Part shown: positions 1 through 64,000 of the stretch, piece by piece
How positions within the stretch are numbered: position 1 is the first letter of the stretch
Layout of the letters: each line of letters opens with the position of its first letter
DNA from: Acidobacteriota bacterium
GTDB lineage: Bacteria; Acidobacteriota; Vicinamibacteria; Vicinamibacterales; UBA2999
NCBI GenBank assembly: GCA_947482665.1
Contig: CANKJK010000002.1
Location: 124,001-188,000 of the forward strand
Direction of reading: 5' to 3'
Length of the DNA: 64,000 nucleotides
Notes under the pieces: model-generated
The model's input: only the letters and a program-made list of their open reading frames with translations
The model's database searches: none
Told to the model about the DNA's origin: nothing
Translations under genes and position numbers: made by a program

Positions 1-1
1 C

Positions 2-544
2 GCCGTCCGCTTCGCGTCGGACACGCTCAATGGCGTGCCGTCGATCGTCATCGGCGTCTTTGCCTACGGGCTGGCCGTGCTGCCGTTCAAGCAGTTCAGT
101 ACGCTGGCGGGCGGTCTCGCGCTCGGGATCATGATGATTCCCATCGTCACGAAGACGACCGAGGAACTGCTGGTCCTGGTGCCGGGCTCCATGCGAGAGG
201 GCGCGCTGGCACTGGGCGCGACGCGGGGCCGGGCGGTCTTCAGCGTCATCATTCCGGCCGCGCTCCCGGGTATCATCACCGGCATCGTGCTGGCCCTGGC
301 CCGAATCGCCGGCGAAACGGCGCCGCTGCTGTTTACCGCCTTCAACAACCGCTTCTTCTCGACGAGCCTGACGCAACCAATCTCGTCGATCACGGTTCAG
401 GTCTACACCTACGCGATCTCGCCCTATGAAGACTGGCACCGCCAGGCCTGGGCGGGCGCGCTGGTGCTCATCACGATCGTCCTCGTCTGCTCCATGCTCG
501 CGCGCCTCGCCACGTCGCGGGTGTCGCGCCTGAGAACCCGATGA
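2..544 (+). CDS. pstA: phosphate ABC transporter permease PstA (C-terminal part)
   Basis: This is the 3' part of the inner-membrane permease that, with PstC, forms the phosphate channel of the PstSCAB importer. The frame is open from base 2, so the true start lies outside the window. The visible protein begins within the conserved stretch [17 protein letters not shown], followed by the permease loop [21 protein letters not shown] (an EAA-type loop that contacts the ATPase) and at least three hydrophobic segments. The stop overlaps the pstB start (ATGA), a usual sign of translational coupling. Family assignment is by motif and by the following pstB and phoU. Only the truncation by the window edge is unusual. 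Confidence 0.95.
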
Positions 545-1380
545 CCGACGTCCCGACGCACGCCACGCATCTGCCGCCCCGTCCCACCGTCGTGCGAGCC
601 GATCGCGACGGTGTTGCGGATGCCACCGTCAAGGTGGATGTGCAGAACCTTTCCTTCTACTACGGGGCCAAACGGGCGCTTGAAGGGATCTCGCTCCAGG
701 CGCAGACCAACCGGGTGACGGCCTTCATCGGCCCGTCAGGCTGCGGCAAGAGCACGTTTCTGCGGACGCTGAACCGGATGAACGACATCATCCCGGGCAC
801 GCGGGTCGAGGGCTCGGCCCGCATTGACGGTCAGGACATCTACGCGCCGAACGTCGACGTCGTCGAGCTGCGCCGCCGCGTCGGCATGGTCTTCCAGAAG
901 TCGAACCCGTTTCCCAAGTCGATCTTCGAAAACGTCGCCTACGGACTGCGGATCAACCGGCTCGTCACCTCAAAGGCGGAGATCGCCGAGCGGGTCGAGG
1001 AAAGCCTGCGCTCCGCCGCGCTCTGGGATGAGGTCAAGGACCGGGTGCACGACTCGGCGCTCGCGCTCTCCGGCGGGCAGCAGCAGCGGCTCTGTATCGC
1101 CCGCGCCCTTGCCGTCAGGCCCGACGTACTGCTGATGGACGAACCCGCCTCGGCGCTGGACCCTATCGCGACACAGCGTATCGAGGAACTGATCTACCGG
1201 CTGAAATCGCAGTACACGATCATCATCGTCACGCACAACATGCAGCAGGCCGCCCGGGTCTCCGACCACACGGCGTTCTTCTGGATGGGCAAACTCGTCG
1301 AGTTCGACCGTACGGAGCGTATCTTCACAGCCCCGCGCGAGAAACTGACGGAAGACTACGTCACCGGTCGATTCGGGTAG
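541..1380 (+). CDS. pstB: phosphate ABC transporter ATP-binding protein PstB
   Basis: ATPase of the high-affinity phosphate importer, acting on the cytoplasmic face of PstC/PstA. Visible motifs: Walker [10 protein letters not shown] near residues 64-72, a Q-loop in [11 protein letters not shown] (typical of PstB), the signature [15 protein letters not shown] near 177-191, Walker B with [13 protein letters not shown] just after it, and the switch histidine in [15 protein letters not shown]. The 279 aa protein has about 28 residues more at the N terminus than the usual PstB. A start further inside cannot be excluded, but the ATGA overlap with pstA supports the one given. phoU follows after 10 nt, so pstA-pstB-phoU form one operon, presumably with pstS and pstC upstream. 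Confidence 0.97.
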
Positions 1381-1390
1381 GGAGAGCGCC

Positions 1391-2065
1391 GTGGAACGAC
1401 ACTTTCAGGAAGAACTGCAAACGCTGCAGGAACGGCTGCTCGAAATGGGTGGCCTGGCGGAGGAGCGCGTGCGCTCGGCTGTCGCCGGCCTCGCCGGGAG
1501 CGACATTCCCAGGCTGACCACCGTCAGCGGCGGGGACGAACCCATCAACGAGCTCCACATCGAAATCGACCGCCGGGCGTTCCAGCTCCTGGCCCTGCAC
1601 CAGCCAATGGCGGTGGACCTGCGCGCCATCGTGGCGGCGCTCAAGATCAACACCGACCTTGAGCGGGTCGGCGACCTCGCCGTCAACGTGGCCGAGGCGG
1701 CCAGGCGCTATCTGATGCACCCGCCGGTGAAGCAGCTCCTCGACATCCCCCGCATGGGCGACATCGCCCAGGCCATGCTGCGAGACGCCCTCGACGCCTT
1801 CGTGAAGCGTGATCTCGACCTGGCGCAGCACGTCCTCGACGAGGACGACTCGCTCGACGCCCTCAAGAGCCAGATCTTCCGGGAACTGCTGGCCTACATG
1901 GTCCGCGACCAGGCCACGGTCGAACCGGCCCTCGACCTGATTCTGATTTCGCGGCACCTCGAGCGCATCGGCGACCATGCCACCAACATCGCCGAGGACG
2001 TGATCTTCATGGTGTCCGCCCGGGACGTCCGCCACCACGCCGATTCGCTGCCTCCCCAGGCCTGA
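1391..2065 (+). CDS. phoU: phosphate signalling protein PhoU
   Basis: Cytoplasmic all-helical regulator that links the Pst transporter to the PhoR-type sensor kinase and represses the Pho response when phosphate is plentiful. The 224 aa length fits the family. It has two repeats of the three-helix PhoU domain, each with the metal-binding E/DxxxD-type pattern (LKINTDLERVGDLAVNVAEA near residues 77-96 and LILISRHLERIGDHATNIAED near the end). Start is GTG, preceded by GGAGAG with a 4-nt spacer. It is the third gene of the operon after pstB. Confidence 0.96.
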   Translation: MERHFQEELQTLQERLLEMGGLAEERVRSAVAGLAGSDIPRLTTVSGGDEPINELHIEIDRRAFQLLALHQPMAVDLRAIVAALKINTDLERVGDLAVNVAEAARRYLMHPPVKQLLDIPRMGDIAQAMLRDALDAFVKRDLDLAQHVLDEDDSLDALKSQIFRELLAYMVRDQATVEPALDLILISRHLERIGDHATNIAEDVIFMVSARDVRHHADSLPPQA

Positions 2066-2095
2066 CACCGGGTGGGCGGCGGTACAATGCCCTCG
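2062..2095 (+). promoter_or_regulatory. promoter for the YacG-like gene, leaderless type
   Basis: CTGACA (2062-2067) and TACAAT (2083-2088) lie 15 nt apart, and the ATG at 2096 follows 7 nt after the hexamer. Transcription would begin at or next to the start codon. No Shine-Dalgarno sequence is visible. See the finding on leaderless starts. Confidence 0.55.
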
Positions 2096-2269
2096 ATGCC
2101 AACACCCGCCATCTGTGTTGAGTGCCGGCGAGCGCCCGTGGACCCGATCTGGCGTCCCTTCTGCAGTGAACGCTGCCGGAATCTGGACCTCGCCCGGTGG
2201 GTGGACGGGGCCTACAGGGTGGCCGCCGAACCCCTTGCCGAGCCCGGCCAGGAGGGCGAAGACCAGTAA
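2096..2269 (+). CDS. yacG: YacG-like zinc-binding protein (DNA gyrase inhibitor family)
   Basis: Small protein of 57 aa with the YacG zinc pattern: CVEC near the N terminus, then FCSERCRNLDLARWVDG. The four cysteines form a treble-clef-like zinc site, and the C-x-L-D-L-x-x-W block after the second pair is typical of YacG. E. coli YacG binds and inhibits DNA gyrase; here this is inferred from family only. Starts at 2072 (GTG) or 2087 (ATG) are in frame. I chose 2096 because TACAAT ends 7 nt before it and the zinc motif starts soon after. The tail is acidic and probably disordered. It is not obviously co-transcribed with phoU, given its own promoter. Confidence 0.8.
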   Translation: MPTPAICVECRRAPVDPIWRPFCSERCRNLDLARWVDGAYRVAAEPLAEPGQEGEDQ

Positions 2270-2416
2270 ATGTTGGTTTTCAACATTTTCAGATTTACCA
2301 TTGCATGTTTTCCGAGTAAATCCCGATTCACATGGTGAGAGCCCCTTTACCGTTGACCTCATCCAGCACCTGCCAGACAGTGTCGGTAACCACACACGAG
2401 ATAAAGAGGCAGCACC
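2268..2416 (+). promoter_or_regulatory. AT-rich leader upstream of citrate synthase
   Basis: The first 70 bases are much richer in A and T than their surroundings. They contain a perfect 8-bp inverted repeat, aaatgttg / caacattt (2268-2275 and 2281-2288), with a 5-nt centre. This may be a weak terminator for the preceding gene or an operator for gltA. A ribosome-binding site GAGG sits about 7 nt before the gltA ATG. I could not fix a promoter with confidence; TTGACC at 2353-2358 is a possible -35 without a clear partner. Confidence 0.45.
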
Positions 2417-3748
<1,332 letters not shown>

Positions 3749-3755
3749 GACGCCG

Positions 3756-4706
3756 GTGCGGCGGGTTCTTTCCCTGTTCGCGCTCCTGCTGGCACCGCTC
3801 ACGACGGCGGTGCCAGGCGGGAGCGGTTCCGCCGCGGCCCAGACCACACCTGCCAAGCCTGCGCCCCTCGCGGCCAGGCCGCTCTCCTTCGACAGCAATC
3901 GCGCCTGGGAACACCTGCGCCGTCAGGTGGCCTTCGGCCCGCGGCCGGCCGGCTCTCCGGCGCTCGCGGACTGCCGACGCTACATCCTTGACCAACTCAA
4001 GGCCATGGGCATTGCCGCCCGCGAGCAGGCGTTCGACGCCGACACGCCGCTCGGCACGATCCACATGGTCAACGTCGTCGCCACGCTTCCCGGGGCGCGC
4101 CCCGAGCGCATCGCGCTTGGCAGCCACTACGACACGAAGCTGTTCAGGGAATTCCGGTTCGTCGGCGCCAGCGATGGAGCCAGCAGCACTGCCGCGCTGC
4201 TGGAACTGGGCCGCGTCCTCAAGGGCCGGAAGCTGCCCTACACGGTGGAGTTGCTCTTCTTCGACGGTGAAGAGGCCGTCATCGCATGGGAGGGCACGGA
4301 CAATACCTACGGCAGCCGCTACTACGTCCAGGCCGCGCAGAAGGCCGGCACGCTGAAGGGCCTCAAAGCCTTCGTGCTGCTCGACATGATCGGCGACCGG
4401 AATCTGACGATCCGCCGGGAAACGACGTCAACCCCGTGGCTCACGGATCTCATCTGGGCGGCGGCGAAGCGGATCGGCCATGGCCACACCTTCCTCGACG
4501 AACCGTTCTCCGTGGGGGGCGACGACCACTACCCGTTCCTGGCGGCCGGAATTCCTTCGGTGGACATCATTGATCTGGACTACCCGGCGTGGCACACGGC
4601 TGGAGACACGCTAGAGGCCGTGAGTGCGCGGAGCCTGCAGGTGACGGGTGAGGTGGTGCTGGAGGCGCTCCCCGCGATCGAGAAGCGCCTGCTGGCTGGA
4701 CACTGA
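3756..4706 (+). CDS. secreted M28 family peptidase / glutaminyl-peptide cyclotransferase-like protein
   Basis: Zinc enzyme of the M28 fold, exported by an N-terminal signal peptide (hydrophobic core about residues 4-20, then SAAAQ). Metal and catalytic motifs: GSHYDTK (first zinc histidine/aspartate region), GASDGASSTAALLELGR, LLFFDGEEA (glutamate), LLDMIGD, and a late histidine in YPAWHTAGDTLE. The short DGEE block and the DxDYPxWH region resemble secretory glutaminyl cyclases more than aminopeptidases. Likely role: turnover or N-terminal cyclisation of peptides in the periplasm; the exact substrate cannot be read from sequence. The start is GTG, 7 nt after gltA. Confidence 0.85.
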   Translation: MRRVLSLFALLLAPLTTAVPGGSGSAAAQTTPAKPAPLAARPLSFDSNRAWEHLRRQVAFGPRPAGSPALADCRRYILDQLKAMGIAAREQAFDADTPLGTIHMVNVVATLPGARPERIALGSHYDTKLFREFRFVGASDGASSTAALLELGRVLKGRKLPYTVELLFFDGEEAVIAWEGTDNTYGSRYYVQAAQKAGTLKGLKAFVLLDMIGDRNLTIRRETTSTPWLTDLIWAAAKRIGHGHTFLDEPFSVGGDDHYPFLAAGIPSVDIIDLDYPAWHTAGDTLEAVSARSLQVTGEVVLEALPAIEKRLLAGH

Positions 4707-4709
4707 CAC

Positions 4710-4732
4710 GGGGCCCGCTGCACGCGGACCCC
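4710..4732. terminator. hairpin between convergent genes
   Basis: GGGGCCCGC (4710-4718) pairs with GCGGACCCC (4724-4732) with one mismatch and a 5-nt loop. It lies between the M28 gene (plus) and the beta-propeller gene (minus). There is no T-tract on either side. Confidence 0.5.
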
Positions 4733-4754
4733 GGTCAGACGCTCCGCGGAAGCC

Positions 4755-5963
4755 TCAGTTCGACGAGCGGCGCCCCTTGCGGGTGCCCTTGAAGAGGAAC
4801 CGCTGCACGCGGTTGCCGCCGATCGTTTCCCCCACGTAGAGGTTGCCCTTCGAATCCGCCGCCATGGCGTGCGTGATCGCAAACTCCCCCGCGTAGTGGC
4901 CGCCGTGGCCGAACGAGCCCAGGATGGCCATGTCGGACCGCCGCAGCATCCACACCTTCCGGTTGGCGCCATCGGCCACATAGAGAAAGCGCTGCTCCGG
5001 GTCCGTGGAGAACGCGATGTCGTGCACCGACCCGAACCCCCGGGTCTTCGGTGCCACAAACTGCTCCTTCACGAAGGTACCGTCCTTCTTGAACACCTGA
5101 ATGCGGTCGTTGACCCGGTCGCACACATACACCAAGTCGTCGTGGCTGATGCGGACGCAGTGCACCGGATTGCTGAACTGCTGGCTCGGTGGCCCGTCGG
5201 GGTTATAGCGATACTCCGACTTCGGGATGTCCTTCGGCACGTTGCCGTAGGCGCCCCACATGCGCTTGAAGGCCAGCGTGTCGGCGTCCATCACGATCAC
5301 CCGACGGTTGTGGTAGCCGTCCGCGACATACACCTCGTTGGCCTTCTCGTCGACGAAGAGCCCGGCCGGCTGACCGAAGTTCTCGGTGTCCTGATTGCTG
5401 TGCCCCTTGCCGAAGGTGCCCTTCTGCTTGATGAGCTTGCCGTCGTGGGTGAGCTTCGTGATGGTCGAGGAGCCTTCTTCGTCGGACCCCGTCCACACAT
5501 GGCCTTTCCGATCCACGAAGAGGCCGTGCTCCCTGGGCCACTCGAATCCATCAGGATGCCGCTTGCCTTTCGGATTCTTCGGGTCCGGTCCGCCAAAGGC
5601 CTGAATCACATTGCCCGCTGTATCAAACTCGATGATGGATGGCGGCATCCGGCAGCACTCCCCCGCTGGCGGGTCGAGCTGCGCGTAGTCGTCTGACATG
5701 TTTCCGGACAGGGGCCGCTGGATAACCCAGATGTGGCCCTTCTCATCACTGGCCATGCCTGCGACGTTGCCCATGATCCAGTGGTTCGGCAACGGGAGTT
5801 TCGGCCACGTCGGGTCGAACTCGAACACCGGAATGTCGTCGAGTGCCTCCACCGCGCCGCCCGCTCGCGGCGCTGCCCAGCTCAAGAGCAGCGCGGCCAC
5901 CACACCCACCGACACACCCGCGACCACCCGACGGGGGTGGTGCCCTGCAATCGACGTCATCAT
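4755..5963 (-). CDS. secreted NHL-repeat / six-bladed beta-propeller protein
   Basis: Exported propeller of 402 aa with a twin-arginine-free signal segment (hydrophobic stretch near residues 14-30). Repeats of the NHL type recur: GLFVDRKGHVWTGSDE, GLFVDEKANEVYVADG, VYVCDRVNDRIQVFKKDG and FLYVADGANRKVWMLRRSDM. They match the peptidyl-alpha-hydroxyglycine alpha-amidating-lyase-like group, but catalytic residues cannot be confirmed, so no enzymatic activity is claimed. It lies 11 nt downstream of the TonB receptor on the same strand, so it is probably co-transcribed and acts in the periplasm on the receptor's substrate. An adjacent ATG at 5960 is an alternative start. Confidence 0.75.
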   Translation of the reverse strand: MMTSIAGHHPRRVVAGVSVGVVAALLLSWAAPRAGGAVEALDDIPVFEFDPTWPKLPLPNHWIMGNVAGMASDEKGHIWVIQRPLSGNMSDDYAQLDPPAGECCRMPPSIIEFDTAGNVIQAFGGPDPKNPKGKRHPDGFEWPREHGLFVDRKGHVWTGSDEEGSSTITKLTHDGKLIKQKGTFGKGHSNQDTENFGQPAGLFVDEKANEVYVADGYHNRRVIVMDADTLAFKRMWGAYGNVPKDIPKSEYRYNPDGPPSQQFSNPVHCVRISHDDLVYVCDRVNDRIQVFKKDGTFVKEQFVAPKTRGFGSVHDIAFSTDPEQRFLYVADGANRKVWMLRRSDMAILGSFGHGGHYAGEFAITHAMAADSKGNLYVGETIGGNRVQRFLFKGTRKGRRSSN

Positions 5964-5974
5964 CAGAGACCCTT

Positions 5975-8900
5975 TCAGAACTCGTACTGGGCGCTGACCT
6001 TGAACAGGCGCGCGTCCATGATTTGCGTCGGCTTGAGCCAGCTCGGCCCGTAGGAGGTATTCACCGACAGCACATTGTTCGCATTGAAGATGTTGTAGGC
6101 ATCCAGGCTCGCCGTCAGACGCGCAGTCTTGAAGCGGAAGATCCGGCTGACCCTCACGTCCAACTGCTGGACGCGCCCGCCCTCGAATACGGTGTTCGGC
6201 TGCACAATCGGCAACGTCACCGTGCCTGTGGCCCCTGCCGAGAGGTTCCGGCCCAGTGACGGCGCGATCTGCGCGTTGGTGAAGGGATTGGTCGCCGACA
6301 GCGGCACCGGCGGCAGGTTCTGGTACGTCCCGCTCACACGAAGCCCCTGCCAGCCCAGCGGATAGTTGGCCGCGAACTTGTACTGGGTCTGCGCCGACCA
6401 GGGGTTCTCCACATGGCAGAAGGCGTCAATGCGGGGCGACGAGAAGGTCACCTGCGGGTTGTCGGCCACGACATCACAGTTGTCCGTGAAGGTGCGGCCC
6501 AGGCTGACGCCGCCCTGCAGCAGACCGCCGTTGCCGAACCGGGTGTTCAGCGAGAGATCGACGCCGTCGAAATGCTCGCGCTGTTTGCCAAATACCTTGG
6601 CAAAGGTCACCAGATTCGTGACGCGGCCGAACTGGGCGGGCACCACATCGAACAACCCGCAGATCTGCTGGCCGCTGGTCGCCCCCAACCGTGTGTCGGC
6701 AGGCGCCGTCACGCAGTAGGGCGTGAAGTCCGACGCGCTGACGGCCGTATTCACCGTGGTGGTGAAGTTCCCGTAGACCGTGCGGAAGTAGGCGACATTG
6801 ACGGCCATCCCCGGCCGCAGCTCCTGCTGCAGCGCGAGGGACCCTTGCCAGGAGTAGGGCCGCGTGCCCCATCCCTGAATCGTCTCGAGGTTCGTGGTGG
6901 TCGTGGCGAAGGGCTGCCCGAACAGCAGGTTGGAGATGCGGCCGCACTCTCCGTTCGCCTGCGGGTCCGAGAGCGAGCAGTCCGGCACGAAGTTCCGATT
7001 CGCGTCGGTCCAGGTGCGCGTCACGTTGTTGGCAATACGGCTGGCAGGCCCATTCGCGTCACCGAGCCCCGCCACCTGCACGTAGCGGCCGAGATAGCCC
7101 TTGATGGCGGTCTTGCCGGTGCCGAACAGGTCGTAGGCGGCCGCAAGGCGCACGTTCAGATCCTTCCAGTTGGTGGAGTCATGGGACTCCGGAAATCGCA
7201 GGTCCGCGATGCCGAACTCCGGAATCGCCGGCACCGTGGTGGCCAGCGCGTAGTCCCGATCCCAGTCGAACCGAAGGCCCATGTTCAGGGTCAGCTTCTT
7301 CATGGTCCACTGGTCCTGCCCGTAGAGGCCGAGGGCCGGCGCGAGGTGCGTCGGGAAGCCGTACGGCGAGCGCCACTGCGTCAGCGAGACCGGCGCCCCG
7401 TTCCGGAAGGTGTAGCTCACCGGGCCCAGGCCGGGAATGCTGTTCAGCTGCTGGTTGGTCAGCAGCCACCCCTCCATCATCTGGAGTCCCACCTTCATCG
7501 CGTGCGACCCGGTGACGTAGGACATCGAGGCCCGCTGATTCGCCTGATGATGATGCGCCCCGTCTCCACCCGTGTAGTTGTTGTTCCCGGTGACGGCCGT
7601 GCCGCGGGCGTTGTACTGGATGCCGGTGGTCTGCTCCGTGATCGGCACGTCGGTCGGCAGGCTCCCGCCCCAGCGATGGACCACAATCCGCGAGTTCAGC
7701 ACGGTCGTGCCAGCATCGAACAGCAGCTTGTTCGTCCGTGGATAGTTCCAGGTGGCCTGCGCGATGAACTGCGGGTAGTCAGCGCCCTGCGAACCGTCCG
7801 GAGGCGAATCTGTATTGAGGGCGTCCCCGCACTTGCACGTGTTCTGCAGCTGGTAGAACCCGGACACCTTCTGCTTGGGCGTCGCCTGCCACGTCAGCCG
7901 GGCGTCGCTGGTCCGATGGGTGGCGCGGCGCGACGCGGGCTGACCGAGGTCCGGCGTGTAGACCATGGTGTGCGGCGTGGCGTTGCTGTACACGCCGGGC
8001 CGCGTGGCGTACGTGCCCCACGCTCGGTGCGCCGCGTAGAACCACAGCGCGTCCCGGCGCAACGGTCCACCCACTCCGGCGCCGGCGTCGTACTGCTTGA
8101 GGAGCCCAGGCGCGGTGGAGAGCCCCCGCGCTTTCAAGGCCGCCGACAGATTCTCTCCCTGGAGCGCGGAACCGCTGCCCTCGATCACCATCAGCGCACT
8201 GAGGCTGTTGCCGCCGTCCTTCGGGACGTTGTTCACCACCACGCCGCCGCCTTCGGTATCGGCGGTGGCGCCACCGGTGACGAGCACCGTCTCGGCCACC
8301 GAGATGCGGTTGAAGTAGGTTGATGAGTTCGTCGCGGAACCCGCCCCCAGGCCCACGGAGTTGATCATCATGCCGTCGAGCTGGATGCGCTGGTCGTTCA
8401 GCCGGCCGCCATGGACAGCGAAGCCGTTCCCGGCGCCCGACTGCTCTCCCTTGGCACCGCCGACATCCTGGGCCGCGGCCGATCCCAGCGTGGCGCCCAG
8501 TGTCAGCTGCGCGAATCCCTGCAGGGTCTGGGTCGTCGGCAGGGAGTACAGCAGTTCCTTCGAGAGCACGCTCTGGGTCCGGGCGTTCTGGACGTCGACG
8601 ACAGGGCTGGCACCCGAGACGGTCACCGTCTCCTCGAGGCTGCCGACCTTCAGGTCAGCATTCACCGATGCCGTAAAGCCGGTCGTCAGCTCAAGTCCTT
8701 CGCGCTTGAAGGTTGTGAATCCCGGCAGCGTGAACGTCACCGTATACAGACCCGGCCGAAGGTCCACGATCTTGTAGTTCCCCTGCGCGTCCGTCACGGC
8801 TGCGCGCACCTTTTCAATGAGCGCCGCACTCGCGGCCTCGACGGTCACACCTGGAAGGACCGCGCCCGTGGTATCACGCGCGACGCCGGCAATCGCACCG

Positions 8901-8986
8901 GTCGTGGCCGACTGCGCGCCCGCCCACGCGGGCAGGAGAAGGAGCACCGCTGCGAGAATCCGACTCAGTCGTCCCGTCATACCCAT
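5975..8986 (-). CDS. TonB-dependent receptor with N-terminal carboxypeptidase-regulatory-like domain
   Basis: Outer-membrane receptor of 1003 aa. Order: signal peptide (MGMTGRLSRILAAVLLLLP... ending AQS), a CarboxypepD_reg-like domain (GVARDTTGAVLPGVTVEAAS..., about residues 32-115), plug domain (TVTVSGASPVVDVQNARTQ onward), then a large beta-barrel ending in aromatic SAQYEF, the usual outer-membrane assembly signal. This OmpA-Oar-like architecture is abundant in Acidobacteria, usually for oligomeric carbon substrates; the ligand is unknown. The open frame continues to 9433, but the start at 8986 is chosen because AGGAGGG lies 6-7 nt before it and the signal peptide begins there. It heads an operon with the beta-propeller gene. 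Confidence 0.92.
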   Translation of the reverse strand: MGMTGRLSRILAAVLLLLPAWAGAQSATTGAIAGVARDTTGAVLPGVTVEAASAALIEKVRAAVTDAQGNYKIVDLRPGLYTVTFTLPGFTTFKREGLELTTGFTASVNADLKVGSLEETVTVSGASPVVDVQNARTQSVLSKELLYSLPTTQTLQGFAQLTLGATLGSAAAQDVGGAKGEQSGAGNGFAVHGGRLNDQRIQLDGMMINSVGLGAGSATNSSTYFNRISVAETVLVTGGATADTEGGGVVVNNVPKDGGNSLSALMVIEGSGSALQGENLSAALKARGLSTAPGLLKQYDAGAGVGGPLRRDALWFYAAHRAWGTYATRPGVYSNATPHTMVYTPDLGQPASRRATHRTSDARLTWQATPKQKVSGFYQLQNTCKCGDALNTDSPPDGSQGADYPQFIAQATWNYPRTNKLLFDAGTTVLNSRIVVHRWGGSLPTDVPITEQTTGIQYNARGTAVTGNNNYTGGDGAHHHQANQRASMSYVTGSHAMKVGLQMMEGWLLTNQQLNSIPGLGPVSYTFRNGAPVSLTQWRSPYGFPTHLAPALGLYGQDQWTMKKLTLNMGLRFDWDRDYALATTVPAIPEFGIADLRFPESHDSTNWKDLNVRLAAAYDLFGTGKTAIKGYLGRYVQVAGLGDANGPASRIANNVTRTWTDANRNFVPDCSLSDPQANGECGRISNLLFGQPFATTTTNLETIQGWGTRPYSWQGSLALQQELRPGMAVNVAYFRTVYGNFTTTVNTAVSASDFTPYCVTAPADTRLGATSGQQICGLFDVVPAQFGRVTNLVTFAKVFGKQREHFDGVDLSLNTRFGNGGLLQGGVSLGRTFTDNCDVVADNPQVTFSSPRIDAFCHVENPWSAQTQYKFAANYPLGWQGLRVSGTYQNLPPVPLSATNPFTNAQIAPSLGRNLSAGATGTVTLPIVQPNTVFEGGRVQQLDVRVSRIFRFKTARLTASLDAYNIFNANNVLSVNTSYGPSWLKPTQIMDARLFKVSAQYEF

Positions 8987-9160
8987 TGGATGCCCTCCTG
9001 AAAGCCCGTTTGTACAGGGGCCCGTGTTCACAGTCAGGCAGAGTCTAGAAGGGGCGTCCAGGGAGGCCAATACCTGAAATCCGGTGGGACGGCACCGAGG
9101 CCGAGCGGCCCAAGCGGACCGGAAGCACCCGCGGACACACCTGGCAGGACGGCGACTCGG

Positions 9161-9189
9161 GAGGCGCTCTCGCGAGCGAGAAGCGCCTC
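9161..9189 (-). terminator. hairpin after the NTF2-like gene
   Basis: gaggcgctctcgc (9161-9173) pairs with gcgagaagcgcctc (9176-9189) with one bulged base and almost no loop. It follows the minus-strand gene ending at 9226 and precedes the TonB receptor start. No T-tract. Confidence 0.45.
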
Positions 9190-9225
9190 CAGATTGGACG
9201 CCAGGCCCGAACGGGCCCGGCGGGC

Positions 9226-9654
9226 TTACTTCTTCGAGACCTGCGGGGCTGGCGCCGTCGACTGGTGCGACGCGAACTTCCAATTGCCGCCCTGCTTCAC
9301 GTAGACCTGCGACACGATCAGCGTGCCGCTCGTGCCGTTCTTCAGCGTGTGCACCTGCGTGCCCTGCAGGATGGCCGTATCGCCGTAGAGGCGGACCTTC
9401 GTCACATCGAGTGTCAGGTTCGAGAGCGCGCACGCGCCGACCCCCTGGACGAACGTGGTCTTATCCTGCGTCATCCCGCCCACGTGGATGAACTGCATGT
9501 CGTCCGCCACCATCTTGTTCAGCTCAGCGGTGTTGCAGGTCTTCTGCGCGGCAATGAACCGCTGCGCCAGCGCGACGACATCCTGCTGCGCGTCGGCGAA
9601 CGCCACGTTGGCCCCAAGCACGGTGAGCGCGAGCCCGATCACGATTCCCTTCAT
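9226..9654 (-). CDS. secreted NTF2-like (DUF4440 / SnoaL-like) protein
   Basis: A 142 aa protein with a signal peptide (MKGIVIGLALTVLGANVAFADAQ) and one NTF2-like cone domain. Typical blocks are QRFIAAQKTCNTAELNKMVA, DMQFIHVGGMTQDKTTFVQG, and a C-terminal GTLIVSQVYVKQGGNWKFAS. Members of this fold bind small molecules or act as non-catalytic stress proteins; no specific function can be assigned. The start at 9654 has a strong site (GAGGAGGA) and gives a normal signal peptide; upstream residues in the frame look non-coding. A hairpin lies downstream. Confidence 0.75.
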   Translation of the reverse strand: MKGIVIGLALTVLGANVAFADAQQDVVALAQRFIAAQKTCNTAELNKMVADDMQFIHVGGMTQDKTTFVQGVGACALSNLTLDVTKVRLYGDTAILQGTQVHTLKNGTSGTLIVSQVYVKQGGNWKFASHQSTAPAPQVSKK

Positions 9655-9723
9655 GTGTCCTCCTCGTCCGCGGCGACCTCCGGGTGCCGTGGCCGCTGCA
9701 CAGGATAGCACCGGCTCCTCCCG

Positions 9724-9737
9724 TAGAATCAAAGCCT
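9724..9737 (+). promoter_or_regulatory. leaderless promoter of the CoA-binding protein gene
   Basis: TAGAAT at 9724-9729 is followed after 8 nt by the ATG at 9738. No Shine-Dalgarno sequence is present in the 82-bp divergent gap. Confidence 0.5.
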
Positions 9738-10163
9738 ATGGCCTGGCAGAACCCGTCTGACGACCTCCTCCGCGCGCTGCTGACTGATACGCGAACCATC
9801 GCACTGGTCGGCGCCTCGTCCAACCCTGAGCGCTCGTCGCACGGCATCATGCGGAAGCTGCTGCAGGTGGGCTACCGGGTGATTCCCGTGCATCCGCGGG
9901 AGGCCGAGATCCTGGGCCAGCAGGCGTACGCCACGCTTGACGACATCCCTGAGCCGGTTGACCTGGTGAACGTCTTCCGGCGCGCGGAGGATACGCCACC
10001 CATCGCGGAGGCCGCTGTCCGCATCGGGGCGAAGGTGCTGTGGCTGCAACTCGGCATCGCCAGTGACGAGGCCGCGCGAATTGCCGAAGCCGGCGGACTG
10101 CAGGTCGTCATGGACGCATGCATCGGGACGCTGCACAGCCTGCTCCGCGTCCCGACGAAGTAG
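9738..10163 (+). CDS. CoA-binding protein (YccU family)
   Basis: Stand-alone Rossmann CoA-binding domain, 141 aa, related to the N-terminal domain of succinyl-CoA synthetase alpha. Visible: IALVGASSNPERSSHGIMRK nucleotide-binding loop, YRVIPVHPREAEILGQQAY, and GAKVLWLQLGIASDEAARIA near the end, then VMDACIGTLH (members commonly have ACIMV..R here). No catalytic phosphohistidine loop is expected in this family, and the physiological role is unknown. The start at 9738 fits both the domain boundary and the TAGAAT element; an earlier in-frame ATG at 9684 would add 18 unconserved residues. Confidence 0.85.
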   Translation: MAWQNPSDDLLRALLTDTRTIALVGASSNPERSSHGIMRKLLQVGYRVIPVHPREAEILGQQAYATLDDIPEPVDLVNVFRRAEDTPPIAEAAVRIGAKVLWLQLGIASDEAARIAEAGGLQVVMDACIGTLHSLLRVPTK

Positions 10164-10187
10164 CGAGCGCAGGGATCCGGAGGCCCG

Positions 10188-11222
10188 CTACCAGGCCGAG
10201 CGCTTCATCCGGATGTGGAAGATGCTCCGGACGGTGGTGATGTAGAGACCTTTGCCGTCGGCATCCCCGAACGCCACGCTCGTCGTGTTCTCGTTCGCGT
10301 TCTTGTCTGGCGTGTAGATGGTGCCGATGTGGGTGCCGTCCGGCGCCGCGATCCAGACGCCGCCAGGTCCGGAGGAAAAGATATAGCCGTACTTGTCGAC
10401 TCGCATGCCATCGGGGCCACCTTTGAGCGGCTGATTGCGCGTGTCCACGTGCAGCTTTCCGTTGGCAACGGAACCATCGGGCTGCACATCGTGGCGCATG
10501 ATGCCGCCGCCGGATCCCGTCATGTAGAGGTATTTCTCGTCAGGCGAGAATGCGAGGCCATTCGTGAGCGTCTTCGCGATCACCTGAAGGGTCCCGTCCG
10601 GCTTCCAGCGGAACGCGCCCTGAAAGTCGATCTCCCGATCCGGACTCTTGGCCGCCCCGCCACGCAACTGCGACCCCATGTCCGAGAAGTAGATCGAGCC
10701 GTCCGACTTCACGACCAGATCGTTCGGGCCATTGAGGCGCTTCCCCTCCCAGCGATCCACGAGCGTGGTCCGTGTGCCGTCCTTCTCCACCCGGACGATG
10801 GACCGCCCTCCATGGGAGCAATAGACCAGCCGGCCCTCGCGGTCCAGCGCCAGGCCGTTGGAGCCGTGCAGCGCGACCAGCAGGCGCCCGTTGTCGAGCA
10901 CGCGGACGTCGGTCAGGTCCATCGCGCTGAAGCCGACCTTCTCGAGATGGACGGAGAGCACCCGCTTCGAGGGATCCCACCGGTAGATCCGGTTTGCGGC
11001 CATATCGCTCAGCAGGAGATATCCGCCGTCGCGCACCCAGACCGGGCCTTCGGCCGCGCCGAAGTAGTCCTGCTTGACGACCTCAAGCCTGGCGTCGACC
11101 GAGAGGATGGCGTCAAGCGCCGGGGTGACACGCTCGACATCGCGGGACGAGCCTGCCCTGGGCGATGCCACCATCGCGAGCACCAGCATGACAACGGACA
11201 GAACGCGGGAACCAGCACGCAT
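10188..11222 (-). CDS. secreted SMP-30/gluconolactonase-like protein
   Basis: Calcium-dependent six-bladed propeller lactonase family, 344 aa, exported by a signal peptide (MRAGSRVLSVVMLVLAMVAS). Motifs: AEGPVWVRDGGYLLLSD (metal-binding glutamate in AEGP), GKRLNGPNDLVVKSDGSIYF (asparagine ligand in NGPNDL), NGLAFSPDEKYLYM, and LKGGPDGMRVDKYGYIF (catalytic aspartate in PDGMRVD). Probable role is hydrolysis of a sugar lactone in the periplasm. GGAGGT lies 4 nt before the start; the longer open frame upstream is not supported. Confidence 0.88.
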   Translation of the reverse strand: MRAGSRVLSVVMLVLAMVASPRAGSSRDVERVTPALDAILSVDARLEVVKQDYFGAAEGPVWVRDGGYLLLSDMAANRIYRWDPSKRVLSVHLEKVGFSAMDLTDVRVLDNGRLLVALHGSNGLALDREGRLVYCSHGGRSIVRVEKDGTRTTLVDRWEGKRLNGPNDLVVKSDGSIYFSDMGSQLRGGAAKSPDREIDFQGAFRWKPDGTLQVIAKTLTNGLAFSPDEKYLYMTGSGGGIMRHDVQPDGSVANGKLHVDTRNQPLKGGPDGMRVDKYGYIFSSGPGGVWIAAPDGTHIGTIYTPDKNANENTTSVAFGDADGKGLYITTVRSIFHIRMKRSAW

Positions 11223-11251
11223 GCACACCTCCAAAACGGAGGACGAGGGTA

Positions 11252-11563
11252 CTACGAGGGACGCCGGGACCGGAGCGCGATCACACGCGCGACGCCGCTC
11301 AGCAGGACGACGCCTGACGCGGCCGCGAGACCGGCCCGCACCGCGCGCGCATTGGCGGGCCGCATCGCCTGATCCGGCGGCACCAGTTCGCCCTGCCCAT
11401 CGAGCGCGAGTCGCTGCTCGGCGACATAGCGGCGTGCGCCAGCCGCCGTGACGCGGTCCTGGATGTGCGCGAACGCCACGAGTGCCAACAGCGCCGTGAC
11501 CACCCACCAGCGCGTCTCGGAGGTACGGGCGGGCGCGGAGGGCACGGCCGCGGACATGGTCAT
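11252..11563 (-). CDS. hypothetical membrane protein with two predicted helices
   Basis: About 103 aa, no family recognised. Two hydrophobic segments are visible: WWVVTALLALVAFAHIQ near residues 17-33 and AAASGVVLLSGVARVIAL near the C terminus. The region between is polar (RYVAEQRLALDGQGELVPPD), so both ends are probably on the same side. The start is uncertain: ATG at 11563 or two codons later. It sits 10 nt after the zinc-ribbon gene on the same strand and 29 nt before the SMP-30 gene, so these three may form an operon. Confidence 0.5.
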   Translation of the reverse strand: MTMSAAVPSAPARTSETRWWVVTALLALVAFAHIQDRVTAAGARRYVAEQRLALDGQGELVPPDQAMRPANARAVRAGLAAASGVVLLSGVARVIALRSRRPS

Positions 11564-11573
11564 GACGGGAACG

Positions 11574-11774
11574 CTAGCGAGCGCCGAAGAGTCCCGCGCG
11601 CCACGCGAGTACAAGCGCCACGGCGACCAGCGCCACAAGGACCAGAGGCCACACCCGCCGTCGGGTCGTAAGGGTGGCAGCCGCCTGATGGCGTGGTGCG
11701 GTGGTCTGCGTGCCGCACTTGTAGCAGATAAGAGCCTTGTCGGCGATGGTTGCGCCGCACTGTGAGCAGGTCAT
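11574..11774 (-). CDS. zinc-ribbon membrane-anchored small protein
   Basis: A 66 aa protein: a zinc ribbon of the zinc_ribbon_2/DUF-type (MTCSQCGATIADKALICYKC, two CxxC knuckles) followed by a basic linker and one transmembrane helix (WPLVLVALVAVALVLAWRAG). Proteins of this layout are common in Acidobacteria and have no assigned role. The start at 11774 is chosen because the ribbon begins immediately; upstream in-frame residues are unlike a protein. It is divergent from the rhomboid gene. Confidence 0.65.
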   Translation of the reverse strand: MTCSQCGATIADKALICYKCGTQTTAPRHQAAATLTTRRRVWPLVLVALVAVALVLAWRAGLFGAR

Positions 11775-11826
11775 GAGCGTCACGTCCCCGGAATCGATGC
11801 GGCTACTGTACCCTACGGGCAGGCCC

Positions 11827-12504
11827 GTGATCCCGCTCCGAGACGTCATCCCGTCCCGCACGACTCCCTACGTCACCGTCACGCTGATCGTGCTGAACGT
11901 GCTCGTCTTCGCATACCAGTTGCGGCTCGGCGACGCCGGCCAGCATGTCATCTACCTCTTCGGCCTGGTGCCCGCGGACTTTTCGTGGGGCACGGTCTTC
12001 ACCTCCATGTTTCTGCATGGTGGGCTGATGCACGCCGGCGGCAACATGCTCTATCTCTGGATCTTCGGCGACAACGTCGAGGACCGCATGGGCCACGGCC
12101 GCTTTCTCGTCTTCTACCTGCTGTGCGGCGTGGCCGCCGCGCTGGCTCAGGTGTGGGCGAACCCAGGGTCCGGTGTGCCGATGGTGGGCGCGAGCGGTGC
12201 CATCGCCGGCGTCATGGGCGCCTACTTCGTGCTGTACCCGAAGTCCCGCATCGTCACGCTGCTGCCCCTGATCATCATCTTTCGGGTGATCGAGATTCCC
12301 GCCGTGTATTTCCTCGGCATCTGGTTCCTGATGCAGTTCATCAACGGTCTCGGCAGCCTCGCCACGTCCGGCAGCGACGCGCAGATGGCGGGCGGCGTCG
12401 CCTTCTGGGCGCACGTCGCGGGCTTTGCCGCCGGGCTCGCCGGCGTGTGGGTCTTCCGCCGGCCAGAGCGCCAGCAGGTGGACTGGTGGGATGGAGTCCA
12501 ATGA
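11827..12504 (+). CDS. rhomboid family intramembrane serine protease
   Basis: Integral-membrane protease, about 225 aa, with six or more hydrophobic segments. Catalytic dyad visible: serine in VGASGAIAGVMGAYF, histidine in FWAHVAGFAAGLAGVW. The oxyanion-side motif GGLMHAGGNMLYLWIFGDN and the L1-loop DNVEDRMGHGRF are also typical. The start GTG at 11827 gives the family-typical MIPLRDVIPSRTTPYVT; an ATG at 11797 would add ten residues. TACCCT lies 10 nt upstream of the GTG. The stop overlaps the following quinoprotein start (ATGA), an unusual pairing that implies co-translation. Confidence 0.9.
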   Translation: MIPLRDVIPSRTTPYVTVTLIVLNVLVFAYQLRLGDAGQHVIYLFGLVPADFSWGTVFTSMFLHGGLMHAGGNMLYLWIFGDNVEDRMGHGRFLVFYLLCGVAAALAQVWANPGSGVPMVGASGAIAGVMGAYFVLYPKSRIVTLLPLIIIFRVIEIPAVYFLGIWFLMQFINGLGSLATSGSDAQMAGGVAFWAHVAGFAAGLAGVWVFRRPERQQVDWWDGVQ

Positions 12505-14213
12505 GCAGACACGCATGCACCGGTCGTGCACGGGTCGCGATCCTGTGTGCCATCGTGGCGACCTCCTCGCTGGCGCCGGTTGGCAGGTCGCAGCAGGCGC
12601 GGCCGTTCCGCCCGGTGAACGATGCCACCCTCAGGGCACCGGCACCTGACGACTGGATTGCGTGGAGAGGCACGCCCAGGAGCGAGGGCTACAGTCCGCT
12701 GTCGCAGATCACGCGCGACAACGTCGGGCGACTGGCCCTCGCCTGGTCATGGGTCATGGAGCCGGGGACGCAGCAGGCCACGCCCCTCGTGCACGACGGC
12801 GTCATGTATCTGCCCAATCCCGGCGGCACGTTGCAGGCCCTGGACGGCGCGACAGGCGATCTCCTGTGGGAATACCGCGTCCCGGTGCCGCCCCAGACGC
12901 CACGGTCGACGACCATCGCGCGCGGCCTCAGCCTCTATCGCGACAAGGTCTACATGAGCTGGGGAGCCGAGGTGATCGCGGTCGACGCGGCGACCGGCCA
13001 CCAGGTCTGGCGCGCACCGGCCGCGAAGGCGGACCAGGGGTTTCGACTGGTCGCAGGACCCGTGGCGGCGCACGGGACCATCGTGGTCGGACTGTCCAAC
13101 TGCGCGCGCTTCATCGAAGAGAAGTGCGCCATCGTGGGCCTTGATGCCGACACGGGCCGGGAGAAGTGGCGGACCCCCACCATTCCGGTCGCAGGTCAGC
13201 CCGGAGACGAGACCTGGGCCGGCGTCGACCCGCTCTATCGCTCGGGCACCGAGATGTGGATCAGCGGCAGCTACGACGCCGACCTGAACCTCGTGTACTG
13301 GTCGACCGCGCAGGCCAAACCCTGGACGCGCTTTGCGCGCGGCACCGACGGCGCGGCGCTCTACTCGAACACGGTGCTCGCCCTCGATCCGGACACGGGC
13401 CGAGTCGTCTGGCATCGACAGACGCTCCCCGGGGAAACCCACGACCTCGACGAGGTCTTCGAGAGCGTCCTGGTGGATGAGGGCCCGCGGAAGCTGCTGT
13501 TCAAGATGGGCAAGATCGGCATCCTGTGGCGGATTGACCGGCGCACGGGCCAGATCCTGCACGCCACGGACTTCGGCCTGCAGAATCTCGTCATCGTCGA
13601 TCCGGCGACGGGCGCCGTGCGCTATCGCGAAGAGACGCTGCCCAAGCCCAACCAACCCGTTGACCAGTGCCCGGGACCCGGCGGCGTCAAGAATTGGCCG
13701 GCGATGGCGTATTCCCCTGATGCGCGCGCCCTCTACATCCCATTCATGACGGCGTGCTCGACGTCGACCTTCACAGACGTCGAGAAACGCCCCGGAGGCG
13801 GCGGACTGGGTATGGGGCCGATGACGTGGTATCTGCCCGCCACCAGCCAGGGCAAGCTCGGTGGCCTGACGGCCGTGGACACCGCGGGCACAATCCTCTG
13901 GCAGCGCCATGAGCGTGCGCCGTTTACGACCTCAGTCCTCGCCACCGGCGGCGGCCTGATCTTCGTCGGCACCTACGACCGGCACATCCTGGCGCTCGAC
14001 GCCAGGAATGGCCGCACACTCTGGCAGGTCCGTGCCCCCACGTCGGCCCAGGGCTTTCCGATTTCCTACGCTGCCGGGGGACGCCAATACGTCGCCGTTC
14101 CTGTCGGCACGGGTGGCCCAATGCTGGATCCCGCACGCATGGAAACGCTGATCCCTGACGTGCCGCGGCCCAGGGCGGGCAACGCGCTCCTCGTCTTCGC
14201 ACTGCCGCGATAG
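12501..14213 (+). CDS. secreted PQQ-binding-like quinoprotein (alcohol dehydrogenase-like propeller)
   Basis: A 570 aa exported eight-bladed-type propeller (signal segment RVAILCAIVATSSLAPVG). Blade motifs recur: WIAWRGTPRSEGYSPLSQI, LQALDGATGDLLWEY, VIAVDAATGHQVWRAP, ILALDARNGRTLWQVRAP. It resembles PQQ-dependent alcohol dehydrogenases but has no fused cytochrome c domain. A cysteine pair in SNCARFIEEKCAIVGLDADT matches the spacing in the second quinoprotein at 28 kb. Likely a periplasmic dehydrogenase passing electrons to a separate cytochrome; substrate unknown. The ATG overlaps the rhomboid stop. Confidence 0.82.
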   Translation: MSRHACTGRARVAILCAIVATSSLAPVGRSQQARPFRPVNDATLRAPAPDDWIAWRGTPRSEGYSPLSQITRDNVGRLALAWSWVMEPGTQQATPLVHDGVMYLPNPGGTLQALDGATGDLLWEYRVPVPPQTPRSTTIARGLSLYRDKVYMSWGAEVIAVDAATGHQVWRAPAAKADQGFRLVAGPVAAHGTIVVGLSNCARFIEEKCAIVGLDADTGREKWRTPTIPVAGQPGDETWAGVDPLYRSGTEMWISGSYDADLNLVYWSTAQAKPWTRFARGTDGAALYSNTVLALDPDTGRVVWHRQTLPGETHDLDEVFESVLVDEGPRKLLFKMGKIGILWRIDRRTGQILHATDFGLQNLVIVDPATGAVRYREETLPKPNQPVDQCPGPGGVKNWPAMAYSPDARALYIPFMTACSTSTFTDVEKRPGGGGLGMGPMTWYLPATSQGKLGGLTAVDTAGTILWQRHERAPFTTSVLATGGGLIFVGTYDRHILALDARNGRTLWQVRAPTSAQGFPISYAAGGRQYVAVPVGTGGPMLDPARMETLIPDVPRPRAGNALLVFALPR

Positions 14214-14232
14214 GCCCGGCCAGGGCGATGAC

Positions 14233-16647
14233 TTACGGCTGCGTGAGTTTCAGCAGCAGGTCCTGCGCGCGCTCAAACTGGGGTGCCAGTTCGAGCGCGG
14301 CGAGCACTTCCTTCCGGGCCTCGGCCTTCTGGCCATTCGCGAAGTACGCCTCCGCCAGAGAGGTCCGCGCCGCGGCCTTGTCGACGGTGCCTCCCGCCAA
14401 CACGGACCGAAAGGCGCGGATGGCCACCGGCGCGTCCCCACCCTTCAGCGCATAGTTGCCAAGCGAGGCCTGCGCATCCAGATCGAACGGGTCGATGCTG
14501 GCCACGCGCCCGTACGCGGCGGCCGCTTTCTTCAGGTCACCCTTCGTCGCGACGAGCCCCGCCCAGGTCCGCATGGATTCAATGTCGTTGGCGTCGACCG
14601 CGGAGAGCGCCTCAAGCGCCGCGAGGGCGCGGTCCGGCTGCTTCTGCGCCACGGCCAGCTTCGCCAACTTGACGTTGGGGCTCTCCTTCCCCGTCGCCAT
14701 GGGCGCAAGCGCCGCCGCCCGCTCATAGATGCCCATGGCCGCGGTCGCATTGCCGGCCTGCTCGTAGGCCTCTCCGAGGCGCATGAGCACCGGCAGGCTC
14801 CCAGGGTGCGCCTTCTCCAGCGCCGCAAGCGCCTCCACGCCCGTGGCCTTGGCCAGGGCCTCGGGGGCCTCCATCGCCTTGCGCAGTGGACCAAACTCGC
14901 GCGCGACAAACGCGTCGAAACCCGTCTGAAGTTCGTCCATCGTGACGCCGAGCACCTGCTTCAGGGCCGCGTCGGTGTCGGCACCCGACGCATAGGCTGC
15001 CACCAGCCCCCGGAGCTTCTCCTGCCCGTAGGTCTCGTGGATATGCGCCACGACTTGCGAGGCCTGAAAGTAGGCCAGCGAGATTGTCTTGGGATCGCTG
15101 AAGCCGGCATTCAGATTCTTGAGCGTCATCACCGTACCGTGATTCAGGGCGACGGCAAACTCCAGTTCCTGCTCGCGACCCCACTCATGGCGCGCCCGCT
15201 TCTCCTCGAATACGGAGATGCCCTCGGTGAGCCATCGGGGAATGCGCTGGCCGGAGAGCTGGACGGTGATGACGTGCGCGAGCTCGTGCCAGAGTGTGGC
15301 ACCCCAGTTGAACTCACCGGGCGGACGCGCCTTCGGCGAGTCCAGTGTCACCACGCGTCCGAAGCACGCGCCGAGCGCGCCCAGGAATCCCGGCAGGCCA
15401 ATCGTCCGCACCGCGAAGTCGTCGTGCCGCGGAAACATCTCCACCAGCAGCGGCCCCTTCGGTGTGAAGCGCCAGGCGCGCGACAGCGTGGCCATGGCCT
15501 CTTTCGCCAGCGGCAGCGCGTGTTCGCGCATCACGGCCACTTCGTCCGCGTGGAAGCGGAAGATGAAGTCACCTTCGGTCACCGTCACGAACTTGTCCAG
15601 CGTATCGAGCAGCGCCAGCGAATTGAACGTGACGACGTCAAACGGATCGAGCGTGAATGCCGTGTCGAGCGCCTGACGCGCGCCGGGCTCGTCGCCGGTG
15701 CGGAGCAGGTGCGTACCCAGCATCGCGTGGGCGCGCGCCGACGCCGGGTCGAGTGCCAGGGCGCGGCGCGTCAGCGCAACAGCTTCCTCGAACCGATACG
15801 CCCGTGCCGCGTGTTCACCCGCAATGCGGTAGATGTCGGCGTAGCGCGGATTGAGCGCGAGCGCTCCGGCCACGGCCTGCTCGAACTCGGCACTCCGGTC
15901 GTCCACATAGAGGAGTGCGGCATCGAGCGCCCGCGCCTCGAGGCTGTTTGGATTGGCGGCGAGTGCCCGGGCCACCAGCGCGCGCGCGTCAGGACGCTTC
16001 GCGTCATCGAGTTCCAGCCCGGCCAGAAGGAGCAGGGCCTCCACGTGCCCGGGCTGCTCTGTGAGGATCGCGGCGATGGCCTTGCGTGCGTCTGGTGGAT
16101 TCGTCTCAGCGAGGACGCGCGCCATGCCGAGCCGGGCGGGCAGATAGGCAGCGTTGGCCGCCAGCGCGGCCTTGAAGGACTTCTCGGCCTCGGCCTGACT
16201 GTACTTCTCAAGAAAGAGCTCACCCCAGCCCGTATTCACCTGCACGTCGGCGGGCGCAAGACGGCTGGCATCGCGATAGAGATCGTTGGCCGCCTGGAAA
16301 CGCCCGAGTGCGCGGGCCGCCCGCGCCGCCCGCGCAAGCCGCAGTGGCGTTTCGCCAGTGGCGTTGCGATCGACGACCACTCCGAGCGTCCGTTCGGCTT
16401 CGCGCCGGCCCAGATAGCGCTGCAGCAGACCCAGTTCGAGAGCTGCATCGCCTGCAGGGTCGCGCTCGGCCGGTCCGGCCAGACCCTTCAGGGCCTCGGG
16501 ATAGCGCCCGGCGGCAATATCAGCGCGAGCCGCGGTGAGCCCGGAGTCGACTGCGGGTGTCTGGGCAGCCGCGCCCAGCGCGAGCAGCAGCCCGCACGCG
16601 CACGCCAGCGCAGCCTGTCGTCCCCACGAACGCCCTGGACGCCTCAC
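14233..16647 (-). CDS. TPR-repeat protein with peptidase-MA-like metallopeptidase domain
   Basis: An 804 aa exported protein (signal peptide within residues 8-30, ending AAAQ). Many tetratricopeptide repeats cover the first ~390 and the last ~250 residues. Between them sits a gluzincin-type domain: TLWHELAHVITVQLSGQRIP (HExxH zinc site) followed by WLTEGISVFEEKRARHEW, whose glutamate is the probable third ligand. This layout matches periplasmic peptidase-MA-family proteins; the target is unknown. An intact metal site suggests activity. No partner gene is evident; upstream lies an unrelated operon. Confidence 0.82.
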   Translation of the reverse strand: MRRPGRSWGRQAALACACGLLLALGAAAQTPAVDSGLTAARADIAAGRYPEALKGLAGPAERDPAGDAALELGLLQRYLGRREAERTLGVVVDRNATGETPLRLARAARAARALGRFQAANDLYRDASRLAPADVQVNTGWGELFLEKYSQAEAEKSFKAALAANAAYLPARLGMARVLAETNPPDARKAIAAILTEQPGHVEALLLLAGLELDDAKRPDARALVARALAANPNSLEARALDAALLYVDDRSAEFEQAVAGALALNPRYADIYRIAGEHAARAYRFEEAVALTRRALALDPASARAHAMLGTHLLRTGDEPGARQALDTAFTLDPFDVVTFNSLALLDTLDKFVTVTEGDFIFRFHADEVAVMREHALPLAKEAMATLSRAWRFTPKGPLLVEMFPRHDDFAVRTIGLPGFLGALGACFGRVVTLDSPKARPPGEFNWGATLWHELAHVITVQLSGQRIPRWLTEGISVFEEKRARHEWGREQELEFAVALNHGTVMTLKNLNAGFSDPKTISLAYFQASQVVAHIHETYGQEKLRGLVAAYASGADTDAALKQVLGVTMDELQTGFDAFVAREFGPLRKAMEAPEALAKATGVEALAALEKAHPGSLPVLMRLGEAYEQAGNATAAMGIYERAAALAPMATGKESPNVKLAKLAVAQKQPDRALAALEALSAVDANDIESMRTWAGLVATKGDLKKAAAAYGRVASIDPFDLDAQASLGNYALKGGDAPVAIRAFRSVLAGGTVDKAAARTSLAEAYFANGQKAEARKEVLAALELAPQFERAQDLLLKLTQP

Positions 16648-16677
16648 TGCGCGGAGTATACCAACCGCCTTTGTGAA

Positions 16678-17175
16678 TCAGCCGGCCAACGCCCGTGCTT
16701 CCACGCGCACGCGCAGGCCCATCAGGATCACGAACCAGATGGTCACCAGGGCGCCGGGCCATCCGGCGTTCAGCATCGCGGCAAATCCGACGAGCTCTCC
16801 GGCCACCGCCACGTAGTTCGGATGCGGCACCCAGCGGTAGGGACCCGTGGTCACCCTGGTTGAGCCCGGAGGCACCAGCACGCGGAACGACCAGCGTGTG
16901 CCGAGCGTGCCGATGGCCCAGTACTTCAGCGCCTTCGCGGCGAGGAAGAGCGCGAGCCCCAACGCGTCGAGGCGCGTCACACCTGCATGCACCGCCGCGG
17001 CAGCCATGACGACGAATGCGCCCGGGTACGACCACTGCATCAGCGCATACACATCGCCGGACGGCTCGACGGCGCCCGCCGCGCGCAGGTGCCGCTCATT
17101 CGCGCGCGACCGCAGGGCCTCGGCCGCCATTGGCAGGAACGCCGCGGCCAGCGCGGCGACGATGGCCGGGCTCAT
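16678..17175 (-). CDS. isoprenylcysteine carboxyl methyltransferase-family membrane protein
   Basis: A 165 aa integral-membrane methyltransferase-like protein with about four hydrophobic segments. The SAM-binding ICMT/PEMT signature is clear: VTTGPYRWVPHPNYVAVAGE, followed by a helix and VRVEARALAG. In phenolic-lipid clusters such enzymes O- or C-methylate a polyketide head group. Here it is the third gene of the ketosynthase operon, and its start overlaps the stop of the FAD enzyme (ATGA on the minus strand). The start at 17175 is chosen for this overlap; the upstream frame is low-complexity and non-coding. Confidence 0.78.
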   Translation of the reverse strand: MSPAIVAALAAAFLPMAAEALRSRANERHLRAAGAVEPSGDVYALMQWSYPGAFVVMAAAAVHAGVTRLDALGLALFLAAKALKYWAIGTLGTRWSFRVLVPPGSTRVTTGPYRWVPHPNYVAVAGELVGFAAMLNAGWPGALVTIWFVILMGLRVRVEARALAG

Positions 17176-18329
17176 CCGCGCCACCCCTGCTCGGCGGCGA
17201 TGCGGCGGGCCACAGGTACGTCGCCGGCCAGCGCAATCAGCGGAGAGAGTGGCGCGCTCCAGCCCGCGGCCAGCGCGGCCACACACCGGACGCCCGCCGG
17301 CGAGGCGACCAGCCCGCGCAGGGCCCGATTGATGCGCCACTTGCCGCCAAACTCGCGCTGCCGCGCGGCCGTCAGCCACGCCCACCCCGGCTGGCCGGTT
17401 CCGAGTTCGCGCAGCGCGCCCTCGGCCGCCAGCTCCGCGCCACGAATCGCGAACCGCATGCCGTCTCCAGTCATCGGATCCACGAAGCCCGCCGCGTCGC
17501 CGGCGAGCAGCAGCCCCGGCACACCGGCGGCGCGCGCATCCACGGCCAGCGGGCCGAGCACGCTCACGGAGCCACGGCGCTCTGCGTGCACGAACCGCCC
17601 GGCCAGTGCCGCGTCAGCCGTGAGTGCGGCGGCCAGCACATCCCCGCGCAGCGGCGCGCCCCCGCGCCGCCACTCACGCACGGCACACACATTCGCGGTG
17701 CCGTCCGGCAATGGGGCGATGCCCACGTAGCCGTCGGTGCGGATGTGCATCTCGCCGTGGTCGCCCAGGCCCGCCACGCCGGTATAAGTCGCGCCGTAGG
17801 CCCAGCGCTGAGGCCGCGCCGCGAAGCGCGAGAGGCCCAGTCCGAACGCCAGCCGTGAGTGACGCCCGTCCGCCGCCACGACGAGGTCTGCCGGCAGGAC
17901 GTGCGCGCGTCCGCCGTGCGTCACTCGGACGCCGGTGACTCGGGGGCCCTCGAGTACGGGAGCCTCCACCCGCACACCCGTCTCCACGATCACGCCTGCC
18001 TGCGCGGCGGCCTCGACGAGCAGCGCGTCGAGCACACGGCGCCGCAGCGCCATGCCGTACAGGCCTGGGCCGTAGCCTCCCTCGACCCGTGCGCGTCCGG
18101 GTCCGGTGACCACCATGCCGTGGAGCGGTCGCGCCACGCGTGCAATCGGGGGCGTGAGTCCGAGCGCGCTGAGCAGCGCCCACGCCCCGGGGTTAAGCGT
18201 GTCGCCGCAGAGCTTGTCACGGGGGAAGATGTCGCGGTCGAGCAGGCGCACCGGCACGCCGGCACGCGCCAGTAGCAACGCGGTAATGCTGCCGGCGGGG
18301 CCGGCTCCCACAACCACCACCTCCGGCAT
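17172..18329 (-). CDS. FAD-dependent oxidoreductase (geranylgeranyl-reductase / UbiH-like family)
   Basis: A 385 aa flavoprotein. The dinucleotide fold is at the N terminus (VVVVGAGPAGSITALLLARA), then LLDRDIFPRDKLCGDTLNPG typical of the geranylgeranyl-reductase family, an internal DG motif (LVVAADGRHSRLA), and the second FAD motif LLLAGDAAGFVDPMTGDGM. Members hydroxylate or reduce hydrophobic aromatic or isoprenoid substrates at the membrane. The gene lies 10 nt after the ketosynthase and overlaps the methyltransferase. The substrate is therefore probably a product of the ketosynthase, which is an inference from context. Confidence 0.85.
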   Translation of the reverse strand: MPEVVVVGAGPAGSITALLLARAGVPVRLLDRDIFPRDKLCGDTLNPGAWALLSALGLTPPIARVARPLHGMVVTGPGRARVEGGYGPGLYGMALRRRVLDALLVEAAAQAGVIVETGVRVEAPVLEGPRVTGVRVTHGGRAHVLPADLVVAADGRHSRLAFGLGLSRFAARPQRWAYGATYTGVAGLGDHGEMHIRTDGYVGIAPLPDGTANVCAVREWRRGGAPLRGDVLAAALTADAALAGRFVHAERRGSVSVLGPLAVDARAAGVPGLLLAGDAAGFVDPMTGDGMRFAIRGAELAAEGALRELGTGQPGWAWLTAARQREFGGKWRINRALRGLVASPAGVRCVAALAAGWSAPLSPLIALAGDVPVARRIAAEQGWRG

Positions 18330-18339
18330 GGGCGCTGTC

Positions 18340-19599
18340 TTACGCACGCCCCAGGACGATGGCGCTGTTCTTCGAACCGAAGCCGAGGCAGTTGCAGAGG
18401 GCGGCCTCAATCTGTACTGCACGGGGCTGGTTCGGAATGAAGTCCATGTCGCAGGCCGGGTCCGGCGTCTCGAGGTTGATGGTCGGCGGCAGCACGCCCC
18501 GCGACAGGGCGAATGCGGTACTGACAATTCCGGCCGCACCGCTCGCGCCCTGCGGATGCCCGATCATCGACTTGGTCGACGAGCCAGGGACGCCATCGGC
18601 GAGCGGCCCGAACACCTTGCGCACCGACCGCGACTCGACGGCGTCATTCAGCTGGGTGGAGGTGCCGTGATAGTTGACGTAGCCGATCGTCTCACGTGGG
18701 CGTCCGGACCGATCGAGCGCCAAATTCATACAGCGCATGATCTCAATGCCGTCAGGCTCGAGCTGCACGCGGTGGTAGGCGTCACACGTGGCCGCATAGC
18801 TCTCGACCACCGCGTAGGGACGCACGCCGCGCGCCAGCGCCCGGTCCTCCCGCTCGAACACCAGCATCCACGCGCCTTCGCCCAGCACGAATCCGTCGCG
18901 GTCCCGGTCGAACGGACGCGATGCCGCTTCGGGCCGATCGTTGAAATGCGTGGATACGGCCCGCATGCGCGAGAAACCGAAGACCATTCCGGGCAGCACA
19001 CAGCCGTCGGCGCCACCCGTCAGCAGGGCGTCGTACTCCCCGGAACGAATCAGCCCGAGCGCGTAGCCCATGGCGTCCGTGGAGCTCGTACACCCGCACG
19101 AGAGCACGTGGCTGATCCCGCGCAGACCGAGCGAGATGGAGATCTCGCTCGATACCATGCCGGCGATGCCGGTCGCGATGGCATAGGGCGTCACATGCTT
19201 GCCGCCCTCCAGAAAGAAGTCCCGGTACTGGCTCTCGCCGACATCGATGCCGCCACCACCACTGCCGATGATCACGCCGGCGTTGGGCTCACCCGCGCGG
19301 AGACCGGCGTCGCGCCAGGCTTCTCGGCCCGCGACCACGCCAAACAGCGCCGCCCGTGAGTAGCGGCGCGGATCGGCGCGCTGGGCAAGGTCCGCATCGC
19401 CCTCAAGGACCGGCGCATCGTCCGCCGACACAGGCGGCACCCAGGCGGCGACCTGGCAGGGATAGGTGGAGGCGTCGAACTGGGTGATGGCCTTTGTGCC
19501 GCTCTGGCCCGTGCTGACGTGCTCCCAGAATCGCTCGCGGCCCACGCCGAATGTCGAGACAACGCCGATACCGCTGATGACGACGCGAGGAAGCGCCAT
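18340..19599 (-). CDS. beta-ketoacyl-ACP synthase (FabF-type)
   Basis: A 419 aa condensing enzyme that elongates an ACP-bound acyl chain with malonyl-ACP. The catalytic triad is present: cysteine in VLSCGCTSSTDAMGYAL, histidine in VNYHGTSTQLNDAVE, histidine in KSMIGHPQGASGAAGIV. The gene is the first of a three-gene operon with an FAD enzyme and a membrane methyltransferase, and has no ACP, malonyltransferase or chain-length-factor next to it. It is thus more likely a specialised ketosynthase than the housekeeping FabF. The start at 19599 gives the usual MALPRVVISGIGVVS N terminus. Upstream, TATTAT precedes the start by 13 nt without a ribosome site. Confidence 0.87.
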   Translation of the reverse strand: MALPRVVISGIGVVSTFGVGRERFWEHVSTGQSGTKAITQFDASTYPCQVAAWVPPVSADDAPVLEGDADLAQRADPRRYSRAALFGVVAGREAWRDAGLRAGEPNAGVIIGSGGGGIDVGESQYRDFFLEGGKHVTPYAIATGIAGMVSSEISISLGLRGISHVLSCGCTSSTDAMGYALGLIRSGEYDALLTGGADGCVLPGMVFGFSRMRAVSTHFNDRPEAASRPFDRDRDGFVLGEGAWMLVFEREDRALARGVRPYAVVESYAATCDAYHRVQLEPDGIEIMRCMNLALDRSGRPRETIGYVNYHGTSTQLNDAVESRSVRKVFGPLADGVPGSSTKSMIGHPQGASGAAGIVSTAFALSRGVLPPTINLETPDPACDMDFIPNQPRAVQIEAALCNCLGFGSKNSAIVLGRA

Positions 19600-19626
19600 G
19601 GGGAGGGTCACTATAATACGGACCGC
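19600..19626. promoter_or_regulatory. divergent promoter, TATAAT / TATTAT overlapping
   Basis: The 27-bp gap between the ketosynthase (minus) and the membrane methyltransferase (plus) contains TATAAT on the plus strand (19612-19617), 9 nt before the ATG at 19627. The same bases read TATTAT on the minus strand (19618-19613), 13 nt before the ketosynthase ATG. One element would serve both directions. No -35 or Shine-Dalgarno sequence is visible. Confidence 0.55.
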
Positions 19627-20337
19627 ATGCGACCCCCTGCCGGCGCCCGAATCTTCGCGTGGACGGGTGCCGCGCTCTTCGTGGGCGCGCTGGGCTGGAG
19701 CGGCTGGAGCTTTCTCGTCCGCTGGCAGAGCTACCCGCTCGATGCCCGCCTGTGGCCGGCGGCGCTGCACAACGTGGCGCTCTTCTCGGCATTTGCCCTC
19801 CACCACTCCGTCTTCGCCCGCCTGGGCGTGCGCCAGCTCATCCGACGCTGGGCCGGGCCCACACTCGAGCGCTCAGTCTTTGTCTGGATTGCGAGCCTGC
19901 TGTTCATCGGCATCTGCTGGGCCTGGGAACCAGTGCTGGGCGTCTGGTGGCAGGTGCGGGGCCCCGCCGCCTGGGACGGCCGCGCCCTGCAGGTCGCAGG
20001 GGTCTTGCTGACGATCTTCGGCGCCGGGGCGATCGATGTCCTGGAGCTCGCCGGCGTCAGACAGCTGGAGGGTCCGGCCCGGTCCGAGGGACCCGCCGTG
20101 TTCAAGACGACGGGCGTCTACGGCCTGGTCCGCCACCCGATCTATCTGGGCTGGGTGCTGATGGTGCTGGGAGAGCCCACGATGACCGCCGCGCGTGGTG
20201 TCTTCGCCGTCGTCTCCTGCCTCTACCTCATCCTCGCGATTCCCCTGGAGGAATGGTCACTCGAAGCGACGGCCGGACCGGCCTATGAGGAGTACCGCAA
20301 GGCCGTCCGCTGGCGCCTGATTCCGTTCGTCTGGTGA
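19627..20337 (+). CDS. membrane methyltransferase-like protein (NnrU/ICMT/PEMT type)
   Basis: A 236 aa integral-membrane protein with about five hydrophobic segments. A C-terminal block TTGVYGLVRHPIYLGWVLM with the later glutamates of EEWSLEATAGPAYEEYRK matches the phospholipid/isoprenylcysteine methyltransferase family; the N-terminal half resembles NnrU-like proteins (ALHHSVFARLGVRQLI). It is divergent from the ketosynthase operon and shares its promoter region, so both may act in the same pathway. The start is set by the TATAAT element 9 nt upstream and the lack of any conserved residues before it. Confidence 0.75.
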   Translation: MRPPAGARIFAWTGAALFVGALGWSGWSFLVRWQSYPLDARLWPAALHNVALFSAFALHHSVFARLGVRQLIRRWAGPTLERSVFVWIASLLFIGICWAWEPVLGVWWQVRGPAAWDGRALQVAGVLLTIFGAGAIDVLELAGVRQLEGPARSEGPAVFKTTGVYGLVRHPIYLGWVLMVLGEPTMTAARGVFAVVSCLYLILAIPLEEWSLEATAGPAYEEYRKAVRWRLIPFVW

Positions 20338-20460
20338 GCGGAGCGACGCCCGCCGCGGGTGGCCGCGAACGGGGTGCCCCAACGGGCGCGCAAGACCTCT
20401 CCCGTGGCGGATGCACGTGGTCGAGCACCCGGTGGGGCTGTTCGCGGACAGGACCCGCGG

Positions 20461-20778
20461 TTACGCCAGGTCCTCGTCCTCTTCCACATCCTTCGGGAGC
20501 CCTTCGTACTGCTCAAGAAAGACCACGTTCTGGTGGGAGGGGATCTCGAAGCGGGTCCGGCACTCAGGGCATGTCACATGCTCATCCAGCCGGACCAGGT
20601 GATCCTTGAGCTTGTTGAACATGGCACGGGCCCGTTCATCGGCCCCACCGGGCAGCTGGGCCTTGCGGGTCCGCCGGATCCACCGGACCTGGAATTCATT
20701 GGTCCGCCGGCAGCGGGTGCACTGGAACCGGCCGGGCCGGGTTTCGGGCTTCTCGGTAAAGAACTGTCGTTCGTCCAC
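20461..20778 (-). CDS. hypothetical protein with paired zinc-ribbon cysteines
   Basis: A 105 aa soluble protein. Four cysteines in two CxxC pairs (FQCTRCRRTNEFQVRW near residue 20 and VTCPECRTRFEIPSH near residue 69) suggest one zinc site. The C terminus is very acidic (PKDVEEDEDLA). No family recognised; function unknown. A GTG start at 20778 is forced by an upstream in-frame stop, and TAAGAT lies 6 nt before it. The gene is divergent from the glycosyltransferase gene. Confidence 0.6.
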   Translation of the reverse strand: MDERQFFTEKPETRPGRFQCTRCRRTNEFQVRWIRRTRKAQLPGGADERARAMFNKLKDHLVRLDEHVTCPECRTRFEIPSHQNVVFLEQYEGLPKDVEEDEDLA

Positions 20779-20809
20779 GAACGCATCTTAGCTGATAGAC
20801 TGTTCGAGC
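20779..20809. promoter_or_regulatory. divergent leaderless promoters in a 31-bp gap
   Basis: Plus strand: TAGACT at 20796-20801, 8 nt before the TTG start at 20810. Minus strand: TAAGAT (20790-20785), 6 nt before the GTG start at 20778. Both hexamers fit between two start codons only 31 bp apart. No ribosome site exists on either side. Confidence 0.5.
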
Positions 20810-21964
20810 TTGTCCTCAGCCATCGTCTTCTATATCTCCGGTCACGGGTTCGGCCACGCCTCCCGCATGATCGAAGTCATCAACGCAATTTTCGAGCAGC
20901 GCCCAGAAACGCGCATCGGCGTGCGGACGGCCGCCCCGCGGTGGCTGTTTGACGCCTCCGTGAAGGGCCGCATCGCGTACAGCCATCTCGAGGCCGACAC
21001 AGGCGTCGTCCAGCTGGACAGCCTGACCCTCGACGAGGCCGATAGCGTCCGCCGGGCCTCGGCGTTTCACGCCGACATGGTCTCTCGCGCGGCCAGCGAG
21101 ACCCGCACCCTGCGTGAAATGGACGCCGGCCTGGTCGTCGGCGACATCCCGCCCCTGGCCAGTTCCGTGGGCGCGGCCGCCGGCATTCCGACCGTCGCGA
21201 TCGGCAACTTCACGTGGGACTGGATCTACGCGGACTATCCGCGGACGCGTCTCGCCCCGAACCTGCTGCCCGCGGTGCGCCAGGCCTACGCCAAGACCTA
21301 TATGGGCCTGCGACTCCCGATGTGGGGCGGCTTCCAGCACATCGGCAACATCCGCGACATCCCGTTCATCGCGCGCCACGCCAAGAAGACGCCCAAGGAA
21401 GTCTGCAAGGCGCTGAAGATTCCGGCGACCAAGCCCATCGTGCTGCTCTCGTTTGGTGGGTACGGCCTGCCGTCACTCGACACCGAGGCGCTGGGCAAGT
21501 CCAAGAAGTACACGTTCGTCACCACCGCCAATGTGCCACTCGGGCGCCGGCGCGAGCTGGACGAACGCAAGGGCAACTTCATCACCCTGGATGAGCAGGC
21601 CATCTACGACGCCGGCATCCGGTACGAGGATCTGGTCGCCACGGCCGAGGCCGTCGTGAGCAAGCCCGGCTACGGCATCATCTCGGAGTGCATCGCCAAC
21701 GACACGGCGCTCCTGCACACGCCACGCGGACACTTCCCCGAGTACGACGTGCTGCTGCGCGAGATGCCGAAGTTCCTGCGGCAGGCCTCGATTGATCACG
21801 AGACGCTGTTCTCCGGCAAGATCGATGCGCAGCTCGACAAGCTGCTCGCCCAGCCGAAGATCAAGAAGAAGCCGGAGACCAATGGCGCCCAGGTCGCGGC
21901 CGAGATCCTGCTCCACACGCTGGACAATCCGCCCAAGCGCGCAAGGCGGCCGAAGAAGAAGTAG
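20810..21964 (+). CDS. glycosyltransferase-like protein (MurG/arabinokinase N-domain type)
   Basis: A 384 aa GT-B-fold protein. The N terminus IVFYISGHGFGHASRMIEV is the glycine-rich loop found in MurG-like transferases and in the N-terminal domain of plant L-arabinokinase. The C-terminal half carries KPGYGIISECIANDTALLHT, the nucleotide-sugar binding region of the GT-B family. The lysine-rich tail (KKK, RARRPKKK) may contact membrane or nucleic acid. The acceptor and donor are unknown. TTG is the only start that keeps the conserved N terminus. The acetyltransferase gene follows after 3 nt. Confidence 0.78.
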   Translation: MSSAIVFYISGHGFGHASRMIEVINAIFEQRPETRIGVRTAAPRWLFDASVKGRIAYSHLEADTGVVQLDSLTLDEADSVRRASAFHADMVSRAASETRTLREMDAGLVVGDIPPLASSVGAAAGIPTVAIGNFTWDWIYADYPRTRLAPNLLPAVRQAYAKTYMGLRLPMWGGFQHIGNIRDIPFIARHAKKTPKEVCKALKIPATKPIVLLSFGGYGLPSLDTEALGKSKKYTFVTTANVPLGRRRELDERKGNFITLDEQAIYDAGIRYEDLVATAEAVVSKPGYGIISECIANDTALLHTPRGHFPEYDVLLREMPKFLRQASIDHETLFSGKIDAQLDKLLAQPKIKKKPETNGAQVAAEILLHTLDNPPKRARRPKKK

Positions 21965-21967
21965 CCG

Positions 21968-22558
21968 GTGTCGGCCACCCAGCTGGTGATCCGGCTCGCC
22001 ACGGAGGCGGACGCCGCCCGCGTGGCCTCCATCTACGCGCCGGGCGTCGAACGCACGGCGGCCTCCTTCGAAGAAGTCGCGCCGGGACCCGACGAGATGT
22101 CCCGGCGTATCGCCTCCACACTCCCCGTCTATCCCTGGCTGGTCGCTGAACTGAACGGCCGGGTCGAAGGCTACGCCTACGCCAGCCAGCATCACGTCCG
22201 CGCCGGCTATCGCTGGTCCGTCAACACGTCCGTCTACATTGACGACGCCTGCCAGGGGCGAGGCCTGGGGCGCGCGCTCTACACGTCGCTCTTCGCCGTG
22301 CTCCGCGCGCAGGGACATCTGAACGCCTACGCCGGCATCGCCATTCCCAATGCGGCCAGCGTCGGCTTGCACGAATCGATGGGCTTCCGGCTGGTCGGCG
22401 TCTACACCGGTGTCGGCTTCAAATTCGGAGCCTGGCGGGATGTCGGCTGGTGGCATTTGCAGCTGGCGCCATTGCCCAGTGCGCCAGAACCGCCCGTGCC
22501 GCTTGAGGCGGTTCGTGCGCGGGACGGCTGGTCACGCCTCCTTCGTGGTGAGCGGTGA
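21968..22558 (+). CDS. GNAT-family N-acetyltransferase (phosphinothricin acetyltransferase-like)
   Basis: A 196 aa GNAT enzyme using acetyl-CoA. Conserved regions: IRLATEADAARVASIYAPGV at the N terminus, EGYAYASQHHVRAGYRWSVN, the CoA-binding pyrophosphate loop DACQGRGLGRALYTSL (Q/RxxGxG/A), and IPNAASVGLHESMGFRLVGV near the end. This resembles the Pat/Bar family that acetylates phosphinothricin or methionine sulfoximine, but substrate cannot be read from the motif. It is in a tight operon between two membrane/glycan-related genes. The GTG start lies 3 nt after the glycosyltransferase stop. Confidence 0.88.
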   Translation: MSATQLVIRLATEADAARVASIYAPGVERTAASFEEVAPGPDEMSRRIASTLPVYPWLVAELNGRVEGYAYASQHHVRAGYRWSVNTSVYIDDACQGRGLGRALYTSLFAVLRAQGHLNAYAGIAIPNAASVGLHESMGFRLVGVYTGVGFKFGAWRDVGWWHLQLAPLPSAPEPPVPLEAVRARDGWSRLLRGER

Positions 22559-22577
22559 CCCTGGGCTCCGGCCGCCC

Positions 22578-24398
22578 GTGAACCATTTCCTTCTGCCGCC
22601 TCCAGCCGCCACCCTCGTCGCCCTGCTGATGACCGCGGGTCTGGCGTGGCTCGGCTCACGCATGGCGCGCATGCTCGTGGGGCCGGCGGCGGGACGGCTG
22701 GATGACTGCGGGGGCTTTGTGCTCGCTGCCGGCTCAGCCGGCGCCATCGCCCACACTCTGGCGCTGGCACAGTTGGCCAACGTGTGGGTCCTGCGGGTCG
22801 GAGGCGCGGCACTCGCCCTCGCGGGCCTGGCGCAGTGCTGCGCATGGGCGCGAACGGGACGTACGCACCGCCATCGCTGGTCGGCGGACTTCCGAGCGCT
22901 GACGGGGCTGTCTCGTCTGATGGTGATTGTGGGGGGCGTCGTCTTCGTCGCACTGGGCCTGACGGCCTTGGCGCCGCCCACCGACATCGACTCGCTCCAC
23001 GTGTACCTCGCCATCCCGCTCGACTGGCTGCGCCACGGTGGCGCCTATCCGCGTACCGACTTGCTGCATGCCCGACTGCTCGGACTCGGGGAAGGCCTCA
23101 CGATGATCGGATTGGCCACGGGCACCGACACCCTGGCCGCGAACCTGCAATTCGCCGGACTCGTGATCGCGGCTGCGGCTGTTGCCGACTCCGCGAAACA
23201 CAGGCTCGCCGCCATCCGCGGAATGCTGTGCGTTCTGGCCTGCCCGGCAATGCTGGGCCTGGTGTCCACGCAGAAATTCCAGGTACTCCCGGCCGCCGCA
23301 CTCACAGTGGCCTTCATCGTGATTGTTCAACACTGGGACGATTTCGACTCCCGACGAGCCACGCTGGCCTTCGGCTCGATGGCCTTCGCCATGGCCTGCA
23401 AGTACTCGTTCCTCCTCTCGGGCAGCGTCGTCCTCGCCATGGGACTTGTGGCCGCAGCGCGCTCAGGCCGCCTGGCGGCGGCCACGCGAATTGCCGTCGC
23501 CTGCGTGGCGGTGCTGGCCATGCCGATTTACCTGCGCAACTGGCGCTTCTACGGGGATCCGCTGTCGCCCTTCCTGGAACACTTCAGCGCGCACCCTGAC
23601 CCGGCCCTGATCTGGATGGCCGAACGCCTCCGCACCGATCTCCCGCTGTCGTGGATGGAGAGACTGGTGCGCCTGCCCTTCGCCCTCCTGGGCACCGTGA
23701 CTCCATCCCGCCTGTCTGAACCGCTCGGTGTCGCAGTACTGCTGGCAGGCTTGGTGCGGAGCGGAAACCAGAAGACCCGGCTGCTCCTGACGGGCCTGGC
23801 GATTGGCGTAATCCCGATGATCGCGCTCTCACAACTGACGCCGCGGTTCTTTCTCGAAGCCTGCCTCTGGAGCATTGCGGCGGCGACGATGGCCGGGTCG
23901 CTGCGCTTCGACTGGCTCTTTGATCGCGTCTTGCTGGCGCAGTCAACGGTCGTCGCATTGGCGGCCTGCATGCTTGCCGCGCAACTCGCGCCGGGCGCGC
24001 TGAGCGCCGCCGCCCGTGATCGCGTCATGGCCCGGTCAGCGAATGGATACGAGGAAGCGCGGTGGATCGACCGCATCGTGCCAGCCGGCGGCGCGGTACT
24101 CCCCGCATCTCAGTCGTACTTCCTGCTCTCCCGACCATTTCTTGCGAACGACAGACTGGCCGAGGAACTCTCGCCAACCGCGTGGCACCTGCACCGTTAT
24201 CTGGCCGCTCACCACATCTCCGTGGCTGTTCGGCCGTACCCGCTCGACGACCGCTGGCGCGACCTCCTCCTGGCGTGTGGGCAGGTCCTCGCCGGACCCA
24301 AGGAGTTTGCGTGGGCGGCCAGGAACCCATTTAACCGCGGCGAAGTCTCCCAGTACATTGCGGTATCGCTCGACATTGCCCGGACAGGTTGCCTATGA
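22578..24398 (+). CDS. polytopic membrane protein, GT-C glycosyltransferase-like
   Basis: About 606 aa with ten or more hydrophobic segments. The first large loop contains APPTDIDSLHVYLAIPLDWL and DLLHARLLGLGEGLTMIG, the aspartate-bearing pattern of GT-C type transferases that use polyprenyl-phosphate sugars. The rest is hydrophobic with short loops, and the C-terminal ~100 residues are soluble. No close family name can be given. The start is uncertain: GTG at 22578, or one of the GTGs around 22543-22546 overlapping the acetyltransferase gene. Its stop overlaps the next gene (ATGA). Confidence 0.6.
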   Translation: MNHFLLPPPAATLVALLMTAGLAWLGSRMARMLVGPAAGRLDDCGGFVLAAGSAGAIAHTLALAQLANVWVLRVGGAALALAGLAQCCAWARTGRTHRHRWSADFRALTGLSRLMVIVGGVVFVALGLTALAPPTDIDSLHVYLAIPLDWLRHGGAYPRTDLLHARLLGLGEGLTMIGLATGTDTLAANLQFAGLVIAAAAVADSAKHRLAAIRGMLCVLACPAMLGLVSTQKFQVLPAAALTVAFIVIVQHWDDFDSRRATLAFGSMAFAMACKYSFLLSGSVVLAMGLVAAARSGRLAAATRIAVACVAVLAMPIYLRNWRFYGDPLSPFLEHFSAHPDPALIWMAERLRTDLPLSWMERLVRLPFALLGTVTPSRLSEPLGVAVLLAGLVRSGNQKTRLLLTGLAIGVIPMIALSQLTPRFFLEACLWSIAAATMAGSLRFDWLFDRVLLAQSTVVALAACMLAAQLAPGALSAAARDRVMARSANGYEEARWIDRIVPAGGAVLPASQSYFLLSRPFLANDRLAEELSPTAWHLHRYLAAHHISVAVRPYPLDDRWRDLLLACGQVLAGPKEFAWAARNPFNRGEVSQYIAVSLDIARTGCL

Positions 24399-24916
24399 CG
24401 CCCCGGGCACGCCGTTGGCTCACGCTCCTGCTGACGGGCCTCCTTGTCGCGACCTCGGCCGGTGCCCCACTCGCACAGGAGCCCGCGCCGATGGCGCCGC
24501 CGCTCGCGCTCCTCGATCGCACCGGCAAAGCGGTGCGGCTGGAAGCGTTCCGGGGCCGAGTGGTGCTGGTGGATTTCTGGGCGACCTGGTGCGTCCCCTG
24601 CCGGGTGTCGCTGCCGGCCTACGACGACATGCTGCGCACGTACCAGAAGCAGGGGTTCGAGGTGCTGGCTGTCGACGTCGGCGAGACGCGCGCGCAGGTG
24701 GATGCCTTCTTCAAGGGCCGGGAACCGCTGATCCGTGTCCTGATGGACCCGCAGGGTGCCGCCTTCCGCACTTTTCGTGGGCACGCGCTCCCGACGACCG
24801 TGCTCGTGGACAAAGACGGCTACATCCGCTTCACCTTTGTCGGCTTCGAGGAGGAGGCACTCCCCCGCTATCACAAGGAGATCCGGGAACTGCTCGCGGA
24901 ACCGCCCGAGCAATAG
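24395..24916 (+). CDS. secreted thioredoxin-fold protein (TlpA/ResA-like)
   Basis: A 173 aa exported thiol-disulfide protein (signal peptide WLTLLLTGLLVATSAGAPLAQ). The redox site CVPC lies in FWATWCVPCRVSLPAYDDM; a cis-proline motif appears as ALPTTVLVDKDGYIRF. This type reduces periplasmic disulfides, for example in cytochrome c maturation. The start overlaps the stop of the GT-C-like gene (ATGA), so the two are translationally coupled. It is the last gene of the four-gene plus-strand run. Confidence 0.88.
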   Translation: MTPRARRWLTLLLTGLLVATSAGAPLAQEPAPMAPPLALLDRTGKAVRLEAFRGRVVLVDFWATWCVPCRVSLPAYDDMLRTYQKQGFEVLAVDVGETRAQVDAFFKGREPLIRVLMDPQGAAFRTFRGHALPTTVLVDKDGYIRFTFVGFEEEALPRYHKEIRELLAEPPEQ

Positions 24917-24930
24917 CCAGGGCTGGAGGC

Positions 24931-25512
24931 TTACGCGTGGTAGTAGTCCGGCTCGTTGCCGGCGCGCCACTTGATGTTGCAGCCGATGCTCGGCCGCTGC
25001 TCCGGCGAGACCGCCTGACCAGCGAGTACCGTATCGAGCGCCGTACGCAGATCCGCGCCGGTGACCGCGACGCCGTTGCCCGGACGCGCGCCATCGAACT
25101 GGCCCCGATACGCGAGCGCGCCGTGTGCATCGAACAGGAAGAGATCGGGGGTGCACGCGGCCTTGAAGGCCTTGGCGACCACCTGCGAGTCATCGACCAG
25201 ATACGGGAAACTCCACCCGTGCGCGGCCGCCTGTGCCTTCATCCCCTCGGGACCGTCCTGCGGATGCGTCGCGAGGTCATTGGCACCAATGGCGACGATC
25301 CGGACCCCTTTCGGCAGATAGTCCGCGGCCACGCGGCCCACCTCCGCCTGAATCAGTTTCACGAACGGACAGTGCACCGAGACGAACAGGACCAGCACGC
25401 CCGTCGCGCCGGCGAACTCCGCGCTGGACACGATCGTGCCGTGAGCGTCGGCCAACCGGAACGCGGGCAGCGGCGTACCGAGTGGCAGCATCGTTGAAGG
25501 GGTCGCGGCCAT
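24931..25512 (-). CDS. redoxin / thioredoxin-fold protein with a single active-site cysteine
   Basis: A 193 aa cytoplasmic AhpC/TSA-Redoxin-type protein. The active-site region reads LFVSVHCPFVKLIQAEVGR: one cysteine, with the second position of the CxxC replaced (C-P-F-V). Other blocks: LGTPLPAFRLADAHGTIVSS near the start and YLVDDSQVVAKAFKAACTPD, whose cysteine could be resolving. Peroxiredoxin-like reduction of peroxides or a thiol-transfer role is possible. TATACT lies 5 nt before the ATG. The DinB gene ends 2 nt upstream of its start on the same strand. Confidence 0.82.
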   Translation of the reverse strand: MAATPSTMLPLGTPLPAFRLADAHGTIVSSAEFAGATGVLVLFVSVHCPFVKLIQAEVGRVAADYLPKGVRIVAIGANDLATHPQDGPEGMKAQAAAHGWSFPYLVDDSQVVAKAFKAACTPDLFLFDAHGALAYRGQFDGARPGNGVAVTGADLRTALDTVLAGQAVSPEQRPSIGCNIKWRAGNEPDYYHA

Positions 25513-25514
25513 AT

Positions 25515-26009
25515 CTAAGTATACCGACGGGGTGCGAGGCGTTTGAGGAGCTGAATCTGACCCGCGTGATAGAGGTCGTGTGCGATCACGCCCGACACGA
25601 GATCCACCGTTCGGGTCTCGCCTCCCGCCGGGCAGCGGTCGAGTGCGGCATCCGGGAGCCCGGCCACGGCTGCGCGCAGTTGCCGATGCTGGTCCCGCAA
25701 CAGCGCCAGATCGCGCTTCCACTCCGCCTCAGTGCCTTGCTCTGGCCGCGCAAAGAAATTCGAGCCCTCGAGCGGGAAACTGGCGCGGGCCTCGCCAGTC
25801 AGCCGGCGCCGCACAGCGTACTTCCAGTAGGCCGCGTGCACCAGCTCTTCCCAGATATTGTGACGGTCCGGCGCCGGACGCCAGGCGCCCTGCGCACGAG
25901 ACACACCGCGCAACGAGCCGCGCAAGTTGGTGCCGTGCCAGCTCTTCGCGTCATAGGCCTGATCCAGCTGCCGAAGCAGCAGTTCGACACGGCCCCGGCT
26001 ACTGCCCAC
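25515..26009 (-). CDS. DinB-family protein
   Basis: A 164 aa four-helix-bundle protein of the DinB/YfiT type. Typical elements are the histidines that bind a metal: HNIWEELVHAAYWKYAVR near residues 50-67 and GVIAHDLYHAGQIQLLKR near the C terminus. In this superfamily the domain is often a thiol-dependent transferase; no substrate can be read here. The GTG start overlaps the 3' end of the cytochrome gene by 11 nt, so it is co-transcribed with it. Confidence 0.8.
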   Translation of the reverse strand: MGSSRGRVELLLRQLDQAYDAKSWHGTNLRGSLRGVSRAQGAWRPAPDRHNIWEELVHAAYWKYAVRRRLTGEARASFPLEGSNFFARPEQGTEAEWKRDLALLRDQHRQLRAAVAGLPDAALDRCPAGGETRTVDLVSGVIAHDLYHAGQIQLLKRLAPRRYT

Positions 26010-26751
26010 AGGTCGTGTCGACCATCTGCAGCGATGTCACGTTGATGCTGTTGGTCGCCTTGATGACGATGCCCTTGGCTTCCATCCGGTGGCCCTTATG
26101 CTCGGCTGGCGCGGGGAACACATCCAGCAGCGTGAAGGCCGCCGTGCCCAGCTTCTCGCTCTTCATCGAGGTCAGCTCTGTCTCGGACGACGCCTGTCCG
26201 TCACGGCTCTTCAACAGCGCGGTGGCCTTGCTCAGCACCCACGTGTTGTTCGGCCCGGCCTCGAGACACCCCAGCGTCCGGCCGAGGGCATTGTCGCGGA
26301 CCTCGGTCGGCCCGTTCTTCCCGACAAAGGTGACCAGCGCGAGTTCCCCCTGTTTCGCGTCATCCTTGCCGGCGGGCATGCCGTTCTGCGCGAGCACATA
26401 GGCCAGTGTGTCCAGCACGGCCGGGTCGGGCACCACGACATCCTCGGCGCGGGGCATCGGCGACCGCATAAAGTCAAAGAGCGCGAAGAGATTGCCCTCC
26501 CACGTCTCCACGAACCGCTGCCCCTGGAGCGCGGGTCCATTCCCGAGTCCCAGCCCCTCCAGGTTGTTGCCGTGACACCCGGCGCAGTGCTTCTGGTAGG
26601 CCTCCTTGCCGCGGGCCGCCTGCGCCGCGCTGTAGACACCGTCCCAGACGGACCGGCGTGCGCTCTGGGCCCTGACGGCGCGATCAGGCGCCGAGGCACA
26701 GACAAACACGCACGACGCCGCCAGCAGGCACGACACGCGCATCCATGACAT
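25999..26751 (-). CDS. secreted c-type cytochrome with C-terminal domain of unknown function
   Basis: A 250 aa exported protein (signal MSWMRVSCLLAASCVFVCAS). One class I cytochrome c domain: heme motif CAGCH in AYQKHCAGCHGNNLEGLG, and a methionine in DFMRSPMPRAEDVV as likely distal ligand, followed by LDTLAYVLAQNGMPAG, typical of acidobacterial cytochromes. The remaining ~135 residues have no heme motif and end in INVTSLQMVDTTCGQ. Probable electron carrier for periplasmic quinoproteins, by inference. RBS GAGGAGGAAG lies just upstream of the start. Operon with DinB, redoxin. Confidence 0.85.
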   Translation of the reverse strand: MSWMRVSCLLAASCVFVCASAPDRAVRAQSARRSVWDGVYSAAQAARGKEAYQKHCAGCHGNNLEGLGLGNGPALQGQRFVETWEGNLFALFDFMRSPMPRAEDVVVPDPAVLDTLAYVLAQNGMPAGKDDAKQGELALVTFVGKNGPTEVRDNALGRTLGCLEAGPNNTWVLSKATALLKSRDGQASSETELTSMKSEKLGTAAFTLLDVFPAPAEHKGHRMEAKGIVIKATNSINVTSLQMVDTTCGQ

Positions 26752-26765
26752 GGTCTTCCTCCTCC

Positions 26766-27908
26766 TCAAATCCGGCACAGCCGCTCGGCGGCCGCCCGCA
26801 GTGTGGCGTCCTTCTTGGCAAAACAGAACCGCAGGACAGTTCCCGCGGTGGTCGTGTGCAGGAAAGGCGACAGCGGAATGGACGCCACGCCGTGCTCCTT
26901 GGTCATCCGGATCGCGAACTCGCGATCAGGCTCCCCGGTGATGTCTCCGTATTCCATGAGCTGAAAGAACGTCCCAGCGCTCGGCAGCGGCCGGAAGCGG
27001 GAGCCCCGCATCATCTCGAGGAACAGATCGCGCTTGGCCTGATAGAAACCCGCGAGGGCCGCGCAGTCGGGATCGTCATTCACGATGTCCGCGTAGGCCA
27101 ACTGGATGGCACTGTTCACCGTGAACGTGACCCACTGGTGCACTCCCTGGATTTCCTTCGTGACGGCGGCCGGCGCCGCCGTGTAGCCGACCTTCCAGCC
27201 GGTCGTGTGGTACGTCTTGCCAAAGGAGCTGATGACGATGGTGCGGGCCGCGAGGTCAGGGTCACGCGCAAGGCTCTCGTGGCGGCCCCCATCGAACACG
27301 ATGTGCTCGTAGACCTCATCCGAGGCCACCCACGCATCGGTGCGGGTCAGCACGTCCTTGAGTGCGCGCAGGTCCTCTGGACCGAAGATTGTGCCGGTCG
27401 GGTTGTGGGGCGAGTTCAGAATGAGCAGCTTCGTCTTCGGTGAGATGGCCCGCCGCACCTCATCCCAGTCGATTCGGTAGTCCGGATGCCGCAGGGTGAC
27501 GAAGACCGGGCGGCCCCCAGACAGCTGGATTGCCGGTACGTACGAGTCATAGGCCGGCTCGAAGACGACCACTTCATCACCGGGATGGACGAGTGCGGTG
27601 ATCGTGCAGAACAACGCCTCCGTCGCACCGGACGTCACGGTGATCTCGGTCACCGGGTCGTACCGGTGGCCGTACAGGCGCTCGATCTTCATGGCCAGCG
27701 CCTCGCGGAGCGCCAGCTGACCTGGCATCGGGCAGTACTGGTTGTGTGCGGCCCGCATCTTCTCGGCCACCAAATCCACCAGCGCCGGGTCGCAGTCGAA
27801 ATCCGGGAAGCCCTGGGAGAGGTTGATCGCGCCCGTCTCGTTGGCCAACTTGGACATCACCGTGAAGATCGTGACGCCCACTGACGGGAGCTTCGACACC
27901 AGTGACAT
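26766..27908 (-). CDS. pyridoxal-phosphate aminotransferase (methionine/kynurenine aminotransferase-like)
   Basis: A 380 aa fold-type I aminotransferase. The N terminus INLSQGFPDFDCDPALVD is the YbdL/KAT pattern. PLP-binding features: ILNSPHNPTGTIFGPEDL (asparagine), WVASDEVYEHIVFDG (aspartate and tyrosine), and SSFGKTYHTTGWKVGYTAAP with the Schiff-base lysine. Likely transaminates methionine or aromatic amino acids. The start at 27908 gives MSLVSKLPSVGVTIF, as in homologues. GATACT lies 9 nt before it, and no Shine-Dalgarno is seen. It ends 14 nt before the cytochrome gene. Confidence 0.9.
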   Translation of the reverse strand: MSLVSKLPSVGVTIFTVMSKLANETGAINLSQGFPDFDCDPALVDLVAEKMRAAHNQYCPMPGQLALREALAMKIERLYGHRYDPVTEITVTSGATEALFCTITALVHPGDEVVVFEPAYDSYVPAIQLSGGRPVFVTLRHPDYRIDWDEVRRAISPKTKLLILNSPHNPTGTIFGPEDLRALKDVLTRTDAWVASDEVYEHIVFDGGRHESLARDPDLAARTIVISSFGKTYHTTGWKVGYTAAPAAVTKEIQGVHQWVTFTVNSAIQLAYADIVNDDPDCAALAGFYQAKRDLFLEMMRGSRFRPLPSAGTFFQLMEYGDITGEPDREFAIRMTKEHGVASIPLSPFLHTTTAGTVLRFCFAKKDATLRAAAERLCRI

Positions 27909-27939
27909 GCGGGCGGCAGTATCCCATGAAAGCCCCGCG

Positions 27940-27965
27940 CCTCGGCCGCTCCGAGGTGTATAACT
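27940..27965 (+). promoter_or_regulatory. promoter with overlapping inverted repeat, cytochrome-quinoprotein gene
   Basis: A perfect 6-bp inverted repeat CCTCGG / CCGAGG (27940-27945, 27951-27956) is followed directly by TGTATAACT, giving a -10 of TATAAC at 27959-27964. The leader of about 45 nt contains CAGGAG before the GTG start at 28018. The repeat sits where a repressor or activator could control the promoter. Confidence 0.5.
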
Positions 27966-28017
27966 CTGTGTGCGCCGGAGCCCGCGTTGGCCCGGCCTTA
28001 GCTTCAGGAGATCCGAC

Positions 28018-30201
28018 GTGACTCGAATGGTTCGCACTGCCTTCTTCGGCCTCGCCGCTACAGGCCTCGCCGCCCTCGTGGGCGCGGTGGCCCCATCCGC
28101 GCAACAGGGCGCGGGCCGCTACACGGACGCCCAGGCCACCGCCGGCAAGTCCCTCTACGATGCCAAGTGCACGAACTGCCATGGCGGCGCCCTGCAGGGC
28201 GGTGCCCATGGCCCAGAGTTGACGGGGCAGCCGTTCCAGGAGGTCTGGGGCGCCAAGACCTCCACCGATCTGTTCGCGCACATCAAGGGCAACATGCCGC
28301 CCGGTGAGGCCGGCAGCCTGAGCGACGCGGAATATCTGAGCGTCGTCGCCTACATCCTGAAATCAAACGGGCATGCCGCGGGCGCGCAGGCGCTGGCCGC
28401 AAACTCGGCCGTCGTCCTGAAGCCCGGCGCGGGTGCGGCCGCCCCGGCCGCTCAGGCGGGCGCGGCGCCAGCGCAGCGCCCTGCCGCTCAGGAACCCGGC
28501 AGCGGTGGCCTCCCTCGCGGTGCGGAGGCCGCGATGACGTTCGGCGCGCAGGCCAGGAACAAGACGGTCCAGAACTTCACGCCGGTGACCGAGCAGATGC
28601 TGCAGGCGCCGCCGCCCGGAGACTGGCTGAACTGGCGCCGGACCCTCGACGGCCAGGGCTACAGCCCGCTCAAGGAGATCACCCGCGAGAACGTCGGCAA
28701 CCTGCGGATGGCGTGGTCGCTCCTGATGAAGGAAGGCAACAACGAGGCGACGCCGCTCGTGCACGACGGCATCATGTACCTCATCAACCCGCAGAACGTC
28801 ATCCAGGCCATTGACGCGAAGTCGGGCGATTTCATCTGGGAGTACGCCTACAAGTACCCGGCGAACTCGATGACGCTCGGCGGCGCCACGCGCAACATCG
28901 CCATCTACAAGGACAAGCTGTACATGGCGACCTACGACGCGTCGATCGTCGCCGTCGATGCCCGCACGGGCAAGGAAGTCTGGAAGACGGTCAAGGCCGA
29001 CTGGCAGAAGGGCTTCACGCATACCAGCGGCCCGATCATCGCGGGGGGCGTCGTCGTCAGCGGCATCAATGGCTGTGAGAAGTACAAGAAGGAAGGCTGC
29101 TTCATTACAGGCCACGACGCGGACACCGGGAAGGAACTGTGGCGGACGCAGACCATCGCCCAGCCCGGCGACCCGAACAGCGAGACGTGGGGCAAGATGG
29201 CGCCCGAATTCCGCGCCGGATCCGACGCGTGGATTCCCGGCAGCTACGACCCGCAGATGAACCTCTTCTACATCGGCACGGCCCAGGCCAAGCCGTGGGT
29301 GGCAGCCAGCCGCGGCATGTCGGCCAAGGACGCCGCGCTCTACACAAACTCGACGCTGGCGCTCGATCCCAAGACCGGCAAGATGCAGTGGTACTTCCAG
29401 CACGTGCCCGGTGAGTCGCTCGACATGGATGTCGTGTTCGAGCGGATCCTCATCGACGTCGGTCCCGACAAGGTGCTCTTCACCGTCGGCAAGGACGGCA
29501 TCCTCTGGAAGCTGGACCGCAAGACGGGTAAGTACCTCGACCTGACCGAGACCGTGTACCAGGACGTCTACGACCGCATCGACCGGAAGAATGGCCGCGT
29601 GCAGTACCGGTCGGACATTCTCGAGGCGAAGATCGGCGACGTCGTGGCGGCCTGCCCGGGCAACTTCGGGGGCAAGGACTGGACGGCTGGGGCGTACAGT
29701 CCCGAAGCCGGCGCGCTCATCCTCCCCCTCCAGCAGGCCTGTGCGCGCATCGCGGGTGGCAAGGTCGAGTTCAAGGAAGGCGGCGGCGGCATGGGTGCCG
29801 GGCGCGGCGGTCCGGCGTTCGAGATGCCCGGCACCAACGGCATGGTCGGAAAGCTCGCCGCGTTTGACGTGAAGACGATGAAGGAACTGTGGAGCGTCAA
29901 GCAGCGCGCCATCTTCCTGACGGCCGCGGTCACCACCGGCGGCGGCCTGGTCTTCGTGGGCGACCTGGACCGCTACTTCCGCGCCTACGACGTGAAGACT
30001 GGCAAGCTCCTGTGGCAGACCCGCCTCGGTGCGCCCGTCCAGGGCTTCCCCATCACCTACACGGCCGGCGGCAAGCAGTTCGTGGCCGTCACGACGGGCG
30101 TGGTGGTGATGAAGGCGCTGACCGGGGCCCTGACGCCTGACGTCTACCAGCCAGGCGGCGGCAGCCAGATCTACGTCTTCGAACTCCCGGACCGGAAGTG
30201 A
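28018..30201 (+). CDS. cytochrome c-fused PQQ-dependent quinoprotein dehydrogenase
   Basis: A 727 aa exported quinohemoprotein with the heme domain at the N terminus. After the signal peptide (about residues 7-28), a cytochrome c domain has CTNCH in [19 protein letters not shown] and a methionine in [16 protein letters not shown] Pro/Ala-rich linker (about 125-160) leads to an eight-bladed PQQ propeller: [70 protein letters not shown]. Likely oxidises an alcohol or aldehyde in the periplasm and passes electrons to its own heme. A cysteine pair in [19 protein letters not shown] matches the paralogue at 12.5 kb. Start GTG has AGGAG 7 nt before it; ATG at 28027 is an alternative. Confidence 0.88.
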
Positions 30202-30224
30202 ACGCCCGCGATGGAGCCCTGTTC

Positions 30225-31049
30225 ATGCGCGCACGCATCGCTCTCGTTGTCGGCGGTGCCGCCCTCTCGGCGATCTCGCTGCTGGCCCAGTCCTGGCAGC
30301 CGGCCAAACTGAAGGATGGCCAGCCCGACATCTCCGGCTACTACCAGATGGAGGGCATGGCCGGCAGCGGCGGTCTGTTCGTCGAGAACACGGTCTCGGT
30401 GATGAACCGGCGCCCGGGGAAGGGCGTCGTCCTCGACCCGCCGGACGGCATGATTCCGTATCTCCCCTGGGCGCGCGTGCGGCGCGATGAGGTCGGCAAT
30501 TTCGTGGCCTCTCCGAATAACGCGCAGGTGGACACGCGCAACCGGGGCTGGCCTGACGGCGTCCCCCGCGTCCATTTCTACTTCGTCAATCCATTCCAGA
30601 TCGCCCAGTCCGACGGCGCCGTGCTGTTCCTCTATGAGGCCCAGCATGAGTTCCGGTATGTGCCGCTCGACGGGCGACCCCAGCCGGACCAGGACGTGAA
30701 GCTCTGGCTCGGCAGCTCGCGCGCCCACTGGGAGGGCACCACGCTCGTGGTTCAGGTTTCGAACATCACGGACCGCGTGCGCCTCTCGGTTGCGGGCGAC
30801 TTCGCGTCCAGCGACGTGAAGGTGACCGAGCGCTGGACGTGGGTCGACCACGACACCATCCAGTATTCGACAACGCTCGAGGACCCGAAGGTGTACTCAC
30901 GGCCGTGGACGGCCGGCGTCACGCTCAAGCGCATCAAGGAGAAAGGCTTTGAGCTGATGGAATACTCGGGCGTCGAGGGTGACAAGGATGCCCATCTGAT
31001 GGTGGACATCCCGGCCACGCTCAATAAGCCCGACCCGGGCAAGCGATAG
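30225..31049 (+). CDS. secreted protein of unknown function, quinoprotein-linked
   Basis: A 274 aa exported protein (signal MRARIALVVGGAALSAISLLA). No catalytic motif recognised. Notable segments: PDISGYYQMEGMAGSGG, GMIPYLPWARVRRDE, RVHFYFVNPFQIAQSDGAVL and ERWTWVDHDTIQYSTTLEDP. The W-x-x-A/PDISG... start resembles a large secreted family common in Acidobacteria near cytochrome c and quinoprotein genes. The upstream in-frame GTG at 30198 overlaps the quinoprotein stop; I prefer the ATG at 30225, which has GGAG nearby and yields a compact signal peptide. Same transcript as the quinoprotein. Confidence 0.7.
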   Translation: MRARIALVVGGAALSAISLLAQSWQPAKLKDGQPDISGYYQMEGMAGSGGLFVENTVSVMNRRPGKGVVLDPPDGMIPYLPWARVRRDEVGNFVASPNNAQVDTRNRGWPDGVPRVHFYFVNPFQIAQSDGAVLFLYEAQHEFRYVPLDGRPQPDQDVKLWLGSSRAHWEGTTLVVQVSNITDRVRLSVAGDFASSDVKVTERWTWVDHDTIQYSTTLEDPKVYSRPWTAGVTLKRIKEKGFELMEYSGVEGDKDAHLMVDIPATLNKPDPGKR

Positions 31050-31072
31050 CCCAACCGTCGACCCGCCCGGCG

Positions 31073-31405
31073 CTACGTCGTCTGTCCGCCGTCACCGGCG
31101 GCAGGCGGCGGCACCGGCGCCCCCTCGCCCGCCCGCTTCATCGCCGACACCACGCGCTCGCCGCACTCCTCCCAGAGTTGCCGGCCCTGGTCCATGAGCG
31201 CGCTGGCCGCCTGGCGGCCCCGTTCACCACACTCGTCGGCGAGCGTACGACCCTGCTGGCCCAGGCTTGCGCGTGTCTCGCGCCCGGCCGCCGGGGCGAA
31301 GATCACTCCCGCTGCGGCCCCCACGCACGCGCCAACGGCAAACCACAACACTGCGGACCCAGCCGAGCCTGCGCCTTCGTTACCTCGCCTGTCGTGATCG
31401 CCCAT
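31073..31405 (-). CDS. YtxH-domain small membrane protein
   Basis: A 110 aa protein with one N-terminal transmembrane helix (AVLWFAVGACVGAAAGVIFAP) ending in the YtxH hallmark APAAGRETRASL, and a helical cytoplasmic tail (DECGERGRQAASALMDQ, RQLWEECGERVVSAM). YtxH-type proteins accumulate under general stress; the molecular role is unknown. A sigma-54-type promoter on the minus strand lies about 57-72 bp upstream (31477-31462). GAGG is 6 nt before the ATG. It is divergent from the small membrane-protein gene at 31648. Confidence 0.75.
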   Translation of the reverse strand: MGDHDRRGNEGAGSAGSAVLWFAVGACVGAAAGVIFAPAAGRETRASLGQQGRTLADECGERGRQAASALMDQGRQLWEECGERVVSAMKRAGEGAPVPPPAAGDGGQTT

Positions 31406-31461
31406 GGCTGTCCTCGCTTTCTGCAGCGGACGCGCGTATCCGCGTCTCACTGATCTGACGC

Positions 31462-31477
31462 AGCACGCCGTGTGCCA
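31462..31477 (-). promoter_or_regulatory. sigma-54-type promoter, minus strand (YtxH gene)
   Basis: Read on the minus strand: TGGCAC-ACGGC-GTGCT. The -24 GG and -12 GC are separated by 10 nt as sigma-54 requires; one base differs from the TTGC consensus of the -12 element. Transcription would start near 31451, leaving a leader of about 46 nt with GAGG before the ATG at 31405. Confidence 0.55.
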
Positions 31478-31528
31478 AAGACCAGGCGATGCCGCGCCGT
31501 ATCGCCGCGGATCGTTCAGCGGAGGCGC

Positions 31529-31576
31529 TGGGATTTTCCCACGCCGTTGGGAGTTCACACACGGCCGGGGCTCCCA
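31529..31576. promoter_or_regulatory. cluster of TGGGA half-sites, candidate enhancer-binding sites
   Basis: Palindrome TGGGATTTTCCCA (31529-31541) is followed by an inverted pair TGGGAG (31548-31553) and CTCCCA (31571-31576). The cluster lies between two divergent sigma-54-type promoters, 52 bp from the minus-strand and about 17-60 bp from the plus-strand element. That is the position expected of an upstream activator site. Confidence 0.4.
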
Positions 31577-31592
31577 CCAATGGCTGCGCCCG

Positions 31593-31608
31593 TGGCACAC
31601 CTGTTGCT
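31593..31608 (+). promoter_or_regulatory. sigma-54-type promoter, plus strand
   Basis: TGGCAC-ACCTG-TTGCT is a full match to the TGGCAC-N5-TTGCW consensus. The predicted start of transcription is about 31619. GGAAGGAG follows at 31633-31640, with ATG at 31648. Confidence 0.7.
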
Positions 31609-31647
31609 CAGTCTGAGACAGGGCGATTCGTTGGAAGGAGCGTTCCC

Positions 31648-32076
31648 ATGGCGACCTTGGACAGCACGCACCTCGTTCTCTGGATCGTAGCGGGCACGTC
31701 CATCGCACACCTGCTGCTGCTGATTGCAGGCGCCGTCTGGGCGCACCGCCAGTTCGCGCGCTTCTCCCGGGAGATGTCCCGCCTTGAGGCCACCCATTGG
31801 CAGGGACTCATGGCACGCACCGACGCCATGCTGGCAGACCTCCACACCATCGCTGGTCGCGCAGACCGCGTCGGACGCGAGGTCGAGCGTGTGGCGGTCA
31901 CCGTGCAGGACATGCTCAGCACCGTCAGCTGGGAAGTCGACCGCGCCACCAGGGGTGCCCGGGTTGCCATGGATCTCGTGGAAGGGGTCTATCGCCAGGC
32001 GTCCAGCTTCGGGGCCGGCCTTCGCGCGGGAATCCAGGAACTCCTGTCTCGCCGACAGGACCCGCACGGGTCCTGA
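31648..32076 (+). CDS. small membrane protein with coiled-coil-like tail (DUF948-like)
   Basis: A 142 aa protein with one transmembrane helix (LVLWIVAGTSIAHLLLLIAG) and a long helical cytoplasmic region (RFSREMSRLEATHWQGLMAR, GREVERVAVTVQDMLSTVSW). This layout resembles DUF948-type stress proteins, but I cannot confirm the family. Its promoter is a consensus sigma-54 site. GGAAGGAG is 7 nt before the start. An in-frame longer ORF from 31489 would begin upstream of the promoter, so the start at 31648 is preferred. Confidence 0.65.
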   Translation: MATLDSTHLVLWIVAGTSIAHLLLLIAGAVWAHRQFARFSREMSRLEATHWQGLMARTDAMLADLHTIAGRADRVGREVERVAVTVQDMLSTVSWEVDRATRGARVAMDLVEGVYRQASSFGAGLRAGIQELLSRRQDPHGS

Positions 32077-32170
32077 ACCGGCACCCCGTCGAGCGTGGGT
32101 GCGCCCGCCCAGCTTCAGCCGGGTGCTGCCGTCAGGGCCGTGCCGCTCGGGCACGGTCTGGCCGATCCGC

Positions 32171-32183
32171 TACTATCCACCCC
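32171..32183 (+). promoter_or_regulatory. leaderless promoter of the SDR gene
   Basis: TACTAT at 32171-32176 lies 7 nt before the ATG at 32184. The 107-bp gap before it shows no ribosome-binding site. Confidence 0.5.
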
Positions 32184-32897
32184 ATGCCAGACGTACTTGT
32201 AACGGGAGCGAACCGGGGCATTGGCCTGGAATTCGTCCGCCAGTATGCCGCCGAAGGGTGGCACGTCATCGCGGGGTGCCGGCACCCTGACGCCGCGACC
32301 GAACTGCAGACACTCGCCACCTCGTCCGGAGGACGAGTCACGCTGCACGTGCTCGACGTGGAAGACCACGCGACCATCGACCAGGTCGCCGCCCTGCTCG
32401 CAGGAACGAGACTCGACCTCCTCATCAACAACGCCGGCAGCAGCGGCTCTCCCACCTCCGGCCGCGACCGCCAGGCTGGAGGATTCGGGCAGTCCAACTT
32501 CGATGGCTGGTTGACCATGTTCCGCGTGAACGTCATGGGCCCAATGAAGATGGCCGAGGCCTTCGCCCCGCACCTCGAGGCGGCGGGCGGAACCGTGGCC
32601 ACCGTCTCGAGCCAGCTGGGGTCCATGGCCCTCAATACGTCCGGCAATGTCTATGGGTACCGAGCGACGAAGGCCGGCGCCAATGCCGTCACGAAATCGC
32701 TGGCCATTGACCTCGCGGGCCGGGGGATCAAGGCCGTCACCATGCACCCAGGCTGGGTGAAGACGGACATGGGCGGCCCGAGCGCTCCAGTGGAACCGTC
32801 CGCAAGCGTCAGAGGCATGCGCGCCATCATTGCCGGGCTGACTCCGGCGACCTCCGGGCACTTCTTCAATTTCGACGGCAGCCCTCTGCCCTGGTAA
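32184..32897 (+). CDS. short-chain dehydrogenase/reductase (SDR)
   Basis: A 237 aa classical-type SDR. NAD(P)-binding TGANRGIGLEFVRQ, DVEDHATID (cofactor aspartate), the NNAG motif in LDLLINNAGSSGSP, serine in ATVSSQLGSMAL and the catalytic YxxxK in YGYRATKAGANAVTKS. C-terminal MHPGWVKTDMGGPSAP fits the C-factor / CsgA-like SDR group, which acts on carbonyl substrates; the real substrate is unknown. It is monocistronic by position. The start is set by a TACTAT element. Confidence 0.88.
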   Translation: MPDVLVTGANRGIGLEFVRQYAAEGWHVIAGCRHPDAATELQTLATSSGGRVTLHVLDVEDHATIDQVAALLAGTRLDLLINNAGSSGSPTSGRDRQAGGFGQSNFDGWLTMFRVNVMGPMKMAEAFAPHLEAAGGTVATVSSQLGSMALNTSGNVYGYRATKAGANAVTKSLAIDLAGRGIKAVTMHPGWVKTDMGGPSAPVEPSASVRGMRAIIAGLTPATSGHFFNFDGSPLPW

Positions 32898-32987
32898 CCG
32901 GTGTGACCCGCCGGCTTCTCGGCTATCCTTGGCGTCGCCGCGCCTGGCCGCCGGGCGCCATTTCCTGTCACTTGTGAGGCGAGACTG

Positions 32988-34442
32988 ATGCGCGTACTCC
33001 TCCTGGCCGCACTGCTGATCGTTCCCGTGGCGGCCTCCGCCGCTGGACCGGCCGACAACTGGCCGCAGTTCCGCGGCACGACCGGGGGCGTCATCCCGGA
33101 CGACCCGGCACTCCCCGAGTCGTGGGACGCCACGAAGAACGTCGCGTGGAAGGCGGAGATTCCCGGCCTCGGCTGGGGCTCGCCGGTGGTGTGGGGAGAC
33201 TACGTGTTCGTCTCGACGGCGATCAGCGCCGGCCACGATACGCCCCGCGGCGTCACGCCCGGTGTCTATGCCGACAAGACCGAGAAGAAGGAAGCGGCCA
33301 TCGGCACGGGCAAGGATCCGGACTTCAAGATTCCCCGGCGCTGGATGCTCTACGCCTTCAGCTTCAAGACCGGCAAGATGAAGTGGGCCGTGCAGCTCCG
33401 CGAGGGTCTGCCCCTCGAGAAGAAGTACCTGGACAACACCTACGCCTCGGAAACGCCGGTGACCGACGGCGAGCGCGTGTATGTCTTCCACGCCAGCGCG
33501 GGGCTGTTCGCGGTGGACTTCAACGGCAAGATCGTCTGGCAGCGGGAAGTCCCGCTCCCGACGGCGCCGACGACCGTGGCCACGGTCCGCAACGAGACCG
33601 TGTCGCGCGGCGCACCGGGGGATGTCATCCCGCCGACAGACCTCTCTGATATCGGAGCCGGCGCCTCACCGGTCGTGCACCAGGGTCGTATCTACCTGAC
33701 GATGGACCACGAGCCGCGCCAGTGGGTCCTCTTTGCGTTTGACGCGAAGACCGGGAAGGAAGTCTGGCGTGTCCACAAGCCGAAGGAGATCGAGGGCTTC
33801 GGCTGGTCCACGCCCTACATCTGGAAGAACAGCCAGCGGACCGAGATCATCACGGCCGGCGACATGCAGGTACGCTCCTACGACCTCGACGGGAAGCTCC
33901 TGTGGCAGTTCGGACGACTCTCGGTCAACACGACGCCCACGCCCTATGAGGCCAACGGCCTGCTCTACGTGTCGTCGGGATACGCCTCCGACCGGACGCG
34001 GCCCGTGGTGGCGTTCCGCCCAGGCGCCAGTGGCGACATCTCGCTCAAGTCCGGCGAGACGAGTAACGACTTCGTCGTGTGGTACCAGCCGCAGGCGGCG
34101 TCCTACATGAACTCGTCGCTGGTGTATGGCGACTATCACTACACCCTGCTCACGCAGGGGTTCCTCATGTGCCACGACGCGAAGACCGGGAAGCTCATCT
34201 ACAACCGGCAGCGGATCGACGTGAACTCCACCGGCTTCACCGCCTCGCCCTGGGCCTACAACGGGAAAATCTGGGCCATCAGCGAGGAAGGCGACACCTA
34301 CGCCATTCAGCCGGGTCCCGAGTTCAAGGTGCTCGCCAAGAATCCGTTGAACGAGATGGTGATGGCGACACCGGCGATCGTGCGCGGGAGCCTGCTCGTG
34401 CGAACCGCCACGCACCTGTACCGGATTGCTGGCAAGCGGTGA
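32988..34442 (+). CDS. secreted PQQ-like beta-propeller protein (BamB-like repeats)
   Basis: A 484 aa exported propeller (signal peptide VLLLAALLIVPVAASAA). It starts with NWPQFRGTTGGVIPDD, the common WPxFRG motif of quinoprotein-like planctomycete and acidobacterial proteins. Blade signatures recur: WVLFAFDAKTGKEVWRVH, LMCHDAKTGKLIYNRQ and GLFAVDFNGKIVWQREVP. Catalytic PQQ ligands are not evident, so it may be a structural or binding propeller rather than a dehydrogenase. TATCCT at 32924-32929 is a possible -10, with GAGG before the ATG. It is convergent with the RNase H gene. Confidence 0.75.
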   Translation: MRVLLLAALLIVPVAASAAGPADNWPQFRGTTGGVIPDDPALPESWDATKNVAWKAEIPGLGWGSPVVWGDYVFVSTAISAGHDTPRGVTPGVYADKTEKKEAAIGTGKDPDFKIPRRWMLYAFSFKTGKMKWAVQLREGLPLEKKYLDNTYASETPVTDGERVYVFHASAGLFAVDFNGKIVWQREVPLPTAPTTVATVRNETVSRGAPGDVIPPTDLSDIGAGASPVVHQGRIYLTMDHEPRQWVLFAFDAKTGKEVWRVHKPKEIEGFGWSTPYIWKNSQRTEIITAGDMQVRSYDLDGKLLWQFGRLSVNTTPTPYEANGLLYVSSGYASDRTRPVVAFRPGASGDISLKSGETSNDFVVWYQPQAASYMNSSLVYGDYHYTLLTQGFLMCHDAKTGKLIYNRQRIDVNSTGFTASPWAYNGKIWAISEEGDTYAIQPGPEFKVLAKNPLNEMVMATPAIVRGSLLVRTATHLYRIAGKR

Positions 34443-34445
34443 CGG

Positions 34446-34463
34446 GCCGCCCCGCGGGGCGGC
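34446..34463. terminator. perfect GC hairpin between convergent genes
   Basis: GCCGCCCC (34446-34453) and GGGGCGGC (34456-34463) form a perfect 8-bp stem with a 2-nt loop between the propeller gene and the RNase H gene. No T-tract. Confidence 0.5.
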
Positions 34464-34466
34464 TGA

Positions 34467-35207
34467 CTAGAGCGCCGAGGGGTCCACGCCCCAGCCGCGC
34501 AGGATCGCCACCTCGTCCGCGGCGCTCGCGCTCTTCTTGAACCGCGCATTGGAGCGCCCCTTCACGCGGCGCTCGCACTCCGACCACGTGGCGTGCCGCA
34601 TGGGCACACCGTCCACGACGCTGAGATAGGAATACGCCGCGGCCTTCGCGGCCTTGGAACCGGCGGCCCCGCCCGCCGGCTTCGCAGGCAACGCCGTCTC
34701 GTGGGGGACGCGCAGGATGTGCACGTCGTACCCGTCAAGCGGGCCATCGTACAGGTCAGCCGGACGCTGCAGCGCGAAGGCCACCGAGATCGCATCCGCC
34801 CGCTCATTGCCGGGGGTACCCACGTGACCACGGACCCAGTGCCATTCCACCCCGCCCGCGCCGCGGGCGCCGACCAGGGCCGAGAGCCGCTCCCAGAGCT
34901 CGCGATTGAGGACCTCGCCCCCTTGAGCGGTCTTCCACCCGCGCGTGCGCCAGCCCCACACCCACTGGGTGATGCCCTGGATCACGTAGGTGGAATCGGT
35001 ATAGATCGCCACCACGCCTGGCGTCCCCTGCAGATGCTCCAGCACCCCAATCGCGCCGGACAGTTCCATCTTGTTGTTCGTGGTGTGCCCGGCTCCGCCA
35101 CCCAGTTCAGTGACGTGGCCGTCGAGCGTCACGACGATCGCACCCCATCCACCCGGGCCAGGGTTGCCCTTGGCCGCGCCGTCGGTGAATGCGAGGTGAG
35201 TCGTCAC
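34467..35207 (-). CDS. rnhA: ribonuclease HI with an extra C-terminal domain
   Basis: A 246 aa RNase H1-fold enzyme that hydrolyses the RNA strand of RNA-DNA hybrids. Catalytic residues are visible: aspartate in AFTDGAAKGNPGPGGWGAIV, glutamate in NNKMELSGAIGVLEHL, aspartate in AIYTDSTYVIQGI, and the last aspartate in GNERADAISV, about residues 8 to 138. The C-terminal ~70 residues contain YLSVVDGVPMRHATWSECER and VKGRSNARFKK, resembling the hybrid-binding/viroplasmin domain that usually precedes, not follows, the catalytic domain. Start GTG at 35207 gives the usual N terminus; the longer frame to 35231 is possible. Identity of the C-terminal module is an inference. Confidence 0.85.
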   Translation of the reverse strand: MTTHLAFTDGAAKGNPGPGGWGAIVVTLDGHVTELGGGAGHTTNNKMELSGAIGVLEHLQGTPGVVAIYTDSTYVIQGITQWVWGWRTRGWKTAQGGEVLNRELWERLSALVGARGAGGVEWHWVRGHVGTPGNERADAISVAFALQRPADLYDGPLDGYDVHILRVPHETALPAKPAGGAAGSKAAKAAAYSYLSVVDGVPMRHATWSECERRVKGRSNARFKKSASAADEVAILRGWGVDPSAL

Positions 35208-35246
35208 GCCCCGTAATGGTAGCGTGCGCACGCGCGCTGCTGCGTA

Positions 35247-37958
<2,712 letters not shown>

Positions 37959-38135
37959 ACTGATCCAGGAAATCGGCCCGGCCGAAGCCCGCTTGAACGG
38001 CCAGAGCCCTCCGGACACACCGCGAGGACGGCTGGCCGGCCGAGAAGGACGCCTTGCGCCTGGTCGCCCGCCACGCGTACGCTTGGTGGTCGCATCACCG
38101 TTACGGCCTTACACGACTTCTTCCACCAAGACCCC

Positions 38136-39239
38136 ATGCTTCGAGCCGGAATCGTCGGATTGCCCAACGTGGGCAAGTCCACCCTCTTCAATGCCGTCAC
38201 CCGGACCCGCAAGGCCGAGGCGGCGAATTACCCCTTCTGCACGATTGACCCCAATGTGGGGACGGTCACGGTGCCGGACGCCCGCCTGGAGGTGCTCAAG
38301 GGCATCGCCAAGACGAGTGTCACCATCCCGGCTGTCATCGAATTCGTGGACATCGCCGGGCTGGTGAAAGGCGCCAGTCAGGGTGAGGGCCTCGGCAACA
38401 AATTCCTGACGCACGTCCGCGAAGTCGACGCCATCGTCCAGGTGGTCCGCTGCTTCGAGGATGCTGACATCCACCACGTCGCCGGCTCGGTGGATCCGGT
38501 GCGCGACATCGAGGTGATCAACACGGAGCTGATGCTCGCGGACCTCGACTCCGTGCAGCGCCGGCGCGAGCGGCTGGTCAAGGACCTCAAACGGGGCGAC
38601 AAGGCCGCGGCCACCGAAGAACACGTCCTGGCCCGCGTCGAAGAGACCCTGAACGGCGGCAAGCCGGCGCTCACGGTCGACCTGACCCCCGAGGAGCGGC
38701 TGCTGGTGCGGCCGCTGTTCCTCCTCACCGACAAGCCGACGATCTTTGCCTGCAACGTCCGTGAGACCGAGCTCGCCACGGCCGATGACAATCCCTACAT
38801 CAAGCAGGTGCGCGAGTATGTGACCACGCACCTGGCATGCGAGGCCGTCATCATCAGCGCGCAGATCGAGAGCGACCTTGTGGACCTCTCTCCCGAGGAG
38901 GCCACCGCCTTCCTGGCGGAACTTGGGGCAGAGGAAAGCGGCGTCGGCCGGCTGATCCGCGCCACCTATCACCTGCTCGGCCTGCAGACGTACTTCACCG
39001 CCGGCGAAAAGGAAGTGCGGGCCTGGACCATCCATAAGGGCGACACGGCGCCCCAGGCGGCTGGCGTCATCCACTCCGACTTCGAACGGGGCTTCATCAA
39101 GGCCGAGACGGTGGCCTACGACGACCTCGTGGCCTGCGGGTCCGTCGCCGCGGCGCGCGAGAAGGGTCTCTACCGGATGGAAGGCAAGGAGTACGTCGTC
39201 AAGGACGGCGACGTGCTCCTCTTCAAGTTCAACGTGTAG
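38136..39239 (+). CDS. ychF: redox-regulated ATPase / GTP-binding protein YchF
   Basis: A 367 aa Obg-family P-loop protein that prefers ATP and is linked to translation and oxidative stress. Motifs: [14 protein letters not shown] (P-loop) near the N terminus, [20 protein letters not shown] (G3), and a C-terminal TGS-like domain with [20 protein letters not shown] and [20 protein letters not shown]. Length fits the family exactly. The start ATG lacks a strong Shine-Dalgarno. The gene is convergent with rsmH. Confidence 0.96.
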
Positions 39240-39245
39240 CCTGTT

Positions 39246-39268
39246 GCGGCCGGCCAGCTACCGGCCGC
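39246..39268. terminator. perfect hairpin between ychF and rsmH
   Basis: GCGGCCGG (39246-39253) and CCGGCCGC (39261-39268), perfect 8-bp stem with a 7-nt loop. The rsmH stop codon is partly in the loop. No T-tract. Confidence 0.5.
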
Positions 39269-40298
39269 GCACCGCCCACCGCAGCTTGGCTGCGGCAGCC
39301 CGGCGATTGGAGAACGTCTCCTCTTTCGCCGACCGGATCACATCGTCGGCCACTTCGACGTAAATCCCTGCCCGCCGCCCGGCCTGAAAGGCCTTCTTCA
39401 CGCGACGGTCCTCGCCTGAGTGGAAGGTCATGATCGCCACGCGCCCACCTGGCGCAAGGCATTGGGGCACCGCGCGCAAGAGGGCATCAAGCACGGAGAA
39501 CTCATCGTTCACCGCGATCCGCAGCGCCTGAAAGGTGCGGCGTACGGACAGCTTGATCTCGGCTGGCGAGAGACGTGGCATCGCCTTCGCGAGCCCCATG
39601 CGGACCGTGCGCTCAACGGCATGCGTGGTGTCGAGCGGTGCCTGCGTCAGTAACGCGGCGATGAGCTCGGCATGCGGCTCATCGGCGTTCTCCGTGAGCG
39701 TTGCGGCGAGCGTGTCCGCGGTCACGCGCGCCAGCCACTGGGACGCCGGCTCGCCCTTCAAGGGATTCATGCGCATGTCGAGCGGGCCCGGCGCCTTGTA
39801 GCTGAAGCCGCGGGCGGGATTGTCGATCTGCATCGACGAGACGCCGAGGTCGGCGAGCACGATGTCTACCTGCGCCACGCCGTCCGTCGCGAGGGCTTTG
39901 GTGAGGCCGGCAAAGTTCGTATGGTGCGCGGTGAACGTCTCGGGACCGAACCCCGCCGCGCGAAGCCTGGCCTCCGTGCGCGGGAGCTCCAGCGGGTCGG
40001 CGTCCAGCCCGATCAGCCGCCCGCCAGGCTGCAGGAGCGGCAGCAGCGCCGCCGCGTGGCCGCCGCCTCCCAGCGTGCAGTCCACGGCGACCTCGCCTGG
40101 CACGGGCTGCAGGCAGTGAAGGACCTCCGCCACCATGATCGGCCGGTGTGAACCCGCAGGGGTCTTCCCCGACGCCATGACTTTCTGGACGTCCGCGGCG
40201 TAGCGGTCGGGATTCAGTTCCTTGTACTTCTCGTCAAACCGGCGGGGATTCCTACCGGGATAGCGCGGGCGGCGCGCGTGGGGGCGGCTCTCTGTCAT
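39258..40298 (-). CDS. rsmH: 16S rRNA (cytosine(1402)-N(4))-methyltransferase RsmH
   Basis: A 346 aa SAM-dependent methyltransferase that modifies C1402 in the P-site region of 16S rRNA. Features: HRPIMVAEVLHCLQPVPGE, the SAM loop VDCTLGGGGHAAALLPLL, GLDADPLELPRTEAR, the IVLADLGVSSMQIDNPARGF motif, and FHSGEDRRVKKAFQAGRRAG near the end. An N-terminal ~50 aa basic extension (HARRPRYPGRNPRRFDEKY) is longer than in typical RsmH. The gene stands apart from the cell-division/wall cluster in which rsmH usually lies with mraZ and ftsL; its start overlaps a small gene (ATGA). Confidence 0.95.
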   Translation of the reverse strand: MTESRPHARRPRYPGRNPRRFDEKYKELNPDRYAADVQKVMASGKTPAGSHRPIMVAEVLHCLQPVPGEVAVDCTLGGGGHAAALLPLLQPGGRLIGLDADPLELPRTEARLRAAGFGPETFTAHHTNFAGLTKALATDGVAQVDIVLADLGVSSMQIDNPARGFSYKAPGPLDMRMNPLKGEPASQWLARVTADTLAATLTENADEPHAELIAALLTQAPLDTTHAVERTVRMGLAKAMPRLSPAEIKLSVRRTFQALRIAVNDEFSVLDALLRAVPQCLAPGGRVAIMTFHSGEDRRVKKAFQAGRRAGIYVEVADDVIRSAKEETFSNRRAAAAKLRWAVRGR

Positions 40299-40561
40299 AC
40301 GTCCACGCCGTCTGGCTCCACGAGTTCGAACGCCCGCAGACTGACCACTGGATACTTCCGCCGCAGCGCCAACACGTGATCGGCGTAGCCCGCCTTGGCA
40401 ATTTCCTTCCGGAGCAGCCGGTCCCGCAGGCGGCGCAGTTCCAGCCGATAGAGATCGCGCATGAAGTCGAGGACGAGTTCCGGGCGGGTGTGGGGACGCG
40501 GAAAGACGCCGTATCCGGCCAATTCAGCCAGCACCGCTGGCTTGTAGCGGTAGGTCACCAC
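40295..40561 (-). CDS. small hypothetical protein coupled to rsmH
   Basis: An 88 aa protein of unknown function, highly charged and helical (LDFMRDLYRLELRRLRDRLL, KEIAKAGYADHVLALRRKYP). No family recognised. The stop overlaps the rsmH start, so translation is coupled, suggesting a role connected with ribosome or translation. A GTG start has TAGCAT 9 nt upstream (40576-40571), a leaderless-type element. Confidence 0.6.
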   Translation of the reverse strand: MVTYRYKPAVLAELAGYGVFPRPHTRPELVLDFMRDLYRLELRRLRDRLLRKEIAKAGYADHVLALRRKYPVVSLRAFELVEPDGVDV

Positions 40562-40573
40562 GACACGCGCATG

Positions 40574-40957
40574 CTACCGCGCGGCGGCTCTGGTCGACAC
40601 ACCTGCCATCCACCGGACAAACGCGCCCACATCCGCGACGGGCGGTCGGAATGCCTGAGGTGTCATGACGTCGTGCATCTGGGTTGCGGTGGGTGCGCCG
40701 TAGGGCACGGGACCAGTCGTCAGGTTTTCTGACCGTGCAAACAGGTCGAAACGTGGGGCCTTGCCGAACACGTCAACCCGGTAGCTGATCCGTGGACCGC
40801 CGGTCGGCACGTCGGCCGCCGCACGCAATTGACGCTGAATACGCGTGATATCCGAGGATGTGGGGGCGCCAGCGCCGCTTGGCGACTGGCCGGCCATGCC
40901 CGGCAGAGCCATCGCCAGAAAGAGCACAACCGCGAGAGGTCTGCAGATGGGTCTCAT
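40574..40957 (-). CDS. secreted hypothetical protein
   Basis: A 127 aa exported protein (MRPICRPLAVVLFLAMALPGMAG signal peptide). The mature part has no recognised domain: ITRIQRQLRAAADVP, YRVDVFGKAPRFDLF, QMHDVMTPQAFRPP. It lies 12 nt upstream of the small rsmH-coupled gene on the same strand. Coding potential is supported by a clear signal peptide and by absence of a better reading on other frames, but the function is unknown. Confidence 0.5.
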   Translation of the reverse strand: MRPICRPLAVVLFLAMALPGMAGQSPSGAGAPTSSDITRIQRQLRAAADVPTGGPRISYRVDVFGKAPRFDLFARSENLTTGPVPYGAPTATQMHDVMTPQAFRPPVADVGAFVRWMAGVSTRAAAR

Positions 40958-40989
40958 ATCTTCTTAGACGGCTGGCTCCACACGATGTT

Positions 40990-41018
40990 GCTCCGCCGGA
41001 GCGCGGGCGCATGCCCGC
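40990..41018 (-). terminator. tandem stem-loops after ahcY
   Basis: GCTCC / GGAGC (40990-40994, 40998-41002) and GCGGGC / GCCCGC (41003-41008, 41013-41018, loop gcat). Two adjacent perfect hairpins lie just past the ahcY stop. No T-tract. Confidence 0.5.
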
Positions 41019-41034
41019 ACCCCGGCGGTCCGTA

Positions 41035-42522
<1,488 letters not shown>

Positions 42523-42537
42523 TCGCTTCTCCTCTGT

Positions 42538-43548
42538 TTACGACACTCGCCGGGCTGCCGCGCCTCGGCGCGCCGTCCCGTTGTTCACCACATCACTGCC
42601 CCGCTGCCGCGTCGCCACGGCCACGAAGAGCGCGGGCCCCTTGGCCGCCCGGTCCACCGGCAACGGCCCCACACGCACATCCTCGAATCCGGCTGTCTGC
42701 AGCAGCCGCGTCACGTGCTTTCCGGCAAAACCCAGCCACACGTGGCCCATGCCTTGCCGGTACTCGGCCCGGTCATGCGGGAGCATGTCGACCACCAGCA
42801 CCCGCCCGCCCGGCTTCACCGCCCTGGCCACCTCCAGCAACGCATGCCCCGGGTCCGGCACGTGATGGAGCACCAGCGACAGCATGGCGATATCCAGTTC
42901 GCCATCCGTCACGGGCAACGCTTCCAGGTTGCCGCGCTTGACCGTCACGTTCTTCAGCGACGACAGACGCTCGCGCGCGGCCGCGAGCATGTCGGCAGAT
43001 CCATCCACGGCGATCACCCGCGTCACCCAGGGCGCGAGCGTGGCCGCCATCTGCCCCGTGCCGCAGCCCAGGTCCCCTACCACCGCCTCGGGCGAGACGA
43101 GCGGCACGAGCGCGGAGAGATGAAACACTGCCCCGAAGAGCTCCTCCCGCACCCGGTCCCATTGGCCGGCCGCCGTCGCGAAGAACTCCTGCGACCGTTC
43201 ACGCCGGCGGGCCAGCACCTCACTGAGGCGCCGCGCATCATGGCCAGCGGCCGGCAGGCTGCTCAACTGGTCCCGGAGGATCGGCCACAGCCGCTTCGCG
43301 GCCACGTCGAGCGCGTCCGCCGAAACGGAATAGAGCCGGCTTGTCCCGTCCTTCCGTGAGCTCAGCCAGCCATCACCGCCCAGCAACTTCAGATGCCGGC
43401 TCACGCTCGACTGCGGCATCTGAAGGACGTCGCACAGCTCGGAGACCGTCAGCTCATGCTCCTCGAGCAGACGGACCACGCGGCAGCGCACGGGGTCGCC
43501 AAGCACGGAGAGGTGGTCGAAGATGGCCGCACGGGCCGTTGTATGCAT
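42538..43548 (-). CDS. ArsR-family HTH fused to a SAM-dependent methyltransferase domain
   Basis: A 336 aa fusion. N-terminal ArsR-type winged helix (HLSVLGDPVRCRVVRLLEE, LCDVLQMPQSSVSRHLKLLG with recognition helix, SSRKDGTSRLYSVSADAL) occupies about residues 8-90. The C-terminal part is a Rossmann methyltransferase: motif I VVGDLGCGTGQMAATLA near residue 160, AVDGSADMLAAARERL, and MLSLVLHHVPDPGHALLEV. No methylation substrate is suggested. The gene heads the operon with ahcY, so it is a plausible SAM/SAH-responsive regulator of it. A palindrome covers the start region. The paralogue at 54.3 kb heads the metH operon. Confidence 0.87.
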   Translation of the reverse strand: MHTTARAAIFDHLSVLGDPVRCRVVRLLEEHELTVSELCDVLQMPQSSVSRHLKLLGGDGWLSSRKDGTSRLYSVSADALDVAAKRLWPILRDQLSSLPAAGHDARRLSEVLARRRERSQEFFATAAGQWDRVREELFGAVFHLSALVPLVSPEAVVGDLGCGTGQMAATLAPWVTRVIAVDGSADMLAAARERLSSLKNVTVKRGNLEALPVTDGELDIAMLSLVLHHVPDPGHALLEVARAVKPGGRVLVVDMLPHDRAEYRQGMGHVWLGFAGKHVTRLLQTAGFEDVRVGPLPVDRAAKGPALFVAVATRQRGSDVVNNGTARRGAAARRVS

Positions 43549-43563
43549 CCGTAAATCCGGATG
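43546..43563. promoter_or_regulatory. palindrome at the start of the ahcY operon
   Basis: CATCCG and CGGATG (43546-43551, 43558-43563) with a 6-nt centre; the first arm overlaps the start codon of the ArsR-methyltransferase gene. A candidate operator for autoregulation. Its arms share ATCC/GGAT with the larger palindrome upstream of the metH operon, but spacing differs. Confidence 0.4.
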
Positions 43564-43631
43564 AAGTGTTGCATGGAGCCGCCCCTGGCGTCAATCGGGC
43601 CGGCGTGGGCGCCAGAACCGGAGCGGCCCGT

Positions 43632-44306
43632 TCAGCTGCGGGCGCCGGACCGGAACACGCCGTCAGCGAAGAGCGCGGTCACCGCATCAATGAGCGCGCG
43701 GCGGTCGCCCCGCCCATCGCCCTTGCCCCGAAATCGGCCGCTCAGCCACAAGGCGGCCAGCCCGTGCACGAGGGACCACGCCGCCACGGAGACCAGTCGT
43801 GGGTCGGCCGAGAGCTCCTGCGCAGCCTCGGCTTCACCAAGCAGCGTCTGCAGGCGACGGAACGAACGCGTGACGGCTTCCCCGTAGGCGGGGTCATCCG
43901 TCTGAAGCTGCCCGGAGAACATGATCGTGAACAGTTCCGGGTTGTCGATGGCGAACTGTACGTAGGCAACGCCGGTCGCCTGGAGGGCATCACGATGCGA
44001 TGCCGCGCTGTCTGCCGCTGCCTCCACGGCCTCGGCCAGCTTCTGGAATCCGACAATGGCGCACGCGGTCAGCAGCCCGGACTTGCTGCCGAAGTGGTGA
44101 GCCGGAGCCGCGTGCGACACCTGTGCCCGGCGTGCGACTTCGCGGATGGACACGGCGCCCATCCCGTCCTGCTTCACGATGGAGAGCGTCTCGTCGATGA
44201 GCGCCGCCGGCAGATCCCCGTGGTGGTAGGTGCGCCGGGCCATCCGCCGCGGGGAACGGCGGCCTCTGGCAGGCGCACTCGACTCGGAACCGGTCACGCG
44301 TGGCAT
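43632..44306 (-). CDS. TetR-family transcriptional regulator
   Basis: About 224 aa. TetR-type DNA-binding domain: RTYHHGDLPAALIDETLSIV, GAVSIREVARRAQVSHAAPA and HHFGSKSGLLTACAIVGF form helices 1-4 of the HTH. The C-terminal ligand-binding part (VQFAIDNPELFTIMFSGQLQ, LVHGLAALWLSGRFRG) resembles TetR_C_33-type domains. The ligand is unknown. It begins 4 nt after the pepF stop on the same strand, suggesting coupling; a later ATG at 44243 would remove the first 21 basic residues. It ends 83 bp before the ArsR-methyltransferase gene. Confidence 0.82.
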   Translation of the reverse strand: MPRVTGSESSAPARGRRSPRRMARRTYHHGDLPAALIDETLSIVKQDGMGAVSIREVARRAQVSHAAPAHHFGSKSGLLTACAIVGFQKLAEAVEAAADSAASHRDALQATGVAYVQFAIDNPELFTIMFSGQLQTDDPAYGEAVTRSFRRLQTLLGEAEAAQELSADPRLVSVAAWSLVHGLAALWLSGRFRGKGDGRGDRRALIDAVTALFADGVFRSGARS

Positions 44307-44310
44307 CGGT

Positions 44311-46152
44311 CTAACCCAGTTCCGCCTCAAGCTGCGCCACCAGCCCGTCCAGCTCCCTCGACACGGCACGCACCGTATCCGGCTGCGTCAGGTCAACGCC
44401 TGCGCGCTGCAGCAATGTAATCGGGTAGTCACTGCCGCCCGCCTTGAGCAGGTCGAGATACCGGCCCACGACATCCGCTGTCAGTCGCACATCCTTCGAC
44501 CGCAGGTCCTGCATCAGCCGGGCGGTCGACGCGAAGCAGGTCGAGTACTGGTAGACGTAATACGGTGTGCTGAAGAAGTGCGGGATACGGGCCCACGTCA
44601 CCTGTGAGAGCTCTTCCTCATCGAGCGCCGTCCCGTAGTACTCCCGCAACAGGCCCGCATAGATCCCGTTCAGCACATCGGCCGTCACTGGCTCGTCCTG
44701 CTCGACCAGGCGATGCGCCTGCAGTTCGAAGTCCGCGAACAGCACCTGGGTGAAAAACGTCCCTGCAATGCTGTCAATCGCGTGCTGCAACAGCACGATG
44801 CGCTCCTCGCGCGACGCGGCGCGGCCGAGCATGAAGTCCAGAAAGAGCGCTTCGTTGAGCGTCGAGGGCACCTCGGCGACAAAGATCTCATAGGCCGCGT
44901 AGCGGAACGGCTGTGCCTGGTGCGCCAGCACGGTGTGCATGGAGTGGCCCATCTCGTGGGCCAGGGTGAACACGGCGTCCAGTGTCTCGTTGTAGTTGAG
45001 CAGCATGTACGGATGTGACCCGTACACGGGCGCCGAGTAGGCGCCACTCCGCTTCCCGGCGTTCTCGAACACGTCGATCCACCGGCCGGCGAACGCCTCG
45101 CGCACCATCTGCTGATAGTCAGGCCCGAGCGGGGCCGTCGACGCCACAACCCAGTCCTGCACGGCGTCGTAGGGATACCGCACGTCGTGCTCGACGAGTG
45201 GCACCGCGGTGTCGAACAGCTTGTATTCCGACAGGCCGAGCGCCCGCTTCCGCAGCTGGTGATACCGCCGCAGCGGCGCCGCGCCGGCCTTGGCCTCATC
45301 GATCAGGGTGGTGACCACCGACGTCGGAATGTTGTTGCCGTGGAGGGCGGACTCGAGCGTCGAGGCATAGCCACGAGCCCGCGCGTGAAACCAGTCGCGC
45401 TGCAATACGCCGTTATAGAGCGCGGCGAAGGTGTTCGCCGAGGCGGCGAACATGCCATGAAAGGCACGGTAGGCCGCCGCCCGATCAGGCTGGTGCCGGT
45501 TCGTCTCAAGGAGCGCCCGGTAGCGGCCGTAGCTCAGCGTCAGCGACTCGCCGGATGCGAGCGTCAAGGTCGGGAACTTCGCGTCGGCCGTCGTCAGGGA
45601 CGCATAGGCCTCGTGCGGTGTGCCCGAGAACCGGCCGGAGAACGACAGCAGCCGCTCACCGTGCTCATCAAGCACGTGCTCCTGCGAGTGGAAAAGACTC
45701 TCGATGGCGAAGCGATAGAGCCCGAGTCCCGCGCTCGCATCGAGCCACGCGCGCACCGTGGCCTGAGGGATCGCGAGCAGCTCCGGGCTGAACCACGACA
45801 CCGCCTGCGCGTGCCGGGCAAACAGGATCTGCACCTGCTGCCGGCGGGCCGAGATCGCGTTGTCGCGCTGATCCTGATCGTGGAGCAGGGAGGCGAAGTA
45901 CCAGACCTTGTACATCAAGGCTTCGACTTCGTCCTGCGCCGCGAGCGCGGCCAGCAGGCGATCCGGACCACCGCCCAACGTGCCCTGGAAGGCCGCCAGC
46001 CGATCAATCCCCGCTTCGAGGGCCTGGTAGGACGCCGTCCACTCCTCCCAGCTCTGACAGATATCAGTCAGGTCCCACGTATACCGCTCGGGCACGCCCG
46101 CCCGCTCCGGCAGTTCACCGGACAGCGGCCGGTATCCCACACCCTCTGACAT
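44311..46152 (-). CDS. pepF: oligoendopeptidase F (M3B)
   Basis: A 613 aa zinc metallopeptidase of family M3B hydrolysing short peptides in the cytoplasm. The zinc motif HEMGHSMHTVLAHQAQPF is present, together with VPSTLNEALFLDFMLGRA (glutamate ligand in the E...NE pattern) and substrate-binding IPHFFSTPYYVYQYSTCFAS near the end. N-terminal YTWDLTDICQSWEEWTASY is typical of PepF. The size and order are normal. It is upstream of and coupled to the TetR gene; the thioesterase gene lies 24 bp upstream of its start. Confidence 0.95.
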   Translation of the reverse strand: MSEGVGYRPLSGELPERAGVPERYTWDLTDICQSWEEWTASYQALEAGIDRLAAFQGTLGGGPDRLLAALAAQDEVEALMYKVWYFASLLHDQDQRDNAISARRQQVQILFARHAQAVSWFSPELLAIPQATVRAWLDASAGLGLYRFAIESLFHSQEHVLDEHGERLLSFSGRFSGTPHEAYASLTTADAKFPTLTLASGESLTLSYGRYRALLETNRHQPDRAAAYRAFHGMFAASANTFAALYNGVLQRDWFHARARGYASTLESALHGNNIPTSVVTTLIDEAKAGAAPLRRYHQLRKRALGLSEYKLFDTAVPLVEHDVRYPYDAVQDWVVASTAPLGPDYQQMVREAFAGRWIDVFENAGKRSGAYSAPVYGSHPYMLLNYNETLDAVFTLAHEMGHSMHTVLAHQAQPFRYAAYEIFVAEVPSTLNEALFLDFMLGRAASREERIVLLQHAIDSIAGTFFTQVLFADFELQAHRLVEQDEPVTADVLNGIYAGLLREYYGTALDEEELSQVTWARIPHFFSTPYYVYQYSTCFASTARLMQDLRSKDVRLTADVVGRYLDLLKAGGSDYPITLLQRAGVDLTQPDTVRAVSRELDGLVAQLEAELG

Positions 46153-46176
46153 GTTCCGTCCTTCCCTCGCTCATGG

Positions 46177-46566
46177 TTAGGCCTGCAGCGGCTCAGGCAG
46201 CACCGGCACCGGGCGCCCCATCTCGTCGGTCGCCACGAGCACGACCTCCGCCTGGGTCACCGTCACCCGCTTGCCACTCCCCTCAGACCACCGTTCTGCC
46301 TCAACCGACACGCGCACGGTCACGGACGTGCGCCCGATCCGGATCGTCTCGGTAAAGAAGTTCACGATGTCGCCGACAAACACCGGCTCCCGGAAGTCCA
46401 CCTCGCGCATCGCCTTCGTCACGTAGCGGTGCGGGGCCGCCTTCCTGGCCTCGACGGCGGATGCCAGGTCGAGGTGCGACAGGATCACGCCACCGAAAAT
46501 GGTGCCCATCGGGTTGGTGTCTTTGGGCATCAACAGCACCTTGATGGCGGGAATGCGCTCGGTCAT
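46177..46566 (-). CDS. acyl-CoA thioesterase (YciA/hotdog type)
   Basis: A 129 aa single hotdog-domain thioesterase. Conserved: KVLLMPKDTNPMGTIFGGVI (catalytic asparagine region), LSHLDLASAVEARKAAPHRY (catalytic aspartate in HLD), and VGDIVNFFTETIRIGRTSVT. The enzyme likely hydrolyses short- to medium-chain acyl-CoA. Start ATG at 46566 follows TATGCT by 7 nt; the longer frame from 46626 lacks conservation. It is divergent from speA. Confidence 0.9.
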   Translation of the reverse strand: MTERIPAIKVLLMPKDTNPMGTIFGGVILSHLDLASAVEARKAAPHRYVTKAMREVDFREPVFVGDIVNFFTETIRIGRTSVTVRVSVEAERWSEGSGKRVTVTQAEVVLVATDEMGRPVPVLPEPLQA

Positions 46567-46573
46567 GGGATAC

Positions 46574-46579
46574 AGCATA
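46574..46579 (-). promoter_or_regulatory. leaderless promoter of the thioesterase gene
   Basis: TATGCT on the minus strand (46579-46574), 7 nt before the ATG at 46566. No ribosome site. Confidence 0.5.
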
Positions 46580-46645
46580 CGGCGAGGCCGCCGGACAGAC
46601 ACGTATTTACCTGCGCGCGCGCCCAATGGCGTCGCGTTTTCCGTC

Positions 46646-46660
46646 TATGATCGGAACGCA
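46646..46660 (+). promoter_or_regulatory. leaderless promoter of speA
   Basis: TATGAT at 46646-46651 is followed after 9 nt by the ATG at 46661, without a Shine-Dalgarno sequence. Confidence 0.5.
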
Positions 46661-48619
46661 ATGAGTCCAGTCACCAGTCCCGGCCGCCCGAAGCCCGCCA
46701 ACGGCCCGCTTGCCCCGAGCACCACGACCAACGCGTGGACCGTCCACGACGCGAGCGAGCTCTATGAAGTCTCCCGGTGGGGGAACGGCTACTTCTCCAT
46801 CAACGACGCCGGGCACGTGCAGGCGCACCCGACCAAGGACCCCGCGGCCTCCATTGACGTCAAGGAACTGGTCGATCGGCTGCAGCTCCGGGGCATCAGC
46901 CTGCCGGTGCTCATCCGGTTCACCGATGTCCTGAAGCATCGCCTGGGTGACATCTACAACGCGTTCCAGACCGCCATCACCCAGAACGGCTACAAGGGGC
47001 GCTACTCCTGCGTCTATCCGATCAAGGTCAATCAGCAGCGGCAGGTGGTCGAAGAGGTCCTGAACTTCGGACGGCCCTACGGCTTCGGCCTTGAAGCCGG
47101 GTCCAAGCCTGAACTGCTGGCCGTTGTGGCGCTGGCCGACAACGACACGCCCATCATCTGCAACGGCTTCAAGGACGCCGAGTTCATCGAGACGGCGATG
47201 CTGGCCCAGAAGATCGGCCGCAACATCATCCCCGTCGTCGAGAAGTACACGGAGCTGGCCCTCATCCTGGAATACGCCGAGAAGATCGGCGTGCGGCCCA
47301 AGATCGGCATGCGCGTCAAGCTGGCCACGCGCGGCAGCGGCCGGTGGCAGTCCTCAGGCGGGTTCCGCTCAAAGTTCGGGCTGACCGTGACGGAACTCGT
47401 CCGGGGCCTCGAGGAGCTCAAGTCCCGCGGCATGGAGGACTGCCTCAAGCTCCTGCACTTTCACCTGGGCAGCCAGATCACCAACATCCGTATCGTCAAA
47501 GGTGCCCTGGACGAAGCGGCACGCGTCTATACCGAGCTCGCCAAGATGGGCGCCGGCCTTGAGTTCATGGACGTCGGCGGGGGCCTCGGCGTCGACTACG
47601 ACGGCTCGCAGACCAACTTCGAGTCGAGCATGAACTACACGCTCGAGGAATACGCCAACGACATCGTCTACCACATCCAGACGGTGTGCGACGAGGCGGG
47701 CGTGCCGCATCCGACCATCATTTCCGAGAGCGGACGGGCCGTGGTGGCCTACCACTCCATGCTCGTCTTCAACGTCGTCGGTGTCTCGGGTTTTGGCGCG
47801 GAGAGCATTCCCACCACCTCGACCAGCGAGATGGAACAGCCCGTCGTCGATCTCATCGACACCTACAACGCCGTCACCGCTCGCAACGCGCTGGAGGCGT
47901 ACCACGACGCACAGCAGGCTCTTGAGAGCGCGTTGGGTCTCTTCAGCGGAGGCTACCTCCCGCTCGAACAGCGCTGCATGGCGGAAAACCTGTTCTGGGC
48001 GATCTGCACGAAGCTGCAGAAACTCGTCCAGACAATGGAGGAAGTGCCGGAGGACCTCCAGAATCTGGATGAGCAACTCTCCGATACCTACTTCTGCAAT
48101 TTCTCGCTGTTCCAGTCCATTCCAGACAGCTGGGCAATCAAGCAGTTGTTCCCGGTGATGCCGATCCACCGGCTCGGCGAACGACCCACGAATCACGCGG
48201 TGCTGGGCGACATCACCTGCGACTCCGACGGCAAGCTCGAGCGCTTCGTGGATCGGCGCGACGTCAAGAAGACCCTGCCCCTCCACGCTCCGGGCGACGA
48301 CCCGTACTACCTCGGCGTGTTCCTGGTCGGCGCCTACCAGGAGATTCTCGGCGACCTCCACAATCTCTTCGGCGACACTCACGCGGTCCACGTGAGCCTC
48401 GACGAGCAGGGCGGGGCTCGCCTGGACGCGCTCGTCAAGGGCGACACGGTGCGCGAGGTGCTGGACTACGTGGAGTTTGACGCGGAGATGCTGCTCGGCA
48501 AGCTCCGGACGGACGTGGAGACCGCGGTGCGGGCGGGCCTGATTGACTACGAGGGCGCGGGGCAGATGCTCCGCTTCTACGAAGACGGCCTGCACGGCTA
48601 CACGTATCTCGAAGGATAG
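46661..48619 (+). CDS. speA: biosynthetic arginine decarboxylase
   Basis: A 652 aa PLP enzyme converting arginine to agmatine in polyamine synthesis. PLP lysine in YSCVYPIKVNQQRQVVEEVL, the HLGSQITNIRIVKGALDEAA motif, DVGGGLGVDYDGSQTNFESS, and ISESGRAVVAYHSMLVFNV. The C-terminal catalytic barrel end LFGDTHAVHVSLDEQGG and the length match SpeA. The start is supported by the TATGAT element. It is convergent with the DUF349 gene; a large inverted repeat lies in between. Confidence 0.96.
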   Translation: MSPVTSPGRPKPANGPLAPSTTTNAWTVHDASELYEVSRWGNGYFSINDAGHVQAHPTKDPAASIDVKELVDRLQLRGISLPVLIRFTDVLKHRLGDIYNAFQTAITQNGYKGRYSCVYPIKVNQQRQVVEEVLNFGRPYGFGLEAGSKPELLAVVALADNDTPIICNGFKDAEFIETAMLAQKIGRNIIPVVEKYTELALILEYAEKIGVRPKIGMRVKLATRGSGRWQSSGGFRSKFGLTVTELVRGLEELKSRGMEDCLKLLHFHLGSQITNIRIVKGALDEAARVYTELAKMGAGLEFMDVGGGLGVDYDGSQTNFESSMNYTLEEYANDIVYHIQTVCDEAGVPHPTIISESGRAVVAYHSMLVFNVVGVSGFGAESIPTTSTSEMEQPVVDLIDTYNAVTARNALEAYHDAQQALESALGLFSGGYLPLEQRCMAENLFWAICTKLQKLVQTMEEVPEDLQNLDEQLSDTYFCNFSLFQSIPDSWAIKQLFPVMPIHRLGERPTNHAVLGDITCDSDGKLERFVDRRDVKKTLPLHAPGDDPYYLGVFLVGAYQEILGDLHNLFGDTHAVHVSLDEQGGARLDALVKGDTVREVLDYVEFDAEMLLGKLRTDVETAVRAGLIDYEGAGQMLRFYEDGLHGYTYLEG

Positions 48620-48622
48620 ATC

Positions 48623-48738
48623 GCGCCAGAACGGCGCTGGGCCAGGGGATCTGGTTCCAGCGCGACTGAAGTGAACGAGCCCGGTGCGGTTTTCTGGCGC
48701 CCGAGGAGCGCAGGAACCAGATCCCCTGGTCCAGCGCC
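48623..48738. repeat. interleaved inverted repeats between speA and the DUF349 gene
   Basis: Two inverted repeats overlap in the order a-b-a'-b'. Arms a/a' are gcgccaga and tctggcgc (48623-48630, 48693-48700). Arms b/b' are 26 bases each (48633-48658, 48713-48738), complementary at 25 of 26 positions, 54 nt apart. As RNA they cannot all form nested stems, so two exclusive stems or a pseudoknot result. This resembles a repetitive palindromic element or a bidirectional terminator. Confidence 0.7.
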
Positions 48739-48752
48739 CCGCTCGTAAAGCG

Positions 48753-51611
48753 CTACGACACCCGCTTGCGCTGATCGAAGAAGCGGCGGCAGGCCGCCTC
48801 GAACCGCGCGCCCATCTCGGTCGCGACAGCAGCCGGAACGGGACCGAGCCGCAGCCACTGCTGCTGAGCACTCCGCACGTCCTGCTCGGCCGCCTTCCAC
48901 TTGGTTTCGTCCCGCTGGCCGGTGCCTGCGCCCGCAATCGTGTTGGCTGCGAGCCGGTCGCGCCATTGCTGCGCGAGCCGTTCAGCCGGTGAGAGGCTCG
49001 CGGGCGCCTTGCCCGGTGCCTGCTCCGCCAGCAGCTTCTCCACCCGCGCGACCAGCTTCTCCATCCGCCCGCGGGTCACCTCCGGGTCGAGCTCGGTTCC
49101 GGAAAACGCGGCCGGCCAGGTCTCGACCGCCTTGTTCAGTGCCACCGTGAACCGGTTCGCCACATCCCCCGCAATCGACCGCGGAACCTCGACGCTCTGC
49201 TGCCAGCGCGCCCGGGAGGTCTGGATCGTGGCGTAGAGCTCGGCAGGCGCGTCGCCGGCTGCCTCCACGAGAGACTCGATCTCGCGAACGATGGACTCCT
49301 TCTCCTCCAGCTTGGCCTGGAGATCCACCTGATCCCGGTGCTTGAAGCGATCGAAGAACTTGTCACACGCCGCGCGGAAGCGGTTCCACACCAGATCTGA
49401 CTTCGCCTTCCGCACGGGCCCGGTGGCCTTCCACTCAGCCTGCAGCCGCTTCAACGCCGCGCCGGCGACATCCCACTCGGTGGAATCCGCGAGGGCTTCG
49501 GCCTGTGCGCAGAGCGCTTCCTTCTTGGCCAGGTTCGCGGACCACTCGTCCTTCTTGTGCTTCAGGTCTTCCTGCCTGCGCGAGAAGAACCGGTCGCACG
49601 CAGAGCGGAACCGCTCCCAGGTCGCTTTCTCCTGGCCGCGGGGCACGCCGCCCAGCGCTTTCCACTCACTCTGCAGCTTCTGGATCTCCACCGCCGTCTT
49701 CACCCAGTCGGTGGAATCCGCCAGCGCCTCGACACTCTCGATGAGCGCCAGCTTCTTCGCCAGGTTCTCCGTCCGCTGGACGGCCTGCACCGCGAAGTGC
49801 TCCTGGCACTTCGCATACACGGCGTCCTGTGCGGTCTTGAAGCGCCGCCAGAGGGCCTCACCCTGTGCACGGGGCGCCGCGGCAACATCCTTCCATCGGG
49901 ACTGGAGCTCGCGCATCTTGCGCGCGGCCTCGTCCAGGTCCGTCGACTCCTTCAGCGCCTCCATCGTGGCGCACAACTCTTCCTGCACCTGGACGTTGGC
50001 GAAACGCTGCCAGTCATCGGCGTCGCGCAGTTCCTGCACGCGGGGACCGAGCTTCGAGCGTGCGGCCTCAAGCCGCGACACGAGCTCCTGCCGGTCCTGC
50101 TTGGTGGGCAGCGCCACCTTCTCTTCGAGCACGTCCCGAATCTCGCGCAGGGCCTTGTCGCCCGCCTTGAGGGTCAACGTCTCGACGGCCGCCACCGATT
50201 CGACATGCCGGCAGATCTGCTGCACGCGGCGGAGGTTGTCCTGCTCCTGCTTGGACCGGCGCTCCTGCAGTTCCTGCTCCCGGCCTTCCAGAACGGTCAT
50301 CGCGGCAGCCAGTCGCGCCGCTGCCTCGGGATTCGCCTCGCTGAATTCCTGCAGCATCTCGGCGTCCCGGCGGAGCCCGCGCCAGCGCGCCACGGATTCG
50401 TCGACGCTGTGGTCCGGAGCCGCGAGCGTTTCCAGTTCCGCGGCCAGAGTTTCGAGCCGCACCCGCGCAGCCGCCGCCAGCGTCCGGCGACGGGCTCTGG
50501 CTTCGTACGCGCGGCTCACATCCTGAAACCGCCGGGTGAGCGAGGCGGCGAATTCTGCCGGAATGGGCGGCAGGCTGTCCCACTTGGCCCGCAATTCGGC
50601 CACACGATCCGCGGAGCCCTCGCCCTCGAGTTGGTCGATCTCGTCGCAGATGGACACGCGGTCGGACTGCTCGCGCACCAGCGCCGCGGCCCGCTCCTGG
50701 GCCACGCGCCGTTCCTGCTGCCGTTCGGCCATGGCCTCGCGCGCGGCCTCGCAGGCCGTCTCGAACGCAAACGCCAAGGGCGCGTCGACGTGGGTCGTGT
50801 CGGCTTCAAGCTCCGCCCACGCGAGGCGGCCAGCCGCCAGGGCCGCTTCCGCTTCGTCCAGGTCGGCCGTCAGCACGACGGCCTCCACACGGGTCACGAT
50901 CTCCTGCCCGCGCTGCCGGTCTTCCGCCGACATGGGGGCTTCAGGCGCCGGCGTCACCGGCCGAGAGGCTTCCTCAATGGCGCGCAGGCGCGTGCGGGCC
51001 TTGCGCGCGGCCACCTTGCTGCGGGCGCGCTGGGCCACGCTGGTGATGCTCTCGATGTCGTCGACGCGCTCCAACGCGGCGAGGGCCACGTCGGTGTAAT
51101 CCGCCTTGGCTGCGACGTTCAGGACCTCGCCGGCGTCGGAGACCCGCTCCAGCGCACGCAGGCGGGTCACGGAATCCTCAGCATGCCGGCTGACCGAACC
51201 CAGGGCTTTCTGGTCATGCAGCAGGTCCACGGCCACCAGGCGGGCCGCGACGAGATAGGCCTGCTTGGCAATGCTCGCAAGCTCACGGGTGCGGCCCAGG
51301 TCGCCCAGGGCGCGGGTGAGCGCGCTGGCGGTGTCGACGTCCGTTGCCTCGGCCGCCAACCCAGCCAGGCCACGGACGGCCTCGGCCTTCACGTCATCGT
51401 CCGGGTCGGTCCGCGCGACATCCGCCAGCAGCGCCGGCTCCGTCAGTCGGGAGACGGCGGTGCGACGGACCCGGGCGTCCGGGTCGTCCCTGACGAGGGC
51501 GCTGAGCGCCTCCGCGTCGTCAGGACCGCATTCCAGAGCGGCCGCGGCGCGAACCGCAGGGTCCGCATGTTTCCAGCGAGGTTGTGGCTTCAGCCTGTCC
51601 AAGAGTCCCAT
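48753..51611 (-). CDS. DUF349-domain protein with N-terminal HEAT-like repeats
   Basis: A 952 aa, mostly helical, cytoplasmic protein. Residues 1 to about 210 look like HEAT-type repeats (DDAEALSALVRDDPDARVRR, VARTDPDDDVKAEAVRGLA). The rest contains several DUF349 units, each with the pattern of tryptophan, arginine and phenylalanine seen in LQAEWKATGPVRKAKSDLVWNRF cut as LQAEWKATGPVRKAKS and WNRFRAACDKFF, KLQSEWKALGGVPRGQEKAT and WERFRSACDRFFSRR. DUF349 proteins are helical-bundle scaffolds without known activity. The protein is unusually long. TACACT lies 11 nt before the start. Confidence 0.8.
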   Translation of the reverse strand: MGLLDRLKPQPRWKHADPAVRAAAALECGPDDAEALSALVRDDPDARVRRTAVSRLTEPALLADVARTDPDDDVKAEAVRGLAGLAAEATDVDTASALTRALGDLGRTRELASIAKQAYLVAARLVAVDLLHDQKALGSVSRHAEDSVTRLRALERVSDAGEVLNVAAKADYTDVALAALERVDDIESITSVAQRARSKVAARKARTRLRAIEEASRPVTPAPEAPMSAEDRQRGQEIVTRVEAVVLTADLDEAEAALAAGRLAWAELEADTTHVDAPLAFAFETACEAAREAMAERQQERRVAQERAAALVREQSDRVSICDEIDQLEGEGSADRVAELRAKWDSLPPIPAEFAASLTRRFQDVSRAYEARARRRTLAAAARVRLETLAAELETLAAPDHSVDESVARWRGLRRDAEMLQEFSEANPEAAARLAAAMTVLEGREQELQERRSKQEQDNLRRVQQICRHVESVAAVETLTLKAGDKALREIRDVLEEKVALPTKQDRQELVSRLEAARSKLGPRVQELRDADDWQRFANVQVQEELCATMEALKESTDLDEAARKMRELQSRWKDVAAAPRAQGEALWRRFKTAQDAVYAKCQEHFAVQAVQRTENLAKKLALIESVEALADSTDWVKTAVEIQKLQSEWKALGGVPRGQEKATWERFRSACDRFFSRRQEDLKHKKDEWSANLAKKEALCAQAEALADSTEWDVAGAALKRLQAEWKATGPVRKAKSDLVWNRFRAACDKFFDRFKHRDQVDLQAKLEEKESIVREIESLVEAAGDAPAELYATIQTSRARWQQSVEVPRSIAGDVANRFTVALNKAVETWPAAFSGTELDPEVTRGRMEKLVARVEKLLAEQAPGKAPASLSPAERLAQQWRDRLAANTIAGAGTGQRDETKWKAAEQDVRSAQQQWLRLGPVPAAVATEMGARFEAACRRFFDQRKRVS

Positions 51612-51684
51612 AGGAGCCCATCAGTGTACAGCAGTCCACCGCTGCCAGAGCAGACGGGGAGGCCCGCGCGGCCAGGAGACACAA

Positions 51685-51748
51685 AGGGCCGGCCCCCGAG
51701 AGGAGGCCGGCCCTGAGATTTCACCGTCTGCCGGGCCGAGGGCCCGGC
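51685..51748 (-). terminator. two strong hairpins after glutamine synthetase III
   Basis: GCCGGGCC / GGCCCGGC (51730-51737, 51741-51748, loop gag) and the perfect 10-bp pair AGGGCCGGCC / GGCCGGCCCT (51685-51694, 51705-51714). They lie downstream of the minus-strand GSIII stop and before the DUF349 start. No T-tract. Confidence 0.55.
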
Positions 51749-51758
51749 GGAGACAGCC

Positions 51759-53939
51759 CTACTTCACGAACAGCATCTCGCGGTAGGTGGGCAGCGGCCA
51801 CAGGCCGTGCGGCGTGAGGACTTCAATCTCGTCGCCCACTTCCCGCAGCTTGTTCATGGCCGGGACCACCTTGTCGCGCATGTACTTCGCATGCTTGTCG
51901 GCCGCGGTGCCGCTGTGCGCGAGCAGCACGTCCAACGCGTCGGCCTGCACCTTCAGACGATCCACCAGCTTGGTGTACTTCGCCAGCAGCTTCTTGCCCT
52001 GCACGCTGGTCGCACCAGCCGAGCGGACGGCCGTCACGCTCTGGCCAATCTGCTTCTGATACTCCAACGCCGCCGGCAGGATGTACCGGTTCGCGATGAG
52101 CACCATCAGCTGGCCCTCGACGTTGATCGTCTTGTTGTAGGCCTCAAGGTAGATCTCGTAGCGCGCATGGAGTTCGCGCCCGTTGAGCACCTTGTGCTTC
52201 TCCATCACCTTCACGACCGCCGGCTTGATGATCTCGGGTAGGGCGTCGACGGTGTTCTTGAGGTTCAGCAGGCCGCGCTTGGCCGCCTCCTTCTCCCACT
52301 CCTTCGAGTAGCCATTGCCGTTGAAGACGATTCGCTTGTGCTGCTTGGCGATCTTGGTGAGCAGCTTGGCGACCGCCTTGTTCAGCTCCTCGCCCTTGGC
52401 GACCGCCGCCTCGAGCTCGTCCGCGATGGACTGCAGCGCCTCGGCCGCGGCCACGTTCAGCACCATGTTCGGCCAGCCGATGTTCTGGCCCGAGGACACG
52501 GCGCGGAACTCGAACTTGTTGCCCGTGAAGGCAAACGGGCTCGTGCGGTTCCGGTCGCCGGCGTCGCGTGGCAGCTTCGGCAGCGAGCTCACACCCACAT
52601 CCAGCAGGCCGCCCTGCTTCGTGCTCTTCGCGCCGCCCTTTTCGAGCTGCTCGAAGATGTCGGAGAGCTGGTCGCCCAGGAAGATCGACAGGATGGCCGG
52701 GGGCGCTTCGTTCGCGCCAAGCCGGTGGTCATTGCCCGCGCTGGCGATGCTCGCCCGCAGCAGGCCCTGCCACGTGTCGACCGCGCGCAGCACCGCCGCG
52801 CAGAAGACCAGGAACTGCATGTTGTCGTGCGGCGTGGCGCCCGGGCTCAGCAGGTTGTTGCCGAACTCGTCCGACATCGACCAGTTGTTGTGCTTGCCCG
52901 AACCGTTGACGCCGGCGAAGGGCTTCTCGTGCAGCAGGCACTCGAGGCCGTACTTGGGCGCGATGCGCTTGAGCATCTCCATCGTCATCAGCTGGTGGTC
53001 AGCCGCGACGTTGGCGTTCTCGAACACCGGCGCGATCTCGTACTGGCTGGGCGCCACTTCATTGTGCCGCGTCTTCACGGGCACGCCGATCTTGTAGAGC
53101 TCGGTTTCCGTGTCGGCCATACAGGCCAGCACGCGCTCGGGAATGGAGCCGAAGTACTGGTCCTCCATCTCCTGGCCCTTGGGCGGCTTGGCGCCGAAGA
53201 GGGTCCGGCCGGCATTGATGAGGTCAGGCCGGGCAAAGTAGAAGTTGCGGTCGATCAGGAAGTACTCCTGCTCGGGACCGCACGTGGTGGTGACGCGTTC
53301 GGAGGTCGAGCCGAACAGCTTCAGCACACGGACGGCCTGGCGCGAGAGCGCTTCCATCGAGCGGAGCAGCGGCGTCTTCTTGTCCAGCGCCTCGCCGGTC
53401 CAGCTGACGAAGGCGGTCGGGATGACCAGCGTCACGCTGTTGCCGTCGACGTGCAGGAACGGCGGGCTGGTCGGGTCCCACGCGGTATAGCCGCGGGCCT
53501 CGAACGTCGAGCGCATGCCGCCTGACGGGAAGCTCGACGCATCCGGCTCGCCCTTGATCAGTTCCTTGCCCGAGAACTCCACCAGCGCCTTGCCCTCGGG
53601 GGTCGGCCACAGGAAGGAGTCGTGCTTTTCGGCCGTGATCCCGGTGAGCGGCTGGAACCAGTGCGTGTAGTGCGTCGCCCCATGCTCGACGGCCCAATCC
53701 TTCAGGGCGCCGGCCACGGCGTCGGCGGTGGTCTGGTCGAGCGCCTCGCCCTTGGTGATCGTGGCGCGCAGAACTTTGTAGGCCGTCTTGGGCAGACGGG
53801 CTTCCTGCACGCGGTCGTTGAAGACCAGCGAGCCGAACAGCTCGGCAATGCTCGACGGGGAGGTCAACGCGGCGCGACCTTCATTCAGGGACCAGTCGCG
53901 AATGCTCTTGATGGCATCGGCCAGTGCTGCAGAACCCAT
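51759..53939 (-). CDS. glnN: glutamine synthetase type III
   Basis: A 726 aa type III glutamine synthetase (dodecameric, about 700-730 aa) that makes glutamine from glutamate and ammonia with ATP. Motifs include [18 protein letters not shown] (metal glutamates), [20 protein letters not shown] with the GSGKH catalytic core, and [20 protein letters not shown]. Helical C-terminal third is typical. AAGGAC lies before the ATG. A 314-bp divergent gap separates it from the metH operon; it contains nested inverted repeats. Two hairpins follow the gene. Confidence 0.96.
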
Positions 53940-54095
53940 GTGAGAACAGTCCTTTCGTTGGCGTCGTGGCGCCAGGAGGCAGTCGATAACGAACGAGTCG
54001 TGACAGACCGATTATGCACGGATATCCGCTCACGCTGCAAGAAAACAGCTCATTTCAGCCCATACTGAGCCACAAACATGCATACCGTGCCGTTC

Positions 54096-54140
54096 TTTCG
54101 TGCGAAACAAACACGTTTCATGTGACAGGCGTGCACGAAA
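54096..54140. promoter_or_regulatory. nested inverted repeat in the GSIII / metH-operon divergent gap
   Basis: Outer arms TTTCGTGC and GCACGAAA (54096-54103, 54133-54140) enclose inner arms GAAAC and GTTTC (54104-54108, 54115-54119). The region is richer in A and T than neighbours. It is about 160 bp upstream of GSIII and 115 bp upstream of the ArsR-methyltransferase gene. A nitrogen- or methionine-responsive site is possible, but no known motif fits. Confidence 0.4.
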
Positions 54141-54230
54141 TAGCGAGTTCTGGCAGGCGCTGCACTCCAAAACGTGCACCGGCGACCCGCGATCCGGCGA
54201 TCGCGCGGAACAGGCGCTTGGCAAATGACA

Positions 54231-54253
54231 TCCATGAATGTAGATTTATGGAT
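54231..54253 (+). promoter_or_regulatory. palindromic operator over a leaderless promoter, metH operon
   Basis: The 22-base segment at 54231-54252 is palindromic at 18 of 22 positions (outer arms TCCAT and ATGGA, inner AAT and ATT). It contains TAGATT (54241-54246), which lies 7 nt before the ATG at 54254. A bound regulator would cover the -10 element and start site, as expected of repression by the first gene product. Confidence 0.55.
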
Positions 54254-55240
54254 ATGCAGAAGGCGTCGGCCCTGTTCAGGCTCCTCGGTGAGTCCACACG
54301 CCTGCGCCTGCTGCGCGTCCTCTCGGTCGACCGCTTCAACGTGAGCGAGCTCACGGGCATTCTCGGGCTCGCCCAGTCAGGCGTCTCCCGCCACCTCAGT
54401 CTGCTGAAGGACGCCGGCCTGGTCGTTGAGGACCGCGAGGGCGGCTTTGTCTACTACCGCCGTGCCGACCGCGGACCGGCGGATCCGGTCTGGCTCGCAC
54501 TCGACGCACAGTTCAGCCAGTCGATGACGGACCGCGCCGTGAAAGCGGACGAAGCCCGCCTGCAGGAGGTGCTGCGTCTCCGGAAGGAAAACTTCGACGC
54601 GCATGGCGATCAGCGGCAGCTGGTGCCGGGGCGCAGCTGGGCTGCCTGGGCGCGGGCCCTCGGCCACCTGCTCCCCGAAATGGACGTCGTGGACGTGGGG
54701 TGCGGCGAGGGCTATCTCACACTCGAGGCCGCGGGCTTTGCCCGGAGCGTCATCGGCGTCGACCGCTCGGACGAGGTCCTCGAGCGCGCCCGCGCGCTGG
54801 CGGCACGGCGGCGCATCACGAATATCCAGTGGCGGAAGGGCGACCTGGCCCGGTTGCCCCTGCCGGATGCCAGCGTGGACCTCGCGCTGCTCTCCCAGGC
54901 CCTCCACCATTCCCTTGATCCGGAGGAAGCGATCGGCGAGGCCACGCGCGTGCTCCGGCCCGGCGGCCAGATCCTGATTCTCGACCTGCGGGAACACGGC
55001 GAAGCCTGGGTCCGTGACCGCCTGGGCGATGCGCATCTCGGCTTCTCGGAACGCACGTTGACGCACCTGCTTGAACAGGCCGGCTACACCCACATCCGGG
55101 TGAGCGTCGGCACGCGCCTCGCCGGGGACCCCTTCGTGGTACTCGTCGCCTCTGGCGTGAAGGCCTTTGACACGGACTCCCCCGCCCGGCGGCGCACATC
55201 CGCGCCCGCGCAGCGGCCGCGCGCCCGGGCGCGACACTAA
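54254..55240 (+). CDS. ArsR-family HTH fused to a SAM-dependent methyltransferase domain
   Basis: A 328 aa fusion of the same layout as the ahcY-operon regulator. [60 protein letters not shown]. Methyltransferase: motif [73 protein letters not shown]. The catalytic-looking fold is intact, so it could bind SAM or SAH as effector. metH follows after 37 nt. Start: ATG at 54254 fits the TAGATT element; 54248 (ATG, two codons earlier) is possible. Confidence 0.88.
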
Positions 55241-55277
55241 CCGCACACTGACGACATCCCGACCTCACAGGATCCCC

Positions 55278-58982
<3,705 letters not shown>

Positions 58983-59162
58983 CTGCTCCCCTCTGACCGA
59001 ACGGTGCGACCGGTAGGCGCGAGGCTCCGGCGCATCGGACGTCCGCTCGAGGCGCAGCGGGCCTGACGCTGAGGCATGGCGCGCAGACGCCGCGCGCGTC
59101 GTGGCCGCGCGGCATGGCCGATGCTCGGCCACATCGCCATATGAAGGCCCTCCCGCGTGACA

Positions 59163-59191
59163 GGCCAAGGGACGTGAGACGTCCCTTGGCC
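59163..59191. terminator. perfect 13-bp hairpin after metH
   Basis: GGCCAAGGGACGT (59163-59175) pairs perfectly with ACGTCCCTTGGCC (59179-59191) across a 3-nt loop (gag). It lies between metH (plus) and the secreted-protein gene (minus) and can serve both. No T-tract. The ~180 bp before it hold no convincing gene. Confidence 0.65.
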
Positions 59192-59216
59192 CTGACAACG
59201 AAGAGGTGCCCAGAGA

Positions 59217-60095
59217 CTACCGGCCGGTCTGGCCGTAGCTGACGCACGCGCCTTGATTTCGAAATGGCGTGAAGTCAGCGCGAACCAGATTCTGCCAGGC
59301 GCCGTTCTTGCAGTCCGACGACGTCACCGGCACGGCGAACGTACGAAACTGAATCGCCGGCGTGTATGGCGCCCATGCCGAGTCGAGTCGGAAGCTCCCA
59401 ACCCCGCCAGCACCACCGTCAGCATAGAACCCCGCGAACGCCGTGTTCCAGTAGACCGCGTCTGTATTGACGTCGGTGCCCACCGCAACGGGTGGCGTGC
59501 TATTCAAACCGACGTTGAGGGACTCGTACGGGCCAGCCGCATGCAGCGGCGCGTATCCCCACGTATTCGTGTTGAACGCGATGCCGAAGATGAACTGCTC
59601 CGGCAAATCGTAGTTCAGCGCCCGCAGGTCGAAGGTGATCTCGAAGGCAAAGCCGTTGTAGCAACCGTTGTCGGCCGCGCGCCAGGCCGTCCCACCGGGA
59701 CATGTCAGGTCAGCCTCCGGCCGCCACGGGATCACGAAGCTCTGGGTCACCGTCTTCACGGGCGTATGCGCCGCCGCGGTCGCCGCATCGACGTAGAGGT
59801 TCAACGTGATCGGTTGCGTGTAACCCACCGCGGCCATGGTCGGGTACTCCGAGTGTTTAGCCCAGTTGCTCATGACCACGGTCGCGTAGCCCGTGCGCCG
59901 AGGCGTGAACGGATCGAGCTTGATCTCGTCGCCGAACTCGCTTGTGGCACAGCACTGGAACCCGAGACTGACGACATTCGGCGGCACGGGGCTGGGAATA
60001 CCGTCATAGACCACGGTGCCTTGCGCCAGTGCCAGGGTCGGCGCCATCACACACAGTGCGGCTGCAATCGTGAGTGACCCGAACTTCTTGTTCAT
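59217..60095 (-). CDS. secreted protein with C-terminal cysteine-bearing tag-like motif
   Basis: A 292 aa exported protein (signal MNKKFGSLTIAAALCVMAP, ending ALAQ). The main part is a beta-rich domain without recognised catalytic residues: GFQCCATSEFGDEIKLDPF, GYATVVMSNWAKHSEYPTM, ITFDLRALNYDLPEQFIFGI. The last ~35 residues contain SSDCKNGAWQNLVRADFTPF and NQGACVSYGQTGR. This is a C-x-N-G-x-W ... NQGxCV pattern I know from the ends of many unrelated secreted bacterial proteins, where its role is unknown. The start at 60095 gives a normal signal peptide. Confidence 0.7.
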   Translation of the reverse strand: MNKKFGSLTIAAALCVMAPTLALAQGTVVYDGIPSPVPPNVVSLGFQCCATSEFGDEIKLDPFTPRRTGYATVVMSNWAKHSEYPTMAAVGYTQPITLNLYVDAATAAAHTPVKTVTQSFVIPWRPEADLTCPGGTAWRAADNGCYNGFAFEITFDLRALNYDLPEQFIFGIAFNTNTWGYAPLHAAGPYESLNVGLNSTPPVAVGTDVNTDAVYWNTAFAGFYADGGAGGVGSFRLDSAWAPYTPAIQFRTFAVPVTSSDCKNGAWQNLVRADFTPFRNQGACVSYGQTGR

Positions 60096-61012
60096 TGCGT
60101 GTCCTTTCTGGACATTTGCAGACAGGCTTTCCATTGTGGAATCCCACAGCCGGGCCACCTGAGTGGCTCAGCCGGCGGCAACAGTAGCGGGGCGCACTCA
60201 GGGTGTCCGCTCAATACCGCACACATCTCAGGCCATTGATCTGTCACCGGGTGAACGGTCAACCGTTCCATGACATGCCACATGAGGCCGCTGGCAGGCG
60301 GACGAGTGGCGTTCGCCTTGCCGCATGCGGGTCTGGACCCCCTCGACATCCAGATCGATCGCGCCGTGCTCACCAGGTAGGACTGGTGATCTGGCCCGGA
60401 GCCATGCGTGGCGACAAGAGCCGGGCCTGCTGCCGACGCACGACCACCACACTGCCGTTGAGGCCCCCTTTTGAGCCACGCCGCGGGCGGATGCACTCGG
60501 AGGAGCGCCTGAGGACAACACGCAGTCCCCTGCAGGACCACGCCGGCACTGACCAGCGGACCTGAACGGGAGGCCAGCCCGTGGCACAACGACGGCAACC
60601 CCTGAGCCAGCACTCGGTTCGATCAGCCGCACGCAGTGCTCGACCAGCGCACCACCCCTTGGGCATGGGCATCACGGAGATGCGCGTCTCGACGCGCCAC
60701 GACCTCACGGGCATGTCAGGGTCCACCCATTGCGGCGGCTCCCGCCTCGGCCTGCCGTCTCAGCCAGATTCCTGAGCCACACCCACAGGCGCTGCCAAGC
60801 ACCACCACGGCTCACAGGAGTGCGAGACACCGGTGGCCATCGAAGCACGAGAGCCGCAGTGAGCTGGGAGCGTTGCACGGGCTCCCTGGGTGGCTCATGC
60901 CGTTGCACGCCTGTCTCGGGGCGTGCGATAGTCGCTGCGGCGAGCCTATGACGTGGCGTTTCTGGGGAAGTTCTGAAGGGCCTCGACGAGTGCGGGCCAC
61001 TGCGGTGCAGAT
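60096..61012. other. 0.9 kb gene-poor stretch
   Basis: No reading frame here has a recognisable family, signal peptide or ribosome site. Open frames on both strands are rich in Arg, Ser, Pro and Cys, as expected of GC-rich non-coding sequence read in six frames. It may be a decayed gene, or a regulatory region for the acylation operon at 61.0 kb and the secreted gene at 60.1 kb. No direct repeats or terminal inverted repeats were noticed. Confidence 0.5.
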
Positions 61013-62185
61013 GTGCTGAGGGATCAGGCACTCGCAGCCAATGCCCGTGACACTCGGCTGTGGAATGGTCCGGGGCCGTGGCTCTTGCTCACGCTCGTGA
61101 TTTGCAACGTTGTGGCCGGCTCCCATCTCGCTGAGCTCAAACGCGACCGTGAAGCCAATCTGCTGGGACTCAGCAACGGCTCGAATCGCCCCGACCAGCC
61201 ACCGCGTTACGACTGGTCAGTCGGTGAGGACCTGGCGCGGTATCTGCCCGCAATCCCTGACGCACGGCGCCAGCCTCTCGTGATCGTCCTGGGCATGTCG
61301 CAGATGTACACCATCAACGATGTCGCGCAAGGAGATGAGGCGATCCCCGAACTATTGGACGAGGAGTTCTCCGCGTTCGGGGTGCGGGCATTTGGACTGG
61401 TGGCGCCCAACCTGAACAACGAAGAGGCGCTCCTCCTGCAATTGGCCGCGCTTGCGCGTCCAGCCACAACCCCCCGGGCGTTTCTGTACGGCGTCTGCTT
61501 CGACAAGTTTCGCAACATCGATCTACGACCTGCACTGGCGAGATTGCTGAGTTCGGATCTGGCTCTGCAACAGAGCTGGACGCATGTGTGCGAGGGGCGC
61601 GCCAGCATGTACCCGCTCGCTTGCGAGAAGATGCGTCAGTCCCTCGCGACCGCGCAGGAGCCGAGCACTGATCGTCCCGACACCGTCGAGCAGCGCATTC
61701 GCACGCTCGCCGCGCGGGCGCTGCCCCTGGTCGACGCGCGCAGCGAGCTCAATGGTGCGCTGCAGTATCGCGTATACCTGTTCCGGAACTGGCTGTTTGA
61801 CATTCATCCGAGCACAAAGCGACCGATCATCAGTTCGCGCTATCAGCTCAACCAGGAACTCCTCGGCCTACTGGAGGAGGTCAGTCGCGCCCGCGGTATC
61901 CAACTCATGGTGTTCGTCAACCCGCTCAATCCCCAGGCGGAGAACCCGTACATCACTGAGCAGTACCAGCAGTTCAAGGCATGGCTGCAGGGCTTTGCCC
62001 AGAGCCGGAGGCTTGGCTATGCAAACCTGGAGGACGCCGTTCCAGCGGAACACTGGGGCCAGCGGAGTGACGGGCCTGATTTCAAGCATTTCCGTGGTGA
62101 AGGGCATCGACTGACCGCTCGCGCGATCGACACATCCTTTCGGGATCAACTGCGGGCCTTGCCAGATCCGGTACCCGCGCCGTGA
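61013..62185 (+). CDS. SGNH-hydrolase-like membrane-anchored protein (DltD/AlgJ-like)
   Basis: A 390 aa protein with an N-terminal membrane anchor (WLLLTLVICNVVAG) and a periplasmic SGNH-type domain. The nucleophile block reads VIVLGMSQMYTIND, and the late catalytic pair lies in GPDFKHFRGEGHRLTARAI (aspartate and histidine). This is the arrangement in DltD and AlgJ/AlgX, which move acyl groups to a surface polymer with an MBOAT partner. The stop overlaps the MBOAT start (GTGA). The start GTG at 61013 is the first in frame after an upstream stop. The acyl acceptor is unknown. Confidence 0.72.
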   Translation: MLRDQALAANARDTRLWNGPGPWLLLTLVICNVVAGSHLAELKRDREANLLGLSNGSNRPDQPPRYDWSVGEDLARYLPAIPDARRQPLVIVLGMSQMYTINDVAQGDEAIPELLDEEFSAFGVRAFGLVAPNLNNEEALLLQLAALARPATTPRAFLYGVCFDKFRNIDLRPALARLLSSDLALQQSWTHVCEGRASMYPLACEKMRQSLATAQEPSTDRPDTVEQRIRTLAARALPLVDARSELNGALQYRVYLFRNWLFDIHPSTKRPIISSRYQLNQELLGLLEEVSRARGIQLMVFVNPLNPQAENPYITEQYQQFKAWLQGFAQSRRLGYANLEDAVPAEHWGQRSDGPDFKHFRGEGHRLTARAIDTSFRDQLRALPDPVPAP

Positions 62186-63606
62186 TCTTCACCAGCTATA
62201 CCTACCTCGTATTCCTGGTGCTGGCGTGCCTGTGCCACTGGCTGGCGCCGATCCGGCTTCGCAACGCCATCCTGATCGGGCTGAGTTACTGGTTCTATTG
62301 TTCGTGGCAATGGCAGTACGGCTTCCTGCTTCTCGGGGTCAGCCTGTTCACCTACTACTACGGTGCATGGCTGACGCGTCGTCCGAGTGATGGGCGGCTG
62401 CTCGCCGTGGGCATCGGGATTGAGCTCCTGCCGCTCATCTACTTCAAGTATTCGGAGTTTCTCCTCGTGAGCGGGGCCGGTGCCTTGCGTGGACTGGGAG
62501 TTCACATCGCACCGCCCGTGCTGGATATCGCGTTGCCACTGGGCATCTCGTTCTTTACGTTCCAGGGCATCGCCTACCTTGTCCACGTTGCAGCCGGAGA
62601 GACACCCTTTCGTCGCGCCACGGATTTCCTGCTCTTCAAGGCGTTCTGGCCCCAGCTGATCGCTGGCCCTATCATTCGCCCTGGCGAAATCGAGGCACAG
62701 ATCACAGGCACGCGGACCTTGAGCTATCCAGACGTGGCGGCAGGTCTCCAGCGCATCGCCCACGGCTGTTTCAAGAAGGTCGTGCTCGCCGATCTGCTGG
62801 CGCCCTACGTCGACGCGGCCTTTCTGCCGGGAGCGAACCCCGCAGCCATCGATTGCGCCGCAGGGATGCTTGGCTTTGGCCTGCAGATCTACTTCGACTT
62901 CAGCGGCTATTCCGACATCGCCATCGGGAGCGCGCGCCTCTTCGGCTTCACATTTCCCGAAAACTTCGACTGGCCCTACGCGGCCCGCAGTCCACAGGAG
63001 TTCTGGAACCGATGGCACATGACGTTGTCGCGCTGGATTCGCGACTACCTGTTCACGCCGCTGAGTTTTGCTGCGCGGCGCCATCCGCGTGTGGCCCACA
63101 TCTGGTTGCTCCTGGCCATGGCGCTCTGCGGCTTGTGGCATGGCGCGGAGTGGACCTTCGTGCTCTGGGGTCTCTGGCATGGGGCGCTTCTGGTGCTTGG
63201 CCAGACGTGGCTGAAAGGACTCTTTCGGCTGTCACCTGGCGATGGGTTTCGTGCTGGGCTCGTGAACGCAGGGCGGTGCGGGCTCACCTTCGGACTCGTG
63301 ACCCTCGGTTGGCTGCTGTTCCGATCGCAGTCCGTAGCCCAGGTCGGCGACATGCTGCACGCCCTGCTGACGCTGCGCGGTGGACTCCGCCCGGCCGTGT
63401 TGCGGGAGAACGCGTTGATGATCATCGGCGCCGTCTTCCTGGGCTCACTTGCCGCGCGCTGGTTGGCCAGTAGCCGCATCGTCGGCCTGGCCACCGGCAA
63501 TGCGCGCTGGGCCAGTGCCGCCCGCGGCCTTTACTACGCACTACTCGTGATCGCGACGGTCATCTTCGACCGGGAAGCCAGGGCCTTTGTCTACTTCCAG
63601 TTTTGA
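62182..63606 (+). CDS. MBOAT-family O-acyltransferase (DltB/AlgI-like)
   Basis: A 474 aa polytopic membrane acyltransferase. MBOAT motifs: WPQLIAGPIIRPGEIEAQIT, YFDFSGYSDIAIGSARLFGF, SPQEFWNRWHMTLSRWIRDY, and the catalytic histidine in LCGLWHGAEWTFVLWGLWHG. This closely matches AlgI/DltB, which transfer acyl groups from a carrier across the inner membrane to the periplasmic partner. The gene overlaps the SGNH partner upstream (GTGA) and the AMP-ligase gene downstream. Confidence 0.92.
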   Translation: MIFTSYTYLVFLVLACLCHWLAPIRLRNAILIGLSYWFYCSWQWQYGFLLLGVSLFTYYYGAWLTRRPSDGRLLAVGIGIELLPLIYFKYSEFLLVSGAGALRGLGVHIAPPVLDIALPLGISFFTFQGIAYLVHVAAGETPFRRATDFLLFKAFWPQLIAGPIIRPGEIEAQITGTRTLSYPDVAAGLQRIAHGCFKKVVLADLLAPYVDAAFLPGANPAAIDCAAGMLGFGLQIYFDFSGYSDIAIGSARLFGFTFPENFDWPYAARSPQEFWNRWHMTLSRWIRDYLFTPLSFAARRHPRVAHIWLLLAMALCGLWHGAEWTFVLWGLWHGALLVLGQTWLKGLFRLSPGDGFRAGLVNAGRCGLTFGLVTLGWLLFRSQSVAQVGDMLHALLTLRGGLRPAVLRENALMIIGAVFLGSLAARWLASSRIVGLATGNARWASAARGLYYALLVIATVIFDREARAFVYFQF

Positions 63607-64000
63607 CCGCCTGTGGGACCAGTGGTCGCATTGGGCAGAGGTCTCACCAGACGCGGAGGCGATCATCCACTACGCCGGCGGGAAGGCCGAGAAGCGCTGG
63701 ACGCGCGGCCACCTGATGATCCGCGCGCGAGCCTTCGCGGGGGCCTTGGCTGGCGCTGGCGTGGTGCCCGGGGACGTCTGTGCGCTCGTGATGCGCCACC
63801 ATCCCGATTTCTATCCGCTCTATCTCGGCATCGTGGGCGCGGGAGCGGTGCCCGCTGTGCTCGCCTACCCCAACCAGCGCTTGCACCCAGACAAGTTCGT
63901 GCATGGCTTGACGGGAATGGCGACGCATTCCGGCTTGCGCTGGATCGCAACCGAGCGCGCGCTGGAAGCCTCGCTCCAGCCTCTGGTGACGGGTGCGGCC
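63587..64000 (+). CDS. AMP-binding acyl ligase (N-terminal part, runs off the window)
   Basis: The frame overlaps the MBOAT end by 20 nt and stays open to base 64000. The readable ~138 residues carry the N-terminal region of acyl-AMP/acyl-CoA ligases: FDRLWDQWSHWAEVSPDAEA, GDVCALVMRHHPDFYPLYLG and GAVPAVLAYPNQRLHPDKFV. This resembles fatty-acyl-AMP ligases more than DltA. The ATP-binding core lies beyond the window, so activity cannot be checked. A TTG at 63587 is the candidate start; other starts are possible. With the MBOAT and SGNH genes it suggests a Dlt-like acylation system. Confidence 0.65.
   Translation, partial: MSTSSFDRLWDQWSHWAEVSPDAEAIIHYAGGKAEKRWTRGHLMIRARAFAGALAGAGVVPGDVCALVMRHHPDFYPLYLGIVGAGAVPAVLAYPNQRLHPDKFVHGLTGMATHSGLRWIATERALEASLQPLVTGAA

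Follow-up and report, generated by a model that had tools for sequence, protein, structure and literature searches.

We are rather confident that two small, divergently transcribed genes in the 64-kb stretch of DNA analysed here (the window) are read from two divergent sigma-54 promoters flanking a probable shared activator site, and that both genes belong to a sigma-54 stress set. The computations established directly that the sites exist, that they are conserved in front of orthologous genes and specific both to stress genes and to Acidobacteriota, and that rpoN is intact.

The intergenic region and its two sigma-54 sites

The minus-strand gene (31073–31405) encodes a YtxH family protein of 110 aa (PF12732, E = 1.2e-10; 42.1 bits, above the curated cut-off of 37.5). 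The plus-strand gene, an ORF with a ribosome site (31648–32076), encodes a small YtxG-like membrane protein of 142 aa, with a hydrophobic segment at its N-terminus. This second protein has no Pfam match of its own and is named DUF948-like only because it is homologous to relatives matching PF06103 at about 1e-4 (22–23 bits), below the curated cut-off of 37.2. Both leaders contain a ribosome site, as had been described. That of the plus strand, GGAAGGAG (31633–31640), is separated by 7 nt from the ATG at 31648; that of the minus strand, GAGGA (31411–31415), by 5 nt from the ATG at 31405.

The predicted sigma-54 promoter (−24/−12) of the DUF948-like gene, TGGCACACCTGTTGCT (31593–31608, plus strand), is a full match to the consensus TGGCACN5TTGCW, with a predicted start at about 31619. 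That of ytxH, TGGCACACGGCGTGCT (31462–31477, minus strand), has one mismatch to the same consensus and a predicted start at about 31451. The GG and GC dinucleotides, 10 bp apart, are present in both sites, and the mismatch of the minus site (a G for T at the first base of the −12 element) lies outside them. The distance to the ATG is 55 bp for the plus site and 72 bp for the minus site. With a hand-set weight matrix based on the generally known sigma-54 consensus, the plus site (18.4 bits) and the minus site (14.2 bits) ranked first and second in the 64-kb window, confirming the pair reported in the earlier note at 31593–31608 (+) and 31477–31462 (−) as the two best sigma-54 sites of the window. 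A matrix derived only from the KGG promoters of relatives also placed the plus site first in the 64 kb (19.05 bits), and the minus site was not among its eight best for the window. Another candidate, TGGCACCCCAGTTGAA at 15297–15312, was rejected as a promoter: it lies antisense within a long minus-strand TPR-like gene and was taken as a chance occurrence.

That a loose consensus was matched by chance in G+C-rich DNA is an exceedingly improbable explanation of this pair. The bare pattern TGGCAYN6TGCT is no commoner across the genome than its reversed form (19 and 35 copies, respectively), so the motif alone proves little and the case rests on conservation. Nevertheless, when the 242 bp between the genes (31406–31647) were put through 20,000 dinucleotide shuffles, both scores never occurred together, and the stronger score arose on either strand in only three; the sites are also conserved in other genera and are backed by the gene-set and taxon controls described below. 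As far as sequence can do so, the shuffles and the conservation rule out a chance match, and both sites very probably function as sigma-54 promoters. Three copies of the full consensus TGGCACN5TTGCW are present in the 3.5-Mb genome: the plus site, a site before a KGG stress gene and a site just before an infA-like frame.

Conservation in relatives and in other stress genes

The relatives compared were genomes of the same family and the same order; the set searched held no relative of the same genus. The earlier note had given loss of the TGGCAC/TTGC bases in orthologous loci as the outcome that would refute it; the bases are kept in front of the ytxH and DUF948-like genes of relatives. The form TGGCAC-N5-GTGCT is retained upstream of orthologous ytxH genes in genera g4, g12 and g21. 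It bears on the reading in which only the plus site works, the minus site being a chance match and ytxH being read from another promoter. The minus site does have a mismatch, a lower score and a place outside the eight best sites of the KGG-only matrix, but its whole arrangement, deviating G included, recurs as TGGCACGCGGCGTGCT 75 bp before the ATG of ytxH in G011 (another genus), as TGGCACAGACCGTGCT 62 bp before the ATG in G003, and as TGGCACGAACCGTGCT before one ytxH of G035, which makes this reading decidedly unlikely.

Sites are likewise kept 38–74 bp upstream of DUF948-like genes in genera g12, g4 and g10 (genomes G011, G003 and G030), for example TGGCATGTGCGTTGCT, 66 bp before the ATG in G011. 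The G011 cluster holds five stress-type genes with one site each, including lmo0937, csbD and a small membrane gene (15.5–17 bits); among them are the divergent pairs DUF948|csbD and ytxH|lmo0937. The lmo0937 and DUF948-like genes of G003 also carry sites, and in G030 the genes DUF948, ytxH and lmo0937 lie in a row behind the single site TGGCATGGTCCATGCT. In most other relatives, DUF948 is found within a ytxH-DUF948-ytxH arrangement, and TGGCAC-N5-TTG(A/G/C) lies about 320–440 bp upstream of DUF948, before the first ytxH. Across the loci L012–L027, which have this arrangement, the position of TGGCAC-N5-TTG is strongly conserved and the −12 element reads TTGAA, TTGAT or TTGGA, with A or G for C. 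RpoN control of both window genes, as proposed in the earlier note, is strongly supported by this conservation in other genera of the family.

We compared upstream sites of at least 12 bits with those found by the same matrix read backwards, for several gene families. Sites were found for 13 of 22 DUF948 relatives (reversed matrix, 0 of 22), 8 of 50 stress-type ytxH genes (reversed, 0), 8 of 30 lmo0937 genes (reversed, 0) and 7 of 30 CsbD genes (reversed, 1). Ferritin-like stress genes also carry such sites. A Pfam-based YtxH set, consisting of the 30 best matches, was discarded as a test: it displayed no enrichment because it was composed mostly of a different paralogue group.

In the window's own genome (G000), the full-consensus site TGGCACTCCGGTTGCA (G000:C3:135420-135435; L157 around 9435, minus strand) is found 70 bp upstream of a KGG gene (PF10685), so KGG genes could serve as an independent test that had not been used in building the idea. 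With the window's genome left out, 26 of 30 relatives had a KGG site of at least 12 bits, versus 0 of 30 with the reversed matrix; the rpsT control in the same genome set likewise gave 0 of 30 (Fisher P of about 8e-13 for KGG versus rpsT; relatedness inflates these counts and those of the taxon test, which are not independent events, and P values are a guide only). Neither the genome's own csbD gene (7.3 bits) nor its best lmo0937 homologue (3.0 bits) has a good site, so the sigma-54 stress set is not uniform. In the same genome, TGGCACGCCATTCGCT was observed 32 bp upstream of a universal stress protein gene (G000:C1; L153 at 2422, minus strand). The families with the promoter here (KGG, CsbD, lmo0937, ytxH and DUF948) are known as general-stress genes elsewhere.

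The taxon test was performed on 80 KGG loci from named genomes, with a threshold of at least 14 bits. Sites were present in 13 of 17 Acidobacteriota loci, several of them labelled gp6 or Vicinamibacterales, versus 0 of 63 others (Cyanobacteria 0/24, Betaproteobacteria 0/22, Vampirovibrio 0/4 and the remainder 0/13). Many of the Acidobacteriota KGG sites read TGGCAC-N4-GTTGCA or similar. To our knowledge, Cyanobacteria lack rpoN.

The base composition of the −12 element raises the question of whether TGGCAC-N5-TTG is read by another regulator, or by a sigma factor with a sigma-54-like specificity. In many relatives TTGC is replaced by TTGAA or TTGGA, the DUF948 operons have TTGAA, TTGAT or TTGGA, and, of 37 KGG promoters, 4 have A and 7 have T where the −12 GC has its C. 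However, C remains the commonest base at this position (26/37), the GG, A, T and G positions show little or no variation in these 37 promoters, and the motif is missing from the cyanobacterial counterparts of these genes. We consider such a reader very improbable, and control by sigma-54 is the reading retained here: ytxH and the DUF948-like gene are very probably members of a sigma-54 stress set that this Acidobacteriota lineage has conserved.

The candidate activator site and the sigma-54 machinery of the genome

The paired TGGGA half-sites noted previously at 31529–31576 are present. The first two together make a perfect 5-3-5 palindrome, TGGGATTTTCCCA (31529–31541), a candidate upstream activating site. 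Its centre (31535.0) is the exact midpoint between the 5′ ends of the two promoters, 84 bp from each predicted start (31619 and 31451), which is a usual spacing for an activator site. No other exact TGGGAN3TCCCA occurs in the window or, barring copies of the same locus, in a set of 187 loci. Palindromes of this kind are expected by chance at about two per 115 bp, so only its uniqueness and its centring are notable. Two further half-sites, TTGGGAG (31547–31553) and CTCCCA (31571–31576), read directly from the sequence, could constitute a weaker activator site (31547–31576). Neither the palindrome nor the TGGGA sites were conserved in the relatives fetched. It is plausible, judging from its sequence and position, that TGGGATTTTCCCA is the activator site for both promoters.

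A search upstream of about 50 related promoters revealed no activator motif common to them. At three loci (L289, L291 and L294), a dyad resembling GGAAATGA...TCATTTCC was seen about 80 bp upstream of the KGG promoter, and is possibly the activator site of that KGG subgroup. The sharing of such dyads by these three promoters suggests that activator sites may be lineage-specific.

The genome contains one rpoN gene, with an intact RpoN box (ARRTIAKYRE) and a match to Sigma54_DBD at 9.4e-66, and about 20 full sigma-54 activator domains of enhancer-binding proteins (bEBPs). In G034, two paralogous clusters (L149 and L150) encode an NtrC-type response regulator with a GAFTGA loop, together with kinase genes, and adjoin csbD and, in one cluster, lmo0937; they are a natural place in which to seek the stress activator. 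G003 and G011 have mutually similar bEBPs, unlike those of G034, about 10–14 kb from ytxH. To look for the activator in the window's genome, its proteins were compared with the bEBPs that accompany stress clusters in these three genomes. The best candidate (G000:C14:34480-35661) is 45% identical to the bEBP of G003; no stress genes were recognised beside its gene, so it is only a lead.

The two promoters could both be real and yet respond to different activators, with no co-induction, the divergent layout being an accident of rearrangement. The exact divergent DUF948|ytxH layout was found only in the window's genome, which has the numerous bEBPs mentioned above, and the lack of a common motif upstream of the related promoters points the same way. 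By contrast, the two genes follow one another behind one site in G030, they lie within about 1 kb of each other in G011, many relatives have the ytxH-DUF948-ytxH arrangement, and the palindrome of the window is exactly midway between the promoters. On balance, we regard separate activators as unlikely, and shared activation as the preferred reading.

Under shared activation, a stress-activated enhancer-binding protein would bind near 31529–31576 and loop to the sigma-54 polymerase waiting at both promoters. Transcription would then start leftward into ytxH and rightward into the DUF948-like gene, and the two small membrane proteins would be members of a sigma-54 stress set together with the KGG, CsbD, lmo0937-type and ferritin-like genes. 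In this scheme, promoter activity, the function of the palindrome, the signal for induction and the co-induction of the two genes are inferred.

The genome has 13 genes with a sigma-70 region-2 domain. The five of these that were classified comprise one RpoD, two FliA-type, one ECF and a second large sigma-70, and none of these five passed an RpoS or SigB cut-off. The second large, RpoD-like factor (L372; G000:C2:14895-15104) scores below every NCBIfam equivalog cut-off; it might serve in stationary phase and compete for control of the stress genes.

Comparison with known stress regulons

In Bacillus subtilis, ytxGHJ is a same-strand operon, and YtxG is what we take to be its DUF948 member. 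The SigB regulon of this species includes ytxG, ytxH and ytxJ, plus csbD and dps (PMC7824861). The earlier note knew of no description of the pairing, but DUF948–YtxH is already known as the ytxG–ytxH sigma-B stress pair of Bacillus (PMC7824861), so the difference here lies in the sigma factor, not in the pair; it is the sigma factor that looks new. The same two protein families are encoded together, and treated as stress genes, in both cases, whereas ytxGHJ has a SigB promoter and the window has divergent predicted sigma-54 promoters, which would need an ATP-driven activator.

Other members of the set show a similar correspondence. The expression of lmo0937 falls in Listeria sigB mutants (PMC7690807), and the KGG proteins YciG, YmdF and SEN1538 are RpoS-regulated in Salmonella and Escherichia coli (PMC7161692). 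These enterobacterial proteins belong to the same KGG family, the sigma-54 promoters of which are the clearest in this lineage, but their control is by sigma-S there and predicted to be by sigma-54 here. The earlier note had suggested envelope stress; the co-regulated KGG, CsbD, lmo0937 and ferritin-like genes point instead to general or stationary-phase stress rather than to envelope stress in particular.

Control of stress functions by sigma-54 has precedents. The phage-shock response is controlled by PspF and RpoN. Some envelope and stress operons of Desulfovibrio vulgaris are under sigma-54 (PMC4641369). The phage-shock and D. vulgaris systems resemble the one proposed here in their stress-induced functions, their use of sigma-54 and their dedicated activators, but, as far as the stress-related passages of that paper show, their targets and activators differ from those of the window (PMC4641369). 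RpoN affects stress resistance in Campylobacter jejuni, a bacterium in which dedicated stress sigma factors are missing (PMC3196706); C. jejuni differs in phylum, in the genes concerned and in having only three sigma factors. A comparative link of sigma-54 to envelope functions, as controller of the bacterial exterior, has also been drawn (PMC3162934); the text of that paper mentions neither Acidobacteria nor CsbD. In the non-subscription literature, we found no paper joining Acidobacteria, sigma-54 and general stress, and the literature searched yielded no description of the sigma factor for the general stress response of Acidobacteriota.

These results suggest that this lineage runs with sigma-54 a stress response that other bacteria run by sigma-B or sigma-S. 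We propose more tentatively, as somewhat short of an even chance, that the master switch of the general stress response in Vicinamibacterales and related Acidobacteriota is sigma-54, acting with one or a few enhancer-binding proteins dedicated to it. If so, sigma-54 would replace sigma-B, sigma-S or EcfG in this role, and the response would be gated by an ATP-driven activator and not by release of a sigma factor. The presence under sigma-54 of genes that are under sigma-B in Bacillus and sigma-S in enterobacteria would amount to the rewiring of a basic response in a phylum that abounds in soils, and would bring another type of control, in which closed complexes wait for their activator. The outcome is also a concrete, testable set of promoters.
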